Assembly: GCA_030651375.1 (NCBI GenBank)
Contig: JAUSFM010000011.1
Span: forward strand, 1-64,000
Reading direction: 5' to 3'
Origin: Candidatus Woesearchaeota archaeon
GTDB lineage: Archaea; Nanobdellota; Nanobdellia; Woesearchaeales; UBA12501
Length of the DNA stretch: 64,000 nucleotides
The position numbers and the translations under genes are program-made. Below are positions 1-64,000 of this stretch, one piece after another. A model generated the notes under the pieces. That model did no database searches, was not told where the DNA came from, and saw nothing but the letters and a program-made list of their open reading frames with translations. Position 1 is the stretch's first letter, and the number at the start of each line of letters is the position of its first letter.

Positions 1-134
1 CAATCTTTTGCTGCGCAAAAGCTTGTATTGTGCCGGGTGGGCTTCGCGTTGCTCATCCCACCGAACACGTTGTGTGGCAAATATGGTTATCGTGTGCGCG
101 AAGCGCCGTTTTTTCCGGAGGAAAAAACGCCGTC
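1..134 (-). repeat. hairpin-rich region downstream of tRNA-Ala(CGC)
   Basis: No gene is supported here. The stretch holds two perfect hairpins: CTTTTGC/GCAAAAG (5-11 with 15-21, loop tgc) and a 10-pair stem CGTTTTTTCC/GGAAAAAACG (107-116 with 120-129, loop gga). The same kind of hairpin pair, in the same order, lies downstream of the tRNA-Arg gene at 33819-33874. On the minus strand both follow the 3' end of a tRNA, so a role in 3' processing or termination is possible (inference). A short reading frame across the region has no homology I recognise. Confidence 0.55.
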
Positions 135-215
135 CGTCGTCCACAACAGTTTTTTTGCGTTAGCAAAAAAAATGTTGGTTGTTATGGACGCGTCGGGATT
201 TGAACCCGAGGCCCC
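135..215 (-). repeat. 81-bp direct repeat, copy 1 (tRNA-Ala 3' half plus downstream hairpin)
   Basis: Positions 135-215 match 22857-22937 base for base. The repeat includes the acceptor and T-arm half of two different tRNA-Ala genes and about 50 bases downstream, including a hairpin with stem TTTTTTTGC/GCAAAAAAA. The identity extends beyond the mature tRNA, so it reflects duplication or gene conversion rather than only tRNA conservation. Confidence 0.85.
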
Positions 216-258
216 AACGTTGCGAACGTTGTGCTCTACCAGGCTGAGCTACGCGCCC
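185..258 (-). tRNA. tRNA-Ala, anticodon CGC
   Basis: On the minus strand the acceptor stem GGGCGCG pairs with CGCGTCC (one G-U), followed by discriminator A. The D-arm has TAGCTCAG, the anticodon loop reads TTCGCAA on a five-pair stem (CAACG/CGTTG), and the T-arm has GGGTTCAAATCCC. Anticodon CGC decodes GCG alanine codons. CCA is not encoded and no intron is seen. It pairs functionally with the UGC tRNA-Ala of the rRNA spacer at 22907-22980. Confidence 0.95.
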
Positions 259-326
259 AATAAGAACGTGCGTATAACAAGAGGTTTATAAAGCTGGCGG
301 CGCAGCAGTACCGTTAATTCGTCCGT

Positions 327-368
327 AACCTTTATATACAATCCGTCGTTTTCTTAACTATAGTTAAG
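327..368 (+). promoter_or_regulatory. sufB promoter with 16-bp perfect palindrome
   Basis: A TATA element (ACCTTTATATAC, 329-340) lies about 45 bases before the sufB ATG. Downstream of it, at 353-368, is the perfect palindrome CTTAACTATAGTTAAG, where transcription would start. A dyad over the start site is a classic repressor position, so this is a candidate operator for Fe-S or redox control of the SUF operon (inference). A GAGGGG ribosome-binding site follows at 372-377. Confidence 0.65.
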
Positions 369-380
369 TTTGAGGGGAAC

Positions 381-1832
381 ATGACACAAATAACCCAGTT
401 AGTGCCCAACACCAAAACAGCAACATTCGAAGACATGAAAACATTCGAAATCAATAGGGAGACCTATGACCATTTTAATGAGGAAAATCTCACGTTCAAG
501 GCAGAGGAGGGCATCACTGAAGAATTGGTGTATGTTATCTCAAAACAGAAAAACGAGCCGGACTGGATGCTGCAAAAGCGGCTCGAAGGGCTGCGATTAT
601 TCCACCAACTAAAAATGCCTGACTGGGGCCCGTCACTGAACGAACTCGACCTTTCAAAAATTCATTTCTTTGTGCTGCCTGATGCAAAACAAAATGCGCG
701 CACGTGGGATGATGTGCCTGATGACATCAAGAAAACATTTGACAAGCTCGGCATCCCTGAAGCGGAAAAAAACGCGCTCGCTGGTGTGGGCGCGCAATAC
801 GAATCACAGGTAGTCTATCACAATCTAAAAAAAGAATGGGAAGACCAAGGTGTTGTATTTCTGGACTGTGATGAAGCGCTCCAAAAATATCCTGACCTCG
901 TGAAAAAATATTTCATGACAACCTGTGTTCCAACGGGGCTCCATAAATTCGCAGCGCTCCACGCAGCGGTCTGGTCAGGAGGAACATTTATTTACATTCC
1001 CAAGGGGGTCAAACTCAAAAGCCCCTTGCAGGCATACTTCAGAATGAACGCAAAAAAAGGAGGACAATTCGAGCACACGCTCATCATTGTCGATGAAGGA
1101 GCAGAAGTGCAGTACATCGAAGGATGTTCTGCACCATCATACACGGAAAATTCCCTGCACGCCGGCTGTGTTGAAATTCACGTTCTCAAAGGCGCACGCG
1201 CGAGATACTCAAGCATTGAAAATTGGAGCAGGAATACCTACAACCTTAACACCAAGCGTGCAGTGGTGTATGAGGACGGAGTGATTGAGTGGGTCAACGG
1301 CAACATGGGCAGCCATGTGACCATGCTGTACCCATGCTCAATTCTTCTTGGCGACCGTTCAAAATCAGACTTTATCGGCATCGCCTTTGCAGGCAAAGGA
1401 CAAAATCAGGACACGGGCTGCAAGACAATTCATGTCGGAAAAAACACGGGCTCAACCATCCTGTCAAAATCTATCAGCAAAGAAGGAGGCATCACGAGCT
1501 ACCGCGGCTTGTTAAGCATCAAGCCCAGCGCAAAAAACGCGACCTCAAGCGTGAAGTGCGACGCGCTGATGATGGACAGCGAATCACAATCAAACACGTA
1601 CCCGTACATGGACATTAAAGACAGCAGCGCCGAAATTGCGCATGAAGCAACCGTCGGAAAAATTAGCGAAGAACAAATTTTTTATCTCATGAGCCGCGGA
1701 CTTGATGAAGACACCGCAACCCAAATGATTGTGTCCGGCTTTATTGAGCCGATTGTCAAACAACTCCCTTTGGAATATGCCGTCGAGCTGAACCGACTCA
1801 TTGAATTGGAAATGGAAGGCTCGCTCGGATAA
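381..1832 (+). CDS. sufB: Fe-S cluster scaffold protein SufB
   Basis: This 483-residue protein is the usual length for SufB, the core of the SufBCD scaffold on which Fe-S clusters are built in the cytoplasm. The C-terminal half is a right-handed beta-helix core with family-typical stretches such as SSVKCDALMMD, SNTYPYMDI and AEIAHEATVGKISEEQIFYL. It is the first gene of an operon with sufD, sufS, a nitroreductase, a U-type scaffold and sufC, all on the plus strand with gaps of about 15 bases or overlaps. The ATG at 381 has a GAGGGG site upstream and fits the TATA box spacing. Confidence 0.97.
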   Translation: MTQITQLVPNTKTATFEDMKTFEINRETYDHFNEENLTFKAEEGITEELVYVISKQKNEPDWMLQKRLEGLRLFHQLKMPDWGPSLNELDLSKIHFFVLPDAKQNARTWDDVPDDIKKTFDKLGIPEAEKNALAGVGAQYESQVVYHNLKKEWEDQGVVFLDCDEALQKYPDLVKKYFMTTCVPTGLHKFAALHAAVWSGGTFIYIPKGVKLKSPLQAYFRMNAKKGGQFEHTLIIVDEGAEVQYIEGCSAPSYTENSLHAGCVEIHVLKGARARYSSIENWSRNTYNLNTKRAVVYEDGVIEWVNGNMGSHVTMLYPCSILLGDRSKSDFIGIAFAGKGQNQDTGCKTIHVGKNTGSTILSKSISKEGGITSYRGLLSIKPSAKNATSSVKCDALMMDSESQSNTYPYMDIKDSSAEIAHEATVGKISEEQIFYLMSRGLDEDTATQMIVSGFIEPIVKQLPLEYAVELNRLIELEMEGSLG

Positions 1833-1845
1833 TTCTGGTGACACT

Positions 1846-3015
1846 ATGCACACAAAGATATCGCCCTTTTTTGAAAACGAACCGGAATGGCTTGTTCGAT
1901 ACCGACAGGACGCAAGAGAAAAAATAATCAAGACCGCTCTTCCATTATTTCGCCACGGATTGAGCATTTCGATTGATCCAATGTTTGACTTTGAGAGGAT
2001 TGTGACAAAGCAGATAACACCGCACAGGATTATCAAGGTGAATACTGGAAACGCGCAGGTGTTTGAAGGCGCGGAAGTCTTTTCCAGTCCCTACACTGCT
2101 TTTCTTGCTTCTTTTTTTAGTGATGAATGGAAAGACGCTGACGACGAAAACAAACTGTATTATCTCAATCAAGCGGGAATGAACGACTTTGTGTTGATTG
2201 TACTGCCCAAAAACAGCGAACAAACACAATCGATCGAAATCAATACGGACATCATCGAAACACCCCACATAACAACCATTCTCATTCTCGCCGAACAACA
2301 GAGCAAGGGAAAAATAGTCATCACCAAAAAATACGAAACCGATGGCTACTGCGCAGAAACCATTCGCGCCATCGCACAACAAGGAAGCACGGTGGAAATC
2401 ATCACGCTTGAACACGGCACGGGAAAAAGCATTGCCATTGAAAAACGAAAAGCACGTGTGCACAAAAATGCAACTGTTAATTGGGTTGATGTTCGCCTCG
2501 GAACTGAATACACCAAAAACGAGATTGTGACATCACTGGCTGAAGAAGGCGCTTCGACAAAAAATACCGTGCTCTATCTTGCCCGCCACAAACAAAAATA
2601 TGATATTTTTACCTCGTCACGCCACGATGCACCCCGCACCACTTCAGATATTTTCACCCGCGGCGTGCTCAACGATCAATCAAAAGGACTTAGCAGGGGA
2701 CTTGTACATATCGGCATAAACGCAGCCGGCTCCAACGGATACGAAAAACAAGACGCCCTGCTTTTGAGTGATACCGCAGAAGCAGATGCCATTCCCAATC
2801 TTGAAATCAACAACCATGACGTCAAGTGCAGCCACGGCTCAACCGTCGGCCCCATTAACCCGGAAAAAATGTTTTACCTCATGAGCAAGGGGCTAGGAAA
2901 AAAAGACGCGCAACAACTTATCGTTGAAGGATATTTTACACCAGTGATTGAAACATTTACTGATGAGGCGCTCAAAGAAAAAGTGCGGGAAACTATACGC
3001 GAGGCGCTGGCATGA
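1846..3015 (+). CDS. sufD: Fe-S cluster assembly protein SufD
   Basis: This 389-residue SufB/SufD-family protein is the partner of SufB in the SufBC2D complex. Its C-terminal segment has the family signature NHDVKCSHGSTVGPINPEKM followed by FYLMSKGL. The start is set at the ATG at 1846, preceded by GGTGAC, because the longer reading frame would run back into sufB. Its stop overlaps the sufS start in an ATGA junction, which suggests translational coupling. It is more divergent than SufB, as usual for SufD. Confidence 0.93.
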   Translation: MHTKISPFFENEPEWLVRYRQDAREKIIKTALPLFRHGLSISIDPMFDFERIVTKQITPHRIIKVNTGNAQVFEGAEVFSSPYTAFLASFFSDEWKDADDENKLYYLNQAGMNDFVLIVLPKNSEQTQSIEINTDIIETPHITTILILAEQQSKGKIVITKKYETDGYCAETIRAIAQQGSTVEIITLEHGTGKSIAIEKRKARVHKNATVNWVDVRLGTEYTKNEIVTSLAEEGASTKNTVLYLARHKQKYDIFTSSRHDAPRTTSDIFTRGVLNDQSKGLSRGLVHIGINAAGSNGYEKQDALLLSDTAEADAIPNLEINNHDVKCSHGSTVGPINPEKMFYLMSKGLGKKDAQQLIVEGYFTPVIETFTDEALKEKVRETIREALA

Positions 3016-4244
3016 TAACCGACCAACAAACCCAAGAGCTGCGCAAAGACTTCCCACTCTTGCGAACGAAAATGAACGACAAGAAGTTGGTTTACTTAGA
3101 CAATGCTGCGACCACCCAAAAACCAAAACAGGTCATCCAAGCAATCAAAGAATTTTATGAAAAAGACAATGCGAATATCCACCGTGGTATTTACACGTTG
3201 AGTGAACAAGCAACACAAAGGTATGAAGACGCAAAAAAAACAGTCGCTGGATTTATCAACGCTCGGCCAGACGAAATCATCTGTACGAGAAGCACAACAG
3301 AATCACTCAACCTGCTTGCCTTCACGCTGCCTGAATTATTCACCGGCAAAGATGAAAGAACCGAAATCGTGCTCACCGAGATGGAACACCATGCGAACCT
3401 CGTGCCATGGCAGCAGGTTGCAAAGAGAAAAGGATGGACGCTGAAATTCATTCGGATGAAAGAGGATTTCACGCTTGACTATGAGGACGCAAAGAAAAAG
3501 ATATCAGAAAAAACAGCGATTGTTTCAGTCGGGCATGTTTCAAATGCACTTGGCACAATAAATGATGTTGAAACGATATGCCGAATCGCGCACGAAAAAG
3601 GGGCATTGTTCATTGTCGATGCTGCCCAAAGTGCGCCGCACATGCCGATTGACGCCAAAAAGATTGGCTGTGACTTCCTCGCATTTTCCGGCCACAAGAT
3701 GTGTGGACCAACCGGTATCGGCGTGCTGTTTGGCAGAAAAGAACTCCTTGAAAAAATGCCGCCATTCAACACCGGCGGTGATATGATTCGAAAAGTCACC
3801 TACGAAAATGCTGAATGGAACGACGTGCCGATGAAATTTGAAGCCGGTACACCAAATATTGCTGGAGCAATCGGACTTGCCGCAGCAATCGAGTATCTGA
3901 AAAAAATTGGCATGGAAAACATCGAGGCGCATGAAAAAGAACTCTTGAAATACACACTGGAAAAAATAAAAAAAGTAGAGAACATCACCATCTACAACGC
4001 AGGCATCGAAAACAGCAGCGGCATCCTCTCGTTCAACTTCAAGAATATCCATGCGCACGACGTCGCCGCGGTATTGAGCGATGAGGGCATCTGCATTCGC
4101 GGCGGCCACCATTGTGCCATGCCGCTGATGAACAAGCTCGGCATTGCAGGCACTGCCCGCGCAAGCTTTTATTTGTACAACACGACGAAAGACATCGATA
4201 GGTTTATTAATGCACTTAAAAAAATACAAAAACTATTCAGGTGA
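3012..4244 (+). CDS. sufS: cysteine desulfurase SufS
   Basis: This 410-residue PLP enzyme takes sulfur from L-cysteine to form a persulfide for cluster assembly. The PLP lysine is in SGHKMCGP (Lys229) and the catalytic cysteine in GGHHCAMP (Cys368); the N-terminal YLDNAATTQKP motif is typical of class-V aminotransferase-fold desulfurases. The RGGHHC context marks the group II SufS/CsdA type rather than IscS. The start overlaps the sufD stop (ATGA). Confidence 0.96.
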   Translation: MITDQQTQELRKDFPLLRTKMNDKKLVYLDNAATTQKPKQVIQAIKEFYEKDNANIHRGIYTLSEQATQRYEDAKKTVAGFINARPDEIICTRSTTESLNLLAFTLPELFTGKDERTEIVLTEMEHHANLVPWQQVAKRKGWTLKFIRMKEDFTLDYEDAKKKISEKTAIVSVGHVSNALGTINDVETICRIAHEKGALFIVDAAQSAPHMPIDAKKIGCDFLAFSGHKMCGPTGIGVLFGRKELLEKMPPFNTGGDMIRKVTYENAEWNDVPMKFEAGTPNIAGAIGLAAAIEYLKKIGMENIEAHEKELLKYTLEKIKKVENITIYNAGIENSSGILSFNFKNIHAHDVAAVLSDEGICIRGGHHCAMPLMNKLGIAGTARASFYLYNTTKDIDRFINALKKIQKLFR

Positions 4245-4248
4245 AACC

Positions 4249-4812
4249 ATGAGAAAAACAGATCATCCAATTGATGAATTATTTGTGAAGCGCTGGTCGC
4301 CCCGCGCCATGAGTAATGAACCAGTGAGCAAAGAAGAACTAATGACACTGTTTGAAGCAGCGCGTTGGGCGCCATCATCGTACAACAACCAGCCGTGGCG
4401 ATTTGTGTATGCGCTGAAAAACACGCCGCACTGGGACACGCTGTTTAACCTGCTGGTTGACTTCAACAAGGGCTGGTGCAAAAATGCTGGCGCGCTCGTC
4501 GTCATTATTTCAAAAAAAACATTTGACCACAATGGAAAGCCAGCACGCACCCACAGCTTTGATACCGGCGCTGCGTGGGAAAACCTTTCATTGCAGGGCA
4601 CGCTAAAAGGGCTTGCAGTACACGGAATGGAAGGATTTGATTACGACAAGGCACACAAAGAATTGAAGATTCCAGATGACCACACTATTGAAGCGATGTT
4701 TGCAGTTGGTAAACACGGCAGAAAAGAAGATCTTGCTCCTGAAATGCAGAAGGGGGAAGCACCGAATGACCGCAAGAAAGTGACTGAATTCATTTTTGAA
4801 GGAACAATGTGA
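4249..4812 (+). CDS. nitroreductase-family flavoprotein inside the SUF operon
   Basis: This 187-residue protein has the nitroreductase fold signature near its N terminus: RWSPRAM followed by LFEAARWAPSSYNNQPWRF, which binds FMN and NAD(P)H in the family. The ATG at 4249 is four bases after the sufS stop, with AGGTGA overlapping that stop; the longer frame upstream lies inside sufS. Its substrate is unknown. Lying between the desulfurase and the scaffold suggests it may supply electrons for cluster assembly or serve redox stress, but that is inference. Confidence 0.9.
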   Translation: MRKTDHPIDELFVKRWSPRAMSNEPVSKEELMTLFEAARWAPSSYNNQPWRFVYALKNTPHWDTLFNLLVDFNKGWCKNAGALVVIISKKTFDHNGKPARTHSFDTGAAWENLSLQGTLKGLAVHGMEGFDYDKAHKELKIPDDHTIEAMFAVGKHGRKEDLAPEMQKGEAPNDRKKVTEFIFEGTM

Positions 4813-5196
4813 ATGACTATGGAAGCAACACTCGCACGAGAACTGTATCAGGAACATATCATTGACCTGTTCAAGCACCCGCATAATTTTGGCATGTTGC
4901 AGGAAGCAACGCACTGCCACACGGAAAATAATCCGCTATGCGGTGATGAAGTAACCATGCAGGTGGTGATGAAAAACGAAAAAATTGAGAATGTTCGTTT
5001 TACGGGCCATGGCTGTGCGATTTCAACGGCATCGGCATCGCTTGTCACCGACAAGGTAAAGGGAATGAGCAAAACCGACGTCGTGAAAATGACCACTGGT
5101 GACGTCTTAGAAATGCTCATGATTCCTATCGGCCCGGTGCGACTGAAGTGCGCGTTGCTGGCGCTGGAAACAATTCAGAAAACAGTACAGATGTGA
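4813..5196 (+). CDS. sufU: U-type Fe-S scaffold / sulfur acceptor (SufU/IscU family)
   Basis: This 127-residue protein has the three conserved cysteines of U-type proteins: Cys43 (NPLCGDEV), Cys68 (GHGCAIS) and Cys113 (RLKCALLAL), plus Asp45. In SufU they bind zinc and accept sulfur from SufS; in IscU they hold the nascent cluster. The next codon after the nitroreductase stop is its ATG (4813); the ATG at 4819 is an alternative. Presence beside sufS and sufC favours a SufU-like role, but I cannot separate SufU from IscU without an alignment. Confidence 0.9.
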   Translation: MTMEATLARELYQEHIIDLFKHPHNFGMLQEATHCHTENNPLCGDEVTMQVVMKNEKIENVRFTGHGCAISTASASLVTDKVKGMSKTDVVKMTTGDVLEMLMIPIGPVRLKCALLALETIQKTVQM

Positions 5197-5198
5197 AC

Positions 5199-5936
5199 AT
5201 GGCACTGCTTGAAATAAAAGATTTGCACGCCGCCGTGGACGGCAAAGAGATACTCAAAGGAGTAAACCTCACGCTTGAACTCGGAACCATCAACGCGCTC
5301 ATGGGGCCAAATGGTTCAGGAAAAAGCACGTTGTCGAATGTACTAATGGGCCACCCAAAATATAAGGTAACCAGCGGCAAGATATTTTTTAACGGTGAGG
5401 AGATGACTGAACTGTCACCGGATGAACGGGCGAAGAAGGGATTATTTTTGTCATTCCAGTACCCCTGCGAAATTCCCGGTGTGACGATTTCAAATTTCTT
5501 GCGGAGTGCACTAAATAGTGTCAAAAACAAAAAGATTTCAGTCCTCGATTTCAAGAAATTGCTGCATGAGAAAATGGAGCTGCTGAAGATGGACAAAAAT
5601 ATCGCGACGCGATATTTGAATGAGGGTTTCTCTGGGGGCGAGAAAAAACGGGCGGAGATACTTCAACTTGCAGTGCTCGAGCCAACGCTTGCGATACTGG
5701 ATGAAACGGATTCAGGGCTTGATATTGACGCACTACGCACGGTTGCTGAAGGCGTCAACAAATTCATGACGCCGGAGAAATGCATTTTGATTATCACGCA
5801 TTACAAACGGATTCTTGAATATGTCAAACCTGACAAATTATTTATTATGGTTAATGGAAAGATCGCATTATCGGGCACCGGCGAACTGGTTGACCAGCTC
5901 GAAGAGAAGGGTTATGGATGGATTGAGGAGGATTAA
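5199..5936 (+). CDS. sufC: Fe-S assembly ATPase SufC
   Basis: This 245-residue ABC-type ATPase energises the SufBCD scaffold. It has Walker A GPNGSGKST (residues 36-44), the SufC-type signature FSGGEKKRAEILQ and a Walker B ending AILDETDSGLD. The start is the ATG at 5199, two bases after the scaffold gene stop; the longer frame extends into that gene. It is the last SUF gene and its 3' end overlaps the converging livF by four bases. Finding sufC last instead of first is a rearrangement of the common sufCBD order. Confidence 0.96.
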   Translation: MALLEIKDLHAAVDGKEILKGVNLTLELGTINALMGPNGSGKSTLSNVLMGHPKYKVTSGKIFFNGEEMTELSPDERAKKGLFLSFQYPCEIPGVTISNFLRSALNSVKNKKISVLDFKKLLHEKMELLKMDKNIATRYLNEGFSGGEKKRAEILQLAVLEPTLAILDETDSGLDIDALRTVAEGVNKFMTPEKCILIITHYKRILEYVKPDKLFIMVNGKIALSGTGELVDQLEEKGYGWIEED

Positions 5937-6679
5937 GCCCCGCCCAAATACAGCTTCGCCACGCGCTTGTCGTGCAGTAATTTTTTCGCGTCGCCCGACA
6001 AACGGTTTTTTCCCAATTCCAAAACGTAGGCATAGTGCGACAAGGCAAGGCTCAGCCGCGCATTCTGTTCAACAACCAGAACAGAGATGCCATCCTTCCG
6101 GTTTATTTCAACAATTTTCTTGAAAATCTGCTGTTTCAGATGGGGACTTAAACCGAGAGAAGGTTCATCAAGCAGCAACAAGCGCGGCTTCATCAACAAT
6201 GCACGCCCCATCGCAAGCATCTGCTGTTCGCCGCCGGAAAGAAGGCCTGCTTTTTTGTTCTGCCGTTGGTGAAGTAGGGGAAAGCGTAAAAAAATTTCTT
6301 CGATTTCTTTTTCAATCGGCTCGTCGCGGATGTAGGCGCCCAGTTCTAAATTCTCACGCACTGTGAGGTTCGGAAACACACTTCTCCCCTGCGGCACAAT
6401 AGCTATACCATGACGGACAATTTTATCGGGCGCACATGTTCGAATGTGCTTTCCGTCAAAAATAATATTGCCATGATTTTTCTTGACCAGCCCAAAAATA
6501 TTTTTCAGCACGGTCGATTTTCCCGCGCCATTCGGGCCGATGATGCAGACCATCTCGCCCGGATACACTTTCAGTGAAACATCATGCAAGACTTGTACGC
6601 GATCGTACCATGCGTCGAGATGAGCAATCTCAAGCAATGGTTTTCCCGTTCGTTGTTGTTTTTGGTTTGTTTTTTTCAT
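5933..6679 (-). CDS. livF: branched-chain amino acid ABC transporter ATPase LivF
   Basis: This 248-residue ABC ATPase has Walker A GPNGAGKST, signature LSGGEQQMLAMGRALL and Walker B LLLLDEPSLGLSP. The GPNGAGKSTVLKNIFGL context and the short helical domain are typical of LivF. It is the last of livH-livM-livG-livF, each separated by one base or overlapping. The complex imports leucine, isoleucine, valine or related amino acids across the membrane. Substrate choice within the HAAT family cannot be read from the ATPase. Confidence 0.94.
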   Translation of the reverse strand: MKKTNQKQQRTGKPLLEIAHLDAWYDRVQVLHDVSLKVYPGEMVCIIGPNGAGKSTVLKNIFGLVKKNHGNIIFDGKHIRTCAPDKIVRHGIAIVPQGRSVFPNLTVRENLELGAYIRDEPIEKEIEEIFLRFPLLHQRQNKKAGLLSGGEQQMLAMGRALLMKPRLLLLDEPSLGLSPHLKQQIFKKIVEINRKDGISVLVVEQNARLSLALSHYAYVLELGKNRLSGDAKKLLHDKRVAKLYLGGA

Positions 6680-6680
6680 C

Positions 6681-7457
6681 TTACGTCACAATTTTTGTGT
6701 CAATGCCGCCAAGATAAGCGTCCAGCACTTTTTTATTTTTCCGCACCTGCGCGGGAGTTCCAACTGCAATTTCCTTGCCATAGTCCAAGACGACAACGGT
6801 GTCGCACAGACCCATGACAAATTCCATGTTGTGCTCGATGAGAAGTATTGTTTTTCCCTGACGCCGCAGTTTTTTCAGCAGCTCGCTGATTTTTGCGAGC
6901 ATTGTCAGATTGACGCCAGCAGCCGGCTCATCAAGAAGCAGAATTTCAGGCTCGCCAACTAATGCGCGTGCAATCTCAAGCAGTTTTTGCTGGCCGTAGC
7001 TCAAATTTTTTGCCAGCTCATCTTTTTTTGCCGTAAGCCCGACGAATTCCAAGAACGACATGCACTGTGTTTCGTGCTGGCGCTCTTCAGCAGCAAGCGA
7101 AGGGATGCGAAAGAGCGCATCGGCAATTCCTTCACGCTCATTTTTTCGCCCGAGCATCATGTTATCAATGACGGTCATGTTTGGAAACAGGCGAATGGAT
7201 TGAAAAGTTCTGCTGATGCCCCGGCGTGCAACGCTGTCAGGGGAACTACCGCCAATCGCAACGCCGTCGAGCAAGACGTGCCCGCTGGTCGGAGTAAGAA
7301 AGCCAGTGATAATATTGAAAACGGTTGTTTTCCCCGCACCATTCGGCCCGATGAGGCCGACAATTTTTCCTTCAGGAACAGAAAAAGAACACGCGTCAAC
7401 GGCTTTGATGCCGCCGAAATCTTTTGAAAGATGGCGTACTGTAAGGATGTTTCTCAT
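6681..7457 (-). CDS. livG: branched-chain amino acid ABC transporter ATPase LivG
   Basis: This 258-residue ATPase has Walker A IGPNGAGKTT, signature LSYGQQKLLEIARAL and Walker B LLLDEPAAGVN, the LivG pattern. The ATG at 7457 overlaps the livM stop (ATGA), so I prefer it to the longer frame. LivG and LivF form the nucleotide-binding pair under the LivH/LivM permeases. One base separates its stop from the livF start. Confidence 0.94.
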   Translation of the reverse strand: MRNILTVRHLSKDFGGIKAVDACSFSVPEGKIVGLIGPNGAGKTTVFNIITGFLTPTSGHVLLDGVAIGGSSPDSVARRGISRTFQSIRLFPNMTVIDNMMLGRKNEREGIADALFRIPSLAAEERQHETQCMSFLEFVGLTAKKDELAKNLSYGQQKLLEIARALVGEPEILLLDEPAAGVNLTMLAKISELLKKLRRQGKTILLIEHNMEFVMGLCDTVVVLDYGKEIAVGTPAQVRKNKKVLDAYLGGIDTKIVT

Positions 7458-8368
7458 GCAGACACCCCCCGCACTCGGTGCCACCAGTGCAGGATTTTTT
7501 TTCGAAGCGAGCCCTCGCTAACAAGTCCATTTGGTCTGAAATGCATCATCAAAATAAGTATAACGCTGTAGATAATGTCCCGCAGTGCTGCCATGATATC
7601 CGTTGGCAATTTGATGAAACGCAGAGGTTCAGGAAGAATAACGAGAATAATCGCACCGATGATGGAACCGGCAAGACTGCCCATGCCGCCGAGCACAACC
7701 ATGGCAACCATGAGCACGGTTTCAAAAAAGGAAAAGGTTGTCGGATCAATGAAGGTGATGTAGTGCGCATATAAGCTGCCGGCGACACCGGCAAACGCTG
7801 CGCCAATCGTCAGCGCAAACAGCTTGTACCTGACGACGTTTTTACCGAGGGACTGCGCGGCAATTTCGTCTTCGCGGATTGCGCGCAGCACGCGGCCGAA
7901 GGGCGAATGGACAATGCGGTGAATCAGAAAGACAACAATACTGGTGACAACAATCGCGAGGATGAGAAAATCCTGCGTGTCAGTAAACCGGAAACCAAAT
8001 AATTCCGGCTTGGGAATGCCGGGAATACCGAGTGGTCCGCGTGTAAGAGACGACCAGTTTTTCATCAGCGAACGAACAATTTCACCAAAGCCCAGCGTTG
8101 CAATCGCCAGATAATCACCGCGCAGCCGCAGGCAGGGAATACCGATCAAAAGGCCGGCAACTCCCGCAAGTACCACACCGCCGGCGAGTGAGGCGAGCCA
8201 TGAAAAGCCCAGCACTTTTGCCAACAATGCAGAGGTGTACGCGCCAATGCCGAAAAACGCGACGTGGCCGAGGTTGAGCATGCCCGTGAATCCGAGAATG
8301 ATATTCAAACTGGCGCTGAGTATCACATAGATACAGATGAGGATGCCGAGGTGTTCAAAATATCCCAT
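7454..8368 (-). CDS. livM: branched-chain amino acid ABC transporter permease LivM
   Basis: This 304-residue permease of the BPD_transp_2 family has about eight to ten membrane segments and the cytoplasmic EAA-like stretch GRVLRAIREDEIAAQSLG seen in LivM. The ATG at 8368 follows the livH stop by one base. A longer frame to 8710 lies inside livH and was discarded. Its C-terminal basic tail follows FRPNGLVSEGSLRK, a common LivM end. Confidence 0.93.
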   Translation of the reverse strand: MGYFEHLGILICIYVILSASLNIILGFTGMLNLGHVAFFGIGAYTSALLAKVLGFSWLASLAGGVVLAGVAGLLIGIPCLRLRGDYLAIATLGFGEIVRSLMKNWSSLTRGPLGIPGIPKPELFGFRFTDTQDFLILAIVVTSIVVFLIHRIVHSPFGRVLRAIREDEIAAQSLGKNVVRYKLFALTIGAAFAGVAGSLYAHYITFIDPTTFSFFETVLMVAMVVLGGMGSLAGSIIGAIILVILPEPLRFIKLPTDIMAALRDIIYSVILILMMHFRPNGLVSEGSLRKKILHWWHRVRGVSA

Positions 8369-8369
8369 G

Positions 8370-9260
8370 CTATGCCTCGTTTTTCCGCACGTCGGTTTCT
8401 TTTGACTCGCCGAGAATGCCGGTGGGCTTGAAGATAAGCATGATAATGAGTATAAGGAATGAGATTGCAGGTTTGTAGCCAGACGGGATGAACCAAATAC
8501 CAATATTTTCTGCAAGGCCAATAACAAAGGCGCCAAGCACGGCGCCATGAATGTTCCCAATACCGCCGACAACCGCTGCACTAAATGCGGCAATGCCCAA
8601 CGCCACACCCATCGTCGGCTGAATCGTTTGCTCGACGCCGATAAGCACACCGGCAAGCGCTGCCAGTGCAGAGCCAAGCGCGAAGGTGAACATGATAACT
8701 CTATCAACATTGATGCCGAGGGTTAATGCAAGTGAAAGGTTGTCGGTTACTGCCCGCATTGCCTTGCCCATTTTTGTGTATTTCAGGAAGAGGAAAAGAA
8801 ATGCCAAGACAATGGCGGTGGTGACGATGATAACGAGTTGATGGTTCGTGACCATTGCGCCGAGAATTTCACGGCCCACCGTCACATTGCCGGTGCGCAG
8901 TGTTCGAATGTCACCACCCCAGATGATAAGCGCAACGCTCTGCAGCAGCAATGACATCGCCACTGCCGTAACAAGCGGCGCAATTTTCCCGGAAAACCGC
9001 AGCGGACGATATGCAACGCGCTCGATGATGATTCCCAGCAATGCTGCAAGTGCCATGGCAATAACCGCTGCCATCCATAACGGAAGCGCAAAGACGTGCA
9101 CACCCGTGTACGCAAAATACGCACCCATCATCAAAATTTCTCCGTGTGCGAAATTAATGAATTTCAGAATGCCGTACACCATCGTATAGCCAAGTGCCAC
9201 GAGCGCATAAATAGCTCCTGCAATGATGCCGTTCGCAATGAGCTGGGCGAGGAGAGACAT
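8370..9260 (-). CDS. livH: branched-chain amino acid ABC transporter permease LivH
   Basis: This 296-residue permease opens with the LivH hallmark GAIYALVALGYTMVYGI and contains FAHGEILMMGAY and ERVAYRPLR. It is first of livHMGF. It has its own TATA box at 9281-9292, separate from livK, which lies about 730 bases further upstream on the same strand with unrelated plus-strand genes between. LivH and LivM together form the membrane channel. Confidence 0.95.
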   Translation of the reverse strand: MSLLAQLIANGIIAGAIYALVALGYTMVYGILKFINFAHGEILMMGAYFAYTGVHVFALPLWMAAVIAMALAALLGIIIERVAYRPLRFSGKIAPLVTAVAMSLLLQSVALIIWGGDIRTLRTGNVTVGREILGAMVTNHQLVIIVTTAIVLAFLFLFLKYTKMGKAMRAVTDNLSLALTLGINVDRVIMFTFALGSALAALAGVLIGVEQTIQPTMGVALGIAAFSAAVVGGIGNIHGAVLGAFVIGLAENIGIWFIPSGYKPAISFLILIIMLIFKPTGILGESKETDVRKNEA

Positions 9261-9278
9261 GAATACGTTGGTTTAGAA

Positions 9279-9294
9279 GCCGGTTTAAATAGTT
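9279..9294 (-). promoter_or_regulatory. livHMGF promoter TATA box
   Basis: The minus strand reads AACTATTTAAACC here, about 20-30 bases before the livH ATG at 9260. This archaeal BRE/TATA-like element shows that the permease-ATPase genes can be transcribed independently of livK. Confidence 0.6.
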
Positions 9295-9382
9295 TTTGAA
9301 GGAGATTAAGTTTGAGATGATCCTTGAAAAACAGAAATGAACTGTCAAAAGATTTATATAACTCCTGAATATTTTCGGTTGG

Positions 9383-9652
9383 ATGAGTAATAAAGAAAAA
9401 ACAAAAATGAGTTTATGGAGTAAGATATGGAAGAGTCTAGCTGCTCTAGCCATAGTGTATGGTTTACTTAGTATAACTGGATTGACCATAAAATTTGACC
9501 TATGGATATTTGTGTTGGTAGCAGTAATATTCTTTGCAGTCTATTGGCATTTACTTGAGCAATTAAAGGATAAAATTGATTTTATCAAAAAATATTTTTT
9601 AGAACTTCAAAAAGACATAAAATATATAAAAACAAAGATAGATAACAAGTGA
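9383..9652 (+). CDS. small two-helix membrane protein, unknown
   Basis: The 89-residue protein has a short basic start, two hydrophobic segments (about residues 18-34 and 38-55) and a charged, probably helical lysine-rich tail. I recognise no family. A strong TATA box (GATTTATATAAC, about 9350-9361) lies about 25 bases before the ATG, so the mRNA should be nearly leaderless. Codon use is AT-rich compared with the liv genes on both sides, and the strand is opposite to them. With the next two tiny genes it forms a small island inside the liv locus, possibly acquired. Confidence 0.65.
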   Translation: MSNKEKTKMSLWSKIWKSLAALAIVYGLLSITGLTIKFDLWIFVLVAVIFFAVYWHLLEQLKDKIDFIKKYFLELQKDIKYIKTKIDNK

Positions 9653-9657
9653 TTATA

Positions 9658-9777
9658 ATGACCTTATCCAAAAAAGCAAAATTAAATCTTGTAGCTAATT
9701 TGAAAGAGATAATTCTAGCTGCTTTACTGTTGTACATACTGTGGGCAATTATAAAGACACTTTATCTTGGTGGATAG
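9658..9777 (+). CDS. 39-residue single-helix membrane peptide, unknown
   Basis: The frame begins MTLSKKAKLNLVANLKEII, then has a hydrophobic helix (ILAALLLYILWAIIKTLYL) and stops. It starts five bases after the previous gene ends, so co-translation is likely. It is AT-rich like its neighbours. Lack of homology and short length make this a moderate call; spacing and membrane character support it. Confidence 0.45.
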   Translation: MTLSKKAKLNLVANLKEIILAALLLYILWAIIKTLYLGG

Positions 9778-9814
9778 AAAAACTGATCAGTATATCCTCA
9801 AAAGGTGATGAGCA

Positions 9815-9943
9815 ATGCAGATACCAATAGAACTAATAACATTTCTGATTACAATAATAGTTGGAGGATATCTGATACTCAAAGTAAGATCTATATTAAA
9901 ACGGAAGATAGCAGAATATGTGAAGCAAAAGTACCAGAGATAG
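9815..9943 (+). CDS. 42-residue single-helix membrane peptide, unknown
   Basis: It begins MQIPIELITFLITIIVGGYL with one hydrophobic segment, then a basic amphipathic tail (VRSILKRKIAEYVKQKYQR). A good ribosome-binding site, AAAGGTGATG (9801-9810), lies just before the ATG. It is third in a row of tiny membrane-protein genes between livH and livK. The design resembles small membrane peptides such as type I toxins or phage-derived proteins, but nothing in the sequence decides this. Confidence 0.45.
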   Translation: MQIPIELITFLITIIVGGYLILKVRSILKRKIAEYVKQKYQR

Positions 9944-9988
9944 AAACAATGCTCAGAAGAGAAAGAAAATAAAAAAATAATTAAAAGT

Positions 9989-11101
9989 TTATTCCTGCTT
10001 CACAAATTTGCCATCCTTAACGACGAAGAGGTCGTAGGATTTTTCTACTTCACCGAATTCATCGAATTCAAAGGTCCCTGATACGCCGTTGTATTCGCCC
10101 ATCTGGTTGAGGTAGTCTTTGATGGCTGATCCTGTGCAGTCGGTCTTGGCGCAGGCATTCAGCAGAATCATCGTTGCGTCCCATGTTTCAGGGTTGTACG
10201 CTGATGAATCCTTGTTGTATTTTGCCTTGAATTTTTCATTCAGCGCCGTGAGTTCTGCAGATTCAGGAACCGCAGGCAGCGTCACGGTAAATCCTTCAGC
10301 CGCGTCGCCCGCATTCGTGAGCACGGTGTCGTCTTTGGACGCATCCGCACCAACGAGTGTTGCCGTAATGCCAAGTTCTTTAATCTGCTTGAGCACAATG
10401 GGCGCTTCGGCAGGGAACAGAGGCATATAGATTGCGTCGGGATTGAACTCTTTTATTTTGGTCAGCTGGGTACGTACATCGTTACTGCCCGGCTCAAGAG
10501 ACTCAACCGTTACATCAAGGCCAAGCTTTTTTGCTTCGTTAACAAAGACACCGCTGATGCCAACGCCCCAGTCGTCATTTCTAAACAAGACACCAACTTT
10601 TTTGGCGCCTGATCCCTTGACTAATGCAGCTGCCTTTTTCCCTTGGCCAGCGTCAGAAGGCACGACACGGAAGACATAGTCTCCTGCATCTTTTATTTTC
10701 GGGCTTGTCGCACCGTAGGAAAGCATAACAACCTGTGCCGGCTCTGCAATCGGCGCAGTGGCGAGCAATGCAGACGAGCACAGCGTTCCAATTATTGCGG
10801 ATACTTTGTCCTGATCAATCAATTTCTGCGCAACAGTCGTCGCGGTTTTTCCTTCACAGCGGTCGTCTTCAAAAACAATGTCTATTTTCTTGTCGCTGTT
10901 TGCATTGAATTCCTCCAATGCCAGTTCTGCTGTTTCTCGGTTCGGAACACCGATGGACGCGGCATCACCGGTCTGCGGGCCCATGAAGCCGAGCTTGTAA
11001 TTTTGCGTGGTGACTTCACTGCGTTTCTGCACTGTGCATCCTGTGAGCAGGAGCAGCAGGGCAACAGAAACAATCATCAGAAAAGAATGTTGTTTGTTCA
11101 T
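9989..11101 (-). CDS. livK: branched-chain amino acid ABC transporter substrate-binding lipoprotein LivK
   Basis: This 370-residue protein has a signal peptide ending in the lipobox LLTGC (Cys22), so it should be membrane-anchored. It then has the periplasmic-binding type 1 fold with KLGFMGPQTGDAASIG near the start, typical of the HAAT receptor family. It delivers amino acids to LivHMGF encoded further downstream. It has its own TATA box (TCTTTATAAATCC, about 11147-11159) and is separated from livHMGF by the small plus-strand genes at 9383-9943. Confidence 0.93.
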   Translation of the reverse strand: MNKQHSFLMIVSVALLLLLTGCTVQKRSEVTTQNYKLGFMGPQTGDAASIGVPNRETAELALEEFNANSDKKIDIVFEDDRCEGKTATTVAQKLIDQDKVSAIIGTLCSSALLATAPIAEPAQVVMLSYGATSPKIKDAGDYVFRVVPSDAGQGKKAAALVKGSGAKKVGVLFRNDDWGVGISGVFVNEAKKLGLDVTVESLEPGSNDVRTQLTKIKEFNPDAIYMPLFPAEAPIVLKQIKELGITATLVGADASKDDTVLTNAGDAAEGFTVTLPAVPESAELTALNEKFKAKYNKDSSAYNPETWDATMILLNACAKTDCTGSAIKDYLNQMGEYNGVSGTFEFDEFGEVEKSYDLFVVKDGKFVKQE

Positions 11102-11150
11102 TGTTCAAACCCCCCATGTTGATTAATGAGGGAATAAAGTAATGCTGGAT

Positions 11151-11543
11151 TTATAAAGATTGTTGTGAAACGATTGATTGGCACTCCTCACAAATGCCCG
11201 TAACTTCAATCTGAAAATGGCAAATGCTTCCTTTGAGTTTGTTTTGCAGAAAACCAATATCCTTCACGGCAAAGTGAGAGGTGGCGCCGCATTTTTCACA
11301 GATAAAGTGGCAGTGGCTGGTAAAGGTAGTTGAGTAGATTATTTTTCCATTGCATGAAAACGAGCACAGTGTGCTGGCGGCCTGTGACTCTTTCAAAAAA
11401 CGGTACACAGTTGCTATGCCGATATCGGCATCCCTGCGGTGTGCCTTTTTGAATAAGTCAGGGGCAGTGAAAAAAGCATGCGTACCGCTGACCAGCGTCG
11501 TGAGCAGCTGTTTCTGTTTTGTTTTCCGCGAGATTCTGCCCAT
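11151..11543 (-). CDS. Fur-family metal-dependent regulator (probable Zur/Fur)
   Basis: This 130-residue protein has an N-terminal winged helix with IGIATVYRFLKES, the Fur-family recognition helix, and a C-terminal dimerisation part with two CxxC pairs (CEKC and CEEC) that bind structural zinc, plus HCHF metal-site histidines. It is divergent from a ZIP transporter with a short shared intergenic region carrying an inverted repeat. Control of zinc or another divalent metal is the simplest reading; Fur, Zur or PerR cannot be told apart here. Confidence 0.9.
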   Translation of the reverse strand: MGRISRKTKQKQLLTTLVSGTHAFFTAPDLFKKAHRRDADIGIATVYRFLKESQAASTLCSFSCNGKIIYSTTFTSHCHFICEKCGATSHFAVKDIGFLQNKLKGSICHFQIEVTGICEECQSIVSQQSL

Positions 11544-11549
11544 TATTGA

Positions 11550-11564
11550 TACTGAATATCAGTA
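11550..11564. promoter_or_regulatory. inverted-repeat operator between Fur-family gene and ZIP gene
   Basis: TACTGA-ATA-TCAGTA is a perfect 6-bp inverted repeat with a 3-base spacer. It begins seven bases from the regulator start and sits just before the ZIP TATA-like element (AATATTTAAAAATAT, 11564-11578). A Fur-family dimer bound here could repress both genes (inference). Confidence 0.6.
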
Positions 11565-11597
11565 ATATTTAAAAATATCGGTTTCTTACGAGTAGGT

Positions 11598-12350
11598 ATG
11601 GCATCCATCTGGGTATACACGATCATCAGCGTTCTGGTAGTCAGCCTTATTTCCCTCGTCGGGTTGATAACACTGGCGATTACATCCAACCGGCTCAAAA
11701 AAGTGCTTATTTACCTCGTCAGCTTTGCTGCGGGCGCCTTGTTCGGAGACGCGTTCCTCCATCTCCTTCCGGAAGCTGTGGAACATGCAGGGGGCCTCAC
11801 CGTGCAGTTGTCGCTGTATGTACTCGGCGGCATTGGACTTATGTTTGTTGTTGAGAAGGTTATCCGCTGGCGACACTGCCACATCCACATGGAAACCGCG
11901 CATCACCACCCGTTCGCGCTCATGAACCTGTATGGAGATGCGGTGCATAATTTTATCGACGGCCTCATCATCGGCGCGAGCTACCTTGCCAGCATCCCGG
12001 TGGGGATTACCACCACCATCGCCGTCATTCTCCACGAAATTCCGCAAGAGCTCGGCGATTTTGGCGTGCTGCTCCACGGCGGATTTTCCAAAATGAAAGC
12101 GTTATTTTTTAATCTCCTCACTGCGCTCACTGCAGTTCTGGGCGCAATAATTGCGCTCTTGTTGAGCGGATCAGCAGAGAATCTCACCGCGTTTTTCATT
12201 CCGTTTGCTGCAGGCGTGTTTATTTACATCGCCGGCTCTGACCTGATTCCAGAACTGCATAAGGATGCCGGAGCAAAAGAATCGCTGCTGCAATTCTGCG
12301 CGTTTGCCGTGGGTATTGGCTTCATGGCACTGATGCTGTTGATGGAGTAG
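11598..12350 (+). CDS. ZIP-family divalent metal transporter
   Basis: This 250-residue membrane protein has eight likely helices. Helix IV carries HNFIDGLIIG and helix V HEIPQELGDF, the binuclear metal-binding motifs of ZIP transporters. A histidine-rich loop (HCHIHMETAHHH) lies between helices III and IV. It probably imports zinc, iron or manganese into the cytoplasm. The divergent Fur-family gene and shared dyad suggest metal-dependent repression. Confidence 0.93.
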   Translation: MASIWVYTIISVLVVSLISLVGLITLAITSNRLKKVLIYLVSFAAGALFGDAFLHLLPEAVEHAGGLTVQLSLYVLGGIGLMFVVEKVIRWRHCHIHMETAHHHPFALMNLYGDAVHNFIDGLIIGASYLASIPVGITTTIAVILHEIPQELGDFGVLLHGGFSKMKALFFNLLTALTAVLGAIIALLLSGSAENLTAFFIPFAAGVFIYIAGSDLIPELHKDAGAKESLLQFCAFAVGIGFMALMLLME

Positions 12351-12471
12351 GCATCACATCGTCACCTGATACTGTTCTTGTCCATCGTATCTATTCCAGA
12401 ATACATATACGAGGCAAACAAATTTTATATAAACAGGTAACGGAATGTAGAAAAAAACAGGTGGTGATAGT

Positions 12472-13893
12472 ATGTCTGATGTTCGAACGGTTCTTCAAAA
12501 AATAAAAAATGAAAATCTCGACATGGTTGACGTCAAATTCGTTGACCTCCATGGTATTTGGCAGCATTTTAGCATTCCGGCAACTGAATTGAGCGAAGAC
12601 ACCTTTGAAAACGGCCTTGGCTTTGACGGCAGTTCCATTCGCGGGTTTCAGGAAATCAATGAAAGCGACATGCTCCTCATGCCCGACCCTTCAACAGCCT
12701 TTACCGATCCTTTCTCCTCAAAAACGATTAGTCTTATCTGCACAATAAAAGATCCAGTCACCAAAGAAAAATATTCACGCGACCCGCGGTACATCGCCGA
12801 GAAAGCAGCAGAGCACCTCAAGAAAACCGGCGTTGGTGACATCAGCTACTGGGGGCCTGAAGCGGAATTTTTTATCTTCGACAGCGTACGCTACAGCCAG
12901 AATGAGTATAGTTCTTGTCATGCCATCAATTCTGAAGAAGGGATTTGGAACAGCGGCAGAGAAAACGAAAAAGACAATCCAAACCTCGGCTTCAAAATCC
13001 CCCACAAACAAGGATATTTTCCCGTGCCGCCCAGTGACACGCTGCAAGAGCTGCGCAATGACATCATCCGAACAATGATACGATGCGGCATTCACATTGA
13101 AGTGCACCACCACGAAGTCGCCACCGCTGGCCAGTGCGAGATTGATATGCGCTTTGATTCGTTGGTGCAGATGGCAGACAAGCTGATGCTGTACAAGTAC
13201 ATTGTCAAAAATGTTGCACGATCCCACGGCAAGACCGCAACGTTCATGCCGAAGCCGATTTTCAACGACAACGGCTCGGGCATGCACTGCCACCAGAGCA
13301 TCTGGAAAGACGGCAAAAATGTGTTTTTTGATGCACAGGGATATGCAGGCATCAGCCAGACCGCGAAGTGGTACATCGGCGGCCTGCTGAAACATGCGCC
13401 GGCGCTGTGCGCTTTCATCGCGCCGGGCACCAACAGTTACAAACGGCTCGTGCCGGGTTTCGAAGCGCCGGTGAATCTGGTGTACAGCCAGCGCAACAGA
13501 AGCGCCGCAGTGCGAATTCCTTTATACTCGCAGAGTGAAAAGGCAAAGCGCATTGAATTCAGGACACCGGATCCCAGCTGCAATCCGTATCTTGCGTTCG
13601 CGGCCATGCTGATGGCCGGGCTTGATGGAGTGAAAAACAAAATTGATCCGGGCGAGCCAACCGACGTGAACCTGTACGAGCTTGAAGGAGAAGCCGCGGC
13701 AAAAATAAAATCAGTGCCCAGCTCACTGAAAGATGCGCTCGAAGCGCTCAAGGCAGACCACGCCTTCCTGCTCGACGGAGGGGTGTTCACCAAAGACCTG
13801 ATTGATACATGGATCAAATTGAAGACTGAAGAAGTGGACGCGATACGGCTCCGGCCGCATCCGTGGGAGTTCCACTTGTATTATGATGCATAA
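12472..13893 (+). CDS. glnA: glutamine synthetase type I
   Basis: This 473-residue enzyme makes glutamine from glutamate, ammonia and ATP. It has [10 protein letters not shown], the metal-site motif [21 protein letters not shown] and NRSAAVRIP. Length and the C-terminal segment [13 protein letters not shown] match the GSI-beta subtype; the tyrosine in NLYELE (Tyr402) aligns with the adenylylation site of bacterial enzymes. No adenylyltransferase gene is in the window, so modification cannot be assumed. A TATA box (AATTTTATATAAAC, about 12420-12433) and GGTGGTGAT precede the ATG. Confidence 0.97.
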
Positions 13894-13925
13894 CATTTTT
13901 ATTCTTATTCTTCTTTTTTATATCC

Positions 13926-14277
<352 letters not shown>

Positions 14278-14291
<14 letters not shown>

Positions 14292-14880
14292 GCAAATAAG
14301 CACTGGCATCTGCAATAGGCGTACCGCGCTCTAATTGGCGTGCACGTATCTCTCTTTCTGAAGCAAGGGCAAGCATGGTGCCCGGTTTTTTTAATTCTGT
14401 GCGGAGATACTGTTCATATTCCGGAACAAAACGAACTTCAAATATTTCACCCAAACGATTAGTTGCATGGATAGCAACACCTTCGCGAATAGTAGTATAA
14501 TGGTCACAAATTCGCTGCACGCGCTCAACCTGAAGAGCGTCGTCTGAAAAATCAGGCAGACCATAGCAGGTTAATTCTTCACGAAGTTCACGAACAGGTG
14601 ATGTTTCTCTTTCCTCACCACGTCTGTACCAGTCTTTAAATGCATGAAAATTTTCTGGAGGAAGATACAAACGAAGGTCGTTTGTTTCTGGCTTTTCAAA
14701 CTCTGCGTCAATGCTTTTTAAGAACGGGCGCGCAGACTCATGAAATTCCAATGCGCCGCCCAGCGGCGCAAATTCGAGTATGCCTTGAATTCGACGTGAG
14801 CTTGTCAGGTCAAGAAGCAATCTGCCATCAAGGCCAATGCGGCTCCATGCCACGGCACACACGCGAACGAGATCGGACAT
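14278..14880 (-). CDS. NUDIX-like protein, unknown substrate
   Basis: This 200-residue protein contains [32 protein letters not shown] and other NUDIX-like pieces. The RELREEL part fits the metal-binding half of a NUDIX box, but the full box is not canonical. The arrangement resembles the SMODS-associated NUDIX group of defence-linked proteins; this is a tentative family guess. The start at 14880 (MSDLVRVC) is preceded by a TATA box (GGTTTAAATACC) about 25 bases upstream; the longer frame to 14958 runs into the msrB-like fragment. The gene lies between msrB and a copy of the msrB 3' end, which suggests it arrived by insertion. Confidence 0.55.
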
Positions 14881-14929
14881 ACGGAGAAGCAAATAGCCGA
14901 CGGTATTTAAACCTTTCTTTATAAAGAAG

Positions 14930-14995
14930 CCGAAACAGACAGAGAAACGATACCGCATTAATTCGGGGGCGCTGGAGTTTGAAGAGAAGAATTAA
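14930..14995 (+). pseudogene. msrB 3'-end fragment (duplicate)
   Basis: The plus strand reads [19 protein letters not shown] then KN and a stop, matching the MsrB C terminus [19 protein letters not shown] at the same codon phase (14220-14291). The catalytic cysteine is replaced by arginine and everything upstream of the last 21 codons is missing, so it cannot be functional. It bounds the far side of the 14278-14880 gene. It could be a scar from insertion into msrB that restored the gene end, or a remnant of a second msrB. Confidence 0.8.
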
Positions 14996-15366
14996 TACGG
15001 CATTCGCACGTGTAGTTTTGGAACCACCTGAAAATGTTTTATATTTTTTGTCAGAAGTTCAGCATCATAAACAAGTGCTGTCGCGGCGATTAATGCATCA
15101 GGAAGAGCGAGGCCATAATCTCGAGACAAATCACCTCCAAGAACCGCAATAGGATTAGTAACCATTATCTTTTCCCAGCGGTGTAGAAAATGGAGCGTGA
15201 ATTCTTTTTTTCGTGCATCGGCACACTCTTTCCCGGCAATAAGCTCGGCTTCAGTAATTGCAGAAAAGATAACATCATCAGCGTCAGCAATGGATTCAAA
15301 AAAACGGATGGCAGGAGCATGCTTTCTTAAATGATCGATAAAAATGTTGGTATCAAGGAGCATCAT
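14992..15366 (-). CDS. vapC: PIN-domain toxin, VapC family
   Basis: This 124-residue protein has the PIN-domain acidic residues in LLDTNIFIDH near the start, a glutamate in ITEAELIAG, and LPDALIAATAL with aspartates near the end. These residues chelate the metal for RNA cleavage in VapC toxins. It overlaps the upstream antitoxin gene by an ATGA junction, the standard order antitoxin then toxin. Its target RNA cannot be read from the sequence. Confidence 0.9.
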   Translation of the reverse strand: MMLLDTNIFIDHLRKHAPAIRFFESIADADDVIFSAITEAELIAGKECADARKKEFTLHFLHRWEKIMVTNPIAVLGGDLSRDYGLALPDALIAATALVYDAELLTKNIKHFQVVPKLHVRMPY

Positions 15367-15614
15367 TGAAACTCACGTTTTCTTCGGGGCTCCCATGTTT
15401 TTCTCATCCGGTTTTCATATTCAACACCCGTTTCTTTTGTAGTGGTCCATAAACCTGCGGCAGCGTTAATAACGTCTTTGTTCAGTTTGAGGATATCAAC
15501 GCGGTCACCTTCTATTGCAAAGATGACACTGCCTCCTTCTTCGAGGCCTTTGAGTTCTCGTACATCCTTTGGGATGGTGACCTGCCAGTTCCGAGTTATT
15601 TTCGCAATGCCCAT
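15363..15614 (-). CDS. vapB: AbrB/MazE-type antitoxin, VapB family
   Basis: This 83-residue protein has an N-terminal swapped-hairpin AbrB domain (ITRNWQVTIPKDVRELKGL then GGSVIFAIEGDRVDI) that binds DNA as a dimer, and a C-terminal tail that would block the VapC active site. The stop overlaps the vapC start (ATGA). A TATA box (CTTTATATAGTA, about 15640-15651) lies upstream on the minus strand. Autoregulation by the VapBC complex is expected from the family. Confidence 0.9.
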   Translation of the reverse strand: MGIAKITRNWQVTIPKDVRELKGLEEGGSVIFAIEGDRVDILKLNKDVINAAAGLWTTTKETGVEYENRMRKTWEPRRKREFQ

Positions 15615-15793
15615 AGTAGAGAATATTAGTAATAATTACTATATAAAGTTTGTTATTTTAATGCCTCAAAACTCTTCAACATCCTCAAAGAACCATCCTT
15701 CCGGCTCGCCGATAACGCCGGCACATATTAGTAATCATCCATTAGTGGCGAATATAGAAAGGTTTATATACCCCCGTTAGTTTTTCCCTAATT

Positions 15794-16864
15794 ATGAGAA
15801 TAACCGTCCCAACTCTTGCACTGATTTTTGGATTTATAGCACCGCGTACTTCAGCTTCTGCACCACCCCCACAACACTTGGCTGATGCTGATTCTGCTGT
15901 CTTTGCTATGAATCTTGTTACTTCTTGCCGAGAAAATGGATTGAGTGCAGACCAATGCTATGACCTATCGCGGGACCAACACAACGAATGCTCAACAAAT
16001 TATAATTGTGTGAATCTGGTAAAAGAGCTTGCTCCCCATTGGCTGCCTCTTGCCACTACCAATCACGCAGCGCCAAGTGCTCCAGCGGTTCCTGCAAATG
16101 TCCTACCGATAACTCCTCCACCCACCCAACCTGCTGAAATTTCCCATCATACTCTTCCACTTCAATCAATAGATTCTGATCCTTATCAGTCTCTTCGGTT
16201 TGAGTCAACACCAACCAACGCAGTACTTACCGTAACAAAATTAACCTACAGTGACGCAAAAGCCAAATTTGACAGCAATGAATCCTACATATTTCAAGAT
16301 GGGGCTGGTAAAAGCGCACCAGATAATAATCCTGATATTATTGACGGAACAAAGGACGGTATGAATCTTGGAATAAATGGTGAAAGTACCCCGATTAGTC
16401 TTGAATTCGGAAATGAGTACCGCGCTCTTCGTGATGAAGTTGTTCAAAAATATTCTGACCAATTAAGAGAAGTTATGATAGGCCAACGTGAGGGAACATT
16501 TAACGTGTATAGGGTAAATACCATTCAGGAATTACCGACAGAGGCACAAAAAACCTTAACTGAAGTCATCAAACAAAACATGTCACCCTTTGACAAAAAA
16601 ACCAATCGCACATGGACTATTGTACTAGCGCAAGATAGCCGAGGCATAGAATATATTGCTGCCGGTTCAGAAGAAAAAGACATAACGAAGTGGTTCTATG
16701 CACACAACGAGGGATACGTCACTGATGGAGAACAAGTCAACCTGCTCAATCCAGCGGATTCCACTCAAGAAATGATAAAAAATCTTGTAACGCTCGCCGT
16801 TGAAATGGATAACCTACGACAGCGCCAAGACCAACAGACGCTGCATGTTAATTCAGGATTATAA
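15794..16864 (+). CDS. secreted protein, unknown
   Basis: The 356-residue protein starts with a likely Sec signal peptide (MRITVPTLALIFGFIAP, cleavage probably near residues 22-26). It has a short segment with four cysteines (about residues 44-71), a proline-rich linker (about residues 90-115) and a 240-residue globular part with no motif I recognise. A strong TATA box (GGTTTATATACC, about 15761-15772) lies about 25 bases before the ATG. Four cysteines in a short exported segment suggest disulfides. I cannot assign a function. Confidence 0.75.
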   Translation: MRITVPTLALIFGFIAPRTSASAPPPQHLADADSAVFAMNLVTSCRENGLSADQCYDLSRDQHNECSTNYNCVNLVKELAPHWLPLATTNHAAPSAPAVPANVLPITPPPTQPAEISHHTLPLQSIDSDPYQSLRFESTPTNAVLTVTKLTYSDAKAKFDSNESYIFQDGAGKSAPDNNPDIIDGTKDGMNLGINGESTPISLEFGNEYRALRDEVVQKYSDQLREVMIGQREGTFNVYRVNTIQELPTEAQKTLTEVIKQNMSPFDKKTNRTWTIVLAQDSRGIEYIAAGSEEKDITKWFYAHNEGYVTDGEQVNLLNPADSTQEMIKNLVTLAVEMDNLRQRQDQQTLHVNSGL

Positions 16865-16938
16865 TTCTTTCAGAACGAGAATCATTCACTTTGTGGCGGA
16901 CGAGGATGTGGATCATAACCAGAGGGGATATTTTTTAA

Positions 16939-19260
16939 TTATGCGTCACAAAAGATACATCTGCTCATAACTCCAGTTCGAAAAAATAATAGCTTCCCAG
17001 ATCTCAAACAGTTTTTGCAGACGCTTTTATTACAACTTTGACATTTTACAATTTCTTTTTTACAGATTTCATTTTTACACCCGGGGCAAGTGCGCATATC
17101 TTCTTCACAAACATACTTAGCACATACATGACATTTGACTAAATGTGATTTACATGCCCTCTTTTGACAGATTACACATGAATAACCATGATCTACACAA
17201 TTTAGTTTAGCACAAGAATAACAAACGTACACATCCTTTTTTATTTTTTTAAAGCAAGTAGAACAATTCCCAAGTTCGTTTATTCCTAACCAATCGTAGT
17301 TGATTCTTAATTTTTTAGAATTTTTTTCTGCGTGCAGATTAAACTCAACTGTTGAAACTGGAGCAAAAAGATATTGAACGTCACATATAGAAAACATTTC
17401 TTTTTCGGGTTTTATTTCAAAAGAAGTAAGTAGTTTCTCTGATTTGTTCATATAATCGGTTTCAATTTTTTTAATGTATCTATCTTTTTCTAATTCTACC
17501 TGTTCCAATAATTTTTTTTGAAATTTTAGAGTTGAGTCAAGTCTGTCAATCTTATTTTGTTTTGAAAGTGATTTATTATCCTCAGACACAATCATCGCGA
17601 AGGCGACTTTCTGTTTCCTTAATTGTTGCAATTGTTTTTCTGCTAATCCTCCAGTGAGATTTTTAAAAGCTTCGGTTTCTAATGAAAGTCTTTCTTTAGT
17701 TTCTTCAATTTTTAATGCTAATCTTTCTTTTTTATTATGAAATTTATTCAACTTATCTTCCATCTTTTCATTTATTTCAGTTTGTAAAGAATCAAATATA
17801 TTTTTTAGAACTTCTTTTTTGTTTTTTGAATAAAAATGTGTTGTTTGATGATAGAAATATTGCCCTATTATTTCCCCCATGCTATCGTTAAGTCCTTTTG
17901 AAAAAACTGTTTTTGAATCAAGAGTGAGTTCGGCTTTAGGACCATCAATTTCTTTAGTTTCTCCAACAAATTTAATATTTTCGAAAAAGACAACATCTTT
18001 ATCTAAACGACAAACATATGTTTTTTTAAAATTAATTTCCGGAATATCTTGATGAACATATACGGTTTTAAATAAAAGAAACGGAATAAAATCAATTTTT
18101 TTCGATACTAAGTCATATTTAATATCTTTAATATTGAGTATTAATTCACCAAGAATGTGATTGTGATTGAATCGTTCTGTTAATTCACGAAAAACAGGTT
18201 CTTGTTTTTTTTCTAATTTTTGTTCTTTGAGATTAGAGAAATATGTCATCATTATTTTGTCAAAACGATTTTCTTTTGATGAGCTTATAAGCATTTCAAG
18301 TTGTTTTAATTCACTCAGATCACTTTCTTTACATCTTAATTTTTTAGCGATAAAGTTTCTGTCTAATGGATTTGGAAGGTTGAAAGATATGGTTGTTGCT
18401 ATGTTAGCAAGTATTTCTCGGCTGAAATCAGCGGGGGTTTGAGACGATATTATAACAGACAGTTTATATTTTCTCGCTTCCCTAAGAAGTGTGTCAACCG
18501 GTGAACCTTTGTAAGCTAGTCGATGTGATTCGTCAAGCACTATACAAAGTGGAGTTTCAGAACCTCCTTGTTTATAGAAAAAGTGCCAAAGACCATACAA
18601 GATAAATTCAGCAACCGTGATTCTTACCTCTTCTGAAAAAAGATTTTTAAGTTGAAAGGAAATTCGTTTATCGGTATAGTCTTCAAATTTTATTTTTTTA
18701 GTTCCAGAAAAAGAAGGATTATTGAATAGAGGATGTAACCTATCAAAAACTGATATTGCCCTGGTTTTTTCTTCTGTCGTTTTTGTATCAGTTTCATATT
18801 TTTTAAGAATTTTTTCAACATCTCTAAAAGTTGGGGCATTTTTATTCCATGTTTTTTTATCGTTATTTTTTATGCCTTTTGATTGATAACTTTCTTCTAT
18901 TGCCCGCATTATTAATCTTCTTTGCCTTACGCCCAAAAGATAGATATTGTCTATTATCTCCGTTATTCGTTCGCTCTGCTCAATTGGACCTATTCCCATA
19001 AGGTCTAATGGATTGATAAAATAATCCCCCATAAAATCAATTTTTTCAGCAACATCTCCATATTCATTGTGAAAATCTAGTATTATAAGCGGAACGTTAG
19101 AATTTTTCAATGAAAATAAAATTGTTTTTATACAAGAAGTTTTACCTGATCCACTTTGACCAACGATTAACAAATGTTGATTAATTTCTTGAGAAGGATC
19201 CCAGTAATAATCTGTTTTTTTCTTTTTTCCCAAATATATTTTCATTTTAGCAGGACCCAC
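16939..19260 (-). CDS. HerA/VirB4-like ATPase with coiled coil and cysteine-rich zinc-binding array
   Basis: The protein is about 773 residues. Residues about 28-330 are a HerA/DUF87-type ATPase: Walker A GQSGSGKTS (34-42), IILDFHNEYGD, Walker B LCIVLDESHRL and SVIISSQTPADFS. Residues about 480-620 are strongly charged and likely coiled coil. The last 110 residues hold about ten CxxC-type pairs repeating every 18-20 residues (CVICQKRACKSH, CHVCAKYVCEED, CPGCKNEICKKE, CQSCNKSVCKNC), which suggests serial zinc-binding modules. HerA-like ATPases move DNA in repair, conjugation or defence. It is visibly AT-richer than its neighbours, which suggests transfer. The start is GTG at 19260 or ATG at 19245. 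Confidence 0.8.
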   Translation of the reverse strand: MGPAKMKIYLGKKKKTDYYWDPSQEINQHLLIVGQSGSGKTSCIKTILFSLKNSNVPLIILDFHNEYGDVAEKIDFMGDYFINPLDLMGIGPIEQSERITEIIDNIYLLGVRQRRLIMRAIEESYQSKGIKNNDKKTWNKNAPTFRDVEKILKKYETDTKTTEEKTRAISVFDRLHPLFNNPSFSGTKKIKFEDYTDKRISFQLKNLFSEEVRITVAEFILYGLWHFFYKQGGSETPLCIVLDESHRLAYKGSPVDTLLREARKYKLSVIISSQTPADFSREILANIATTISFNLPNPLDRNFIAKKLRCKESDLSELKQLEMLISSSKENRFDKIMMTYFSNLKEQKLEKKQEPVFRELTERFNHNHILGELILNIKDIKYDLVSKKIDFIPFLLFKTVYVHQDIPEINFKKTYVCRLDKDVVFFENIKFVGETKEIDGPKAELTLDSKTVFSKGLNDSMGEIIGQYFYHQTTHFYSKNKKEVLKNIFDSLQTEINEKMEDKLNKFHNKKERLALKIEETKERLSLETEAFKNLTGGLAEKQLQQLRKQKVAFAMIVSEDNKSLSKQNKIDRLDSTLKFQKKLLEQVELEKDRYIKKIETDYMNKSEKLLTSFEIKPEKEMFSICDVQYLFAPVSTVEFNLHAEKNSKKLRINYDWLGINELGNCSTCFKKIKKDVYVCYSCAKLNCVDHGYSCVICQKRACKSHLVKCHVCAKYVCEEDMRTCPGCKNEICKKEIVKCQSCNKSVCKNCLRSGKLLFFRTGVMSRCIFCDA

Positions 19261-19364
19261 TTATTCATAAGGAAGATAGCGTTTAAATACAATAAACCCC
19301 TATTTAAACCTTTCTTCAGAACAGCGCTCCCGCTCCTCAGTCAATAAAATAGAAAATAAAAAAA

Positions 19365-19386
19365 AACCGCGAAGGGTAGAGAAAAA
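19365..19386 (-). other. 23S processing stem, 3' arm
   Basis: These 22 bases are the exact reverse complement of 22697-22718. In the minus-strand transcript the two arms pair around the 23S rRNA, as in archaeal rRNA precursors where such a helix carries the bulge-helix-bulge endonuclease site. The arms set the approximate mature 23S ends. Confidence 0.85.
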
Positions 19387-20322
19387 ATGAACTTTTAGTA
19401 GCGGCTAGCTGAGCGCATCGTTACCTTTGCGCGTACACACCCGCTCTATCAATCCCATCTTCTATGGGAGTTCTATGATGTCTCTTTTCGAGGGCCGCTT
19501 CGTGCTTAGATGCTTTCAGCACTTATCGGCATACGGCGTAGCTGCCCGGCCTACCCTATCGGATAACCGGAAGACCAGTGGCCGCGAACCTTCGTTCCTC
19601 TCGTACTAGAAGGTCCTTCCCCTCAGACATCCCGCATTTCCAGTAGATATCAAACAAACTGCCTCACAGCGTTCTGAACCCAGCTAACGATCCCTTTTAA
19701 TGGGTGAACACCCCCACCCTTGCACGCTTCTGCACGCGCGGGATAGGAAGAGCCGACGTCGATGTAGCAAACCGCGCCGTCTATAGGAACTATCGGGCGC
19801 GACAACTCTGTTATCCCCGGAGTAACTTTTCTGTCATCAGTAGCCCCCATCAAGGAGGACATACTGGTTCGCTAGGCCACACTTTCGTGTTTGGATTCCT
19901 TACTGTTCGGAATCCAATCAGGCTGGCTTATGCCCTTGCACTCCACGTCCGATTTCTGACCGGACTGAGCCAACCTTTGGGCACCGATGATATCGTTTCA
20001 TCGGTGTGCCACCCCAGCCAAACTGTCCGCCTACCGGTGTCCTCGCATTGCGAGTGAGCAATGCAAGTCATGAAGGATGGTGTTTCATTGTTGTCTACAC
20101 ATGACCTGGCGACCATGCTTTAACGACTCCCATCTACGCTGCACATCACAACTTGCATCACAGCAATAAGCTACAGTAAAGTTTCACGGGGTCTTCGCTT
20201 CCCACTGGAAATCTCTGGTCTTTGCACCAGAACAATGGTTTCAGGGGCTTTGAGCTAGGGACAGTGTCGATCTCGTTGCGCCATTCATGCGAGCCGGCAT
20301 TCAACCGGCAAGGTATTACGCT

Positions 20323-20743
20323 CATTCTGTTGCTTCACTCCGAAGAGTTACTGACCACCCATTGGATGGCGCGCGCCCATTTCTGAACGCGTCCGTACAT
20401 CGCTGCACGGGTCGGACTATATCTTACAACCTTTTTGCGCTGCGCGCAAAAAGTTTGCGAACGGAATGACTCCTCGCTTCGCTCGGAGTCATTTGCCTCG
20501 CGCTTTCGCGCTCGGCGTTGGCAAACTTGATTGTTCTGGCATATAGTCTCTGAGGATTCTTCTCGATGAGAAGTCTTTCCTGCTGATTATCTCTCCGTGT
20601 TGGATTTTCAGAAATTTGTTTTGTCGCCAAAACAAACGACTACCAACATTTTATCGAGACGTTCCAGCATATAGCCAAATTTGTATCCCACGTTTTTCTT
20701 TGACGCTTCTGTTTAACACACGGGGCTTAAGGCAACATAATTC
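20323..20743 (-). other. group I intron in 23S rRNA, after U1931 (E. coli numbering)
   Basis: The 421-base insert splits CTTAAGGT and AGCGTAATACCTTGCC, which are continuous in other archaeal 23S genes. The upstream exon end CTTAAGGT (20744-20751) pairs over eight positions with GCCTTAAG inside the intron (20726-20733), giving P1 with the required U-G at the splice site. P7 is a perfect seven-pair helix between GACTATA (R element, near 20539-20552) and TATAGTC in the S-like AAGATATAGTCC (near 20414-20427). The last intron base is G. There is no LAGLIDADG or other endonuclease frame. GC-rich hairpins fill 20431-20525. Confidence 0.93.
20431..20453 (-). repeat. 10-pair palindromic hairpin inside the intron
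   Basis: CTTTTTGCGC and GCGCAAAAAG pair perfectly around a tgc loop. It is the same design as the hairpins next to tRNA genes at 5-21 and 33819-33841. It probably forms part of the peripheral P8 region between the two P7 strands of the intron (inference). Confidence 0.6.
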
Positions 20744-21573
20744 ACCTTAAGAGAGTTATAGTTACTCCCGCCGTTTACCCGATCTTAGCTCCGTTGGAAC
20801 AGAGTTTGAATTACGGGCACTGGGCAGACGTCACCAACTGTACACACCCTTACGGGCTAGCAGTTAGTTGTGTTTTTGTTAAACAGTCGGACCAACCTTG
20901 ATATTGCACCCTGCAATCGCAGACATACATCCACAACCGCAGGGACCCCTTATGCCGAAGGCACGGGGCTAATATGCCGAGTTCCCTTAACCCAATTATT
21001 GCCCTGACACCTTAGGTTTCTTACCGAGGGGCACCTGTGCTGGTTCTTGGTACGATTATCGGCGATTTTTCATTGTTCCCTTTTCACGGATTCCAGGCGT
21101 TGGCTGAATACTGCATACGCAATACCATTCGAGGATTTCATCACCTTCTCGCCATAACGGCACTCCAATGAGGTATTCCTCTTAGCACAACAGACAAGTC
21201 GTGTCAGCTTAGCCCAAAATGTCAGAAACAAAGCTTGTGTTGCCACACATACGCCGATAGTACAGGAATATTAACCTGTTGCCCTTTCCCGAGACTCGAA
21301 TGACGAGGTCGGTTAGGATCAACTTACCCTTGGCTGAACTGCATTGCCAAGGAACCCTTGCCCTTTCGGTGGCGGTGATTCTCACACCGCTCGGATCTTA
21401 CTTTCACCAGGATTCTCATCACTGCACGGTCCACACCCCCTCACGGAGATGCTTCTGCCCGAACAGAGAACCTACCTATCACACTCCTTGCGGAGGCCTA
21501 CAGTATCGGTAACTGGATTAGCCCCGTCCATCTTTGGGACCCATGATCTTGACAAGTAAGCTGTTACGCACTT

Positions 21574-21606
<33 letters not shown>

Positions 21607-22696
21607 CGCTGTCTTCGACCATAGACACCCTTCACCCGTTCACACTTAACCAGTATTAGGGACCTTAACTGTAGTCTGGGTTGTTCCCCTCTTGGACACC
21701 AAGCTTACCCCGGCGCCCCGTCTCCCGGATTCTAAGACGTAGAAACATTTGGAGTTGGACAAGAAACCGACCCCTTTCGAGGCCTCAATCTCCGATCCGT
21801 CTCTCTACCGTTCCTACTGTCTCCTCCGAGGCTTGACTACGGCCAACTTCGGTAGGAACCAGCTATCACCGCGCTCGATTGGCTTTTCACCCCTAACCCC
21901 AAGTTAGAAGAACACTTGCTCGTAGCACCTCTTCAGGCCTCCACCCGATTTTACTCGGGCTTCACCTTACTCAGGGTTAGATCGCGCGGTTTCGGGTCTG
22001 ACTCTAGTGACTTGCGGCGCTTTCACACCGTGCCCCTCATTGCTTGCGGGCGTATTGGTTTCCCTATGGATGCTCCTCTGCGGATTATCCTTGCCACTAT
22101 AATAAACTCCCTGGCACGTTATTCTAAACGGACGCTACAACTTCGAAAAGCAGTAGCATTCTATGCCTATCAGGTTTCAGGTTCTTTGCACTCCCTTTTA
22201 CGGGTTCTTTGCAACGTTCCCTCGCGGTACTCGTTTGCTATCGGACTCTCTGAATATTTAGGGTTGGAAGTTGATGCCTCCCAGATTCCCGCCTAATATC
22301 CGATAGGCGGTACTCAGGATACCATCTCCACCTGCATGTGTTCTGCTACGGGGCTATCACCCTCTTTGGCGTTCCTTTCCAGGAAACTGTGCATCCACAT
22401 GCTCAGGTTTTAATGATGGTCCTACAACACCACATGCCTTATGCATTTCTGCACAAGATTCGGTTTGCCCAGTGCTGTGTTCAGTCGCCCTTACTAACAG
22501 CATCTCGATTGATTTCTTTTCCTGCAGGTACTAAGACGTTTCCATTCCCTGCGTTCCCTCTCCTTTCGGAGTTTGTGAGAAGTCTCATTAGGGGATCTCC
22601 GGTTCAACGGCTACGTGCGCCTCGCCGGAGCTTATCGCAGCTTGTCACGCCCTTCTTCGGTTCTGAGAGCCGAGTCATCCACCTGATAGGGTCTCG

Positions 22697-22718
22697 TTTT
22701 TCTCTACCCTTCGCGGTT
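22697..22718 (-). other. 23S processing stem, 5' arm
   Basis: Exact reverse complement of 19365-19386, forming the 22-pair helix that brackets the 23S rRNA in the precursor. It places the mature 5' end just downstream on the minus strand. Confidence 0.85.
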
Positions 22719-22856
22719 CATGAACAGAAAGGTGCAATCCGCACGACTCTCGCCGCACGGTCCTCTGTTTCACCAAGATTCGAAACGCAATGTCTCGAAC
22801 CCGCCTCATATAAGTGATGAGTGGGATATTTTCTGTGATATTTTTCTCGACGTATT

Positions 22857-22937
22857 CGTCGTCCACAACAGTTTTTTTGCGTTAGCAAAAAAAATGTTGG
22901 TTGTTATGGACGCGTCGGGATTTGAACCCGAGGCCCC
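22857..22937 (-). repeat. 81-bp direct repeat, copy 2
   Basis: Identical to 135-215. It covers the 3' half of tRNA-Ala(TGC) and the hairpin TTTTTTTGC/GCAAAAAAA between that tRNA and the 23S gene. In this copy the hairpin is in the rRNA spacer, so it may also take part in precursor processing. Confidence 0.85.
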
Positions 22938-22980
22938 CCGCTTGCAAAGCGGGTGCTCTACCGAGCTGAGCTACGCGCCC
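22907..22980 (-). tRNA. tRNA-Ala, anticodon TGC (rRNA spacer)
   Basis: Acceptor stem GGGCGCG/CGCGTCC with discriminator A, D-arm TAGCTCAG, anticodon loop TTTGCAA on stem CCCGC/GCGGG, and T-arm GGGTTCAAATCCC. A tRNA-Ala(UGC) between 16S and 23S is the typical archaeal spacer tRNA. CCA is not encoded. Confidence 0.97.
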
Positions 22981-23012
22981 GGATTTATGATGATTGTGAA
23001 AATAAAAAAATA

Positions 23013-23027
23013 GTACAACGCTCGAAC
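23013..23027 (-). other. 16S processing stem, 3' arm
   Basis: GTACAACGCTCGAAC here is the exact reverse complement of 24709-24723 on the other side of the 16S gene. The pair would form the helix that brackets 16S rRNA in the precursor transcript. Confidence 0.8.
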
Positions 23028-23120
23028 AATAAAATATTTTTGTTTTTCTTTTTAGGTCTTTTGAGAACAAAAAGAAAAAAGTGAAAAAAGAAAATTAATT
23101 CTTTTTTATAAAAAAAGAAA

Positions 23121-24592
<1,472 letters not shown>

Positions 24593-24708
24593 TCTTTGAA
24601 CGGTTTTTGTAGCGACTGTCTAAACAGCCGCCCCGCGACGTTCGTTACGATCCTGTCGATCTAGAAGACTGAAACTAATTATTTGTCACTATCAAAGTAT
24701 TTGGTTTC

Positions 24709-24723
24709 GTTCGAGCGTTGTAC
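24709..24723 (-). other. 16S processing stem, 5' arm
   Basis: GTTCGAGCGTTGTAC, reverse complement of 23013-23027, lies about 115 bases upstream of the 16S 5' end. It forms the other half of the 16S precursor helix. Confidence 0.8.
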
Positions 24724-24823
24724 CAATACGTGAACGTGACGTCAGGTATTTTCGCAGGATTCCCAGAAGATATGGGAAAAGGGGGTGATATGTGCAAGTG
24801 CAGACTAATGGGAAAGTAGGTTG

Positions 24824-24838
24824 CTTTTAAAGGTTTCG
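24824..24838 (-). promoter_or_regulatory. rRNA operon promoter (BRE/TATA)
   Basis: The minus strand reads CGAAACCTTTAAAAGC, a BRE plus TATA-like element, about 230 bases before the 16S 5' end and upstream of its processing arm. The 343 bases between 24593 and 24935 hold this promoter, the leader and the stem arm; no gene is seen. Confidence 0.55.
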
Positions 24839-24935
24839 TTTTTGACGAGGATTGTTCGACGAGAAAAAGAGTTCAGTTTTGATTGTATCACTAATAAGGG
24901 TAAAAAGGGAAAGAGGAATACCCAACAAATCTATG

Positions 24936-25472
24936 TCACCGCGCCAAATTCCGGTTTTTGTATGCTGCATCATAGGTAACGTTCTTGCCCAACGGAGAAA
25001 ACCGGTCTGCTTCAGTCGGATCCCCGAATTCCACCTCGGCAACAACAAGGTCGCGGTCAGCGTAGACGTCAAATTCAATGGTGCGGCCGCGATACGCGCG
25101 CTTGATGCGTTGTTTATGGATGCGATGTCCTTCAGTTTTTGGCCAGTGCAATGAAAAAATGTTCTCGGGAATGAGTGTTTCTTTTTCAAATCGACTGCCG
25201 AGCTCATTATCTTTGACCGTGAAGAAGTATCTGCCATCGTAGATACGCAGACGAAACTCCGGTTCGCTAATCATGAAGGCCTGAAGAGAAAATAATTGTT
25301 CAGCAAGCAGCATGCCCTCTTGATGGAGAAGATATCCTTGGCGGAGTAATAGAGCCTGCGATTTCACGTCAGCAACCAGCGCATCAATGGTTGAGTACAG
25401 CTCAAAAAAAGTAGGCGTCGCAAACTCCTGCCCGTTTTCGCGAAGAAGATATTTGCGTTCGATTTCAAACAT
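24936..25472 (-). CDS. CYTH-domain protein (triphosphate tunnel metalloenzyme family)
   Basis: This 178-residue protein starts MFEIERKYLL, the ExExK signature of CYTH proteins, and has PEFRLRIYDGRYFFTVK, GRTIEFDVYADRDLVVAEVEF and other alternating-charge strands that form the tunnel. Members include class IV adenylate cyclase, thiamine triphosphatase and inorganic triphosphatase; the substrate cannot be chosen here. ATG at 25472 is used; an upstream TTG at 25478 is less likely. It is transcribed toward the rRNA operon. Confidence 0.85.
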   Translation of the reverse strand: MFEIERKYLLRENGQEFATPTFFELYSTIDALVADVKSQALLLRQGYLLHQEGMLLAEQLFSLQAFMISEPEFRLRIYDGRYFFTVKDNELGSRFEKETLIPENIFSLHWPKTEGHRIHKQRIKRAYRGRTIEFDVYADRDLVVAEVEFGDPTEADRFSPLGKNVTYDAAYKNRNLAR

Positions 25473-25516
25473 GAACAAACAAAAGATATAACGAATTATA
25501 AAGGTAACGAAAATGA

Positions 25517-25957
25517 TTATGCACGGTATCCCAGCAACTCACGTTCGTAACGGGATGACCGTTCCAAGATTTCAGCCGATGCAGAGGTTCGCATAAAAGC
25601 GGATACAGATTGAGGGTCTTCACGAATTTCTTGTTCCCGCCCAATTGGAATTCTTTCAAGTGCTTGTCGCGATGCTGAGATTGGATCAGGAACAAAATGT
25701 TTGCCGTGGAACCATTCGCCGGTAGCAGGATAGTACCTAAGAACGTACAAATGAGTGCTTCCAGAGGCGCCGTTAAAATAGAAGCCAACAAATACACTGG
25801 CATCAGAATTGGTATGAGGCTGCATAAGTTCGACACCGCCATACTCCGGCCGGCGCGCATAGGTATCAACTAGTTGAGTAAGTGTAGAAACAACGGCGTC
25901 AATGCTGGGCGATTCGAAAGATACTGGTTGCGCTTGTCCCGTAGTAGGTCACTCCAT
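25517..25957 (-). pseudogene. unknown gene with in-frame TGA at codon 3
   Basis: A TATA box (GTTTATATAC, about 25990-25999) and a leader lead to an ATG at 25957, but its third codon is TGA (25949-25951). The same frame then stays open for 143 codons, including SPSIDAVVSTLTQLVDTYA, YGGVEL and, after an internal ATG at 25825, 102 further codons. Either this is a nonsense-mutated gene, a gene starting internally at 25825, or a recoded TGA. I recognise no family. The open stretch before 25825 looks protein-like, which favours loss of the original start region. Confidence 0.5.
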
Positions 25958-26027
25958 CACAAAATCTGTAATGAGGAGAGTGAAAGGAGTATATAAACAT
26001 TGTGGCGAAAAAAAGAATATTAATTAA

Positions 26028-26129
26028 TTATTTCCCTGCGCGTCGCCGCTTCTCTTTTTTCATGCGCTTGCGCTGCCATTTCCAGCGCATCTGGCCTTTT
26101 TTCTTCCAGCGTCGTGAACTGCGTTTCAT
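26028..26129 (-). CDS. rpl41e: ribosomal protein eL41
   Basis: A 33-codon frame encodes MKRSSRRWKKKGQMRWKW followed by QRKRMKKEKRRRAGK. More than half the residues are Lys or Arg, and the MRWKWQRKRMKKEKRRR part resembles archaeal/eukaryotic eL41 (MRxKWxKKRMRRLKRKRR), the smallest ribosomal protein. A TATA box (AACTATTTAAACC, about 26150-26163) lies about 25 bases before the ATG, so the transcript is nearly leaderless. The gene is too short for usual ORF cut-offs. Longer frames crossing the same bases lack this support. Confidence 0.8.
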   Translation of the reverse strand: MKRSSRRWKKKGQMRWKWQRKRMKKEKRRRAGK

Positions 26130-26179
26130 AGAAGCGTTTTGTTGAGGAGTGGTTTAAATAGTTTTCTGTTTTATTCGGC

Positions 26180-26392
26180 TCATTCATCCGGCCAGGTGCG
26201 CTCATGCTGGAGCGCCTGCAGCACCAGCTTTCGCTTGCGCAGTGCATAGTACAGCGGCTTGTCATTCATTTTCAAGTAGCCAATGCTGATTTTTCGCTGT
26301 GTTTTTGGATATCGATGGTCAAACAGGCGTATAAGTGCGTAATCACTCATGTCATCGGTTGGAATGAGAACGGGTTTCTTTTTGGATGGCAT
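26180..26392 (-). CDS. small basic protein, unknown
   Basis: This 70-residue protein starts MPSKKKPVLIPTDDM and ends ALQHERTWPDE. It is rich in Lys, Arg and Tyr and has no membrane segment. It lies between the coiled-coil gene and eL41 on the same strand, within a neighbourhood of translation genes, so a ribosome-linked role is possible but unsupported. No family is recognised. Confidence 0.55.
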   Translation of the reverse strand: MPSKKKPVLIPTDDMSDYALIRLFDHRYPKTQRKISIGYLKMNDKPLYYALRKRKLVLQALQHERTWPDE

Positions 26393-26432
26393 GGAGAGAT
26401 TATGGAGAAAGATGTTTTTAATGATTGTGGTT

Positions 26433-27578
26433 TCATCCCTGCATCGCGATAATATCTTCAGTCGTCAGCTTCTTTTTCTGCTTGAGCTTTTGCTCGACTG
26501 CTTGTTTCTTTTGCGTGAGTGTCGCGTTTTCTTTTTTCTTGTGGAGTTGGAAGGTTTCCTTTTTGATGGCGCCGACCTGTGACTGCATCTGCCCGAGTTC
26601 CATTAGTTTTATCTGAAGTTGGTCATTAACCTCATCGAATTCTTTTCTGACAGCGAAGAATTTTTTACCAGCTTCTTTTTCCTTGGTGCGCAGCTCATCG
26701 AGCCCTTTGACGGTTTCTACCATTGTTTGGTGCTTTTCCTGGCTGTTCGCGGCCCTGCTCTGGATTTTTTTGTGCGTCTCATCGCATTTGTATTTTGCTT
26801 TTTCAATTTCTTTTGAGAGCGCGTGAATTTTTTCAAAGATGCTGCTGAGGCCTTTTGCCTCTTCATAGATTTTTTTCTTCTCTTTGATGATTTTCATTAC
26901 TTGTTTTTCTTCTGATGGGGAGAGTGCTTCGGTTTCAATTTTGTAGTCGAGGTCATCAATTTCCTTTTTGATGCGCGAGGGGTCATCAGAGAGGTTGTGC
27001 TTGTGGATAAGGTCCTGCTTTTCTTTGTTGAGTTTTTGTATTTCCTCAATTTTGACGCGAACATCCGCCTGCAAGTCTTTGCGCCGGCCTTTTGATTCAT
27101 GCACCAGATGCGTGAGCTTGTCGCGCTCGCTGCGTGCGCTCTTGACTTCACTGATGAGTGCCCGTATTTTGTTTGAGACCTCGTCTTTTTTCATGAACGC
27201 TGCGCGTTTTTTGTCGTTGAGAGAAATAAGCTGGCCCCGAAGCTGGGAAACAGTTTTTTTGCACTCGTCCATCTGGCCAAAGAGTTTGTTTTGTTCCTCA
27301 CGGGTCAGCGGTCGGCGCGCCACGAACGCATTGTCTGCAGTGGGTGGTAGCGGTTGGCTCTCGGGCTCGGAAGCCGAAACATGATGATGAGTAGGCTGAA
27401 GCGGTGGTGTTGGTTTGGTAGGTAACGGCTGCAACGCTTCAGGAACAGAAATGGGCTCGGCTGCAGGCGCTGGTGATTCTGAAGAAACAGTATGCTGAGA
27501 AGTATCGGGAGTAGTTGCTGAGGCTTCATCTTTTTTTACTGCCTCAAAAAGTGTTTGTTGAACGTCTGTTTCCCCCAT
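26433..27578 (-). CDS. archaeal coiled-coil protein (COG1340-like)
   Basis: This 381-residue protein has a Pro/Ser/Thr-rich, probably disordered N-terminal 85 residues, then about 280 residues of almost continuous heptad-like coiled coil from LTREEQNKLFGQMDEC onward. It ends KKKLTTEDIIAMQG, an ending I associate with the archaeal COG1340 coiled-coil family. These are cytoplasmic proteins of unknown function. It follows the uL1-uL10-P1 ribosomal operon on the same strand. Confidence 0.75.
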   Translation of the reverse strand: MGETDVQQTLFEAVKKDEASATTPDTSQHTVSSESPAPAAEPISVPEALQPLPTKPTPPLQPTHHHVSASEPESQPLPPTADNAFVARRPLTREEQNKLFGQMDECKKTVSQLRGQLISLNDKKRAAFMKKDEVSNKIRALISEVKSARSERDKLTHLVHESKGRRKDLQADVRVKIEEIQKLNKEKQDLIHKHNLSDDPSRIKKEIDDLDYKIETEALSPSEEKQVMKIIKEKKKIYEEAKGLSSIFEKIHALSKEIEKAKYKCDETHKKIQSRAANSQEKHQTMVETVKGLDELRTKEKEAGKKFFAVRKEFDEVNDQLQIKLMELGQMQSQVGAIKKETFQLHKKKENATLTQKKQAVEQKLKQKKKLTTEDIIAMQG

Positions 27579-27603
27579 AGGTCATCGGTTGTCCATTGCA
27601 TTG

Positions 27604-27621
27604 CCGTGTTTGAAAACACGG
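27604..27621 (-). other. hairpin between P1 gene and coiled-coil gene
   Basis: CCGTGTT and AACACGG form a perfect seven-pair stem with a four-base loop, in the 87-base gap between the two genes. It may separate or process the ribosomal-protein mRNA (inference). Confidence 0.45.
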
Positions 27622-27665
27622 AAAAATTGAAAATGAAAAAAAGAAAAAAAGGAAAGAAAAAAGAT

Positions 27666-27980
27666 TTAGCCGAAGAGCGCGCCAAGACCGGCTGCTGCCT
27701 CTTCCTCTTTCTTCTTATCGTCTTCTTTCTTCTTCTCGTCTTTCTTTCCATCGCCGCCTGCGTGGCCAGCTGCTGCAGGAGCTGCTGCAACTGCGACGGG
27801 TGCGACTGCTGCTTTCTTGATGGCTTCGTCAATGTTGACGCCATCCAGCGCAGCGACGAGTGCCTTGACACGCGCCTCGTTCGGGCTTGCGCCTGCTGCC
27901 TCAAGCACTTTCTTGACTGAGGCCTCGTCTATTTTCTTGCCTGCCTTGTGAAGCAGTAATGCTGCGTAAATGTATTCCAT
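27666..27980 (-). CDS. rpl12: ribosomal stalk protein P1 (archaeal L12)
   Basis: This 104-residue protein starts [19 protein letters not shown], the archaeal P1 dimerisation domain, followed by an Ala-rich hinge, a charged lysine/glutamate stretch and the C-terminal tail GLGALFG that contacts translation factors. It is third in the uL1-uL10-P1 operon. The stalk recruits GTPases to the large subunit. Confidence 0.96.
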
Positions 27981-28070
27981 GGGTTTCCCTCCAGTATGAT
28001 TTTATTTGGTTGGTTATTTGTTTGGTCTATTCCTTTTTTATTCTGTTTATTCTCGGTTCTTTCTCTGTTC

Positions 28071-28937
28071 TTATTGTGGAATTTGTTGGTTGAGATAGGC
28101 TGCCTGGCGTTCGACACGCGCGAGCACGTCGCCCACAACCATATCTGCGAGTATGCTTTGTTCAACCGCAAGCCCTTTCGCATCGTTGAATGCTTTGCTG
28201 ATCATGAGCTCGACGACATCTCGCGTGTAAATACCTGCTTCAACGCCGAGGTTAAGTGCCCATTGCGCCGCGGTGTTAATCTTGTCGAGGTATTCTTTCT
28301 CGTCAACGCCGAGAATGTCGCGCGTGAAGATGACACCATTTTCGTAGGCAGCAGTAACGTTGAGCCCTATTTCCATCGGCTCAATGCCAAGCCGTGCGAG
28401 GAGCCCTGCAAGTTTTGCGCTGACCACTTCGCCGGCTTTGACCACCACTTTGTCTTCTTTGATAACGACTTTGCCGGCTTCAATGCCGGTCTTGAGGCCG
28501 CAGCTTCCCAGTTCTCCAATGACTGGGCCGGGTGCAAATGGTGTTGCTCCGGCTGACACTTTGATGTCATTCGGTGCAGTCTGCCCTGCTTTTGCAGGCG
28601 CCTTGGATTTATTTTTTTGCAGTGTTTTGTAGAGCGTGAATGGATTTTTTGCGGTGAACATCAATGCAGGCATGCCTTGCAGGTGCTGCTCGAGCTGTTC
28701 GATGCCCTGCTTTTCTTTTTTGACGGATTCGATGGCGAGCGTTATGAGCCGGCGTTTTGCCATGAAGATAACAACGTCAGCGCGCAGGCTTTCCCGAATT
28801 TTTTGGAGCTGCGGCGCCGGCAGGTTTTCCATGTTGACGGCTGCAACAATCGGATATTTTTTGAACAGGCCAACTAACTGCTTCACGGTTGTCTGTTTTT
28901 CTGCAGACGCCTTTGCTTTGTAGGTAGTGGCTGCCAT
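28071..28937 (-). CDS. rplP0: ribosomal protein uL10 (P0)
   Basis: This 288-residue protein has the N-terminal rRNA-binding domain (KQLVGLFKKYPIVAAVNMEN, then the MAKRRLI block), the archaeal insert domain and C-terminal helices that bind P1 dimers. The C-terminal charged GLGALFG-like tail of many P0 proteins is not seen: it ends RQAAYLNQQIPQ. It starts two bases after the uL1 stop. Truncation of the tail would leave GTPase contact to P1 alone. Confidence 0.93.
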   Translation of the reverse strand: MAATTYKAKASAEKQTTVKQLVGLFKKYPIVAAVNMENLPAPQLQKIRESLRADVVIFMAKRRLITLAIESVKKEKQGIEQLEQHLQGMPALMFTAKNPFTLYKTLQKNKSKAPAKAGQTAPNDIKVSAGATPFAPGPVIGELGSCGLKTGIEAGKVVIKEDKVVVKAGEVVSAKLAGLLARLGIEPMEIGLNVTAAYENGVIFTRDILGVDEKEYLDKINTAAQWALNLGVEAGIYTRDVVELMISKAFNDAKGLAVEQSILADMVVGDVLARVERQAAYLNQQIPQ

Positions 28938-28939
28938 TG

Positions 28940-29590
28940 TTACACCAGTTTGACCGGCTTGCCCATGGTGAGCTTCAGCAGGATGCGGCGGATGTTATTT
29001 TTTTCCGCAGGAAGGTGAGAAAGAAGTTGCGCGTAGAGCACGAGAATGTTGTCGATAATCTGGTCGTCCGGCGTTGTTTCAGTGCCGATGGTTATTTGAA
29101 TAACCGGCCGCTCTTTGGCAACAACCGCAACGAGTTTCTGGAGTTTGTCGTACAGCGGCTTGAGGTTTATTTTCGGCGGCACAATGCATCCTGCTTTTGG
29201 GTTCGGCATTTTCTTTTTCGGGCCGAGCACTTTACCAAATGCTGATGCAACTTTCGGCATGATGTTTGCCTGTGCGATAAAGAAGGTGTGCGCCTCGGCA
29301 AGTTTTTTTGTTTTTTTCTTGTCCTTAGCGTATTGGTCGAAATCTTTTTCTTCAATGACGGTTTCGCAAATTTTTTCTGCGTCTGCCTTTAATTCAGGGC
29401 CGACCAATGCACAGATGCGTGCCGTCTTGGTGCGTGGATGGTTAAGCGTGGCAAAGAAGTCAACTTGATTCTCGGTCTTTTTGAGGTCAAGCGCTTTGAG
29501 AGTAATAACAATGTCGTAGGATTGTACAAATTTGCGCTTCTCCTGTTTTTTCAGTTCGTCGAGCGCTTTTTGAATAAGTTGTTTATCCAT
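28940..29590 (-). CDS. rpl1: ribosomal protein uL1
   Basis: This 216-residue protein matches archaeal uL1 in length, with LNHPRTKTARICALVGP near residues 49-65 and LGPKKKMPNPKAGCIVPP in the RNA-binding domain. It leads the uL1-uL10-P1 operon; uL11 is not upstream in this window. GTTAGGAGGG precedes the ATG. In methanogens uL1 represses its own mRNA through a site resembling its 23S target; the leader here could do the same but no structure was proven. Confidence 0.96.
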   Translation of the reverse strand: MDKQLIQKALDELKKQEKRKFVQSYDIVITLKALDLKKTENQVDFFATLNHPRTKTARICALVGPELKADAEKICETVIEEKDFDQYAKDKKKTKKLAEAHTFFIAQANIMPKVASAFGKVLGPKKKMPNPKAGCIVPPKINLKPLYDKLQKLVAVVAKERPVIQITIGTETTPDDQIIDNILVLYAQLLSHLPAEKNNIRRILLKLTMGKPVKLV

Positions 29591-29671
29591 GGTGCCCTCC
29601 TAACCTGTTTCCAGAGTTAGTCTACGGGATACGATGCAAAGAAAAGAGGAGATATATAAAGATGACGGTTA
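29591..29671 (-). promoter_or_regulatory. uL1 operon promoter and leader
   Basis: The minus strand carries CTTTATATATCTCC (about 29651-29664), a strong TATA box, then a leader of about 40-50 bases ending in AGGAGGG before the ATG. A leader this long is unusual in this window, where many genes are nearly leaderless, and leaves room for a uL1-binding site. Confidence 0.6.
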
Positions 29672-29780
29672 TTCATTTATTTTAAAGATGCCCCTGAAGA
29701 GGGGTTAAAATAACAGAATGTTTATATAGTGGTACAAGAGACAACTAAGGTTTATAAGCCTAAACGTATAGGTCAAAACT

Positions 29781-30050
29781 ATGGCACAACTAACTGACAA
29801 CGAAAGACGACAACTCGCAAGAGATATAGAGTTTGAGCAGAGTATAGAAAAATTACGATTTGGAAGAGCAGCCAGTGCAGTTTATGAAGATACTACTCGA
29901 CAAGCTCAAGAATCAACCGTTGCTTATATTATAGGCCAAGAAGAGCAACGCCAAGCAATGCTTCCAAGAAGTAAACCAGTTATAGAACTGCACCAAGACT
30001 CTGATCGCCCCTACCGAATGAATGGCGGATTTTTTAACGGAAACAGATGA
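29781..30050 (+). CDS. small protein with C-terminal GFFNGNR, unknown
   Basis: This 89-residue protein is hydrophilic and probably helical (ERRQLARDIEFEQSIEKLR), with no membrane segment. It ends GGFFNGNR at its stop. The next gene ends AGFFQGNR, so the two share a C-terminal signature. Two TATA-like boxes lie upstream (about 29717-29727 and 29750-29760); the nearer predicts a leaderless mRNA. No known family is recognised. Confidence 0.65.
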   Translation: MAQLTDNERRQLARDIEFEQSIEKLRFGRAASAVYEDTTRQAQESTVAYIIGQEEQRQAMLPRSKPVIELHQDSDRPYRMNGGFFNGNR

Positions 30051-30054
30051 AAAA

Positions 30055-30351
30055 ATGGTAGACCTATACGAAGAAGTGAAGAGACAACAGGAAAGAGAAC
30101 TTGCTCAAGTCTTAGCGAAGTCGCAAATAGCAACACGAACAGTAGGTTCACAGAATCAACTGTTGTCGGGAGAACCTTCGTTAGTAAAAGTTTCAGAGAG
30201 ACAGAGAGAGGAATCAAATCGGATGTACGAAGCAACACGAGAACTACTTGCACAGAATCAACTATCAATCCGCACACCTTCTTTATCAAGTGACCAAACA
30301 GACGAACGATCATATCTAACTTCTGCAGGATTTTTCCAAGGAAACAGATGA
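30055..30351 (+). CDS. small protein with C-terminal GFFQGNR, unknown
   Basis: The protein is 98 residues from the ATG at 30055 (MVDLYEEVKRQQEREL) or 109 from an ATG at 30022 that lies inside the previous gene; the later start mirrors a simple four-base gap. It is hydrophilic, Gln/Glu/Ser-rich and ends AGFFQGNR. The 3' ends of both genes (GGATTTTT, then GGAAACAGATGAA) are nearly identical at DNA level, pointing to tandem duplication or strong constraint on the tail. Confidence 0.65.
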   Translation: MVDLYEEVKRQQERELAQVLAKSQIATRTVGSQNQLLSGEPSLVKVSERQREESNRMYEATRELLAQNQLSIRTPSLSSDQTDERSYLTSAGFFQGNR

Positions 30352-30379
30352 ACAGAGAATAGATTATGCCGCTACCTAT

Positions 30380-30958
30380 TTATTTCAGAACTGGTGCAGC
30401 TATAGTTTCTTCGTTTCGGTAAATTCCGACCACAAGTAGTTTTATCACGCCTCGTTCGCCGGTATAGGACGTTTTCACATACTCGACACCGGTCACTCGC
30501 TCGCCGTCTTTTATTTCTCGCCCGTAAAATCCATTGCCTGCGTTGAGTAGACGGACATCAACAGCTGGTTCCATGATCTCACTGCCAATGGGCTGCGGGA
30601 CAGGGTCGCCAGATGCATCAATAACCGGCAGCGTGAGATAGGGAACATAGCTTTCTGGAAGGTTAAGATTATGGCGAACCGCAACACCTTCAGGTTTTAA
30701 ATTAGAAAATTTCTCGCGAAGAGTGTTTCTTACAACACAATATTGCATGCTCTCAACCAGAAACTGATAGGCAACTGAAACAGAGGCACTCGCACCATGT
30801 GCACCATCACCGGCACCATCAAAAGCAGCATGTTGGCGTTCTTCAAGAATAACAACCATCGAGCCATTCGGGCGCGAAAGCTGCACTGATGCTGGAACCA
30901 AGGCAAAAGAGCCGTCAGGACAGAATAAACGCACGATATTTTCTAAATCAGCTCTCAT
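30380..30958 (-). CDS. unknown protein, 192 residues
   Basis: It starts MRADLENIVRLFCPDGSFA and looks globular and cytoplasmic, without signal peptide or membrane segment. Beta-rich stretches such as SMVVILEERQHAAF and GVIKLLVVGIYRN are visible. ATG at 30958 is chosen because a TATA box (ATTTTATATACTC, about 30983-30995) lies about 30 bases upstream. I recognise no family. It is one of three minus-strand unknown genes upstream of, or following, proS. Confidence 0.6.
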   Translation of the reverse strand: MRADLENIVRLFCPDGSFALVPASVQLSRPNGSMVVILEERQHAAFDGAGDGAHGASASVSVAYQFLVESMQYCVVRNTLREKFSNLKPEGVAVRHNLNLPESYVPYLTLPVIDASGDPVPQPIGSEIMEPAVDVRLLNAGNGFYGREIKDGERVTGVEYVKTSYTGERGVIKLLVVGIYRNEETIAAPVLK

Positions 30959-31028
30959 CAAAAAAAAATATTGAGAGAGATGAGTATATAAAATTTTTGG
31001 TGGTGGAGTTTGATTGTTTGAGTATTGT

Positions 31029-31568
31029 TTAATTCGACAGTGCGTAGAAACTGGATAGAGAGATGGTCATTAGATCCGGATTTGCATGGTGCGGGCGGAC
31101 TTTGGCAAGCTCAACAGTGGTCAGTGTTCCCTGATGCCGCTCGACTCGCGCATAGAGAGCCTCATCATTTCTGAGGTCAAGCGCAGGACGCAAAGAACGG
31201 GGCTGGGAACGGCCAAGAAGGGGGTAGACTAAAGACGAACCTTCTGTTGGTTGTGCTATCTTAGGAGCTTCTGCAAAATCTCCCATCGGCGCGTTGATAA
31301 AAGGAAAAAGCTCTCTCGGCAGAAGTTCAGGAACAACGAGTTCACCCTCATCCTTGAACGGTTCCTTGAAATAAGCACGAAGAGAAGATTCATATGCTGT
31401 ATACCTTGCGCGTGATACTCTGCCGGTAAATCCAAACGTGTTGTAGCGCCGCGGCCTCGCCTGCACATCAGAAGAGACTATAGTTCTCATCAGCACCGTT
31501 GGCTTTGCTTCGAGCGCAAAAGCAAGATCAGAGAGCGTAGTACGATTAGTAGGTCGGTTTGTTTCCAT
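31029..31568 (-). CDS. unknown protein, 179 residues
   Basis: It starts METNRPTNRTTLSDLAFALE and contains many Arg and Pro residues (PRRYNTFGFTGRVSRARYTA). No membrane or signal segment is seen. The ATG at 31568 follows two TATA-like elements (CTTTTTAAAC and GCTTAAATACC, 31583-31613). An upstream TTG in frame is a weaker start. No family is recognised. Confidence 0.6.
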   Translation of the reverse strand: METNRPTNRTTLSDLAFALEAKPTVLMRTIVSSDVQARPRRYNTFGFTGRVSRARYTAYESSLRAYFKEPFKDEGELVVPELLPRELFPFINAPMGDFAEAPKIAQPTEGSSLVYPLLGRSQPRSLRPALDLRNDEALYARVERHQGTLTTVELAKVRPHHANPDLMTISLSSFYALSN

Positions 31569-31620
31569 CTCAGCACACAAGGTGTTTAAAAAGCAGGGAG
31601 GTATTTAAGCCTTTGCGTTG

Positions 31621-32283
31621 TTAGAAAAAGAATCCTTGCGCCGCTTGCTCAATTGCTGGAATTTGTTTTTGCATTGAAGCATACAAGCTCCGAAGATCCT
31701 GCGTCCAGTCGCCCTGAAAGCCAATCCGGCGCAGCAGTTTTTCAGTAGCGTCGTAGCCGGGAGCGATGAAGACACGGGAACAGTTGAGGTAGAATCGGTT
31801 TGTAGGATCAATGATAAGTTCATTACGCCAGTTATTACCTGCCCAAAATTCACGTGCAGACAACGAAAGAGAACACGAGCGCAATTCAAGCGTATCGTCA
31901 TGGACAATGGCACGGTCATCTTCAAATTGTACACCGATGTGTGCTTTGTATTCGTCATCCGTTCTCTGCAAGTTGAGCCGATCAATCCGCCCAAGGTAGA
32001 GCACGGCACGACTGGTGCCAAAACCAACAATGGATGATTGAACCCAAGAATCTCCCCATTGTTTCCAGATAGCATCTTCTCGGATTTGATGGACCACCGC
32101 AGTGTACTCGCCGCGCACTGCGGAGACTGCTGCATTAAAAGCAGAAAGTGTTTCGCCGATATCTCGCGCAATGAATTCCATGTCATTCCGGCCATCAACA
32201 ATCGCCGGTGCAACCGTCGCAACAAGAGTAGGATCCAACAAGAGTTCTATGCCTCCAGACGAGAGTTGTGCAGATTCTGCCAT
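31621..32283 (-). CDS. unknown protein downstream of proS
   Basis: This 220-residue protein starts MAESAQLSSGGIELLLDPTL; its ATG overlaps the proS stop by one base (TGATG), so it is probably translated with proS. It is globular, with VDGRNDMEFIARDIGETLSA and other mixed helix-strand stretches. It ends QAAQGFFF. It has no motif I recognise. Coupling to prolyl-tRNA synthetase may be accidental or point to a translation role. Confidence 0.6.
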   Translation of the reverse strand: MAESAQLSSGGIELLLDPTLVATVAPAIVDGRNDMEFIARDIGETLSAFNAAVSAVRGEYTAVVHQIREDAIWKQWGDSWVQSSIVGFGTSRAVLYLGRIDRLNLQRTDDEYKAHIGVQFEDDRAIVHDDTLELRSCSLSLSAREFWAGNNWRNELIIDPTNRFYLNCSRVFIAPGYDATEKLLRRIGFQGDWTQDLRSLYASMQKQIPAIEQAAQGFFF

Positions 32284-33770
32284 CAATAACTTCTCCCCAC
32301 ATAGACAGCGTGCTTTCCTGCTTTGCCGCACAGCGCGCAGTTGCCCTGTGCGGGAATTGTCCCTTTACTGCTGTCGTTGTCAATGTAGGGAATGCACAGT
32401 ATTTTTGCAGCGGATTCCTTGCCGAATTTTTCTTCACAGGCAGCGCTTCCGCACCATGAGCATTCAACCATTTTTTTTGCGTCAATTGCTTTTTTCAGTT
32501 CGCTGGCTGTTTTTGCCATGACAATGCTGTTTTTCAGGAACGTGCGCGCGGTTTCATAGAGATTGAGTTGGATGTCATGCAGTGTTTTTGTAACAGCGAC
32601 ATCGAGATCTTTCAGTTTCACAAATTCTTTTTTTCCCGTGTCTCGGCGCACGAGCACCGCTTGTTGTTTGTCAATATCTTTCGGCCCAACTTCGATGCGC
32701 AGGGGAATGCCCTTGAGTTCCCACTCATTGAATTTCCAGCCGGCACTGCATTCGTCGCGGTCATCAAGATGCACAACGTGGCCGTCTTTTTCCAGTTCTT
32801 TTTTTATTTTTTCACAGGCCGCAAGCACTTTTGTTTTGGTGTCGTCAAAAATAATGGGAACAATGACCACATGAACAGGCGCAACAGCCGGCGGCATGAC
32901 CAGTCCTTTGTCGTCGCCGTGCATCAATATCATCGCGCCGATGGAACGTATGGAATAACCCCACGAATTTTGCCAGATGTTTGACCGCTGCTCTTTCTCA
33001 TCCAAAAATGTGATGTCAAACGCTTTTGAAAAATTCTGCCCCAAAAAGTGGCTCGTGCACCCCTGAATCGCCTTGCCGCTGGGCAGGAAAATTTCCAAGG
33101 TAGTGGTCATGTCGGCCCCTGCAAACTTTTCGCTGTCGGTTTTGACGCCTTTGATGACGGGAATCGCGTAGAGCTCGCGATACGTTTGTTCGTAAATGTC
33201 AAGAATGGTGAGCACTTCTTTCAGCGCGTCTTCTTTGTTCTTGTGCGCGGTGTGGCCTTCCTGCCACAAAAATTCGCGGGCTCTGATAAATGGGACTGGA
33301 TTTTTGAATTCCCAGCGCACGACGTTGTTCCACTGGTTCAACAACAGCGGGAGGTCGCGGTGGCTGCGTATCCATTTTTTGTACGCTGCGTACATTATTG
33401 TTTCTGATGTCGGACGGATGGCGAGGCGTTCCGCAAGTTTGGTCTCGCCACTGTGCGTGACCCATGCAACTTCGGGCGTGAAGCCGGCGACGTGCTTTGC
33501 TTCGGTCTGCAGAAGTTTTTCAGGGATAAAGAGTGGAAAATAGGAATTCTTGACGCCGAGCGCAGCGAAGTGCTTGTTCATAAATACCTGCACTTTTTCC
33601 CAGATGGAGTATGATGCCGGCTTGTAGATGTAACAGCCGGAGACATCGGTGTAATCAATGAGGTCTGCTTTAGTAAGAACTTGGCTGTACCATTCGCCGC
33701 TATCATCGGCTTTCTTGACGGTGATGCCGACGGTTTGCTCCTTTTGTTTTGGCTGTTCTTTTTTGGACAT
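32283..33770 (-). CDS. proS: prolyl-tRNA synthetase (archaeal/eukaryotic type)
   Basis: This 495-residue class II enzyme charges tRNA-Pro. It has motif 2 (LNQWNNVVRWEF), FIRAREFLWQEGHTAH, the CTSHFLGQNFSKAF segment and the C-terminal domain found in archaeal and eukaryotic ProRS, with cysteine pairs CSWC and CALC and a terminal Tyr (GRSY). The ATG at 33770 is preferred to one three codons earlier. Its stop overlaps the next gene by one base. Confidence 0.97.
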   Translation of the reverse strand: MSKKEQPKQKEQTVGITVKKADDSGEWYSQVLTKADLIDYTDVSGCYIYKPASYSIWEKVQVFMNKHFAALGVKNSYFPLFIPEKLLQTEAKHVAGFTPEVAWVTHSGETKLAERLAIRPTSETIMYAAYKKWIRSHRDLPLLLNQWNNVVRWEFKNPVPFIRAREFLWQEGHTAHKNKEDALKEVLTILDIYEQTYRELYAIPVIKGVKTDSEKFAGADMTTTLEIFLPSGKAIQGCTSHFLGQNFSKAFDITFLDEKEQRSNIWQNSWGYSIRSIGAMILMHGDDKGLVMPPAVAPVHVVIVPIIFDDTKTKVLAACEKIKKELEKDGHVVHLDDRDECSAGWKFNEWELKGIPLRIEVGPKDIDKQQAVLVRRDTGKKEFVKLKDLDVAVTKTLHDIQLNLYETARTFLKNSIVMAKTASELKKAIDAKKMVECSWCGSAACEEKFGKESAAKILCIPYIDNDSSKGTIPAQGNCALCGKAGKHAVYVGRSY

Positions 33771-33818
33771 GAAATACACCTTGGGGGTATTGAAATAAAC
33801 GAGCCTGCCCGAAACAAT

Positions 33819-33874
33819 CTTTTTTTGCTCCGCAAAAAAAGCTTGGGCAACGAGTTTCCTCCTCCGGAGGAAAC
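33819..33874 (-). repeat. paired hairpin element downstream of tRNA-Arg
   Basis: Two perfect hairpins: CTTTTTTTGC/GCAAAAAAAG (33819-33828 with 33832-33841, loop tcc) and GTTTCCTCC/GGAGGAAAC (33854-33862 with 33866-33874, loop tcc). Their order and sequence style match the pair at 5-21 and 107-129 downstream of tRNA-Ala(CGC). The element lies between the tRNA-Arg 3' end and the proS start on the minus strand. Confidence 0.65.
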
Positions 33875-33926
33875 AACGCTACGCACGAATACGAGGTACG
33901 ACCCTACGACCCACGAATTACGAAAC

Positions 33927-34000
33927 GAGCCTGCCCGGATTCGAACCGGGGTCTGCGGGTCCGAAGCCCGCCATCCTATCCAGGCTAGACTACAGGCCCA
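33927..34000 (-). tRNA. tRNA-Arg, anticodon TCG
   Basis: Acceptor stem GGGCCTG pairs with CAGGCTC, discriminator G. The anticodon loop is CTTCGGA on stem GCGGG/CCCGC, and the T-arm holds GGTTCGAATCC. Anticodon TCG reads CGA and, by wobble, other CGN arginine codons. No intron and no encoded CCA. Confidence 0.96.
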
Positions 34001-34045
34001 GTACTGCGTAAGAAAGAATGATTTTGTATAAAAAGGTTTGTGAAA

Positions 34046-34339
34046 TTATTTCTTCCTCATCAGTATCTCCACAATCGACACGCGTATGTCCTTGCCGTCC
34101 TGATTCTTAAAAGATTCAGAATCAATGCGAATGTTGCTCACTTCCACTTGGTTTTGGAGAAATCGTTTTGAGACAACTTCGGCGACGTCAACGGCACTGG
34201 AAATAAATTTGCCGCGTGCTTTGATGCATACTTCACGCGCGTTCTTGCCGGTAAACTGCATCACCACGCTGGTGACATAGTTCATGAACGGTTTGGTGCC
34301 AATAAAAACAGTCGTGTCTCGTGAATCGCGCTCAACCAT
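34046..34339 (-). CDS. albA: DNA/RNA-binding protein Alba
   Basis: This 97-residue protein has the Alba fold hallmarks: IGTKPFMNYVTSVVMQF at the start of the first helix, GKNAREVCIKARGKFISSAVDVAEVV and a variable beta-hairpin arm. Alba coats chromosomal DNA and binds RNA in Archaea. It is longer than the motif core only by short tails, which is normal. It is followed upstream on the same strand by eS17. Confidence 0.95.
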   Translation of the reverse strand: MVERDSRDTTVFIGTKPFMNYVTSVVMQFTGKNAREVCIKARGKFISSAVDVAEVVSKRFLQNQVEVSNIRIDSESFKNQDGKDIRVSIVEILMRKK

Positions 34340-34366
34340 CAGCCACCCCCGCGGTGCAGGATAGGA

Positions 34367-34564
34367 TTATGCCAAGTCTTGATTTTTCTTGACAAGGCGA
34401 GTGAGATACCCTGCAATAGTATTGCGCAGTTTCTTAGAAGCATCAGGGATGAATTCGTTCACGCGCAGTTTGTTAGTATCGAAATCCGTTGAAAACTTTC
34501 CGCTGAATTTGCGAAGCAATTCATACGTCTTTCGCTTGACCAGTTGTGTCTTAATGCGTCCCAT
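34367..34564 (-). CDS. rps17e: ribosomal protein eS17
   Basis: This 65-residue protein starts MGRIKTQLVKRKTYELLRKF and contains KFSTDFDTNKLRVNEF and KKLRNTIAGYLTRLVKK, all typical of archaeal eS17. The ATG at 34564 is used because it gives the family N terminus; a frame extending seven codons further is not needed. Small-subunit protein specific to Archaea and eukaryotes. Confidence 0.94.
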   Translation of the reverse strand: MGRIKTQLVKRKTYELLRKFSGKFSTDFDTNKLRVNEFIPDASKKLRNTIAGYLTRLVKKNQDLA

Positions 34565-34775
34565 AATTATCGAGAGAATAGCCAAGAATTTATAAAGCTT
34601 TGGTATGGCGATGGCAGGGCAAAGATGAGTAGCTGATTCATCAGCGAAAACTTTATATATACCGGCGTTATTTCATTTTCCAGTAGTTTATCACAATCAA
34701 TTCATGTTGGGAAGGGTTCGTGTGTGATGGAATTTCACAACCCAGATACAGCCTAAAAAAGTGGAGGGTTAGACC

Positions 34776-35213
34776 ATGAAAGGTTTTTTCATGCGACTGA
34801 AAGATATGATGAAGCCTTCTTCTCCTCAGACTATGAATATGCCTGATGAAGATGAGGGGTATGTAGAACTTTCTACTGATTCTGGAGAACATGGTCAGTC
34901 AAAAGTCACGGTGCGCCCGTTTGTGCTCGAAGATTTTGCCGGCACCAAAAACGTGCTTGATTCTCTGCGCGAAGGATATACTATTGCGCTCGTCAACATC
35001 AAGCCGCTCAAGGATTCGGACATTGTCGAGCTGAAGCGCGCGATCAACAAGCTCAAGAAAACATGCGATGCGATTGATGGTGACATTGCCGGCTTTGGCG
35101 AAGACTGGATTTGTGTCACGCCTTCGTTCGCCCGCATCCACCGCGAGACGCGGTCTGCTCCTGCAAATGCAAATCAGCAGCAGACTCGTGAAGAAGAATA
35201 CGAATCTTATTAA
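34776..35213 (+). CDS. sepF: cell division protein SepF
   Basis: This 145-residue protein has an amphipathic N terminus (MKGFFMRLKDMMK) for membrane binding, a linker and a SepF core (VTVRPFVLEDFAGTKNVLDSL, TIALVNIKPLKDSD, DAIDGDIAGFGEDWICVTPS). In Archaea with FtsZ, SepF anchors the FtsZ ring to the membrane. FtsZ itself is not in the window. A TATA box (CTTTATATACC, about 34651-34661) gives a leader near 100 bases, long for this window, ending in GTGGAGGG. Confidence 0.9.
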   Translation: MKGFFMRLKDMMKPSSPQTMNMPDEDEGYVELSTDSGEHGQSKVTVRPFVLEDFAGTKNVLDSLREGYTIALVNIKPLKDSDIVELKRAINKLKKTCDAIDGDIAGFGEDWICVTPSFARIHRETRSAPANANQQQTREEEYESY

Positions 35214-35291
35214 TTTATTAATCTTTTTTTGTTTTAATAACTTTTCGGTTTTTCACAATCTTTATATATCTTTCTTAGCGTATCAAAATGA

Positions 35292-35855
35292 ATGGCTGAC
35301 GAAAAAGAAGAAAAACAAAAACCCGCAGAAGAAAAAGAAGCGCCTGCTTTTGTCAAGGGAGAGCCGTGTCCATTCTGCCACGAAAAAGCGCTGATACTCA
35401 CGGAGCGCGAAACAGAAGTGCCGTACTTCGGCAAGATTTTCATGTTCTCGATGTCCTGCGGCGCGTGCAAGTACCACAAGTCAGACGTCGAAAGTGTTGA
35501 GGCAAAAGAGCCGTGCAAATACTTGTTTGAAATTTCTTCTGAAGAGGATATGAAAGTGCGCGTGGTGCGCAGCTCGCAAGCGACCATCAAAATTCCTCAC
35601 ATTACAACCATCACGCCAGGGCCGGCGTCGAATGGGTACGTTACGAATATTGAAGGGATTTTGAATCGGGTGAAAGTGCAGATCGAAAGACTACGCGACG
35701 ACGAGGAAGATGAAGAGTTAAAAAAGAAAGCAAAGAACATGCTCAAAAAATTAACCCGCGTCATGTGGGGACAGGAAAAATTAACCATCACGATTGAAGA
35801 CCCGACGGGCAACAGCGCAATTATTTCTGACAAGACGGAAAAGAAGAAACTTTAA
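35292..35855 (+). CDS. ZPR1-type zinc-finger protein
   Basis: This 187-residue protein has one ZPR1 module: a four-cysteine finger (CPFC and CGAC, about residues 26-59) followed by the ZPR1 A domain, with EVPYFGKIFMFSMSCGAC and ISSEEDMKVRVVRSSQATI typical of the family. Eukaryotic ZPR1 binds and helps fold elongation factor eEF1A; the archaeal single-module form is less studied. A TATA box (CTTTATATATC, about 35260-35270) precedes it. Confidence 0.92.
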   Translation: MADEKEEKQKPAEEKEAPAFVKGEPCPFCHEKALILTERETEVPYFGKIFMFSMSCGACKYHKSDVESVEAKEPCKYLFEISSEEDMKVRVVRSSQATIKIPHITTITPGPASNGYVTNIEGILNRVKVQIERLRDDEEDEELKKKAKNMLKKLTRVMWGQEKLTITIEDPTGNSAIISDKTEKKKL

Positions 35856-36394
35856 ACCATCTTTCCCAAGACATCGGCTTTGGTAATCAGCCCAACGAGT
35901 TTTCCCTTTGACACAACAAGCACCACAGAAAAATATTTTAGCAGGTTTGATACAACGGTAATTGTCGCGTCTTCAGACACTGTTGGCGGTGCGTTGGCCA
36001 TGACATCGGTTACCGACGCAGCGGATTTGTTGTTCACCACCGCATCCAGCAACGTCGATTCAGACACAATGCCAATGACGATGTGATGGTCGATAACAGG
36101 AAGCTGTGAAATCTCGTGCTTCTGCATTTTTGCAACGGCATCCCGAACCGTGTCATCCGGCGCCAGCGAAATGATTTTCTTGTTCATCACTTCTTTTGCT
36201 TTTACTTCTTTTGCATGTGCCAAACTGTTGAGCGCCGTAAAAATCGACATTGCCTTGGAAAAGGCAGGATCCAATCTGCCGGCTTCAATCTTCGCAATCA
36301 TGGACTGGGACACACTTGCGAGTCGGGCGAGCTGACTTTGGGACAAGCCAAGCTTTTTGCGCAGGTTCTTGATTTCCGATAATTCATAGATCAT
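35852..36394 (-). CDS. HTH-CBS transcriptional regulator
   Basis: This 180-residue protein has an N-terminal Xre-type helix-turn-helix (LRKKLGLSQSQLARLASVSQ then SMIAKIEAGRLDP) and two CBS domains (KAKEVMNKKIISLAPDDTV and VTDVMANAPPTVSEDATI) that usually sense adenosyl nucleotides. The ATG at 36394 is supported by a TATA box (GAATATAAAC, about 36413-36422). A much longer frame continues antisense through thyA and was rejected. It diverges from thyA, so it may regulate nucleotide synthesis (inference). Confidence 0.9.
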   Translation of the reverse strand: MIYELSEIKNLRKKLGLSQSQLARLASVSQSMIAKIEAGRLDPAFSKAMSIFTALNSLAHAKEVKAKEVMNKKIISLAPDDTVRDAVAKMQKHEISQLPVIDHHIVIGIVSESTLLDAVVNNKSAASVTDVMANAPPTVSEDATITVVSNLLKYFSVVLVVSKGKLVGLITKADVLGKMV

Positions 36395-36523
36395 ATGAAG
36401 GAATAAACAGAGGTTGTTTATATTCTTTTTGGAATTGATGCATGGGCAACAACAAACAATATAAACCATCCATTCTTCCGCGACGTACAAGAGAATAAAA
36501 AGAGATAGGAAAAGAGTGATACG

Positions 36524-37387
36524 ATGCACGAATACCTCAATCTCGTCCGAACCGTTCTTGAAAAAGGAGTGCGAAAGCCCAACAGAACTGGCGTTGACAC
36601 GCTGTGCTATTTCGGCGCGTTCTACAAAGTGGATTTGAGCAAGGGCTATCCACTTCTGACAACAAAGCAGATGTATTTCAACTCCATGCTTCATGAACTG
36701 CTCTGGTACTTGACGGGTGAGGAGCATATCAAAAATCTCCGCACAAAAACAAAGATATGGGATGCGTGGGCAGATGCAGATGGGCGGCTCGAAACTGCGT
36801 ACGGACGATTTTGGAGAAGATTTCCCGTACCGGAAAGGGGGCTTGATGGAGAAAACTGGGGCACCAAATGGATGTCCACCGATCCGGCAACCGGCCAGAA
36901 AACATTTGACCAAATCCAGTACGTCCTCGACACGCTCAAGGAAATAAAACAAAATCCCACCACCAGAAATTTGCGGCGCATGGTCGTGAGCGCATGGCAT
37001 CCGGGCAACGCCGCAGAAAGCAAGCTCCCACCATGCCACTACACATTCTGCTTCAATGTTATCGGCAACAAGCTCAACTGCCACCTCACCCAGCGCTCCG
37101 GTGACATCGCGCTCGGCATTCCATTCAATCTCGCCTGCTATGGGCTGATGACCATGCTCTTTGCGCAGGAAACCGGATTTGAGCCCGGCGAATTTGCCCA
37201 CACGATTGTGGACGCGCACATTTACGAGAACCACATCGACGGGCTGAAGGAACAGCTGACCCGAGAGCCGCGGGCACTGCCAAAAATTCAAGTTGCACAA
37301 AAGCCGCTCAAAGAATTGCAGTTTGAAGATTTCAAAATTGTCGATTATAATCCCCATCCAAAAATAAAATTTGACGTCGCGGTGTGA
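36524..37387 (+). CDS. thyA: thymidylate synthase ThyA
   Basis: This 287-residue enzyme methylates dUMP to dTMP using methylene-tetrahydrofolate. The catalytic cysteine is in LPPCHYTF (Cys171); RKPNRTGVDT, LLTTKQMYFNSMLHELLWYL, QRSGDIALGIPFNLACYG and VDAHIYENH are all family motifs. The E. coli type is uncommon in Archaea, most of which use ThyX. folA follows after two bases, to regenerate the dihydrofolate this reaction makes. Confidence 0.97.
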   Translation: MHEYLNLVRTVLEKGVRKPNRTGVDTLCYFGAFYKVDLSKGYPLLTTKQMYFNSMLHELLWYLTGEEHIKNLRTKTKIWDAWADADGRLETAYGRFWRRFPVPERGLDGENWGTKWMSTDPATGQKTFDQIQYVLDTLKEIKQNPTTRNLRRMVVSAWHPGNAAESKLPPCHYTFCFNVIGNKLNCHLTQRSGDIALGIPFNLACYGLMTMLFAQETGFEPGEFAHTIVDAHIYENHIDGLKEQLTREPRALPKIQVAQKPLKELQFEDFKIVDYNPHPKIKFDVAV

Positions 37388-37389
37388 TC

Positions 37390-37899
37390 ATGAACAAAAC
37401 TCCAAACCAATCAGTGAAAATAATTCTTATCGCGGCGATAGACCAAAATAATGTTATCGGCTCGGAAGGCCATCTGCCGTGGCATATTCCTGAAGATTTC
37501 AGCCACTTCAAACAAACCACGGATGGCCACACGGTAATTATGGGAAGAAAAACGTATGAATCAATCGGCAAGCCGCTGCCCAACCGGCTCAACATCGTGC
37601 TCACGCGCAATAAGGCGTTTGCGCCAACTTCGGGAGTGGTTGCCTGCACCACGCTGCGCCAGGCACTCGCTGTAGCACAGGAAAAAGGAACAAAGGTGTT
37701 TATCATCGGCGGCGCACAGGTGTATGCTGAAACAATGCCGTACGCGCACGAGATGATTCTCTCGCACATTCCCGGCACCCATAAAGGCGATGTTTTTTTC
37801 CCTGCTTGGGGCAAAGAGTGGAATATGACGAAGGAGGACACCCGGGAAAAATTCACCATTCGCACCTATGAACACGATAAACCGGCGCTCCTTGAGTAG
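37390..37899 (+). CDS. folA: dihydrofolate reductase
   Basis: This 169-residue enzyme reduces dihydrofolate with NADPH. It has GSEGHLPWHIPEDFSHFKQTT around the folate site, VIMGRKTYESIG for NADPH and VFIIGGAQVYAETM. The ATG at 37390 follows the thyA stop by two bases; a GTG two codons earlier is possible. Coupling with thyA completes the thymidylate cycle with glyA nearby. Confidence 0.96.
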   Translation: MNKTPNQSVKIILIAAIDQNNVIGSEGHLPWHIPEDFSHFKQTTDGHTVIMGRKTYESIGKPLPNRLNIVLTRNKAFAPTSGVVACTTLRQALAVAQEKGTKVFIIGGAQVYAETMPYAHEMILSHIPGTHKGDVFFPAWGKEWNMTKEDTREKFTIRTYEHDKPALLE

Positions 37900-37980
37900 C
37901 ACAAACTTTTTATAGAACAGAGGGTTTATTCTTTAAAATAGAATATCAAAAATAAAACAGCAAAAAGTTGAGGTGATTGC

Positions 37981-38238
37981 ATGGCACGAGGAACACTCAT
38001 TGAGGTTCAGTTTGCAAATGGAAAATCCCGCGGCACTATAAAACCAGTAGCAGGTGGACAGGTAGATTTCTATGACTTTCCTGGAAAACTGGCTTACGGC
38101 GCCAAGGTTGATTTTGCGGCATACAGCCACAAGGAAATGAGCAGCATACCGTTTGGCCAGCAGCGGCCAGTGGCAAAAGAGCTGAACGGTGTCGGACTCA
38201 TGATTCCGAAATCGCTGAAAAAGGTCAGAAACATTTAA
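37981..38238 (+). CDS. small beta-rich protein, unknown
   Basis: This 85-residue protein begins MARGTLIEVQFANGKSRGTI and has short alternating strands with glycine turns (KPVAGGQVDFYDFPGKL), resembling an OB/cold-shock-like small barrel. I cannot assign it to a family. A TATA box (ACTTTTTATAG, about 37904-37914) and GAGGTGAT precede the ATG. It lies between folA and glyA on the same strand. Confidence 0.65.
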   Translation: MARGTLIEVQFANGKSRGTIKPVAGGQVDFYDFPGKLAYGAKVDFAAYSHKEMSSIPFGQQRPVAKELNGVGLMIPKSLKKVRNI

Positions 38239-38314
38239 TTTTATTTAGTTTTTTCTTTCTACTTTTTTATCAGATAAAACTATTTAAACACCATGTTCTG
38301 CACATGAGCATACG

Positions 38315-39553
38315 ATGCTTGAACAGCTCAAACAACAGGACGCTGAAGTGTATGAAGCAATGGTTCAGGAGCTCGTGCGCCAGCAAAACGTCATTGAGCT
38401 GATTGCGTCAGAAAACATTGTCTCAAAAGCAGTGCTGGAAGCCACGGGCTCATGGCTTACGAATAAATATGCCGAAGGATACCCAAAAAAACGGTATTAT
38501 GGCGGCAATGAATTTGTTGATGTCACGGAACAGCTTGCCATTGACCGCGCAAAAAAATTGTTTGGCGCAGACCATGCAAATGTGCAGCCGCACGCCGGCA
38601 GCCAGGCAAACATGGAAGCGTACTTTGCACTTCTCAAGCTTGGCGACACTATTCTGTCAATGAGCCTCGACCATGGCGGCCACCTGACGCACGGCCACAA
38701 AATAAATTTTTCTGGAACTTTTTACAATTTTGTTTTTTACGGCGTTGACAAAGAAACTGAAACCATCAATTTTGATGAGGTACGAAAACAAGCGCTTCTC
38801 CACAAGCCAAAACTGATCGTGGCAGGCGCATCTGCGTATCCGCGATTCATTGATTTTAAGCCGTTCAAGGAAATTGCCGACGAGGTCGGTGCTTATTTTA
38901 TGGTTGACATGGCGCATATCGCCGGCCTGATTGCTACGAAAATTCATCCTGACCCGGTGCCGTACAGCGATGTGGTAACGACCACAACGCACAAAACCCT
39001 GCGGGGGCCAAGAGGGGCGATGATTCTCTGCAAGGAACAGCATGCCAAGGCAATTGACAAAGCGGTGTTTCCCGGTATGCAAGGCGGGCCGCTCGAACAT
39101 GTTATCGCGGCAAAAGCGGTAGCATTCGGCGAGGCGCTGAAACCGGAATTCGGGGTGTATCAAAAACAAATTGTGAAAAATGCGCAGGCACTTGCCACGA
39201 CACTGATGGACAATGGCTTCCGGCTGGTATCCGGCGGCACTGACAACCATCTCATGCTCATCGACCTTTCAAACAAAAACATCGCCGGAAAAGAAGCAGA
39301 AACAGTTCTTGATGAGGCAGGCATGTGCTGCAACAAAAATATGATTCCGTTTGACACAAAGAGCCCATTCAATCCGTCTGGCATCCGCCTCGGCACGCCC
39401 GCCATCACCAGCAGAGGCATGAAAGAGGAAGAGATGAAACAGATTGGCGAATGGATCGCGCGTGTTATTGAGCATCCAACTGATGAAGCGTTGAGAAAAA
39501 AAATACACGCTGATGTTGTTGCGTTGTGCAATCAATTTCCAATCTATACCTAA
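38315..39553 (+). CDS. glyA: serine hydroxymethyltransferase
   Basis: This 412-residue PLP enzyme converts serine and tetrahydrofolate to glycine and methylene-tetrahydrofolate, the methyl donor for ThyA. The PLP lysine is in [15 protein letters not shown] (Lys227). The N-terminal [29 protein letters not shown] and [18 protein letters not shown] blocks are classic. It closes the folate loop with thyA and folA upstream. Confidence 0.97.
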
Positions 39554-39573
39554 CTACGTGAACAGGTGAATCT

Positions 39574-40167
39574 ATGGAACAGAGCGAAAAAGAGGCCTCA
39601 TGGTACGGAACACTGGTGCAGTTTTCTCGCCAGTACCACCATCACCGCCGGCTCCGCTATGCAGTTCATTTTATCCTTTTTCTCACCGCGATGTCCGTTT
39701 TCTTTATGTTCAAGAAATCGCTTTTTTTCCTTGTCATCTTTCTGGCAGCCAATATGATTGCAGGTATGGTGTTGCGAGGGCCGCTACGGCTCCTATTGTT
39801 TGGTGTTGAAATGGTCATGATGCCAACGGTGCTGTCGGGTATTGCATTCGGTTCGGGCGCAGGTGTGTTGACCGGCGTGGCAACTGCGGTGGTGATGCTT
39901 TTTTTTCAGGGAGCAAGCCCGCTGTTTGCGCTCGTGTTTATCCCGCTGTACGGCTTGAGCGGATTTGTTGCGGGCCAATTTCCGTCGGCAAACCTCATGG
40001 CACTGGGTATTGGCCTGTCAGTTATATACAGTGCTATCAGCAGTTTTTTTATTTTTATGATGGGCGGCAAGGTGTGGAAGTGCGGATGGTTTATCGCCAC
40101 CAACCTGGTGTGTAACGCCTTTCTTTTTGTGTCGGTGGCGCCGTGGCTGCTCAAGGCCATGACCTAA
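39574..40167 (+). CDS. multi-spanning membrane protein, ECF S-component-like, copy 1
   Basis: This 197-residue protein has a charged N terminus (about 30 residues) and five or six hydrophobic segments. It shares with the next gene FGVEMVMMPTVLSGIAFG / FGIDLTMLAAVLCGMAFG and a final MGGKVWKCGWFIATN / LGGNFMKVGAFLATN, so the two are paralogues. The topology recalls ECF transporter S-components or MreD-like proteins, but no diagnostic motif proves this. It starts 21 bases after glyA. Confidence 0.6.
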   Translation: MEQSEKEASWYGTLVQFSRQYHHHRRLRYAVHFILFLTAMSVFFMFKKSLFFLVIFLAANMIAGMVLRGPLRLLLFGVEMVMMPTVLSGIAFGSGAGVLTGVATAVVMLFFQGASPLFALVFIPLYGLSGFVAGQFPSANLMALGIGLSVIYSAISSFFIFMMGGKVWKCGWFIATNLVCNAFLFVSVAPWLLKAMT

Positions 40168-40209
40168 ACGACCTAAAAATATTTAAACGAAAAAGAGAAC
40201 AAGGAATCA

Positions 40210-40776
40210 ATGGACCTCAAGAAAATAACTGACAAAATCTGGAGCAGGAAAGATTACAAAAAAATGTTCATCATCTTTGCGCTCCTTGCGTTCGTTCTCC
40301 TTATTTTTCTGCTGAACAAGGCAGTTTTTTTTGTGCTGGCGTTTGTGCTGGTCAACACGCTCCTCGGCTTTCTGCTGTTTCCGTTCAAAGAATTTTTGTT
40401 TGGCATTGATCTAACGATGCTTGCGGCAGTGCTCTGTGGCATGGCATTCGGCTGGAAGGTCGGCCTGCTCGTCGGGCTGTTGTCAAGTGTGATGAAACTG
40501 ATTGCCCAGCAAAGTTTTTCCATCTATGGACTGGTGGTGGTGCCGTCATATGTGATTATCGGCATCGTTGCGGGCATGGTGGGAACAGGCGGAAACATTT
40601 TTACTGTCGGCCTCATCGCGATTGTGTTTCATACGTTTCTTACGACCTTTTTTTCAGTTTTCATGCTCGGCGGCAATTTCATGAAGGTGGGGGCATTCTT
40701 GGCCACCAACGTCCCCATGAACCTGTTTTTATTCTACTATTTTGCCCCGGCGCTGCTGAAGGTTATGGCAGCGTAA
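40210..40776 (+). CDS. multi-spanning membrane protein, ECF S-component-like, copy 2
   Basis: This 188-residue paralogue of the preceding protein has the same five to six helices and shared blocks around FGIDLTMLAAVLCGMAFGW and GGNFMKVGAFLATNVPMN. It has its own TATA box (AAATATTTAAAC, about 40177-40188), so the copies can be expressed separately. If these are S-components, two related substrates would be expected; folate or a precursor would fit the neighbourhood, but that is speculation. Confidence 0.6.
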   Translation: MDLKKITDKIWSRKDYKKMFIIFALLAFVLLIFLLNKAVFFVLAFVLVNTLLGFLLFPFKEFLFGIDLTMLAAVLCGMAFGWKVGLLVGLLSSVMKLIAQQSFSIYGLVVVPSYVIIGIVAGMVGTGGNIFTVGLIAIVFHTFLTTFFSVFMLGGNFMKVGAFLATNVPMNLFLFYYFAPALLKVMAA

Positions 40777-40866
40777 ACAATCGGCATGAGTGTGTAGTTT
40801 CCGCTACACCATAAGTTCTTATTTTACCAAGTATTTTTTATGCTATCACTTTACGGAGTTGAGACT

Positions 40867-41175
40867 ATGGGACTTATCGGAAAATTGGTTGGAACAGCAG
40901 TTGTCGTCGGAACTATCGGCGCAGGCGCCTATTTTTTTAGAGATTATGCAGGAAATTCGCCGGCAGTTCAGCGCTACCTCGGCAATACAAAAACGGCAGA
41001 GATGCTTGATGATGCACAGAGACAGCTGGGCAGTGAGGTCTATGACTCAACTGCTGATGCAGTGAAAGATATCACCGAGCGCCTTGGGGAATGGCGCAGT
41101 GACGTTGGCGAATCATGGCAGGACTATCGTGAGAACGCTGCCGAAGCACGACAGGTGCAGGAAGAACGACCATAA
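40867..41175 (+). CDS. membrane-anchored small protein, unknown
   Basis: This 102-residue protein (MGLIGKLVGTAVVVGTIGAG) has one N-terminal hydrophobic helix and a long acidic, probably helical tail. The hydrophobic start could be an uncleaved anchor facing the cytoplasm or outside. ATG at 40867 is chosen over one nine codons earlier. No family is recognised; the tail recalls apolipoprotein-like YtxH/CsbD proteins only in general character. Confidence 0.55.
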   Translation: MGLIGKLVGTAVVVGTIGAGAYFFRDYAGNSPAVQRYLGNTKTAEMLDDAQRQLGSEVYDSTADAVKDITERLGEWRSDVGESWQDYRENAAEARQVQEERP

Positions 41176-41282
41176 GTTTGGAGTTTGCAATACGTTGCTG
41201 AAAACTTCACGCAGCAAACTGCACACTACAAACTTCTAGAGAACCACAAACTAAATAAATCCCGCACGGCAAAAGGAAGTGC

Positions 41283-41876
41283 ATGGCGAGCGAAAAAAAC
41301 GGAATACTCATCGTCATCTACGGCGGCAACAACAGCGGCAAGACCACGCAGGCAAAACTGCTGGTTGAGGGACTAAAAAAAGAAGGCCACAACGCGACAT
41401 ACCTGAAGTATCCTATTTACGACAGCCCAACGGGCAAGCGCATTAATGGCATTCTTCGTGAGGGAAAAGAAAAAAGTATTTCTGAAAAAGAATTTCAAGA
41501 GCTGTATTACGAAAACCGCAAGGAATTCGAGCCGCAGCTGAAAAAAATGCTCAAGGAAGGGATGATTGTTGTTGCCGAAGATTATATTGGCACGAGCCTT
41601 GTATGGGGCAGTGCAAAGGGCGCCGAGTATGCGTATCTCAAAAAATTAAACGCAGACTTGGTGCAGGAAGACCTCGCGATGGTATTGGATGGCGCGCGGT
41701 TTCAGGACGCCAAAGAAAAGGGGCATATTCACGAAGAAAATGATGCGCTCATGGAAAAAGTGCTCGAGCGCCACCGCCAAATTGGCAAAGAACTGGGCTG
41801 GACATTCATCAATGCGCACCGCAAAAAAGAGGATGTGTTCAACGATATCCTTGCCGCAGTAAAAAAGAGAATGTAA
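41283..41876 (+). CDS. tmk: thymidylate kinase-like nucleoside monophosphate kinase
   Basis: This 197-residue kinase has a P-loop GGNNSGKTTQAKLLVE near the N terminus, the DR-like VVAEDYIGTSLVWGSAKG and a LID region rich in Arg/Lys. Thymidylate kinases phosphorylate dTMP to dTDP, the next step after ThyA. The usual DRY motif is EDY here, so substrate range may differ. A TATA-like AACTAAATAAATC lies about 30 bases upstream. Confidence 0.85.
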   Translation: MASEKNGILIVIYGGNNSGKTTQAKLLVEGLKKEGHNATYLKYPIYDSPTGKRINGILREGKEKSISEKEFQELYYENRKEFEPQLKKMLKEGMIVVAEDYIGTSLVWGSAKGAEYAYLKKLNADLVQEDLAMVLDGARFQDAKEKGHIHEENDALMEKVLERHRQIGKELGWTFINAHRKKEDVFNDILAAVKKRM

Positions 41877-41915
41877 AAAAAGAGTGAAAGAGAAAAGGAA
41901 TATGAAAAGAAAGTA

Positions 41916-42017
41916 TTAATGTCGGGTAGTTAAAGAAACTTCTTCAAGTTCTTCGCGGTCTTCAAAAAATGAGCCAAGGCGCTTACAATTTTTCTGTGCT
42001 TCCCAACTTGCAGTCAT
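41916..42017 (-). CDS. 33-residue small protein, unknown
   Basis: The frame encodes MTASWEAQKNCKRLGSFFE followed by an acidic segment ending in LTTRH. AGAGGTGTAC lies just before the ATG. It is acidic, with one cysteine. It lies downstream of dut on the same strand, behind an inverted repeat at 42037-42061. Too short for confident prediction; the ribosome-binding site and sensible composition support it. Confidence 0.4.
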   Translation of the reverse strand: MTASWEAQKNCKRLGSFFEDREELEEVSLTTRH

Positions 42018-42036
42018 GTGTACACCTCTTTTTTTG

Positions 42037-42061
42037 GTACATTGCAATTTGTACAATGTAC
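42037..42061. promoter_or_regulatory. GTACATTG inverted repeat before the 33-residue gene
   Basis: GTACATTG (42037-42044) and CAATGTAC (42054-42061) are perfect inverted arms, nine bases apart, with another GTAC inside. The element lies 20-44 bases before the small gene's ATG and just past the dut stop, a likely operator position. Confidence 0.45.
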
Positions 42062-42073
42062 TTCGCATTACTT

Positions 42074-42562
42074 TTAATGCATTAATACTTTTTCCTGCTG
42101 ATATTTTGTCGTAAGCGTAAATCCAGGCCCAGTGTTGTCGCTGTGGCCATAGCCGCCTTCGCCGCGCGCAGAAACGTCGAGGTCTTCAACTTCAACAAGC
42201 TCGGCAAATTCAACCTGCTTGAAAACCGCCTGCGCAATCTTGTCGCCTTTTTTGACGACGAATGGCTGTTTGCCGAGATTAATAAGAAGAACGCCGATAA
42301 GGCCGCGATAGCCGGAATCAACCGTGCCGGGTGCGTTGACAATGCTGATGCCGTGTTTTGCCGCGAGGCCTGATCGTGGGCGAATTTGACATTCGTAACC
42401 CGCTGGAATCTGGATGCGGATGCCTGCGGAGAAATGTTTGTACTCACTGGGGTTAAGAACACCGTCTTCTGCTGCATAAAGATCCATGCCAGCATCGCCG
42501 GGAAGAGAATAGTGCGGCAGGGGCAAGGTTTTGTCGACCCGATGGATTTTCACGCGCATCAT
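42074..42562 (-). CDS. dut: dUTP diphosphatase
   Basis: This 162-residue trimeric dUTPase hydrolyses dUTP to dUMP, supplying ThyA and keeping uracil out of DNA. The five family motifs are visible: AGMDLYAAED, RPRSGLAAKHGI, NAPGTVDSGYRG, INLGKQPFVVKKGDKIAQ and the C-terminal ARGEGGYGHSDNTG. ATG at 42562 or at 42559 (tandem ATGs). It is transcribed opposite to the tmk-like gene. Confidence 0.97.
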   Translation of the reverse strand: MMRVKIHRVDKTLPLPHYSLPGDAGMDLYAAEDGVLNPSEYKHFSAGIRIQIPAGYECQIRPRSGLAAKHGISIVNAPGTVDSGYRGLIGVLLINLGKQPFVVKKGDKIAQAVFKQVEFAELVEVEDLDVSARGEGGYGHSDNTGPGFTLTTKYQQEKVLMH

Positions 42563-42653
42563 GAACCCCCTTTGACAATTCGTTATGATTATTTTTGTGG
42601 AACGCGGTATTTAAAGTATGTGATAGTGGGAAATATAGTTTTTAATATATAGT

Positions 42654-43160
42654 TTACTGTTTTGTTATATCTTTTCCCGTAAACGTAAACATCGACTGCA
42701 ATTGTTCAGCTTTTATTTCTCCGGATGCAGCATCAAGCTTAACCGTGAGCGTTTTTAATCCAGCAGTCACATAGGTCACATTGTATACTTGTCCCTCGTC
42801 GATATGCTGGAGAATCACAATTTTCCGCACCGGCAGTTCCGCAGAATATTTTTCCTGCTGCAGGCGATGAATGCGCTCAAGCACGTCAGCGATGTCCAGC
42901 TTCACTGCAGCAAGGTCGAGTTTTTGGATTTTGCTGCCGGGTTTCTTGAATGCCTTTTCCGGCGCGTGCACATGAATTTTTTCGGCAATGTCAAAGGTGG
43001 TAATCTTGTCTTTTTTATTACAATACCCAACGTGCCATTTGATGTTTTCCTTGTCAACGATCATGAAGAGGTGCACGAGAAATGAGTCTTTGTCTTTGGC
43101 GCGCCATGCCTGAAATTCTTTTGACGATTCGAGCGACTCAACGACGGTTTTGACTTTCAT
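42654..43160 (-). CDS. unknown archaeal protein, PepSY-like C terminus
   Basis: This 168-residue protein starts MKVKTVVESLESSKEFQAW and is cytoplasmic by composition. Its C-terminal GLKTLTVKLDAASGEI resembles a PepSY-type turn. ATG at 43160 fits a TATA box (TTTTTATATATTC, about 43183-43195) for a leaderless transcript; earlier starts lie too near the TATA. Function unknown. It diverges from endQ. Confidence 0.65.
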   Translation of the reverse strand: MKVKTVVESLESSKEFQAWRAKDKDSFLVHLFMIVDKENIKWHVGYCNKKDKITTFDIAEKIHVHAPEKAFKKPGSKIQKLDLAAVKLDIADVLERIHRLQQEKYSAELPVRKIVILQHIDEGQVYNVTYVTAGLKTLTVKLDAASGEIKAEQLQSMFTFTGKDITKQ

Positions 43161-43243
43161 GGCATTTCCCATCCGACGAATATATAAAAAGTTTTGGGTG
43201 CACCCCAACAATCTTTTTATACCCTGCGCCGTTCTCGCATTCC

Positions 43244-44575
43244 ATGCACAACAACTCCATCATCGACCTTCACATTCACTCAAAACATTCCCGCGCGTGT
43301 TCCACTGACCTTGACCTGAAAAATCTTGAAAAATACGCGAGAATCAAAGGCGTTGACCTGCTCGGCACGGGTGACTTCACGCATCCAAAATGGATTGAGG
43401 AAATCAAAACAAGCCTGAGTGAAAATACCACGGGCAACGGCGGCGTTCTCGAATCAAAAACTGGCTTCAAATTTATTTTGTCAACAGAAATTTCCTTGAT
43501 TTACACGCACGCAAACAAGGGAAGAAAAGTGCACAATGTGGTTCTTGCGCCGAGCATCGAGGTGGCTGAACAGATTACCGAACAGCTGAAAAAACATGGC
43601 CGCGTTGATTACGACGGTAGGCCAATCTTTGGCATGAGTTGCATCCAATTCGTTGAAGAACTGCGGGAAATCAGCAAGGATATTGAAATCATCCCGGCGC
43701 ATGCATGGACGCCGTGGTTCAGCTTGTTCGGCTCGAATTCCGGCTTTGATTCAATCAAGGAATGCTTCGGCGAATACACCAAGCATATTCACGCCATCGA
43801 AACCGGGTTGAGCAGCAATCCACCAATGAATTGGAGGCTCAGCCAGCTCGACAACTTTCAGATTGTTTCGTTTTCAGACGCGCATAGCTTTTGGCCATGG
43901 CGCCTCGGCAGGGAAGCAACACTTATTGACGGCATGCCGGAAACAATCAGCTACGAAAAAATTCTCAAAGCCATCAGAACCGGCGATGGGCTTGCTGGAA
44001 CCATCGAAGTTGACCCAAACTATGGCAAGTACCACTTCGACGGCCACCGCGCGTGCAACGTCTGCATGAAGCCAGCAGAAACAAGAAAAAATAAGGGTAT
44101 CTGTCCGAAATGCAAGCGACAAATGACGATTGGTGTGCAGTACCGTGTTGAAGAGTTAGCAGACCGCCCCGAAGGGTTTATTCGGAAAAATGCGCCGCCC
44201 TTTCACTCACTCATGCCGCTTTCAGAGATTCTCGCTGCGGTGATTGGCAAGGGTTTGGCAACAAAAACAGTATTTGCTGAGTTTTATAAACTGCAGAAAG
44301 CATTTTCAACAGAGTACAATATCATTTTTAACGCCTCACGAGAAGAATTAGAGAAACACACGCACCAAAAAATTGTCGATGCAATCATTAAGAACCGAGA
44401 GGGAGCAGTATCGGTCACTCCCGGCTATGACGGGGTATATGGCATTCCCCAATTGGAAAAAGCAGAAGGTATGGGAGAAACGAAAGAAAAGAAGGAGAAA
44501 AAAGAAGCACCGAAGAAAGAAAAGAAAGAACGGAAAAAGAAGCACATGCCGCAGCGCTCGTTATCTGAATTTTGA
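43244..44575 (+). CDS. endQ: endonuclease Q (PHP-family DNA repair nuclease)
   Basis: This 443-residue protein has an N-terminal PHP metal site (IDLHIHSKHSRACS, GTGDFTHP, EIIPAHAWTPWFSLFG, FSDAHSFWPWRLG), a four-cysteine zinc module (CNVC and CPKC) near residue 280, and a Lys/Glu-rich linker ending in PQRSLSEF, a PIP-box-like tail for PCNA. This is the architecture of archaeal EndoQ, which cuts 5' of deaminated bases. A nearby dUTPase fits a theme of uracil avoidance. A TATA box (CTTTTTATACC) lies about 25 bases before the ATG. Confidence 0.88.
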   Translation: MHNNSIIDLHIHSKHSRACSTDLDLKNLEKYARIKGVDLLGTGDFTHPKWIEEIKTSLSENTTGNGGVLESKTGFKFILSTEISLIYTHANKGRKVHNVVLAPSIEVAEQITEQLKKHGRVDYDGRPIFGMSCIQFVEELREISKDIEIIPAHAWTPWFSLFGSNSGFDSIKECFGEYTKHIHAIETGLSSNPPMNWRLSQLDNFQIVSFSDAHSFWPWRLGREATLIDGMPETISYEKILKAIRTGDGLAGTIEVDPNYGKYHFDGHRACNVCMKPAETRKNKGICPKCKRQMTIGVQYRVEELADRPEGFIRKNAPPFHSLMPLSEILAAVIGKGLATKTVFAEFYKLQKAFSTEYNIIFNASREELEKHTHQKIVDAIIKNREGAVSVTPGYDGVYGIPQLEKAEGMGETKEKKEKKEAPKKEKKERKKKHMPQRSLSEF

Positions 44576-44630
44576 GCATACGAAAAAGAATAAGAAAAAA
44601 AATAAAAAAACAAAAGAATAAAACACTAAC

Positions 44631-44735
44631 TTATCGTCGTTTTCGTGTTGATTTACGCTTTGACGATTTTCGTCGTGTTGATTTTCGCGTTGTTGCTCGC
44701 CGCGTTGATTTTCTGCTTGCTTTTCGTCGCGCCAA
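44631..44735 (-). CDS. 34-residue arginine/lysine-rich protein (protamine-like)
   Basis: From a TTG start at 44735, with GAGGTGAT a few bases upstream, the frame encodes a peptide with the recurring unit RKSTRR (ARRKASRKSTRRATTRKSTRR and on to RKSTRKRR). About half the residues are Arg or Lys and most of the rest Ser or Thr. It could bind nucleic acid like histone tails or protamines, with Ser/Thr as modification sites (inference). A TATA box (CATATATAGT, about 44794-44803) lies upstream. The opposite-strand frame has no such signals. Confidence 0.6.
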   Translation of the reverse strand: MARRKASRKSTRRATTRKSTRRKSSKRKSTRKRR

Positions 44736-44862
44736 AAAAATCACCTCTTTTATTTCGATCACAGCATTGTGATAATACAATGTGTTAATTATACTATATA
44801 TGATTTTTTCTTTATAAATATTGCGTTTTTGAAAATGGTTTGCTGAAAAAAAAGAAAAGTTT

Positions 44863-45825
44863 ATGAAGAAACAGCGATTTTTAGAGCGTATGATTATCTA
44901 CAACGCCACGATTTCCGACGATATCATTCGCGCACTCGCTAAAAAGATAAAAGAAAAAAAAGAATTCAAAAATGTTGATGAGGCCTTCTGCACGGAAAAA
45001 ATCAGGCAGTGCTTGCTTCTTGACAAAAAAACGCGCGAAACAGCCGCTTCAGCGAAAAAATTCGATTTGATTGAGCGCAGTGCCGAAATACGTGCGCTGG
45101 TTAAAAAAATCCGTGCAGGGCTTCGCTCATCGTATGGATTATTTCAGCACGGAGACACCGAATCCGCACAGACGGTGTTTGAACGCCATATCCGCGATAC
45201 AAAAACAGAAACCGGCGAATCGGTTGAACAAATCCTGCCAACGCTTCTGGGGTTGCACGCCTCAACGAGGGAACGGCTGCCGCACTACAAACAGTTTTTC
45301 AAAGATATTTTCAGGGCCGTAGGAAAAGCAGAAAGCATACTTGATATTGGCTGCGGCTTTAATCCGCTTGCGCTTCGGTGGATGGGCCATTCCCCAAAAA
45401 ACTATGCAGCGGTTGAGCTGTATGAAAAGGATATTGCATTTATTAGGAACTATTTCAAAAAAACAACACACCAGACAAAGCTTGAGGCGCACAGCATTGA
45501 TTTGGAAAAAAAAGAACAGCGGGAAGTGCTGTACCGAAAAAAATATGACCTGCTGTTCGCATTAAAGCTGTTTGACCTGCTGAAAAAGAAAACTGTTGAA
45601 GACCTCATCAAAAACACGAAATACCATTGGCTTGCCGCAAGTTTTTCCACCATGACTATCGCCGGAAAAAAAATGAACGTGCCGCGTCGGGCATGGTTCC
45701 AGAAAATGCTGCGCCGCCTGGGATATTCATTCACGACGCTGACGTATGAAAACGAGCTCGTCTACCTCGTCAAAAAAGAGAAGATCCCTATTACATCAAA
45801 AAACAAAACAAAAGAGCACGCATAA
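44863..45825 (+). CDS. FmrO/Rmt-like rRNA methyltransferase
   Basis: This 320-residue protein has a SAM-binding motif ESILDIGCGFNPLALRWMG and, before it, LHASTRERLPHYKQFF, a block typical of the FmrO/ArmA/Rmt family, enzymes that make m7G1405 in 16S rRNA and give aminoglycoside resistance. Residues 1-110 form a helical N-terminal domain as in that family. In this archaeon it probably modifies an RNA in normal metabolism. The next gene, an NSUN-type RNA methyltransferase, starts four bases after it. ATG at 44863; 44890 is an alternative. Confidence 0.8.
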   Translation: MKKQRFLERMIIYNATISDDIIRALAKKIKEKKEFKNVDEAFCTEKIRQCLLLDKKTRETAASAKKFDLIERSAEIRALVKKIRAGLRSSYGLFQHGDTESAQTVFERHIRDTKTETGESVEQILPTLLGLHASTRERLPHYKQFFKDIFRAVGKAESILDIGCGFNPLALRWMGHSPKNYAAVELYEKDIAFIRNYFKKTTHQTKLEAHSIDLEKKEQREVLYRKKYDLLFALKLFDLLKKKTVEDLIKNTKYHWLAASFSTMTIAGKKMNVPRRAWFQKMLRRLGYSFTTLTYENELVYLVKKEKIPITSKNKTKEHA

Positions 45826-45829
45826 CACC

Positions 45830-46798
45830 ATGACACACCCTGCACTTCGTATCGAGCCAAAACCGCTGTTTATTGAGCGATACAAACAGTTGACTAACTA
45901 TGACGAGTTTATGCACTGTTCCATGCAATTTATCAGAAAGGCAATTCGGGTGAATACGATCAAGGCATCGGTGAAAGAGATACAAAAACGGCTTGAAAAG
46001 GAATGGATTCTCACACCAGTGCCATGGTGCAAGGAAGGTTTCTGGATCGAGCACCGCGGAAAAATAAACGCCGAAGGTGAACTGAGGAAGCGCCGGGATA
46101 TAGGCAATCTGCCGGAGCACGTACTCGGGTATGTGTATGTGCAGGAAGCCGCTTCAATGATTCCGCCCGTGGTGCTTGACCCACAGCACGGTGACGTGGT
46201 GCTTGACATGTGCGCGGCCCCGGGCTCAAAAACAACACAGATAGCGCAGTATATGGAAAACAGCGGTGCCATTGTCGCAAATGATACTGAAACACAGCGC
46301 CTTTCATCGCTTGGCATCAATGTACAGCGGTGCGGACTGACGAATACGCTCATCACAAAAATGAACGGCCAATCATTTAGGCGAATACCGATTGAATTTG
46401 ACCGTGTGCTCGTCGATGCGCCCTGTTCAGGCACGGGCACGATACGCAAATCCTACCGTGCACTGCAAGACTGGAGCCCGGGGCTGGTCAAAAGGATGGC
46501 AGTGATTCAAAAACAGCTTGTGGGTGTCGGATTTGAAAAACTGAAACAAGGCGGCACGATGGTGTATTCGACGTGCACCTGCGAGCCAGAAGAAAATGAG
46601 GGCGTTGTTTCATGGCTGCTGAGCCAGTACCCGAACGCTCGGCTCGAGAAAATAGCATTGGACATTAAACGATCAGAGCCATTTCTTGTGTGGAACGGAG
46701 AAACGTACAATCACGACGTAAAAAAATGCCTGCGCATCTGGCCGCAGGACAATGACAGCGAAGGGTTTTTTGTGGCGAAGATACGCAAGGAAGGATGA
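45830..46798 (+). CDS. NSUN/RsmB-family RNA cytosine-5 methyltransferase
   Basis: This 322-residue enzyme has MCAAPGSKTTQIA for SAM binding, VDAPCSGTGTIRKSY with the first catalytic cysteine and VYSTCTCEPEENEGVV with the second, the two-cysteine mechanism of m5C methyltransferases. Archaeal relatives modify tRNA or rRNA. The ATG at 45830 is used; the longer frame lies in the previous gene. With the FmrO-like gene it makes an RNA-modification pair. Confidence 0.92.
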   Translation: MTHPALRIEPKPLFIERYKQLTNYDEFMHCSMQFIRKAIRVNTIKASVKEIQKRLEKEWILTPVPWCKEGFWIEHRGKINAEGELRKRRDIGNLPEHVLGYVYVQEAASMIPPVVLDPQHGDVVLDMCAAPGSKTTQIAQYMENSGAIVANDTETQRLSSLGINVQRCGLTNTLITKMNGQSFRRIPIEFDRVLVDAPCSGTGTIRKSYRALQDWSPGLVKRMAVIQKQLVGVGFEKLKQGGTMVYSTCTCEPEENEGVVSWLLSQYPNARLEKIALDIKRSEPFLVWNGETYNHDVKKCLRIWPQDNDSEGFFVAKIRKEG

Positions 46799-46866
46799 AA
46801 AAATTTATATACAAACAAGCTATTAGAATACAGCAGGATAGACAGGAGATACGTGAGGTGAACAGT

Positions 46867-47070
46867 ATGCCAAAACAACGAGGCGTTGTACAGCTTCAAG
46901 GTGAAGAAATTCTTATTTACGGCAAGGGAAAAAAATATGAGGTTGGCCAAAAGCCGCGGTTTCAGCTCAAGCCAAAAATGGATGTTATGTTTGAAGTGAG
47001 AACGGGCACGGCAGTCAACATCAATCAAGTTCCCAAGATGCCCGGCCACCGGCAACGGAAATACGAATAA
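46867..47070 (+). CDS. small basic protein, unknown
   Basis: This 67-residue protein starts MPKQRGVVQLQGEEILIYG and is rich in Lys, Gln and Val with alternating strands, probably a small beta barrel. TGAGGTGAAC precedes the ATG at 46867 and a TATA box (AATTTATATAC, about 46803-46813) gives a leader of about 30 bases. No family recognised. It precedes the M50 protease by ten bases. Confidence 0.65.
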   Translation: MPKQRGVVQLQGEEILIYGKGKKYEVGQKPRFQLKPKMDVMFEVRTGTAVNINQVPKMPGHRQRKYE

Positions 47071-47080
47071 GTGTGAACGC

Positions 47081-47701
47081 ATGGCATACCTCTCAACACA
47101 CCGCCAACGTGTACATCGGTTTTTCACTACTTCAAATCGTGAAGTGCTCGATCTTGTCAAAGCATGGGCGGCGATTTCACTTGCCTTTGGCATTCTGCTT
47201 AATCATGGATTGAGCCTCACGCCCCACTTTTTTACCGTCCTTATTACTGCAGCGTTTACCGTCGGTGTTGGGTTTCTCCTGCATGAAATGGGCCATAAAA
47301 TTGTGGCACAGAGGTATGGCCTATTTGCGGAATTCCGCTCATTTGACACGATGCTGCTCCTTGCAATCTTTTTTTCGTTTTTCGGATTTATTTTCGCCGC
47401 GCCGGGAGCGGTGATGATTCAGGGGCGCGTTTCACGAGAGCAAAACGGAAAAATTTCACTTGCCGGGCCGCTGATTAATGTGCTCTTGGCGCTTCTGTTT
47501 TTTGCGGCGCTGCAGGCAACAAACCTGTACGCACTGCGAATTGGGCTGGCGATTAACGCGATGCTTGCGCTATTTAACTTGATACCATTTGGCAATTTTG
47601 ATGGCAAAAAAATATTTGAGTGGAACCGGCAAGTGTGGGGAACACTGCTGGTTGCTGGTGCAGCATTGATGTACTTGAGTGTACGGACGGGATGGATATG
47701 A
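47081..47701 (+). CDS. M50-family (site-2 protease-like) membrane metalloprotease
   Basis: This 206-residue protein has HEMGHK (residues 68-73), the zinc-binding HExxH, in a hydrophobic helix, and NLIPFGNFDGKKI (about 168 onward), the partner motif of S2P enzymes. It has five or six membrane segments. S2P-type enzymes cleave within membranes to release regulators or clear peptides. Its stop overlaps the next gene (ATGA). Confidence 0.87.
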   Translation: MAYLSTHRQRVHRFFTTSNREVLDLVKAWAAISLAFGILLNHGLSLTPHFFTVLITAAFTVGVGFLLHEMGHKIVAQRYGLFAEFRSFDTMLLLAIFFSFFGFIFAAPGAVMIQGRVSREQNGKISLAGPLINVLLALLFFAALQATNLYALRIGLAINAMLALFNLIPFGNFDGKKIFEWNRQVWGTLLVAGAALMYLSVRTGWI

Positions 47702-48048
47702 GCACGCTCATGTTTCTTTTTTTTGCAGCCCTGATTATTGGCGGGCTGTTTGTGCTCGTTAAAACATTCCAATCGGTTACGCGCATCGCCGCATCAATGG
47801 CACTCATTGGATTTGTGCTTATGGTAGGGATGATTGTTGCGTTTACCATCGGATTGGGAGATGATACACGACTCGGAACTATCAAGACCACAGTCACCAG
47901 CGCTGTTGCTGGCAGTGTGCCTGCACCTATTGGCAAGGCAATCGGATTTTTCAAGACAACACGAAACACTATTGAGGAAACAAAAGAAACCATCAGAGCA
48001 CAGTTCCCGGGAAATGCAACGACAACCGGAACAAATAGTTCAGAGTAA
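47698..48048 (+). CDS. small membrane protein coupled to the M50 protease
   Basis: This 116-residue protein (MSTLMFLFFAALIIGGLFVL) has two or three hydrophobic helices and a Thr/Glu-rich tail. Its ATG overlaps the protease stop, so the two are probably co-translated. It might be a partner or substrate of the protease (inference). No family recognised. Confidence 0.65.
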   Translation: MSTLMFLFFAALIIGGLFVLVKTFQSVTRIAASMALIGFVLMVGMIVAFTIGLGDDTRLGTIKTTVTSAVAGSVPAPIGKAIGFFKTTRNTIEETKETIRAQFPGNATTTGTNSSE

Positions 48049-48081
48049 ATATTTATATAGCACAACACGCTAAAGAGCAGT

Positions 48082-50511
48082 ATGTTGTTTGGAAAAAAGA
48101 GGGATCGTGAACAAGAGCTTATTCTCTGGTTTGATGAAGTGCAGATAGAAGACGTGCCCTTTGTCGGCGGCAAAAATGCTTCGTTGGGTGATATGTACCA
48201 AAATCTGACAAAAAAAGGTGTGCGCATACCAAACGGATTTGCGATTACCGCACACGCGTACCGCCTGATTATCAAACACGCGGGCATTGAACATGAAATG
48301 CGCAGCATTCTTTCCGGGCTCAACACAAGAGACACGAGACAACTGGCGGAAAAAGGCCACCAACTGCGCAATCTCGTCCGCGCTGCAGAATTTCCGCCGG
48401 AACTTCTGAAGGCAATGAGTGAAGCGTACCAGAAACTCTGCAAGGAATACGGCAAAGACACTGATGTGGCGGTGCGCAGCAGCGCGACGGCAGAAGACCT
48501 TCCGACGGCAAGTTTTGCAGGACAACAGGAAACCTATCTGAACATTCGCGGTGTCAGCCATCTCATCGACGCATGTAAAAATTGCTTTGCCTCGCTGTTT
48601 ACCAACCGCGCAATTTCCTACCGCGTTGACCAAGGATTTGACCATTTCAAAGTCGCCTTGTCAATCGGCGTGCAGAAAATGGTGAGAAGTGACCTCGCGT
48701 GCAGCGGCGTGCTGTTTACCATTGACACTGAAAGCGGATTCAAGGACGCCGTGTTTATCACCGGCGCGTATGGCTTGGGAGAAAATGTGGTGCAGGGAGC
48801 CGTAAACCCCGACCAGTTTTATGTATTCAAGCCGACGCTGAAACAAGGATTCTCATCAATTATCAGCAAGACCTGCGGCGAGAAAAGTATCAAGATGCTC
48901 TATGATATGCAGGGCATTAAATCGACGACAAAAAATGTTCCAACCCCTCTGGAAGATCGAAAAAAACTCGTGCTCACCGACAAAGAAGTTCTGCTGCTTG
49001 CGGAGTGGGGATGCATTATTGAAGACCATTACTCGGCAAAAGCGGGCCACTTCAAGCCTATGGATATTGAATGGGCAAAGGATGGAAAAAGCGGCCAGCT
49101 CTTTATCGTGCAGGCACGGCCTGAAACCGTGATGAGCCAGAGAGACCCAACGATAATGGAAGAGTATGTGCTGAAAAAGAAAGGGAAAATAATTCTCAAA
49201 GGGAGTGCGGTTGGACAAAAAATCGGCCAGGGCCCTGCACGAGTCATCAAAGAAGCAAAGGACATCAATCAGTTCAAAAAAGGTGAAGTGCTTATCACTG
49301 ATATGACGGATCCGGATTGGGAACCGGTCATGAAAATTGCATCAGCAATTGTAACGAATCGTGGTGGAAGAACATGCCACGCAGCGATCGTATCACGAGA
49401 ACTCGGTATTCCCTGCATTGTCGGCACAGACAAAGGAACTGAGATTATCAAGGACAAACAGCCGGTGACCGTATCGTGCGCCGAAGGAGATGAGGGTATG
49501 GTGTATGAAGGCATCCTGCCAATTGAAATCAAAAAACACGACCTGAAGAAACTGCCGAAGACAAAAACAAAAATTATGATGAACCTTGCAAATCCGGAGA
49601 TTGCGTTTACCTCTTCGTTTATTCCGAATGATGGAATCGGCCTTGCCCGTGAGGAATTTATTATCAACTCCACCATCAAAATCCATCCGCTGGCGCTTCT
49701 GCATTTCAACACAATAAAAGATGAGCACCTGAAAAAACAGATCAATGACCTCACGCCCGGCTATCATGACAAAGCCGCATTTTTCGTCGACAAACTGGCA
49801 GAAGGCATTGCAAGGATTACCGCAGCGTTCTATCCAAAACCAGTTATTCTGCGGTTCAGCGATTTCAAATCGAATGAATATGCGAATCTGGTCGGCGGTC
49901 AGCTCTATGAACCAAAGGAAGAAAACCCCATGCTCGGCTGGCGCGGCGCATCACGATACTATACGGGAAATTATCAGCAGGCATTTGCACTTGAATGCAA
50001 AGCAGTGAAAAAAGTGCGCGAAGAAATGGGGCTGACCAATCTTGAAGTGATGATTCCCATGTGCCGAACGCTGAACGAGGCGCATGCGATTATTGCCGAG
50101 CTGAAAAAGAATGGGCTCAAACAGGGCGCTAACGGATTAAAAATTATTTGCATGTGCGAAGTGCCTTCCAATGTCTTGCTGGCTGAAAAATTCCTTGATT
50201 TATTCGACGGATTTTCGATTGGCAGCAATGACTTAACACAGTTTACACTCGCGGTTGACCGAGACTCGTCGCTCGTATCGCATATCTACGACGAGCGGGA
50301 CGAAGCAGTGCTGTGGCTGATTCACCATGTCATTGACATCGCGAACCGGAAGAAAAAATACATCGGCATCTGCGGCCAAGCGCCGTCTGACCATCCTGAT
50401 TTTGCGCAGTTTGTCGTTGAATGTGGCATCCAATCAATTTCTCTGAATCCGGACACAGTGCTCAAGACGACGATGTTAATTGCGGAGACGGAACGGAAGA
50501 TGAAGAAGTAG
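48082..50511 (+). CDS. ppsA: phosphoenolpyruvate synthase
   Basis: This 809-residue enzyme makes phosphoenolpyruvate from pyruvate and ATP, the entry to gluconeogenesis. It has the ATP-grasp N-terminal domain (VPFVGGKNASLGDMYQNL, VAVRSSATAEDLPTASFAGQ), the swivelling phosphohistidine domain (GGRTCHAAIVSREL, His433) and the C-terminal PEP barrel (LEVMIPMCRTLNEA, GSNDLTQFTL). Length is normal. A TATA box (AAATATTTATATAGC, about 48047-48061) lies about 25 bases before the ATG. Confidence 0.96.
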   Translation: MLFGKKRDREQELILWFDEVQIEDVPFVGGKNASLGDMYQNLTKKGVRIPNGFAITAHAYRLIIKHAGIEHEMRSILSGLNTRDTRQLAEKGHQLRNLVRAAEFPPELLKAMSEAYQKLCKEYGKDTDVAVRSSATAEDLPTASFAGQQETYLNIRGVSHLIDACKNCFASLFTNRAISYRVDQGFDHFKVALSIGVQKMVRSDLACSGVLFTIDTESGFKDAVFITGAYGLGENVVQGAVNPDQFYVFKPTLKQGFSSIISKTCGEKSIKMLYDMQGIKSTTKNVPTPLEDRKKLVLTDKEVLLLAEWGCIIEDHYSAKAGHFKPMDIEWAKDGKSGQLFIVQARPETVMSQRDPTIMEEYVLKKKGKIILKGSAVGQKIGQGPARVIKEAKDINQFKKGEVLITDMTDPDWEPVMKIASAIVTNRGGRTCHAAIVSRELGIPCIVGTDKGTEIIKDKQPVTVSCAEGDEGMVYEGILPIEIKKHDLKKLPKTKTKIMMNLANPEIAFTSSFIPNDGIGLAREEFIINSTIKIHPLALLHFNTIKDEHLKKQINDLTPGYHDKAAFFVDKLAEGIARITAAFYPKPVILRFSDFKSNEYANLVGGQLYEPKEENPMLGWRGASRYYTGNYQQAFALECKAVKKVREEMGLTNLEVMIPMCRTLNEAHAIIAELKKNGLKQGANGLKIICMCEVPSNVLLAEKFLDLFDGFSIGSNDLTQFTLAVDRDSSLVSHIYDERDEAVLWLIHHVIDIANRKKKYIGICGQAPSDHPDFAQFVVECGIQSISLNPDTVLKTTMLIAETERKMKK

Positions 50512-50538
50512 AGAAAATAAATAGTTTTTAGAGGGGAT

Positions 50539-51879
50539 TTATCGATTTCTTCTGGTCGTTTCGGCCGTCCGTGCCCCTGCTTGCCCAAGAAGTCTGCTGG
50601 TTTCTTTGTGGGTATATGCTTGGTCTCGTTGGGCACTTACCGTGAGACGGTTCGCGTTGACGCGGATGAATCCTGCTGCATCGGTTTGGTCGTATCCGCC
50701 GGCAACATCCATGCTTGATTTTGCCGCATCGTAGAGAGACCATGGTGATGCACGCGCAACTGGCATGGCGTTTCCTTTGTAGAGTTTCATCGTTACGGTG
50801 CCGGTGACATACTCTTGGCTGGAACGAACCATGCCGAAAAGAAGGTGCATCTCCGGACTGAACCAAAAACCGTTGTAGATTTTTCCTGCGATTTCCGGAA
50901 TAAGCGTGTCGCGAATGCGCATCACTTCGCGGTCCATAGTGATTCCTTCGAGGTCGCGGTGCGCCGCGTGCAGAATGGTGCCGCCGGGTGTTTCATAGAC
51001 GCCGCGCGATTTGATGCCGACGAACCGGTTTTCAACCATGTCCAATCTGCCGATGCCATGCGCGCCGCCGACGAGGTTAAGATATTTGAGCAGTGCAACG
51101 GGGTCGTTACGAATATCAACAACCTTTGATGGATGAACCTCTGAGATGTCAACCGCAGATGAATGAACAACACGCACAGGAATTCCTTTTTCAAACATGA
51201 TTTGAATACGCACTGCAAGGTCGGGTGCTTTTTCTGGCGACATGGATCGGGAATACACTTCTTCGGGCGCTTCGCGTGACGGATCCTCAAGAATGCCTGC
51301 TTCGTGGCTGATGTGAAAAATATTATCGTCTTCACTCCAGGGTTGGGCGGTGGTTGCTTTGACCGGGATATTATGGCGTTGCGCATACGCAATCATGTCA
51401 GGGCGTCCCTGAAACTCCGCGAGAAATGCAGGCGTTTTCCACGGTGAAATAATGCGCACGCCGGGAACCATTGAATACCATGCAAGCTCAAATCGCACTT
51501 GGTCATTTCCTTTTCCGGTGGCGCCGTGGGCAAGCACGTTTGTTCCTTCCTGTTTCGCAATCTCTGCAAGATGTTTTGCAATCATCGGCCGTGCGAGTGA
51601 TGTTCCCATGAGATAGCGACCTTCATACACTGCGTTTGCTTGCAGCGCAGGAAATACAAAATCGGTGACAAATTCACGGCGTGCGTCAACAATATGCACA
51701 TCCGCTGCGCCAATGGCGCGCGCTTTTGCTTCTGCCGCTGCAAAATTCTCATCCTGCCCGACATCAATTATGCCGGCAACAACCTGATGCCCCTGTTCAA
51801 TCAGCCATTTCAAAATAACGGATGTATCGAGCCCGCCGCTGTAGGCGAGAACGACTTTGTTTGTTGATTGTTCGCTCAT
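50539..51879 (-). CDS. argG: argininosuccinate synthase
   Basis: This 446-residue enzyme joins citrulline and aspartate. It has the N-type ATP pyrophosphatase motif AYSGGLDTSVILKWL, followed by AHGATGKGNDQVRFE and GRLDMVENRFVGIKSRGVYETPGG. It is about 45 residues longer than many archaeal forms; the extra basic tail (HKETSRLLGQAGARTAETTR) is seen in some bacterial ArgG. It is co-transcribed after the kinase-acetyltransferase gene (ATGA overlap). Confidence 0.96.
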   Translation of the reverse strand: MSEQSTNKVVLAYSGGLDTSVILKWLIEQGHQVVAGIIDVGQDENFAAAEAKARAIGAADVHIVDARREFVTDFVFPALQANAVYEGRYLMGTSLARPMIAKHLAEIAKQEGTNVLAHGATGKGNDQVRFELAWYSMVPGVRIISPWKTPAFLAEFQGRPDMIAYAQRHNIPVKATTAQPWSEDDNIFHISHEAGILEDPSREAPEEVYSRSMSPEKAPDLAVRIQIMFEKGIPVRVVHSSAVDISEVHPSKVVDIRNDPVALLKYLNLVGGAHGIGRLDMVENRFVGIKSRGVYETPGGTILHAAHRDLEGITMDREVMRIRDTLIPEIAGKIYNGFWFSPEMHLLFGMVRSSQEYVTGTVTMKLYKGNAMPVARASPWSLYDAAKSSMDVAGGYDQTDAAGFIRVNANRLTVSAQRDQAYTHKETSRLLGQAGARTAETTRRNR

Positions 51880-53303
51880 GGTGTTCCCTCCACTTTTTGC
51901 AGCGTAGCCGGAATCGAGACCACGCGCAGGATAACATCTGCTTTTTTGTCGTCGGGAATGCCGACGCCGTAGACGGTGTAGTTTCCGCTTTTTTCTTCAA
52001 ATCCACCATACGAACGAATGACACTTTCATATAATCGTGATGGTTGTGAGGACCGCCATGCGACTGCCCCTCGCTGGAGAACAACCGCTTCCATGATACT
52101 CGCCGCGACACCAAGGCCTTCGTAATCCGGCCGAGTAAAGAGTTTGCAAAGATATTCACAGCCAGTAAATGCAGGAAGAGGATAGGTCACGGCGCCGCCA
52201 CGTTTTCCTGCATCAAGATAAATCGTCGGGTCTTTGTCCGCCAGCATGGCAAAATAGTCAGCACGCAGGGCTTTTCGCTGCTGGTGCATGAAAGCGGCAT
52301 TAATCATGGTACGCAGCTGCTCCATGTCAACTGCAGATGCAAGCAATGGATACGCAACAACCGGTGAGGGAATCATTATTTTTGTGCCGCTGCCCTCACC
52401 AAGCAGTTCTTCAAGCAGGCCGGTGGATTCGAGCTGGCTGGTTGTGTCGCTTCCCTGACCGCCATTTTGATATTTCAGCGTCGTGATTTGTACGCTGTGG
52501 TCAGGGCCCAACGATTTAAGCAATCCAAAAGCTTCTTCAATATTGGTCACCATGCCGCCGCTAATTCTGCCGTCAGCAACCATCTGCTCAAAAATGCGGT
52601 GCGAAAAAAAGGTGCGAACCACCTGTTCGCCATCCTGCACCGGCTTATCGCCGAGGATAATCAGTTTTTTTGCGCCGAGCACCTTGACGAGCTCAGCCGC
52701 AAGTGTCGTTGCGTTGATATTGTACAATTTTCTGTCATCGGGACATAACCCGAGGTGTGAAATGACTGGAATTTTTTGTTCGTAGATTGCAGTGATGATT
52801 GGCTTGGTGTCGATACTAACAACATCGCCGACATAGCCCAAATCAACATCAGCTCCGAGTGTACGGTCATATTCTAATGCGTGCCGTTTCACCCGAACGG
52901 CATCGAGCGGGATAGCCAACGCATCAATGCCTGCACCACGAAGCGCATCAGCAACGCGCACTTGATTTGCCCATACAATGGGAAGCATTTGGGCAATGAG
53001 CTCATCCGATGTCACACGGAGGCCATTGACTTTTCGTGACCCTACATATGCTGGAAGCGCGTCATAATCAACGCCTCCTCCCAGAAGCACAGGAAGATAA
53101 AATCCAGTTTGTGAAGCAAGGCTCGCAAGTTCGGCAGCAAGCTGGTTAAGATGTGAATTCGCAAGAAGTTTTCCGCTTGCCTTGACAACGCCTATTTCAT
53201 GGGGAGGCAATGTCTCAAGCATGCGTTTCCAGTAGGTGGTTGACTGGATGCCGATACGGCTGATAATTCTATCGATAGTTTCTGGTGCCGTAGTTTGTGC
53301 CAT
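51876..53303 (-). CDS. bifunctional N-acetylglutamate kinase/synthase-like protein
   Basis: This 475-residue protein has an amino-acid-kinase domain (about residues 1-300: VVKASGKLLANSHLNQLAAE, LPVLLGGGVDYDALPAYVG, KKLIILGDKPVQDGEQ) and a C-terminal GNAT-like domain (ALRADYFAMLADKDPTIYLD, FTRPDYEGLGVAASIMEAV). This kinase-plus-acetyltransferase layout is that of NAGS-NAGK fusions in arginine synthesis. It overlaps argG, which supports that pathway. Which activities remain cannot be said; other arginine genes are not in the window. Confidence 0.85.
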   Translation of the reverse strand: MAQTTAPETIDRIISRIGIQSTTYWKRMLETLPPHEIGVVKASGKLLANSHLNQLAAELASLASQTGFYLPVLLGGGVDYDALPAYVGSRKVNGLRVTSDELIAQMLPIVWANQVRVADALRGAGIDALAIPLDAVRVKRHALEYDRTLGADVDLGYVGDVVSIDTKPIITAIYEQKIPVISHLGLCPDDRKLYNINATTLAAELVKVLGAKKLIILGDKPVQDGEQVVRTFFSHRIFEQMVADGRISGGMVTNIEEAFGLLKSLGPDHSVQITTLKYQNGGQGSDTTSQLESTGLLEELLGEGSGTKIMIPSPVVAYPLLASAVDMEQLRTMINAAFMHQQRKALRADYFAMLADKDPTIYLDAGKRGGAVTYPLPAFTGCEYLCKLFTRPDYEGLGVAASIMEAVVLQRGAVAWRSSQPSRLYESVIRSYGGFEEKSGNYTVYGVGIPDDKKADVILRVVSIPATLQKVEGTP

Positions 53304-53431
53304 GGTGAAAAACAATCGGATGCGCACCTTGTTTTAAAAAGGTACCGATTGATTTCAAACAAAATAAACAGATTTGTTTGAAATAGAACAAAAACGAAAA
53401 ATATATATAATTGAGTATGTTTTGAGGAGCC

Positions 53432-54064
53432 ATGGCAAGTGTTACCAAGCTTACGGAAGACTATTTGCGCGAGCACGCCAGCATCCGCGACTGCCTGAAA
53501 AAAGGTGTTGTCAACTTTTCGCGCCTTGCCCGCAGCATTATCAAAGACAGAGGGCTCAAGCGTGTGCGTATGGAAGCGGTGCTCATCGCCTGCCGGCGCG
53601 CTGCGGAAAAAATACGCAAAGAAAAAAGCGCTGAAGAAGCTATCAAAACGCTGCTCAAGCACAGCCAGCTTGAGATAAAGAATAAAATAGTGGTTGTTAT
53701 CGTTGACAAGCAGATTTATGTTGAGAACCTGATTGACATCGAGAAAAAGATTCGGAAAAAGGCAGACACGTTTTACGCACTCGAGGCAACATCATCGTTC
53801 ACTATCATTACCACAGAAAAATATCTTGACGAGCTGAAGAAACTGTTCGAGCATGACTTGATACGGGTTTCAAAAGACCTTGCAATGATTGTTCTCAAAA
53901 GTTCGGAACGCATGGAAAGCACCCCTGGAGTCATGGCGCACCTGTATGCGCTCTTCAGCGACCACGGCGTGAACATCTGCGAGACCATGAGCTGCTGGAC
54001 GGACACGATTTTTGTGGTTGCAGAAGCAGATGTTGGTAAATGTATGGAGTTCTTACAGTTTTAG
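53432..54064 (+). CDS. ACT-domain regulatory protein
   Basis: This 210-residue protein has an N-terminal helical part (TEDYLREHASIRDCLKKGVV) and two ACT-like beta-alpha modules, the second ending STPGVMAHLYALFSDHGVNI then ETMSCWTDTIFVVAE. ACT domains bind amino acids. It resembles archaeal aspartokinase-like regulatory proteins without the kinase. Next to argG and the NAGS-NAGK-like gene, though on the other strand, it may sense an amino acid (inference). Confidence 0.75.
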   Translation: MASVTKLTEDYLREHASIRDCLKKGVVNFSRLARSIIKDRGLKRVRMEAVLIACRRAAEKIRKEKSAEEAIKTLLKHSQLEIKNKIVVVIVDKQIYVENLIDIEKKIRKKADTFYALEATSSFTIITTEKYLDELKKLFEHDLIRVSKDLAMIVLKSSERMESTPGVMAHLYALFSDHGVNICETMSCWTDTIFVVAEADVGKCMEFLQF

Positions 54065-54067
54065 AAT

Positions 54068-54823
54068 TCAAACTTCAATCATATCGCCCACTTCAGGAAA
54101 CAAAACAGGGACACTGGGCTGGTTTTCCTTGATGCTATTTTTAATCATGGCAAGTTGTTTGCGCACATCGCGGCGGATATGCGTGAACGCAATTTTTTTT
54201 ATTTTGGCGCGTTTTGCCATCACCAGCAGCTCTTTCATTTTCCCATGGCCCTCAACATCCGCGTCCCAGGTGAATGATTCGTGAATAACCAGATCAGCAT
54301 GCTGGTACAACAGTTCAGATTGTTCCGTGTACTGCCCGTCGCCGCTGTAACAGAGCACCTTTTTCTCGCATTCAATTTTGACGGCGAGATTTGGCACCGG
54401 ATGAATGGTTGGGGCGAAGGCAAGCTTGAATTCTTGGAATGTAATTTTTTGTCCGGGCGAAACTTCAGTGAATGTTATCGGAAAGGTGATTATTGCGGCG
54501 AGCCCTTTGTAGCCGGCTTCGAGAAGCGCAGCGATTTGTTGTTTCATTCCCTTGCCGCAGAAAATCGCTAGGGGTTTTGTCCGGCCATCCTGCCACATTC
54601 TGCCCAGCAGTGCAGGAAGTCCAAAGTAATGATCAGCATGTGGATGGCTGATAAAAATAGCGTCAAGCAAACTTGGGTCAGCGTCGTGTTTCCACAGCGC
54701 CGGTGGAATCGAAAATCCACAGTCGAGAAGCATAGTTGTCTTGCGGCTCTTGGAAGAAACAAGATACGAATTGTTGGGGATGATGTCCCACGCTTCGCCA
54801 ACGCCAAGGCAGGTTATTTTCAT
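54068..54823 (-). CDS. metallo-beta-lactamase-fold hydrolase, RNase Z-like
   Basis: This 251-residue protein has the metal motif HPHADH (residues 60-65), a distal IHPVPNLAVK histidine, CYSGDGQY with the bridging aspartate and FTHIRRD near the end. It belongs to the RNase Z/ElaC-like branch, but it lacks the long exosite arm of true tRNase Z, so a phosphodiesterase or other hydrolase role is as likely. It converges with the ACT gene, four bases apart. Confidence 0.85.
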   Translation of the reverse strand: MKITCLGVGEAWDIIPNNSYLVSSKSRKTTMLLDCGFSIPPALWKHDADPSLLDAIFISHPHADHYFGLPALLGRMWQDGRTKPLAIFCGKGMKQQIAALLEAGYKGLAAIITFPITFTEVSPGQKITFQEFKLAFAPTIHPVPNLAVKIECEKKVLCYSGDGQYTEQSELLYQHADLVIHESFTWDADVEGHGKMKELLVMAKRAKIKKIAFTHIRRDVRKQLAMIKNSIKENQPSVPVLFPEVGDMIEV

Positions 54824-54954
54824 TAAAGAATGGGAGAGGGAGAGGTATATAAAGATAACGAAAAAAAAGCTGTTAAGTTATCGTCAGGTAAAAAAACTAG
54901 AAATATCGTTTCGGAACGAAAAATATATAAGCTTTAATTTTCAAAGATAACATT

Positions 54955-55392
54955 ATGGCAACAATCAATCCTTACATTAACTTCAACGGAAATGCCGAAG
55001 AAGCATTTACGTTTTACAAATCAGTATTTGGCGGAGAGTTCGAAAAAATCATACGTTTAAAAGACTTATCAAGCCCTGAATTCCCCGTAGCAGAAAATGA
55101 AGCAAATAAAATAATGCGCATTGCTTTGCCTATTGGCAAAAACGTTTTAATGGCCAATGACGTTCCAGAAAGTATGGGACGGGTAAACGAAAACGAAAAT
55201 AGATCAAAAATTTCAATTAGTGCAGAAAGCAAAGAAGAAGCAGATAAATTATTCAACGGACTTTCGGCAGGCGGGACAATTGAAATGCCCATAGCAGACA
55301 GTCCTTGGGGTTCCTATTTTGGAATGTTTAGAGACAAATACGGAATTGAATGGACAGTGGACTTTGATCCAAAATATAAAGGGCAAAAGTAA
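54955..55392 (+). CDS. PhnB/VOC-family protein
   Basis: This 145-residue protein starts MATINPYINFNGNAEEAF then TFYKSVFGGEF, the 'glyoxalase-like' VOC pattern of PhnB/3-demethylubiquinone-like proteins, and ends with IADSPWGSYFGMFRDKYGIEW. Such proteins bind metals or small molecules; no substrate is evident. Its AT-rich codon use, its similarity to proteins common in Bacteroidota and the adjacent transposase debris suggest recent transfer. Confidence 0.85.
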   Translation: MATINPYINFNGNAEEAFTFYKSVFGGEFEKIIRLKDLSSPEFPVAENEANKIMRIALPIGKNVLMANDVPESMGRVNENENRSKISISAESKEEADKLFNGLSAGGTIEMPIADSPWGSYFGMFRDKYGIEWTVDFDPKYKGQK

Positions 55393-55413
55393 CCGAAGAA
55401 AAAATTGAAAGGT

Positions 55414-55600
55414 TCAAGAGTTAAGAGATGCTTTCCTAATCAAATCCAGCCATCTGTTTTCTCCTAATTCTAAATTAACTCCAGCTCTTTCAGAGGGTAC
55501 TTCATCAGTTGTAGAATGATTTTCTATGAAGTTATGTTGTATGACAATAGCAGTCATTAGGATTGGAGCAGACCATAAAGCTTTCAATCCTCTAAAATGG
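55414..55600 (-). pseudogene. IS transposase 3'-end remnant
   Basis: The minus strand encodes, in one frame ending with TGA at 55414, HFRGLKALWSAPILMTA, IQHNFIENHSTTDEVPSERAG and LELGENRWLDLI. This matches the tail of archaeal DDE (Rve-type, IS6-like) transposases, where HYNFxxxH, a TPAExAGI block and an NRWLxLI end are usual. The rest of the element is missing and no terminal repeats were seen, so it is debris of an old insertion. Confidence 0.65.
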
Positions 55601-55663
55601 AAAGAAGGACAAGATTTAGAAGCTGAAGTTAAGGAAAATAAGCTGGTTGTGAAGAAAACTTAA
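55541..55663 (+). CDS. 40-residue AbrB/MazE-like antitoxin fragment
   Basis: The frame from ATG at 55541 ends AFNPLKWKEGQDLEAEVKEN then KLVVKKT, like the C-terminal half of an AbrB-type swapped hairpin, but the N-terminal half is missing. It overlaps the transposase remnant on the other strand; they cannot both be intact, so one is a shadow or the two meet at a recombination junction. Likely non-functional. Confidence 0.35.
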   Translation: MTIAVIRIGADHKAFNPLKWKEGQDLEAEVKENKLVVKKT

Positions 55664-55752
55664 TTTTTTTGTTCAAAATTCCAGACGTTTACTTTACAGC
55701 TCACGAAAAAAGAGAAAAAAAGAAAAAATATATTGCTCGTTCACATCAAGAT

Positions 55753-58700
55753 TCATATCACTTTGTATGTTGATGTGTTGCTCGAGCTGAGCGACGAATT
55801 CAGGTTTGTCGCGGTGTTGTTGAACGTGTAGTTTCCAGCACCAGCGCCGCCATCCGAGGTTATTCTGAAGGTTGTGTTTTTGCTAACGCCCGGACTTATG
55901 TCCAAGGTGGTGTTATCAAATACACCTGTCCAGTTCGCCGGAATGACTGAATCTAACGAGAACGTTGAAGCACTGCATGAGGACAAGTCAGTATTCCTCA
56001 CGTTTGCGGTGTAATTCAACGTTGCACCCGCTGTTCCATTCTGGAGGCTGGGAACAATAGTTATGCTGGGCGCAAAGCGGCCACAAACACTGATGAGCAC
56101 ACTGCTGTTCAACGTATCGTTATCAAAGTCAGTTGCTTTGAAGCTGACATTATACGATCCGCCAACAGAGAAGTTATGCTGGGGGTTCTGCTGCGTCGAA
56201 TTCGTGCCGTCTTTGAAAAGCCAGAGATAAGACAATTCAGGATCCCCACCACTAACATTGCCCGTAAAGTCAACCGTCAATGGAGCAGTTCCTGATGTTG
56301 GCGTTGCAAGCGCATTTCCGACGGGTACGCTATCCGTAACGGTCACGTTGAAGAAGATACTTCGGTATTTAAGGTCCGAAGTTCTGCCTGACACATTGAG
56401 GTTGTATGTTCCTGCAGGTGTTGTCGCATTTGTCTTCACGGTCAAGGTCGAATTATACGTCGGACTCCCGCTTGATGGGTTAAACGTACACGTCGCAAAT
56501 GTGGGGCATCCAAACGTGAGAAGACTAATCGTCTGCGTGGTGCCGCTCAACAAATTCACTGAAGTAAATGTCGTAGTATTCCGCGCTTGCACAACCGTAG
56601 CATTCAATGGGTTTACGTCAACAGAAAAGTCTCCCACAGTAATAGTAACATTACTCGTTGAAGAATCACCATCAAAGTCAGTCACGGTGAATGAGGAGTT
56701 ATAGATACCAGCAACCGAATAGGTATGCGATGGGTTCTGGGCTGTATCGTTGCTGCCATCTTTAAAGTCCCAGAAATAAGTAAGTGGTGCATTACCGTCG
56801 GTCACTCCACCGCTAAAGTTAACCAGCAACGGCACCATGCCTGATGCAGAACCGGTTACTGAAGCAGTTGCGACTGGCAAGCTGTCTGAAACATTGACGA
56901 TAAATGTCACGTTGTTGGTTATGTCGTCGCCTGATGCAGAGACGTTGACAAGATACACACCATCAGGAGTTGCTGCGCCTGTTGCCACAGTAAATGTTGA
57001 GGTGTAGGTCGGATTGCCACTCGACGGAGTAAACGAACATACCGAATCAGTCGGACAGCCAACGGAGGTTAGATTAACTTCTTGACTCAGACCATTCAAC
57101 AAAGTGAGCGTCATGTTCATCGTTGCGTTCTGGGTTGGAACAACTGTGGCGTTATTTGAATCGGTAGAAACCGAAAAATTAAACGCAGGAACCGTCACGG
57201 TGTAGCTGACATTCTTGCTGACCCCGCCGCCGGTGCCAGAGATATTTACGACGTAAACGCCGGGAGTTGTTGTATTCGTGGTCGCCACGGTAAATAGTGA
57301 GGTGTATGTGGGATTGCCATTCGACGGATTGAATGAACACGTCGAAGCAGAGGGACAGCCAACTGATGTTAAGTTAACCTGCTGGCTTGACCCGTTCACC
57401 AGGGTGACTGTCACGTTCGTTGTTCCATTTTGTCCTGGTACGACGGTGGACGCGCTCGAATTGAGGGAAACCGAAAAAGCAAACGACGGAACAAAAACCT
57501 TCCACGCAAAGTCAAATGACGGCAAGTTAACAGCACCTGCTGCAGTGTTCAAAGCAGCACCGCCTTCAGTATTAGTCCACCAAAGACTTGTATTGGTGGC
57601 ACTGCTGTTGAGGGTGATTATTTTTGCCCATAAATCTTGTAATTCATCTTTTATAAAAACAAAGCTCTTGTTTTCATCAAGGAAACTCATCGCAAGAATA
57701 CTGTTATCAGGTCCGGTAAGGTTTGGCGACGGATTGAAATGCAGTCCTGAACCAGCAGGTCCGCCCGTATTCCACGTGTTAACTGATTGGTTGTACAGAT
57801 AGTAATCAACACTCGTGTTCGGACTCACATCAGAATAAACCACGATGCCCGAATTGCTCGTGCCGAGCCATGAGGCATCGGCTAAAATGTTTCCTGATAC
57901 ATCACCACTCCAGATGGTGGTATCCTTCGTGCTCAGCGCAAGCCACGTTGTTCCGTTCCAGACGGTAGATTCCATGTCATCAACTGCAGTTCCTTCATTG
58001 ATTGAAACAAGGACGTAATCACTGCCTGTTTTTGCTTTAGCACTGATATCACGAGGAACAATGGTCGGTGCGGTGTTTGAAGCGGTGGTATACGTGCAGG
58101 TGTCTGCTGTTTTGGTCGTATAATTAAGCGTGCCTGCAGCTGCGAGAGTACCATGTGCAATGAAAAGGTCACCCGAGTTGTATTCGTACGCTGCATCAAA
58201 TTTACGCCGCTGGGTGGCAGGCAAACTTTGTGAAAGTACCTGCGCTGGCTCACAGCCCCATGAGTTCGAGGTTGCATTCCATATCATGACATTAAGATCG
58301 TTATTTATGTCACTCCACACGAGCGCGATTTCATTGGTGTTTCTTCGAGGAACAAGTTTTACCAGCTGCACGAGACCGGTGCTGCGGGTATTCGGAACGC
58401 TGGCAGGAGTGGTCCACGATGATCCGTTCCACACAACATAGCTTGCGTTCGGGGTGTTATTCGAATAGACAACCAGTGCCCTGCCTGAAAGCTGTTCGTA
58501 GGCAACAGCCACTTTCTGCGTGTCAGCAACTGATGATGTCCGCGAGAGATTGATCATGTAAGAACAATTTGTTCCGTTACTCCAGCACCACGAGCCGGTT
58601 TTGTTTGAGAAAATCTGCGCTTTGACATCGTCGAGAGAGTCGGCAACAGCAAAAATGAATTCATCATTTACTGGCGAGGCAGCAACACTAACCCATTCTA

Positions 58701-58908
58701 ATGAAGGCGAGGTTTGGCCATTGAGTGCCGTGCTAAGCTCGGTTGACCAGTTCTGTAATGTTCCGTTCCATGTTCTGTAACGGGGGTTTGCAAATGCGCC
58801 ATTGCCATAGACGAGCATACCATCTTTTTGCGCAGAAACAATATACAGATTGAGTATCAGGAAAAGAAGAAACAGAAAAGTTACTTTTGTTGCATATTGT
58901 TTTGCCAT
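55753..58908 (-). CDS. large secreted surface protein with PKD and NEW3-like repeats
   Basis: This 1051-residue protein starts with a signal peptide (MAKQYATKVTFLFLLFLIL). Residues about 25-470 are a WD/propeller-like repeat region rich in Trp and Asn with WNGTLQNWST / WNGSSWTTP-type motifs. Three repeats of about 90 residues follow, each with a QEVNLTSVGCP-type, cysteine-containing NEW3-like sequence, then two PKD domains (YFWDFKDGSNDTAQNPSHTY and YLWLFKDGTNSTQQNPQHNF). It is Asn/Thr/Ser-rich, so heavy N-glycosylation is likely. No C-terminal anchor is evident. Probable S-layer-associated or adhesive role. Confidence 0.85.
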   Translation of the reverse strand: MAKQYATKVTFLFLLFLILNLYIVSAQKDGMLVYGNGAFANPRYRTWNGTLQNWSTELSTALNGQTSPSLEWVSVAASPVNDEFIFAVADSLDDVKAQIFSNKTGSWCWSNGTNCSYMINLSRTSSVADTQKVAVAYEQLSGRALVVYSNNTPNASYVVWNGSSWTTPASVPNTRSTGLVQLVKLVPRRNTNEIALVWSDINNDLNVMIWNATSNSWGCEPAQVLSQSLPATQRRKFDAAYEYNSGDLFIAHGTLAAAGTLNYTTKTADTCTYTTASNTAPTIVPRDISAKAKTGSDYVLVSINEGTAVDDMESTVWNGTTWLALSTKDTTIWSGDVSGNILADASWLGTSNSGIVVYSDVSPNTSVDYYLYNQSVNTWNTGGPAGSGLHFNPSPNLTGPDNSILAMSFLDENKSFVFIKDELQDLWAKIITLNSSATNTSLWWTNTEGGAALNTAAGAVNLPSFDFAWKVFVPSFAFSVSLNSSASTVVPGQNGTTNVTVTLVNGSSQQVNLTSVGCPSASTCSFNPSNGNPTYTSLFTVATTNTTTPGVYVVNISGTGGGVSKNVSYTVTVPAFNFSVSTDSNNATVVPTQNATMNMTLTLLNGLSQEVNLTSVGCPTDSVCSFTPSSGNPTYTSTFTVATGAATPDGVYLVNVSASGDDITNNVTFIVNVSDSLPVATASVTGSASGMVPLLVNFSGGVTDGNAPLTYFWDFKDGSNDTAQNPSHTYSVAGIYNSSFTVTDFDGDSSTSNVTITVGDFSVDVNPLNATVVQARNTTTFTSVNLLSGTTQTISLLTFGCPTFATCTFNPSSGSPTYNSTLTVKTNATTPAGTYNLNVSGRTSDLKYRSIFFNVTVTDSVPVGNALATPTSGTAPLTVDFTGNVSGGDPELSYLWLFKDGTNSTQQNPQHNFSVGGSYNVSFKATDFDNDTLNSSVLISVCGRFAPSITIVPSLQNGTAGATLNYTANVRNTDLSSCSASTFSLDSVIPANWTGVFDNTTLDISPGVSKNTTFRITSDGGAGAGNYTFNNTATNLNSSLSSSNTSTYKVI

Positions 58909-58936
58909 ACCTACCACCCTTTTTTGTTATTGGTTT

Positions 58937-58966
58937 AGTTGAATATCACGGAGTTGAATATCACGG
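58937..58966. repeat. 15-bp tandem repeat upstream of the surface-protein gene
   Basis: AGTTGAATATCACGG occurs twice back to back (58937-58951 and 58952-58966). It lies in the leader of the 55753-58908 gene, downstream of the TATA-like site near 59013-59023. That site reads as TATA on both strands (AGTATAAATAG / CTATTTATACT) and may also serve the divergent phosphatase gene. Confidence 0.7.
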
Positions 58967-59076
58967 AGTTTGATTCTTGATATGTTTTTAGTTTGAATAA
59001 TTTCTTGGAATGCGCAGTATAAATAGTTTGTTGTTGTGCAAAAGGTACGTTGTAAGGGAAAAAATAAGAAGAGGCG

Positions 59077-59952
59077 ATGAGTAAAGGCAAAAATATAAAA
59101 AGTGCATGCAAAAAACAACAGTCCATGAGTTCTCAGATTGAACAGGTTGTTGAGATTGCGCGTGAAGCAGGAGAGATTTTGAAGGAGCAGTATACGTCTC
59201 GCTCGTATTCTATTTCAACGAAGAGCGGCCCAACTGATTATGTCACCACGGCGGACCTTGCGTCAGAAGCACACATCAAAAAGCGGCTGGCTGAGCTGTT
59301 TCCCAACGACAAAATTTTTTCTGAAGAAGACACCAACCGGCCAACGAATTTTTCAGGCAGAGTATGGTTTGTTGACCCGCTGGATGGCACGGCAAGCTTT
59401 GTCGCGCATGAAGAAAATTTCACTGTGATTATAGGATTATGTGAAAACGGAACGCCGGTACTCGGTGTGGTCTGCGAACCGCTGTCGGGCGTTGTTTTTT
59501 ATGCAGAAAAAAATAAGGGCGCGTGGAGAATTGAGGCAAACTCCAAAAAGAAGATACAAGTGAGCACCATACAGAATCTCAATGACGCACGCGTGTTGGT
59601 GGGCACGCGAACAACACCCGCGTTTATCAAGTCCGTTGTTATCTCGATGTCCTTCAAAGAATTTTTGAAAAAAGGAGACGGAATGTGCGGCCGCGTTTCA
59701 TGCATTATTGCCCAAGGAGAAGCAGAATGCCGGGTGAATGTGAAGGTATCAAAGTGGGACACGTGCGGCCCGCAGATTATTCTTGAGGAAGCCGGGGGAA
59801 AAATGACTGACAGTGGCGGCAACCCGCCGGACTACGCGCAAAAAGAAGCTATGTGGCAGCGGTTAATAGTTTCGACTAACGGGAGCATCCACGCTGAAGT
59901 TCTTGAACAATTACAAGATAAAATGAATAAAAAAAGAGAAATAATAAATTAA
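59077..59952 (+). CDS. inositol monophosphatase-family phosphatase
   Basis: This 291-residue protein has the metal-binding VWFVDPLDGTASFVA and SKWDTCGPQIILEEAGGKMT motifs plus IFSEEDT, the three carboxylate sites of the IMPase/FBPase superfamily. Archaeal members act on inositol phosphate, fructose bisphosphate or 3'-phosphoadenosine phosphates (CysQ-like); no choice can be made. AGAGGCG precedes the ATG at 59077. The first 16 residues are Lys-rich and an ATG at 59125 is an alternative. Confidence 0.88.
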   Translation: MSKGKNIKSACKKQQSMSSQIEQVVEIAREAGEILKEQYTSRSYSISTKSGPTDYVTTADLASEAHIKKRLAELFPNDKIFSEEDTNRPTNFSGRVWFVDPLDGTASFVAHEENFTVIIGLCENGTPVLGVVCEPLSGVVFYAEKNKGAWRIEANSKKKIQVSTIQNLNDARVLVGTRTTPAFIKSVVISMSFKEFLKKGDGMCGRVSCIIAQGEAECRVNVKVSKWDTCGPQIILEEAGGKMTDSGGNPPDYAQKEAMWQRLIVSTNGSIHAEVLEQLQDKMNKKREIIN

Positions 59953-59963
59953 AGAAGCATGAA

Positions 59964-60239
59964 TTAAAAATTCATCACGCCGCGGATCTTATCAATGTTG
60001 TCAGCCACGTCCTGCCCTTTCTTGGTAAGCGAAAGAAGTTTGAGCCGCCCTTGCTTATCGAATTTTATCAGGCCGGATGTTTCCATTTGCTGCAAAATTT
60101 TGACCACGTGTGAATACGTGCAGTCGATTTGCTTTGCAAGCGAAGAAGCGTATACCTCATTTTTGGCATTCTTGAGACCAACCAACATCATGGCTGGTTT
60201 TTCACGAAAAAAGACGTTAAATATCTCATTATTTTTCAT
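59964..60239 (-). CDS. winged-helix transcriptional regulator (MarR-like)
   Basis: This 91-residue protein has a winged-helix core: EVYASSLAKQIDCTYSHVVKI (helix-turn-helix) and ILQQMETSGLIKFDKQGRLK (wing). It is short for MarR and lacks the dimerisation helices, as seen in many archaeal regulators. ATG at 60239. It converges with the phosphatase gene and has an inverted repeat in its upstream region at 60290. Confidence 0.8.
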   Translation of the reverse strand: MKNNEIFNVFFREKPAMMLVGLKNAKNEVYASSLAKQIDCTYSHVVKILQQMETSGLIKFDKQGRLKLLSLTKKGQDVADNIDKIRGVMNF

Positions 60240-60289
60240 GGTTATGCCCCCCATGCCAAACGATTTCGGCGAAGTATGGTATGTATATT

Positions 60290-60302
60290 GAACATATAGT
60301 TC
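60290..60302. promoter_or_regulatory. GAAC-N5-GTTC inverted repeat upstream of winged-helix gene
   Basis: GAACATATAGTTC has perfect four-base arms around ATATA, 51-63 bases before the regulator ATG, among several TATA-like elements (CCTATATACG at 60307-60316 on the minus strand). It is a candidate autoregulatory site. The 227 bases between 60240 and 60466 hold only this region; no gene is supported. Confidence 0.4.
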
Positions 60303-60466
60303 TATCGTATATAGGTTTCAGTGTAGGGGATTCACCGGTTATTTTTAAATCTTTAGGTTTTTTGAGCATAACGAGGGAAAAAGTCACCACTCAAAAAGGA
60401 AATCAGCACATTCTTTTAAAATGGTTTATAAAGCTTAAAACAGGGGATGGAACTACACACATGAAA

Positions 60467-60760
60467 CTACACCAAGCCAAGCTCGGTAAAACTGGCAATA
60501 ATGCGAATTGAGCCAAGCACTGCCATCAACAAGCCAAGCAGAATGGCAACCGTGCCGACCTTGTTAGTATGCAAACGCCATGCCTTGACCCCGCACCACA
60601 CTGCTACAATGCCCATAATGAGCGGCAAAAAGAACATGCCCAGCAGGGCAATAATAATCCCGCCGATGCCGTAGATTGTTCCGGCAAGTTTCGGCCGCGG
60701 TGAAGGGGGAAAGGGAGGATGAAGAAGCTCGCGCGCTGTTTTTTTCTTTTGCTTGGGCAT
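60467..60760 (-). CDS. small two-helix membrane protein, unknown
   Basis: This 97-residue protein has a cytoplasmic Lys/Pro-rich start (MPKQKKKTARELLHPPF) and two or three long hydrophobic helices (GTIYGIGGIIIALLGMFFL and VAILLGLLMAVLGSIRIIA). The ATG at 60760 is preferred to an upstream frame reaching into the promoter. A TATA box (AAATATTTATAAACC) lies about 25 bases before. DUF4190-like arrangement, but not assigned. Confidence 0.65.
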   Translation of the reverse strand: MPKQKKKTARELLHPPFPPSPRPKLAGTIYGIGGIIIALLGMFFLPLIMGIVAVWCGVKAWRLHTNKVGTVAILLGLLMAVLGSIRIIASFTELGLV

Positions 60761-60822
60761 ACAATCTCTATACCGCTTTAGGTTTATAAATATTTTTATA
60801 GTGCGCCGGAAAAAGAGAGGAT

Positions 60823-62739
60823 ATGGAACTGGAACCAGCATCAATATTGTTTCCGTACGAACGCATACGCGATGAGCAAAAAAAATTAATGCAGGACGTT
60901 CTTACCACGGTGCGTGAACGCAAGCATTTGCTGGCCCATGCGCCGACGGGCTTGGGAAAAACAGCTGCAGCACTTGCACCAGCATTAGGTCACGTGCTGA
61001 ACCAAAAAGAAAAAAATAAAGTGATATTTTTTCTCACGGCGCGACACACTCAGCACCTCATTGCATTAGAAACCATTCGGCAGATTAAACAAAAATATAA
61101 TCTTACCATTGATGTGTGTGATATTATTGGGAAAAAACATATGTGCGCCCAGCCCGGCGCCGCGCTGCTGCCGAGCAGTGATTTTAGCGAGTTCTGCAAA
61201 AAAGTGCGTGAAGATGGAACCTGCGAGTTTTATCAAAACTGCCGCGGAGGAAAAACAAACCCTGAAACAAAACTCACGGTGCTGGGCGAGAAGGCCCTCG
61301 CCGATATCCGCAGTATCCAGCCCTGCGCAGTTGACGTTCTCGTTGCCGCCTGCACCGAAGAAAAAGTATGCCCGTATGAGATCACGCTCGCGCTCGCAAA
61401 AAAAGCGCAGGTAGTTATTGCGGATTATTCGTATATGTTTCATCCCACGATCCGCAACTCATTTTTGGCAAAAGCAGGCAGAGAATTGAAGGACTGTATC
61501 ATTGTTGTCGACGAAGGCCACAATCTGCCGAGCAGAATCCGCGACCTTATGACTGAACTATTGACCAGCAACACGCTGAAGTACGCCATTAAGGAAGCAA
61601 AAAAATTCAACTATATGAATGTTGTTGAAGAGCTCGCGGGCCTCCAAAATATATTTCTCGCGTTTGTTGAAAAGCTGCGGAGCAAGCCCGGCTTTGGAAC
61701 ATGGGAAATGAAAGTCACGCAGAAGGAATTTATGGATGCGGTGCAGGCGATTCGCGACTATGATTCGCTGGTCATTGATTATCAAACCATCAGCGAGGCA
61801 ATCCGCGGTGTGCAGCGGCGCTCGTTCATTGGCAGTGTTGCCGGATTTTTGGAGGCATGGAAGCAGGGAGCGGATGATGGCTTTTGCCGGATTTTTTCGC
61901 TCAAGCCCGGACGCGATGAGACAATGATGCTTTCCTATCGCTGCCTTGACCCATCGCTGCTTACACGATCGGTGTTCGCGGAATGCCACGCCAGCATTAT
62001 CATGAGCGGCACGCTGAATCCGACGAGCATGTACGCTGATTTGTTGGGATATGAAGCAGAGCGGTGCATTGAACGGGCGTACGATGACCCGTTTATCGAG
62101 GACAATCGGCTTGCGCTCGTGATTCCGGAGACCACGACGAAGTTCGCCCTGCGTAGTGAAGGGCAGTTTAAAAAAATCGCGGAGATTTGTTCAAAAATTG
62201 TGCACGCGGTGCCGGGCAATGTCGCGATTTTTTTCCCAAGCTATGACATCCGCAACAAAGTCCACACATATTTTCATGAGCTATGCACGAGAACCGTTTT
62301 CGTTGAACAGCCGGGCATGACCAAGCAGGAAAAAACAGAATTGCTGGAACGGTTCAAGCACGCCCAGAAAACAGGCGCGGTGCTGCTGGGCGCGATTAGC
62401 GGCAATTTCGCCGAGGGGATTGACTTGCCGGGTGATTTGCTGAAGGGAGTTATTGTTGTGGGGTTGCCATTGTCCCAGCCGGATTTGGAAACGCAGGAGC
62501 TCATCAAGTATTACGACGGAAAATTCAAGCGCGGCTGGGATTATGGATATATTTTTCCGGCGTTCATCAAATGCTTGCAGGGCGCCGGCCGGTGCATTCG
62601 CACAGAAACCGACCGCGGCGTCGTGGTATTTCTCGATGAGCGGTACACATGGCCCCGGTACGCCCGCTGTTTTCCAGAAGATTATGGCGTGCGGGTTGCG
62701 CAGGACTACGTCGGAGAGATTGAAGAATTCTTTGGATGA
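60823..62739 (+). CDS. xpd: XPD/Rad3-family Fe-S DNA helicase
   Basis: This 638-residue superfamily 2 helicase has Walker A HAPTGLGKTAA (about residues 39-49), DEGH (IVVDEGHNLPSRIRD) as motif II, a cysteine cluster (Cys108, Cys125, Cys134, Cys140 and VCPYE) for the 4Fe-4S domain, and motif VI QGAGRCIRTETDRGVVVFL. XPD unwinds DNA 5' to 3' in nucleotide-excision repair and transcription. Fe-S supply links it to the SUF genes at the start of the window. ATG at 60823 lies near TATA-like sequence. Confidence 0.93.
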   Translation: MELEPASILFPYERIRDEQKKLMQDVLTTVRERKHLLAHAPTGLGKTAAALAPALGHVLNQKEKNKVIFFLTARHTQHLIALETIRQIKQKYNLTIDVCDIIGKKHMCAQPGAALLPSSDFSEFCKKVREDGTCEFYQNCRGGKTNPETKLTVLGEKALADIRSIQPCAVDVLVAACTEEKVCPYEITLALAKKAQVVIADYSYMFHPTIRNSFLAKAGRELKDCIIVVDEGHNLPSRIRDLMTELLTSNTLKYAIKEAKKFNYMNVVEELAGLQNIFLAFVEKLRSKPGFGTWEMKVTQKEFMDAVQAIRDYDSLVIDYQTISEAIRGVQRRSFIGSVAGFLEAWKQGADDGFCRIFSLKPGRDETMMLSYRCLDPSLLTRSVFAECHASIIMSGTLNPTSMYADLLGYEAERCIERAYDDPFIEDNRLALVIPETTTKFALRSEGQFKKIAEICSKIVHAVPGNVAIFFPSYDIRNKVHTYFHELCTRTVFVEQPGMTKQEKTELLERFKHAQKTGAVLLGAISGNFAEGIDLPGDLLKGVIVVGLPLSQPDLETQELIKYYDGKFKRGWDYGYIFPAFIKCLQGAGRCIRTETDRGVVVFLDERYTWPRYARCFPEDYGVRVAQDYVGEIEEFFG

Positions 62740-62751
62740 CTGAAAAAAAAT

Positions 62752-63162
62752 TCACTGCGCCTGTTTCATCGAATAGGCAACGACTCCGTCAATAGTAAGA
62801 ACACCCTGATGGTAGTCGGGACCACGTATGCAAATAGTTACTTTTTTCAATCTGGTAAATTGTAGATACTGATCGTACGGCGGTTGAACTGGTGCGCACC
62901 GTCCGAGAGATCCGATAAAACCGTCATCAAAGACCTTGTCTTTGACAAGTGGGCCAGAATAGACGAGCCGTTGATTCTGGTCATGCACGATTATTGATTC
63001 AATGTGCACCAAGTCACCGACGCGATGGCTCTTGGCGATAGTAAAGGGTGCAGAGATATGAAGATTATAGAGTTCAACCCGCATGGTTTCAGGCGCACTG
63101 GTTTGTGCAGTACTGCGCATCATACCTTCGCCGCAGCGTTCAGCACGAATCTCCAAGCCCAT
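62752..63162 (-). CDS. unknown protein, 136 residues
   Basis: It starts MGLEIRAERCGEGMMRSTA and is a mixed alpha-beta protein with three cysteines, no signal peptide and no membrane segment. The ATG at 63162 fits a TATA box (CTTTAAATATCC, about 63184-63195). A longer frame upstream is not supported. It converges with the XPD gene with 12 bases between. No family recognised. Confidence 0.6.
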   Translation of the reverse strand: MGLEIRAERCGEGMMRSTAQTSAPETMRVELYNLHISAPFTIAKSHRVGDLVHIESIIVHDQNQRLVYSGPLVKDKVFDDGFIGSLGRCAPVQPPYDQYLQFTRLKKVTICIRGPDYHQGVLTIDGVVAYSMKQAQ

Positions 63163-63301
63163 CGCCCACAAAGAGTGAGAAGGATATTTAAAGTTTTTCA
63201 GCGCACAACCAGTATACACATTACACAACTAATGACCAAAATACATCGAAAATGACAATATTTATATACCAGTTATGCTATTAGTATCTTAGGGTGAAAG
63301 A

Positions 63302-63727
63302 GTGGTCATTTTGTTCGACCAGTACAATCTGCCGAAGGACGTGTTTGAAGTGGTGTTCGCAACCGAACAGCAAGTCAAAGTAGGTCGCCTCTTACTCGAA
63401 GAACTGAAGTCCCACGACGGCGAGCTGGGTAAGACCGAAATGTCCCTATTCGCCAATCGGCTCCATGACGGCACCCTTATTGAAACTGAAGAAACCCGCG
63501 GGCCGGTCAAGCGCGCAGTCAAGGAAAAACTATCTTACAACAAGCGCCAGTTTTACGACCGAATCCTAACCCCCATGCGCGCTATGGGTATGATTGATTT
63601 TGACATGTACAAGAAACGCTACCGGGTTTCAGACCGGTTCAGCAGGGCGCTCCAGAAAGTGAGCGTCATGTGGAAAGCAGAAACGTATCCAAAAGGCACT
63701 GCCCCGCCGGTGGTGTTCAATGATTAA
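63302..63727 (+). CDS. winged-helix-like protein, unknown
   Basis: This 141-residue protein starts at GTG 63302 (VILFDQYNLPKDVFEVVFA), preceded by GGGTGA and a TATA box (AATATTTATATACC, about 63257-63270). The second half has a helix-turn-helix-like NKRQFYDRILTPMRAMGMIDF and a wing with KKRYRVSDRF. It may be a DNA-binding protein with one wHTH. It also has EETRGPVKRAVKEKL, a basic helix. No family named. Confidence 0.6.
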   Translation: MVILFDQYNLPKDVFEVVFATEQQVKVGRLLLEELKSHDGELGKTEMSLFANRLHDGTLIETEETRGPVKRAVKEKLSYNKRQFYDRILTPMRAMGMIDFDMYKKRYRVSDRFSRALQKVSVMWKAETYPKGTAPPVVFND

Positions 63728-63747
63728 TCCAAGTATTACTCACATTC

Positions 63748-63820
63748 ACAACGGCTCCTTGGTGATGCCCAAGTTCTCAACCACCCCCCAACATGAGTCC
63801 TTCTCTCCGGGGGCCGTTGT
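63748..63820 (+). ncRNA. possible three-stem structured RNA
   Basis: A closing stem ACAACGG (63748-63754) / CCGTTGT (63814-63820) surrounds two more stems: CTTGG/CCAAG (63758-63762 with 63769-63773) and CCCCC/GGGGG (63785-63789 with 63809-63813). A T-run (ACTTTTTC) follows, as at an archaeal terminator. It lies 20 bases after the gene at 63302-63727. It may be a structured 3' UTR, terminator or separate small RNA. No known family recognised. Confidence 0.35.
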
Positions 63821-63900
63821 ACTTTTTCTTCGACGAATAGTATGAATAGTACAGATTGGTTTACATACTATTTTTTTAAGTTTGTTGTTAAAAATCTGCA

Positions 63901-64000
63901 TCAGCCAATAGAGACGGTAACGGCAAGGGGCGAATTGTGAAGGAACTGTTTCAGTACGGTGGCACAATCAATCATTCCATCAAGGGCGAAAATCTGGCGC
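63901..64000 (-). CDS. partial gene, C-terminal end only, unknown
   Basis: The minus strand is open from the window edge to a TGA at 63901 and would encode a C terminus such as IFALDGMIDCATVLKQFL then HNSPLAVTVSIG. It runs off the window, so no family can be named. Reading-frame openness over 33 codons and plausible composition are the only support. Confidence 0.3.
   Translation of the reverse strand, partial: RQIFALDGMIDCATVLKQFLHNSPLAVTVSIG

Follow-up and report, generated by a model that had tools for sequence, protein, structure and literature searches.

A HerA/FtsK-type ATPase joined to a coiled coil and a cysteine array in an archaeal genome: a possible motor swap on a BrxHII/RapA-type domain

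What is a DNA motor with a row of cysteines at its far end doing behind the ribosomal RNA operon of an archaeon? The question is raised by a gene in the window (the whole stretch of DNA analysed here, 64,000 nucleotides), whose reading frame is single and uninterrupted and starts 129 bp beyond the 3' end of the 23S rRNA gene, on the same strand (Table 1). The original prediction placed a HerA-like ATPase, a long coiled coil and a cysteine array in one protein, and this is borne out by the ORF itself, by a Pfam match of the N-terminal half to the DUF87/HerA-type ATPase (1e-14) and by the helices of an AF2 model. A GTG further upstream, at 19260, would lengthen the ORF to 16939-19260 (minus strand) and the protein to 773 aa; the ATG is the more likely start. 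The promoter element ahead of the gene is a 90% match to one at 14904-14924, which precedes another gene of the window. The rRNA of the window is archaeal, and the host genome (1.30 Mb, completeness rating 100%) falls in a class whose named genomes are Nanoarchaeota and Pacearchaeota MAGs. The 23S rRNA gene holds a group I intron (20393-20753, minus strand; Rfam RF00028, 53.8 bits, barely above the gathering score). On the other side lie a gene for a protein of 356 aa whose N-terminus resembles a signal peptide and which belongs to no Pfam family (15794-16864, plus strand; its GC is second lowest among the window's long ORFs), a pair formed by a MazE/AbrB-like antitoxin and a PIN-domain toxin (14992-15614, minus strand), and a gene with a SMODS-associated NUDIX domain (14278-14958, minus strand; PF18167, 2e-16). 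The last domain is tied to CBASS-type immunity.

Table 1. Features of the gene and of its product, in window positions
Feature	Residues	Positions	Strand	Basis
Whole gene	768 aa from ATG	16939..19245	(-)	ORF list and translation
Archaeal BRE/TATA-like promoter element GAAAGGTTTAAATA		19301..19321	(-)	Sequence
HerA/FtsK-type ATPase domain	1-345	18211..19245	(-)	Pfam DUF87, PADLOC and PDB matches
Walker A, GQSGSGKT	29-36	19138..19161	(-)	Kept in five-member alignment
Walker B, LCIVLDE	233-239	18529..18549	(-)	DE kept in alignment
LLREARKYK...SSQ	253-269	18439..18489	(-)	Invariant in alignment
Putative beta part, BrxHII/RapA-type C-terminal domain	356-455	17881..18180	(-)	Aligned to stand-alone tail proteins
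Coiled-coil hairpin	473-609	17419..17829	(-)	AF2 helices 142-224 and 229-278 of module model, pLDDT about 70
Two strands preceding the array, ending in NYD.L	630-651	17293..17358	(-)	AF2 strands; profile match
Cysteine array, 20 Cys	661-766	16948..17265	(-)	15-residue units C-x2-C-x4-C-x2-[H/D/E/C]-x3

Next to the rRNA operon the gene stands out by its composition, as had been pointed out originally: its GC content is 29.8%, against 47.7 +/- 3.9% in 34 long ORFs of the window, and its GC3 is 20.8%, against 51 +/- 8%. The family defined by its C-terminal half (the tail family, see below) is absent from the nine other genomes of the host's family, an absence limited by the incompleteness of these relatives, and in two relatives unrelated genes follow the 23S rRNA. 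Foreign composition and absence from relatives point to horizontal acquisition, in agreement with the initial suspicion. A search for flanking repeats that would mark an insertion site returned only AT-rich chance pairs and the shared promoter motif.

The motor half begins at residue 1, with no HAS barrel in front of it, and its DUF87-like domain possesses all the motifs of the HerA/FtsK superfamily (Walker A, Walker B, sensor glutamine and arginine finger). Going by the roles given to these residues in descriptions of the family (PMC10853773), R255 and R258 are candidates for the arginine finger(s) and Q269 for the sensor glutamine. The best PADLOC match is DndH (4.7e-36), followed by Mad8 (9.9e-28, residues 2-326), and the best solved-structure relative is DptH (PDB 7es4, 3e-11). 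The ATPase looks intact, and it is closest to Mad8 and the DndH/DptH ATPase domain. In four genomes of the same order we found ATPases 32-35% identical to it, whose tail is a short coiled coil that lacks the array. A profile made from the window protein and these four relatives (five sequences) has as its next relatives the ATPase domain of a Priestia DptH (1.3e-43), encoded by the gene after dptF and dptG, and also reaches single-domain ATPases on cyanobacterial plasmids. Around the archaeal relatives lie a type I restriction R subunit, an AlbA-type gene, ORF6N and an integrase. No cysteine array was found in the HerA-like bacterial-type ATPases examined for one (L104-L113). The closeness to DndH, DptH and Mad8 and the restriction, plasmid and integrase genes around relatives of both halves of the protein lend support to the defence or plasmid function first proposed, the function itself being unproven.

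The window protein was not assigned to DndFGH, HerA-NurA or MADS. The best-scoring family is the C-terminal HerA/FtsK ATPase of DndH/DptH, from DndFGH, but in DndH an N-terminal multidomain core precedes the ATPase (PMC10853773), and the window protein lacks any such domain. Membership in DndFGH or in phosphorothioation was rejected on this ground and also because no dptF- or dptG-like gene lies in the neighbourhood and DndC (TIGR03183) has no match anywhere in the host genome. DndC is often decoupled from DndFGH. The HerA proteins of the HerA-NurA and HerA-DUF4297/SIR2 complexes belong to the same superfamily and match the window ATPase more weakly; HerA-NurA was discarded for want of the barrel and of any NurA, SIR2 or DUF4297 neighbour. 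Mad8 of MADS is a HerA-like ATPase of single-domain size whose model (314 positions) has no tail, and nothing MADS-like was seen among the neighbours, which were read as translations and some of which were searched by Pfam. The HerA/FtsK capture systems (PMC10853773) and the HerA-centred BREX-related systems (PMC12839542) likewise place a DndH-type HerA domain in a new architecture, but they carry nuclease, Orc/Cdc6, winged-helix or BREX parts, whereas the window protein has a coiled-coil and putative zinc-array tail alone. As originally reported, no nuclease partner adjoins the gene, by Pfam or in the translations of its neighbours. Mrr too is absent from the host genome; given that the host has neither Mrr nor DndC, an effector, if there is one, would have to be something else or work in trans.

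Behind the ATPase, the quality of the AF2 module model (mean pLDDT 55) is poor except in the array. The model is unreliable between the ATPase and the coiled coil, is not confident at residues 356-455, where similarity taken alone is not significant, and predicts a coiled coil with helices of about 80 and 50 residues. The array comprises 8 CxxC pairs, the successive starts of which are spaced by 14, 15, 15, 15, 15, 8 and 20 residues; the original prediction of about ten pairs repeating every 18-20 residues needs correction on both counts, the actual period being 15. The tail holds five full units C-x2-C-x4-C-x2-[CHDE]. Among 20,000 shuffled versions of it the average was 0.13 and not one had as many as 5, whereas 87 of the 20,000 had at least 8 CxxC pairs. 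Structure prediction, proposed at the outset as a check on the array, gives a regular beta-turn-beta in each unit, with pLDDT 75-91 across most of it. We infer that the array binds zinc. Its likeness to RING, FYVE and LIM domains is weak and not significant, and since Foldseek comparison of two models with the PDB gave a best E of 0.4, we give no fold name to the array or to the middle domain.

Searches with the C-terminal half led to stand-alone tail proteins without an ATPase. Among 371 sampled genomes of the phylum, 21 (the host counted, one match marginal) were positive with a tail-family HMM, and 18 of these belong to one family within the host's class. In most tail-positive genomes the tail gene adjoins the gene of an SNF2 helicase of about 600 aa from the DrmD/BrxHII group, usually directly downstream of it. 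The survey of homologue neighbourhoods for recurring partners, also suggested from the start, thus yielded one, and what emerged was an array family consistently found with SNF2 instead of a common DUF87 family whose zinc ribbons are ordinary and whose context varies. A UvrD-like helicase near a shorter version of the tail, in one genus, was rejected as a partner, as it lies nearby but not in the same operon. In one nanoarchaeon, the SNF2 and tail genes come after an HsdM-like DNA methyltransferase gene (L090, 125-7335).

The family extends to haloarchaea. On three of their plasmids the gene order is SNF2, array protein, restriction endonuclease, and the two endonucleases checked are both Mrr-type; the arrays there are made of 25-33 strict units and 115-150 cysteines. 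Two of the long-array genes, with 15-residue units, are at 8401-11688 of L050 and at about 8457-12190 (plus strand) of L048; the Haloferax array gene is unannotated, and three short ORFs are listed on the opposite strand. On other haloarchaeal and bacterial plasmids, SNF2 is followed by a partner of 346-397 aa with few cysteines, related to the tail family (HHalign probability 98). Residues 13-372 of one protein (P0004, L049) match the viral phrog_36169 (function unknown) across nearly the full length, which suggests that haloarchaeal viruses may carry an array-free tail; the tail alignment found no match in viral contigs or phage records.

No Pfam, NCBIfam or PADLOC model and no solved structure matches the tail family. 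Its HMM aligns collinearly with the C-terminus (residues 700-950) of a haloarchaeal BREX-5 helicase (E 1e-5, about 4500 sequences), and when a stand-alone tail protein was modelled with AF2 (mean pLDDT 83), its elements came in the order published for BrxHII and RapA, with the array after them. BrxHII and RapA have a common C-terminal architecture (PMC12839542), and in the BrxHII/DrmD/RapA group of SNF2 helicases this part consists of a sheet into which a long coiled coil is inserted, and it is related to the stand-alone tail family. Because of the BREX-5 match and the shared order of elements, we read the stand-alone tail as a putative split-off C-terminal part of a BrxHII/RapA-type helicase to which an array has been added. 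As no PDB entry matches it by sequence or fold, its link to RapA is drawn from the order of elements and from the BREX match.

Does the window tail belong to this family? When the window protein is left out of the HMM, the model still picks up its C-terminal half with 38 bits (E 2e-10), and no shuffle or unrelated neighbour protein came near that score. The bulk of the signal is the cysteine array; without it, the window tail has no significant similarity to the family. Ahead of the array, a collinear profile match of borderline score (residues 625-654), about equal to the best of 25 shuffles, falls on the family's pre-array strand. As cysteine repeats easily become similar by chance and the non-array part is at noise level, one could see in the protein a DUF87 ATPase of the ordinary sort, followed by a coiled coil and by a zinc-ribbon tail that is unrelated to the SNF2-partner family and resembles it by convergence; a close ATPase relative (G083) does have one zinc ribbon behind its coiled coil. 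We consider this quite unlikely. The window tail and the family share the 15-residue unit, the order of ligands and that of the elements (strands, coiled coil, NYD.L strand, first CxxC); the weak match lands exactly on the corresponding strand, and shuffled versions of the complete tail, matched in composition, give no score at all. For the part not covered by the array, homology to the family would be a matter of collinearity and not of significant scores.

No SNF2 gene was found in the whole host genome (control genomes were positive in 14 of 14 cases), so the window tail has no SNF2 partner in trans and the HerA motor seems to replace the SNF2 motor here. The fact that such a tail is in other microbes normally the separate partner of a different DNA motor suggests motor swapping. 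Compared with BrxHII, DrmD and RapA, the window protein has a motor of the HerA and not the SNF2 type, the inactive-REase-like domain is gone and the cysteine array is added. The reading we favour, with a probability of roughly 45%, is that of an acquired DNA translocase that arose by a motor swap, a HerA ATPase of the DndH/DptH/Mad8 branch having replaced SNF2 on a BrxHII/RapA-type C-terminal domain. It is weakened by the noise-level similarity of the non-array tail, by the poor model and by the lack of a nuclease, Mrr or DndC within reach. The fusion of a DndH-type ATPase to the tail occurs in a single genome, with one analogous case: among 353 genomes of the order, one further ATPase-tail fusion was found (G462; L102, 9686-12262, minus strand), an 858-aa protein whose HerA-like ATPase is of another kind, with an IDPKGD motif, and is joined to a coiled coil and a short array of cysteines; here, too, the evidence outside the array is weak. 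On at least two occasions, it seems, a HerA-type motor became fused to a tail of this kind. In the same 353 genomes, one (G438) has an SNF2-linked tail gene.

The kinship with RapA raises a different prospect, in which RNA polymerase or chromatin would be the docking site of the tail and HerA would replace SNF2 in a housekeeping task such as polymerase recycling or roadblock removal. In Pacearchaeota-like genomes, SNF2 and tail do often recur in an ordinary chromosomal setting with non-defence neighbours; in several genomes they are preceded by a permease gene and followed by a prolyl-tRNA synthetase-like gene. These conserved surroundings, together with the C-terminal architecture common to RapA and BrxHII, allow for a transcription-related role. 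However, the window gene has a foreign composition and is missing in relatives, its ATPase belongs to the branch found in restriction systems, and the haloarchaeal copies adjoin restriction endonucleases on plasmids, all of which makes a housekeeping function unlikely in our estimate. Equally improbable is that the protein is the DNA pump of a mobile element (for plasmid transfer, segregation or virus packaging), left over from an integration by the rRNA operon. HerA-like ATPases are common in archaeal dark-matter islands, where they are possible viral pumps (PMC4158269); the very low GC, the single-domain relatives on cyanobacterial plasmids and weak matches to PHROG packaging ATPases would fit. 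Yet the locus has no integrase, capsid, relaxase or attachment repeat, phage and viral collections hold no close relative (one match, 25% identical), and the tail family is tied to SNF2 helicases and not to packaging genes. Single-protein scans of genome contigs and viral contigs gave no match.

If the motor swap did occur, the HerA/FtsK-type ATPase would now sit where SNF2 once did, on the beta/coiled-coil domain from a RapA/BrxHII-type helicase, a domain that in archaea would carry a linear array of zinc knuckles. One could then envision the ATPase forming a ring that encircles double-stranded DNA and pumps it at the expense of ATP. The coiled-coil arms would stick out from the ring with the zinc arrays at their tips, and these might hold on to nucleic acid or to a partner, be it a polymerase, a nuclease or a protein of the invader, movement then serving to load, strip or deliver foreign DNA to effectors supplied in trans. 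Given the ATPase branch, the neighbours of the relatives and the endonuclease cassettes, the most likely function would be that of a counter-invader or mobile-element DNA translocase.

It is tempting to speculate further, although we hold this broader proposal to be doubtful, that modular anti-invader machines share one zinc-array coiled-coil adaptor and interchange their motors, SNF2 in trans and DndH-type HerA or another HerA-like ATPase in cis, and that the length of the array, which goes from a few units to over 30, adjusts the recognition of a target that could be nucleic acid or protein. The findings link two literatures, those on HerA/FtsK capture systems and on RapA/BREX-type SNF2 helicases, via one adaptor family that has no database model and yet turns up repeatedly in Pacearchaeota-like archaea and, on haloarchaeal plasmids, next to restriction endonucleases. 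Should the motor swap prove true, it would be the adaptor, not the motor, that sets the target.
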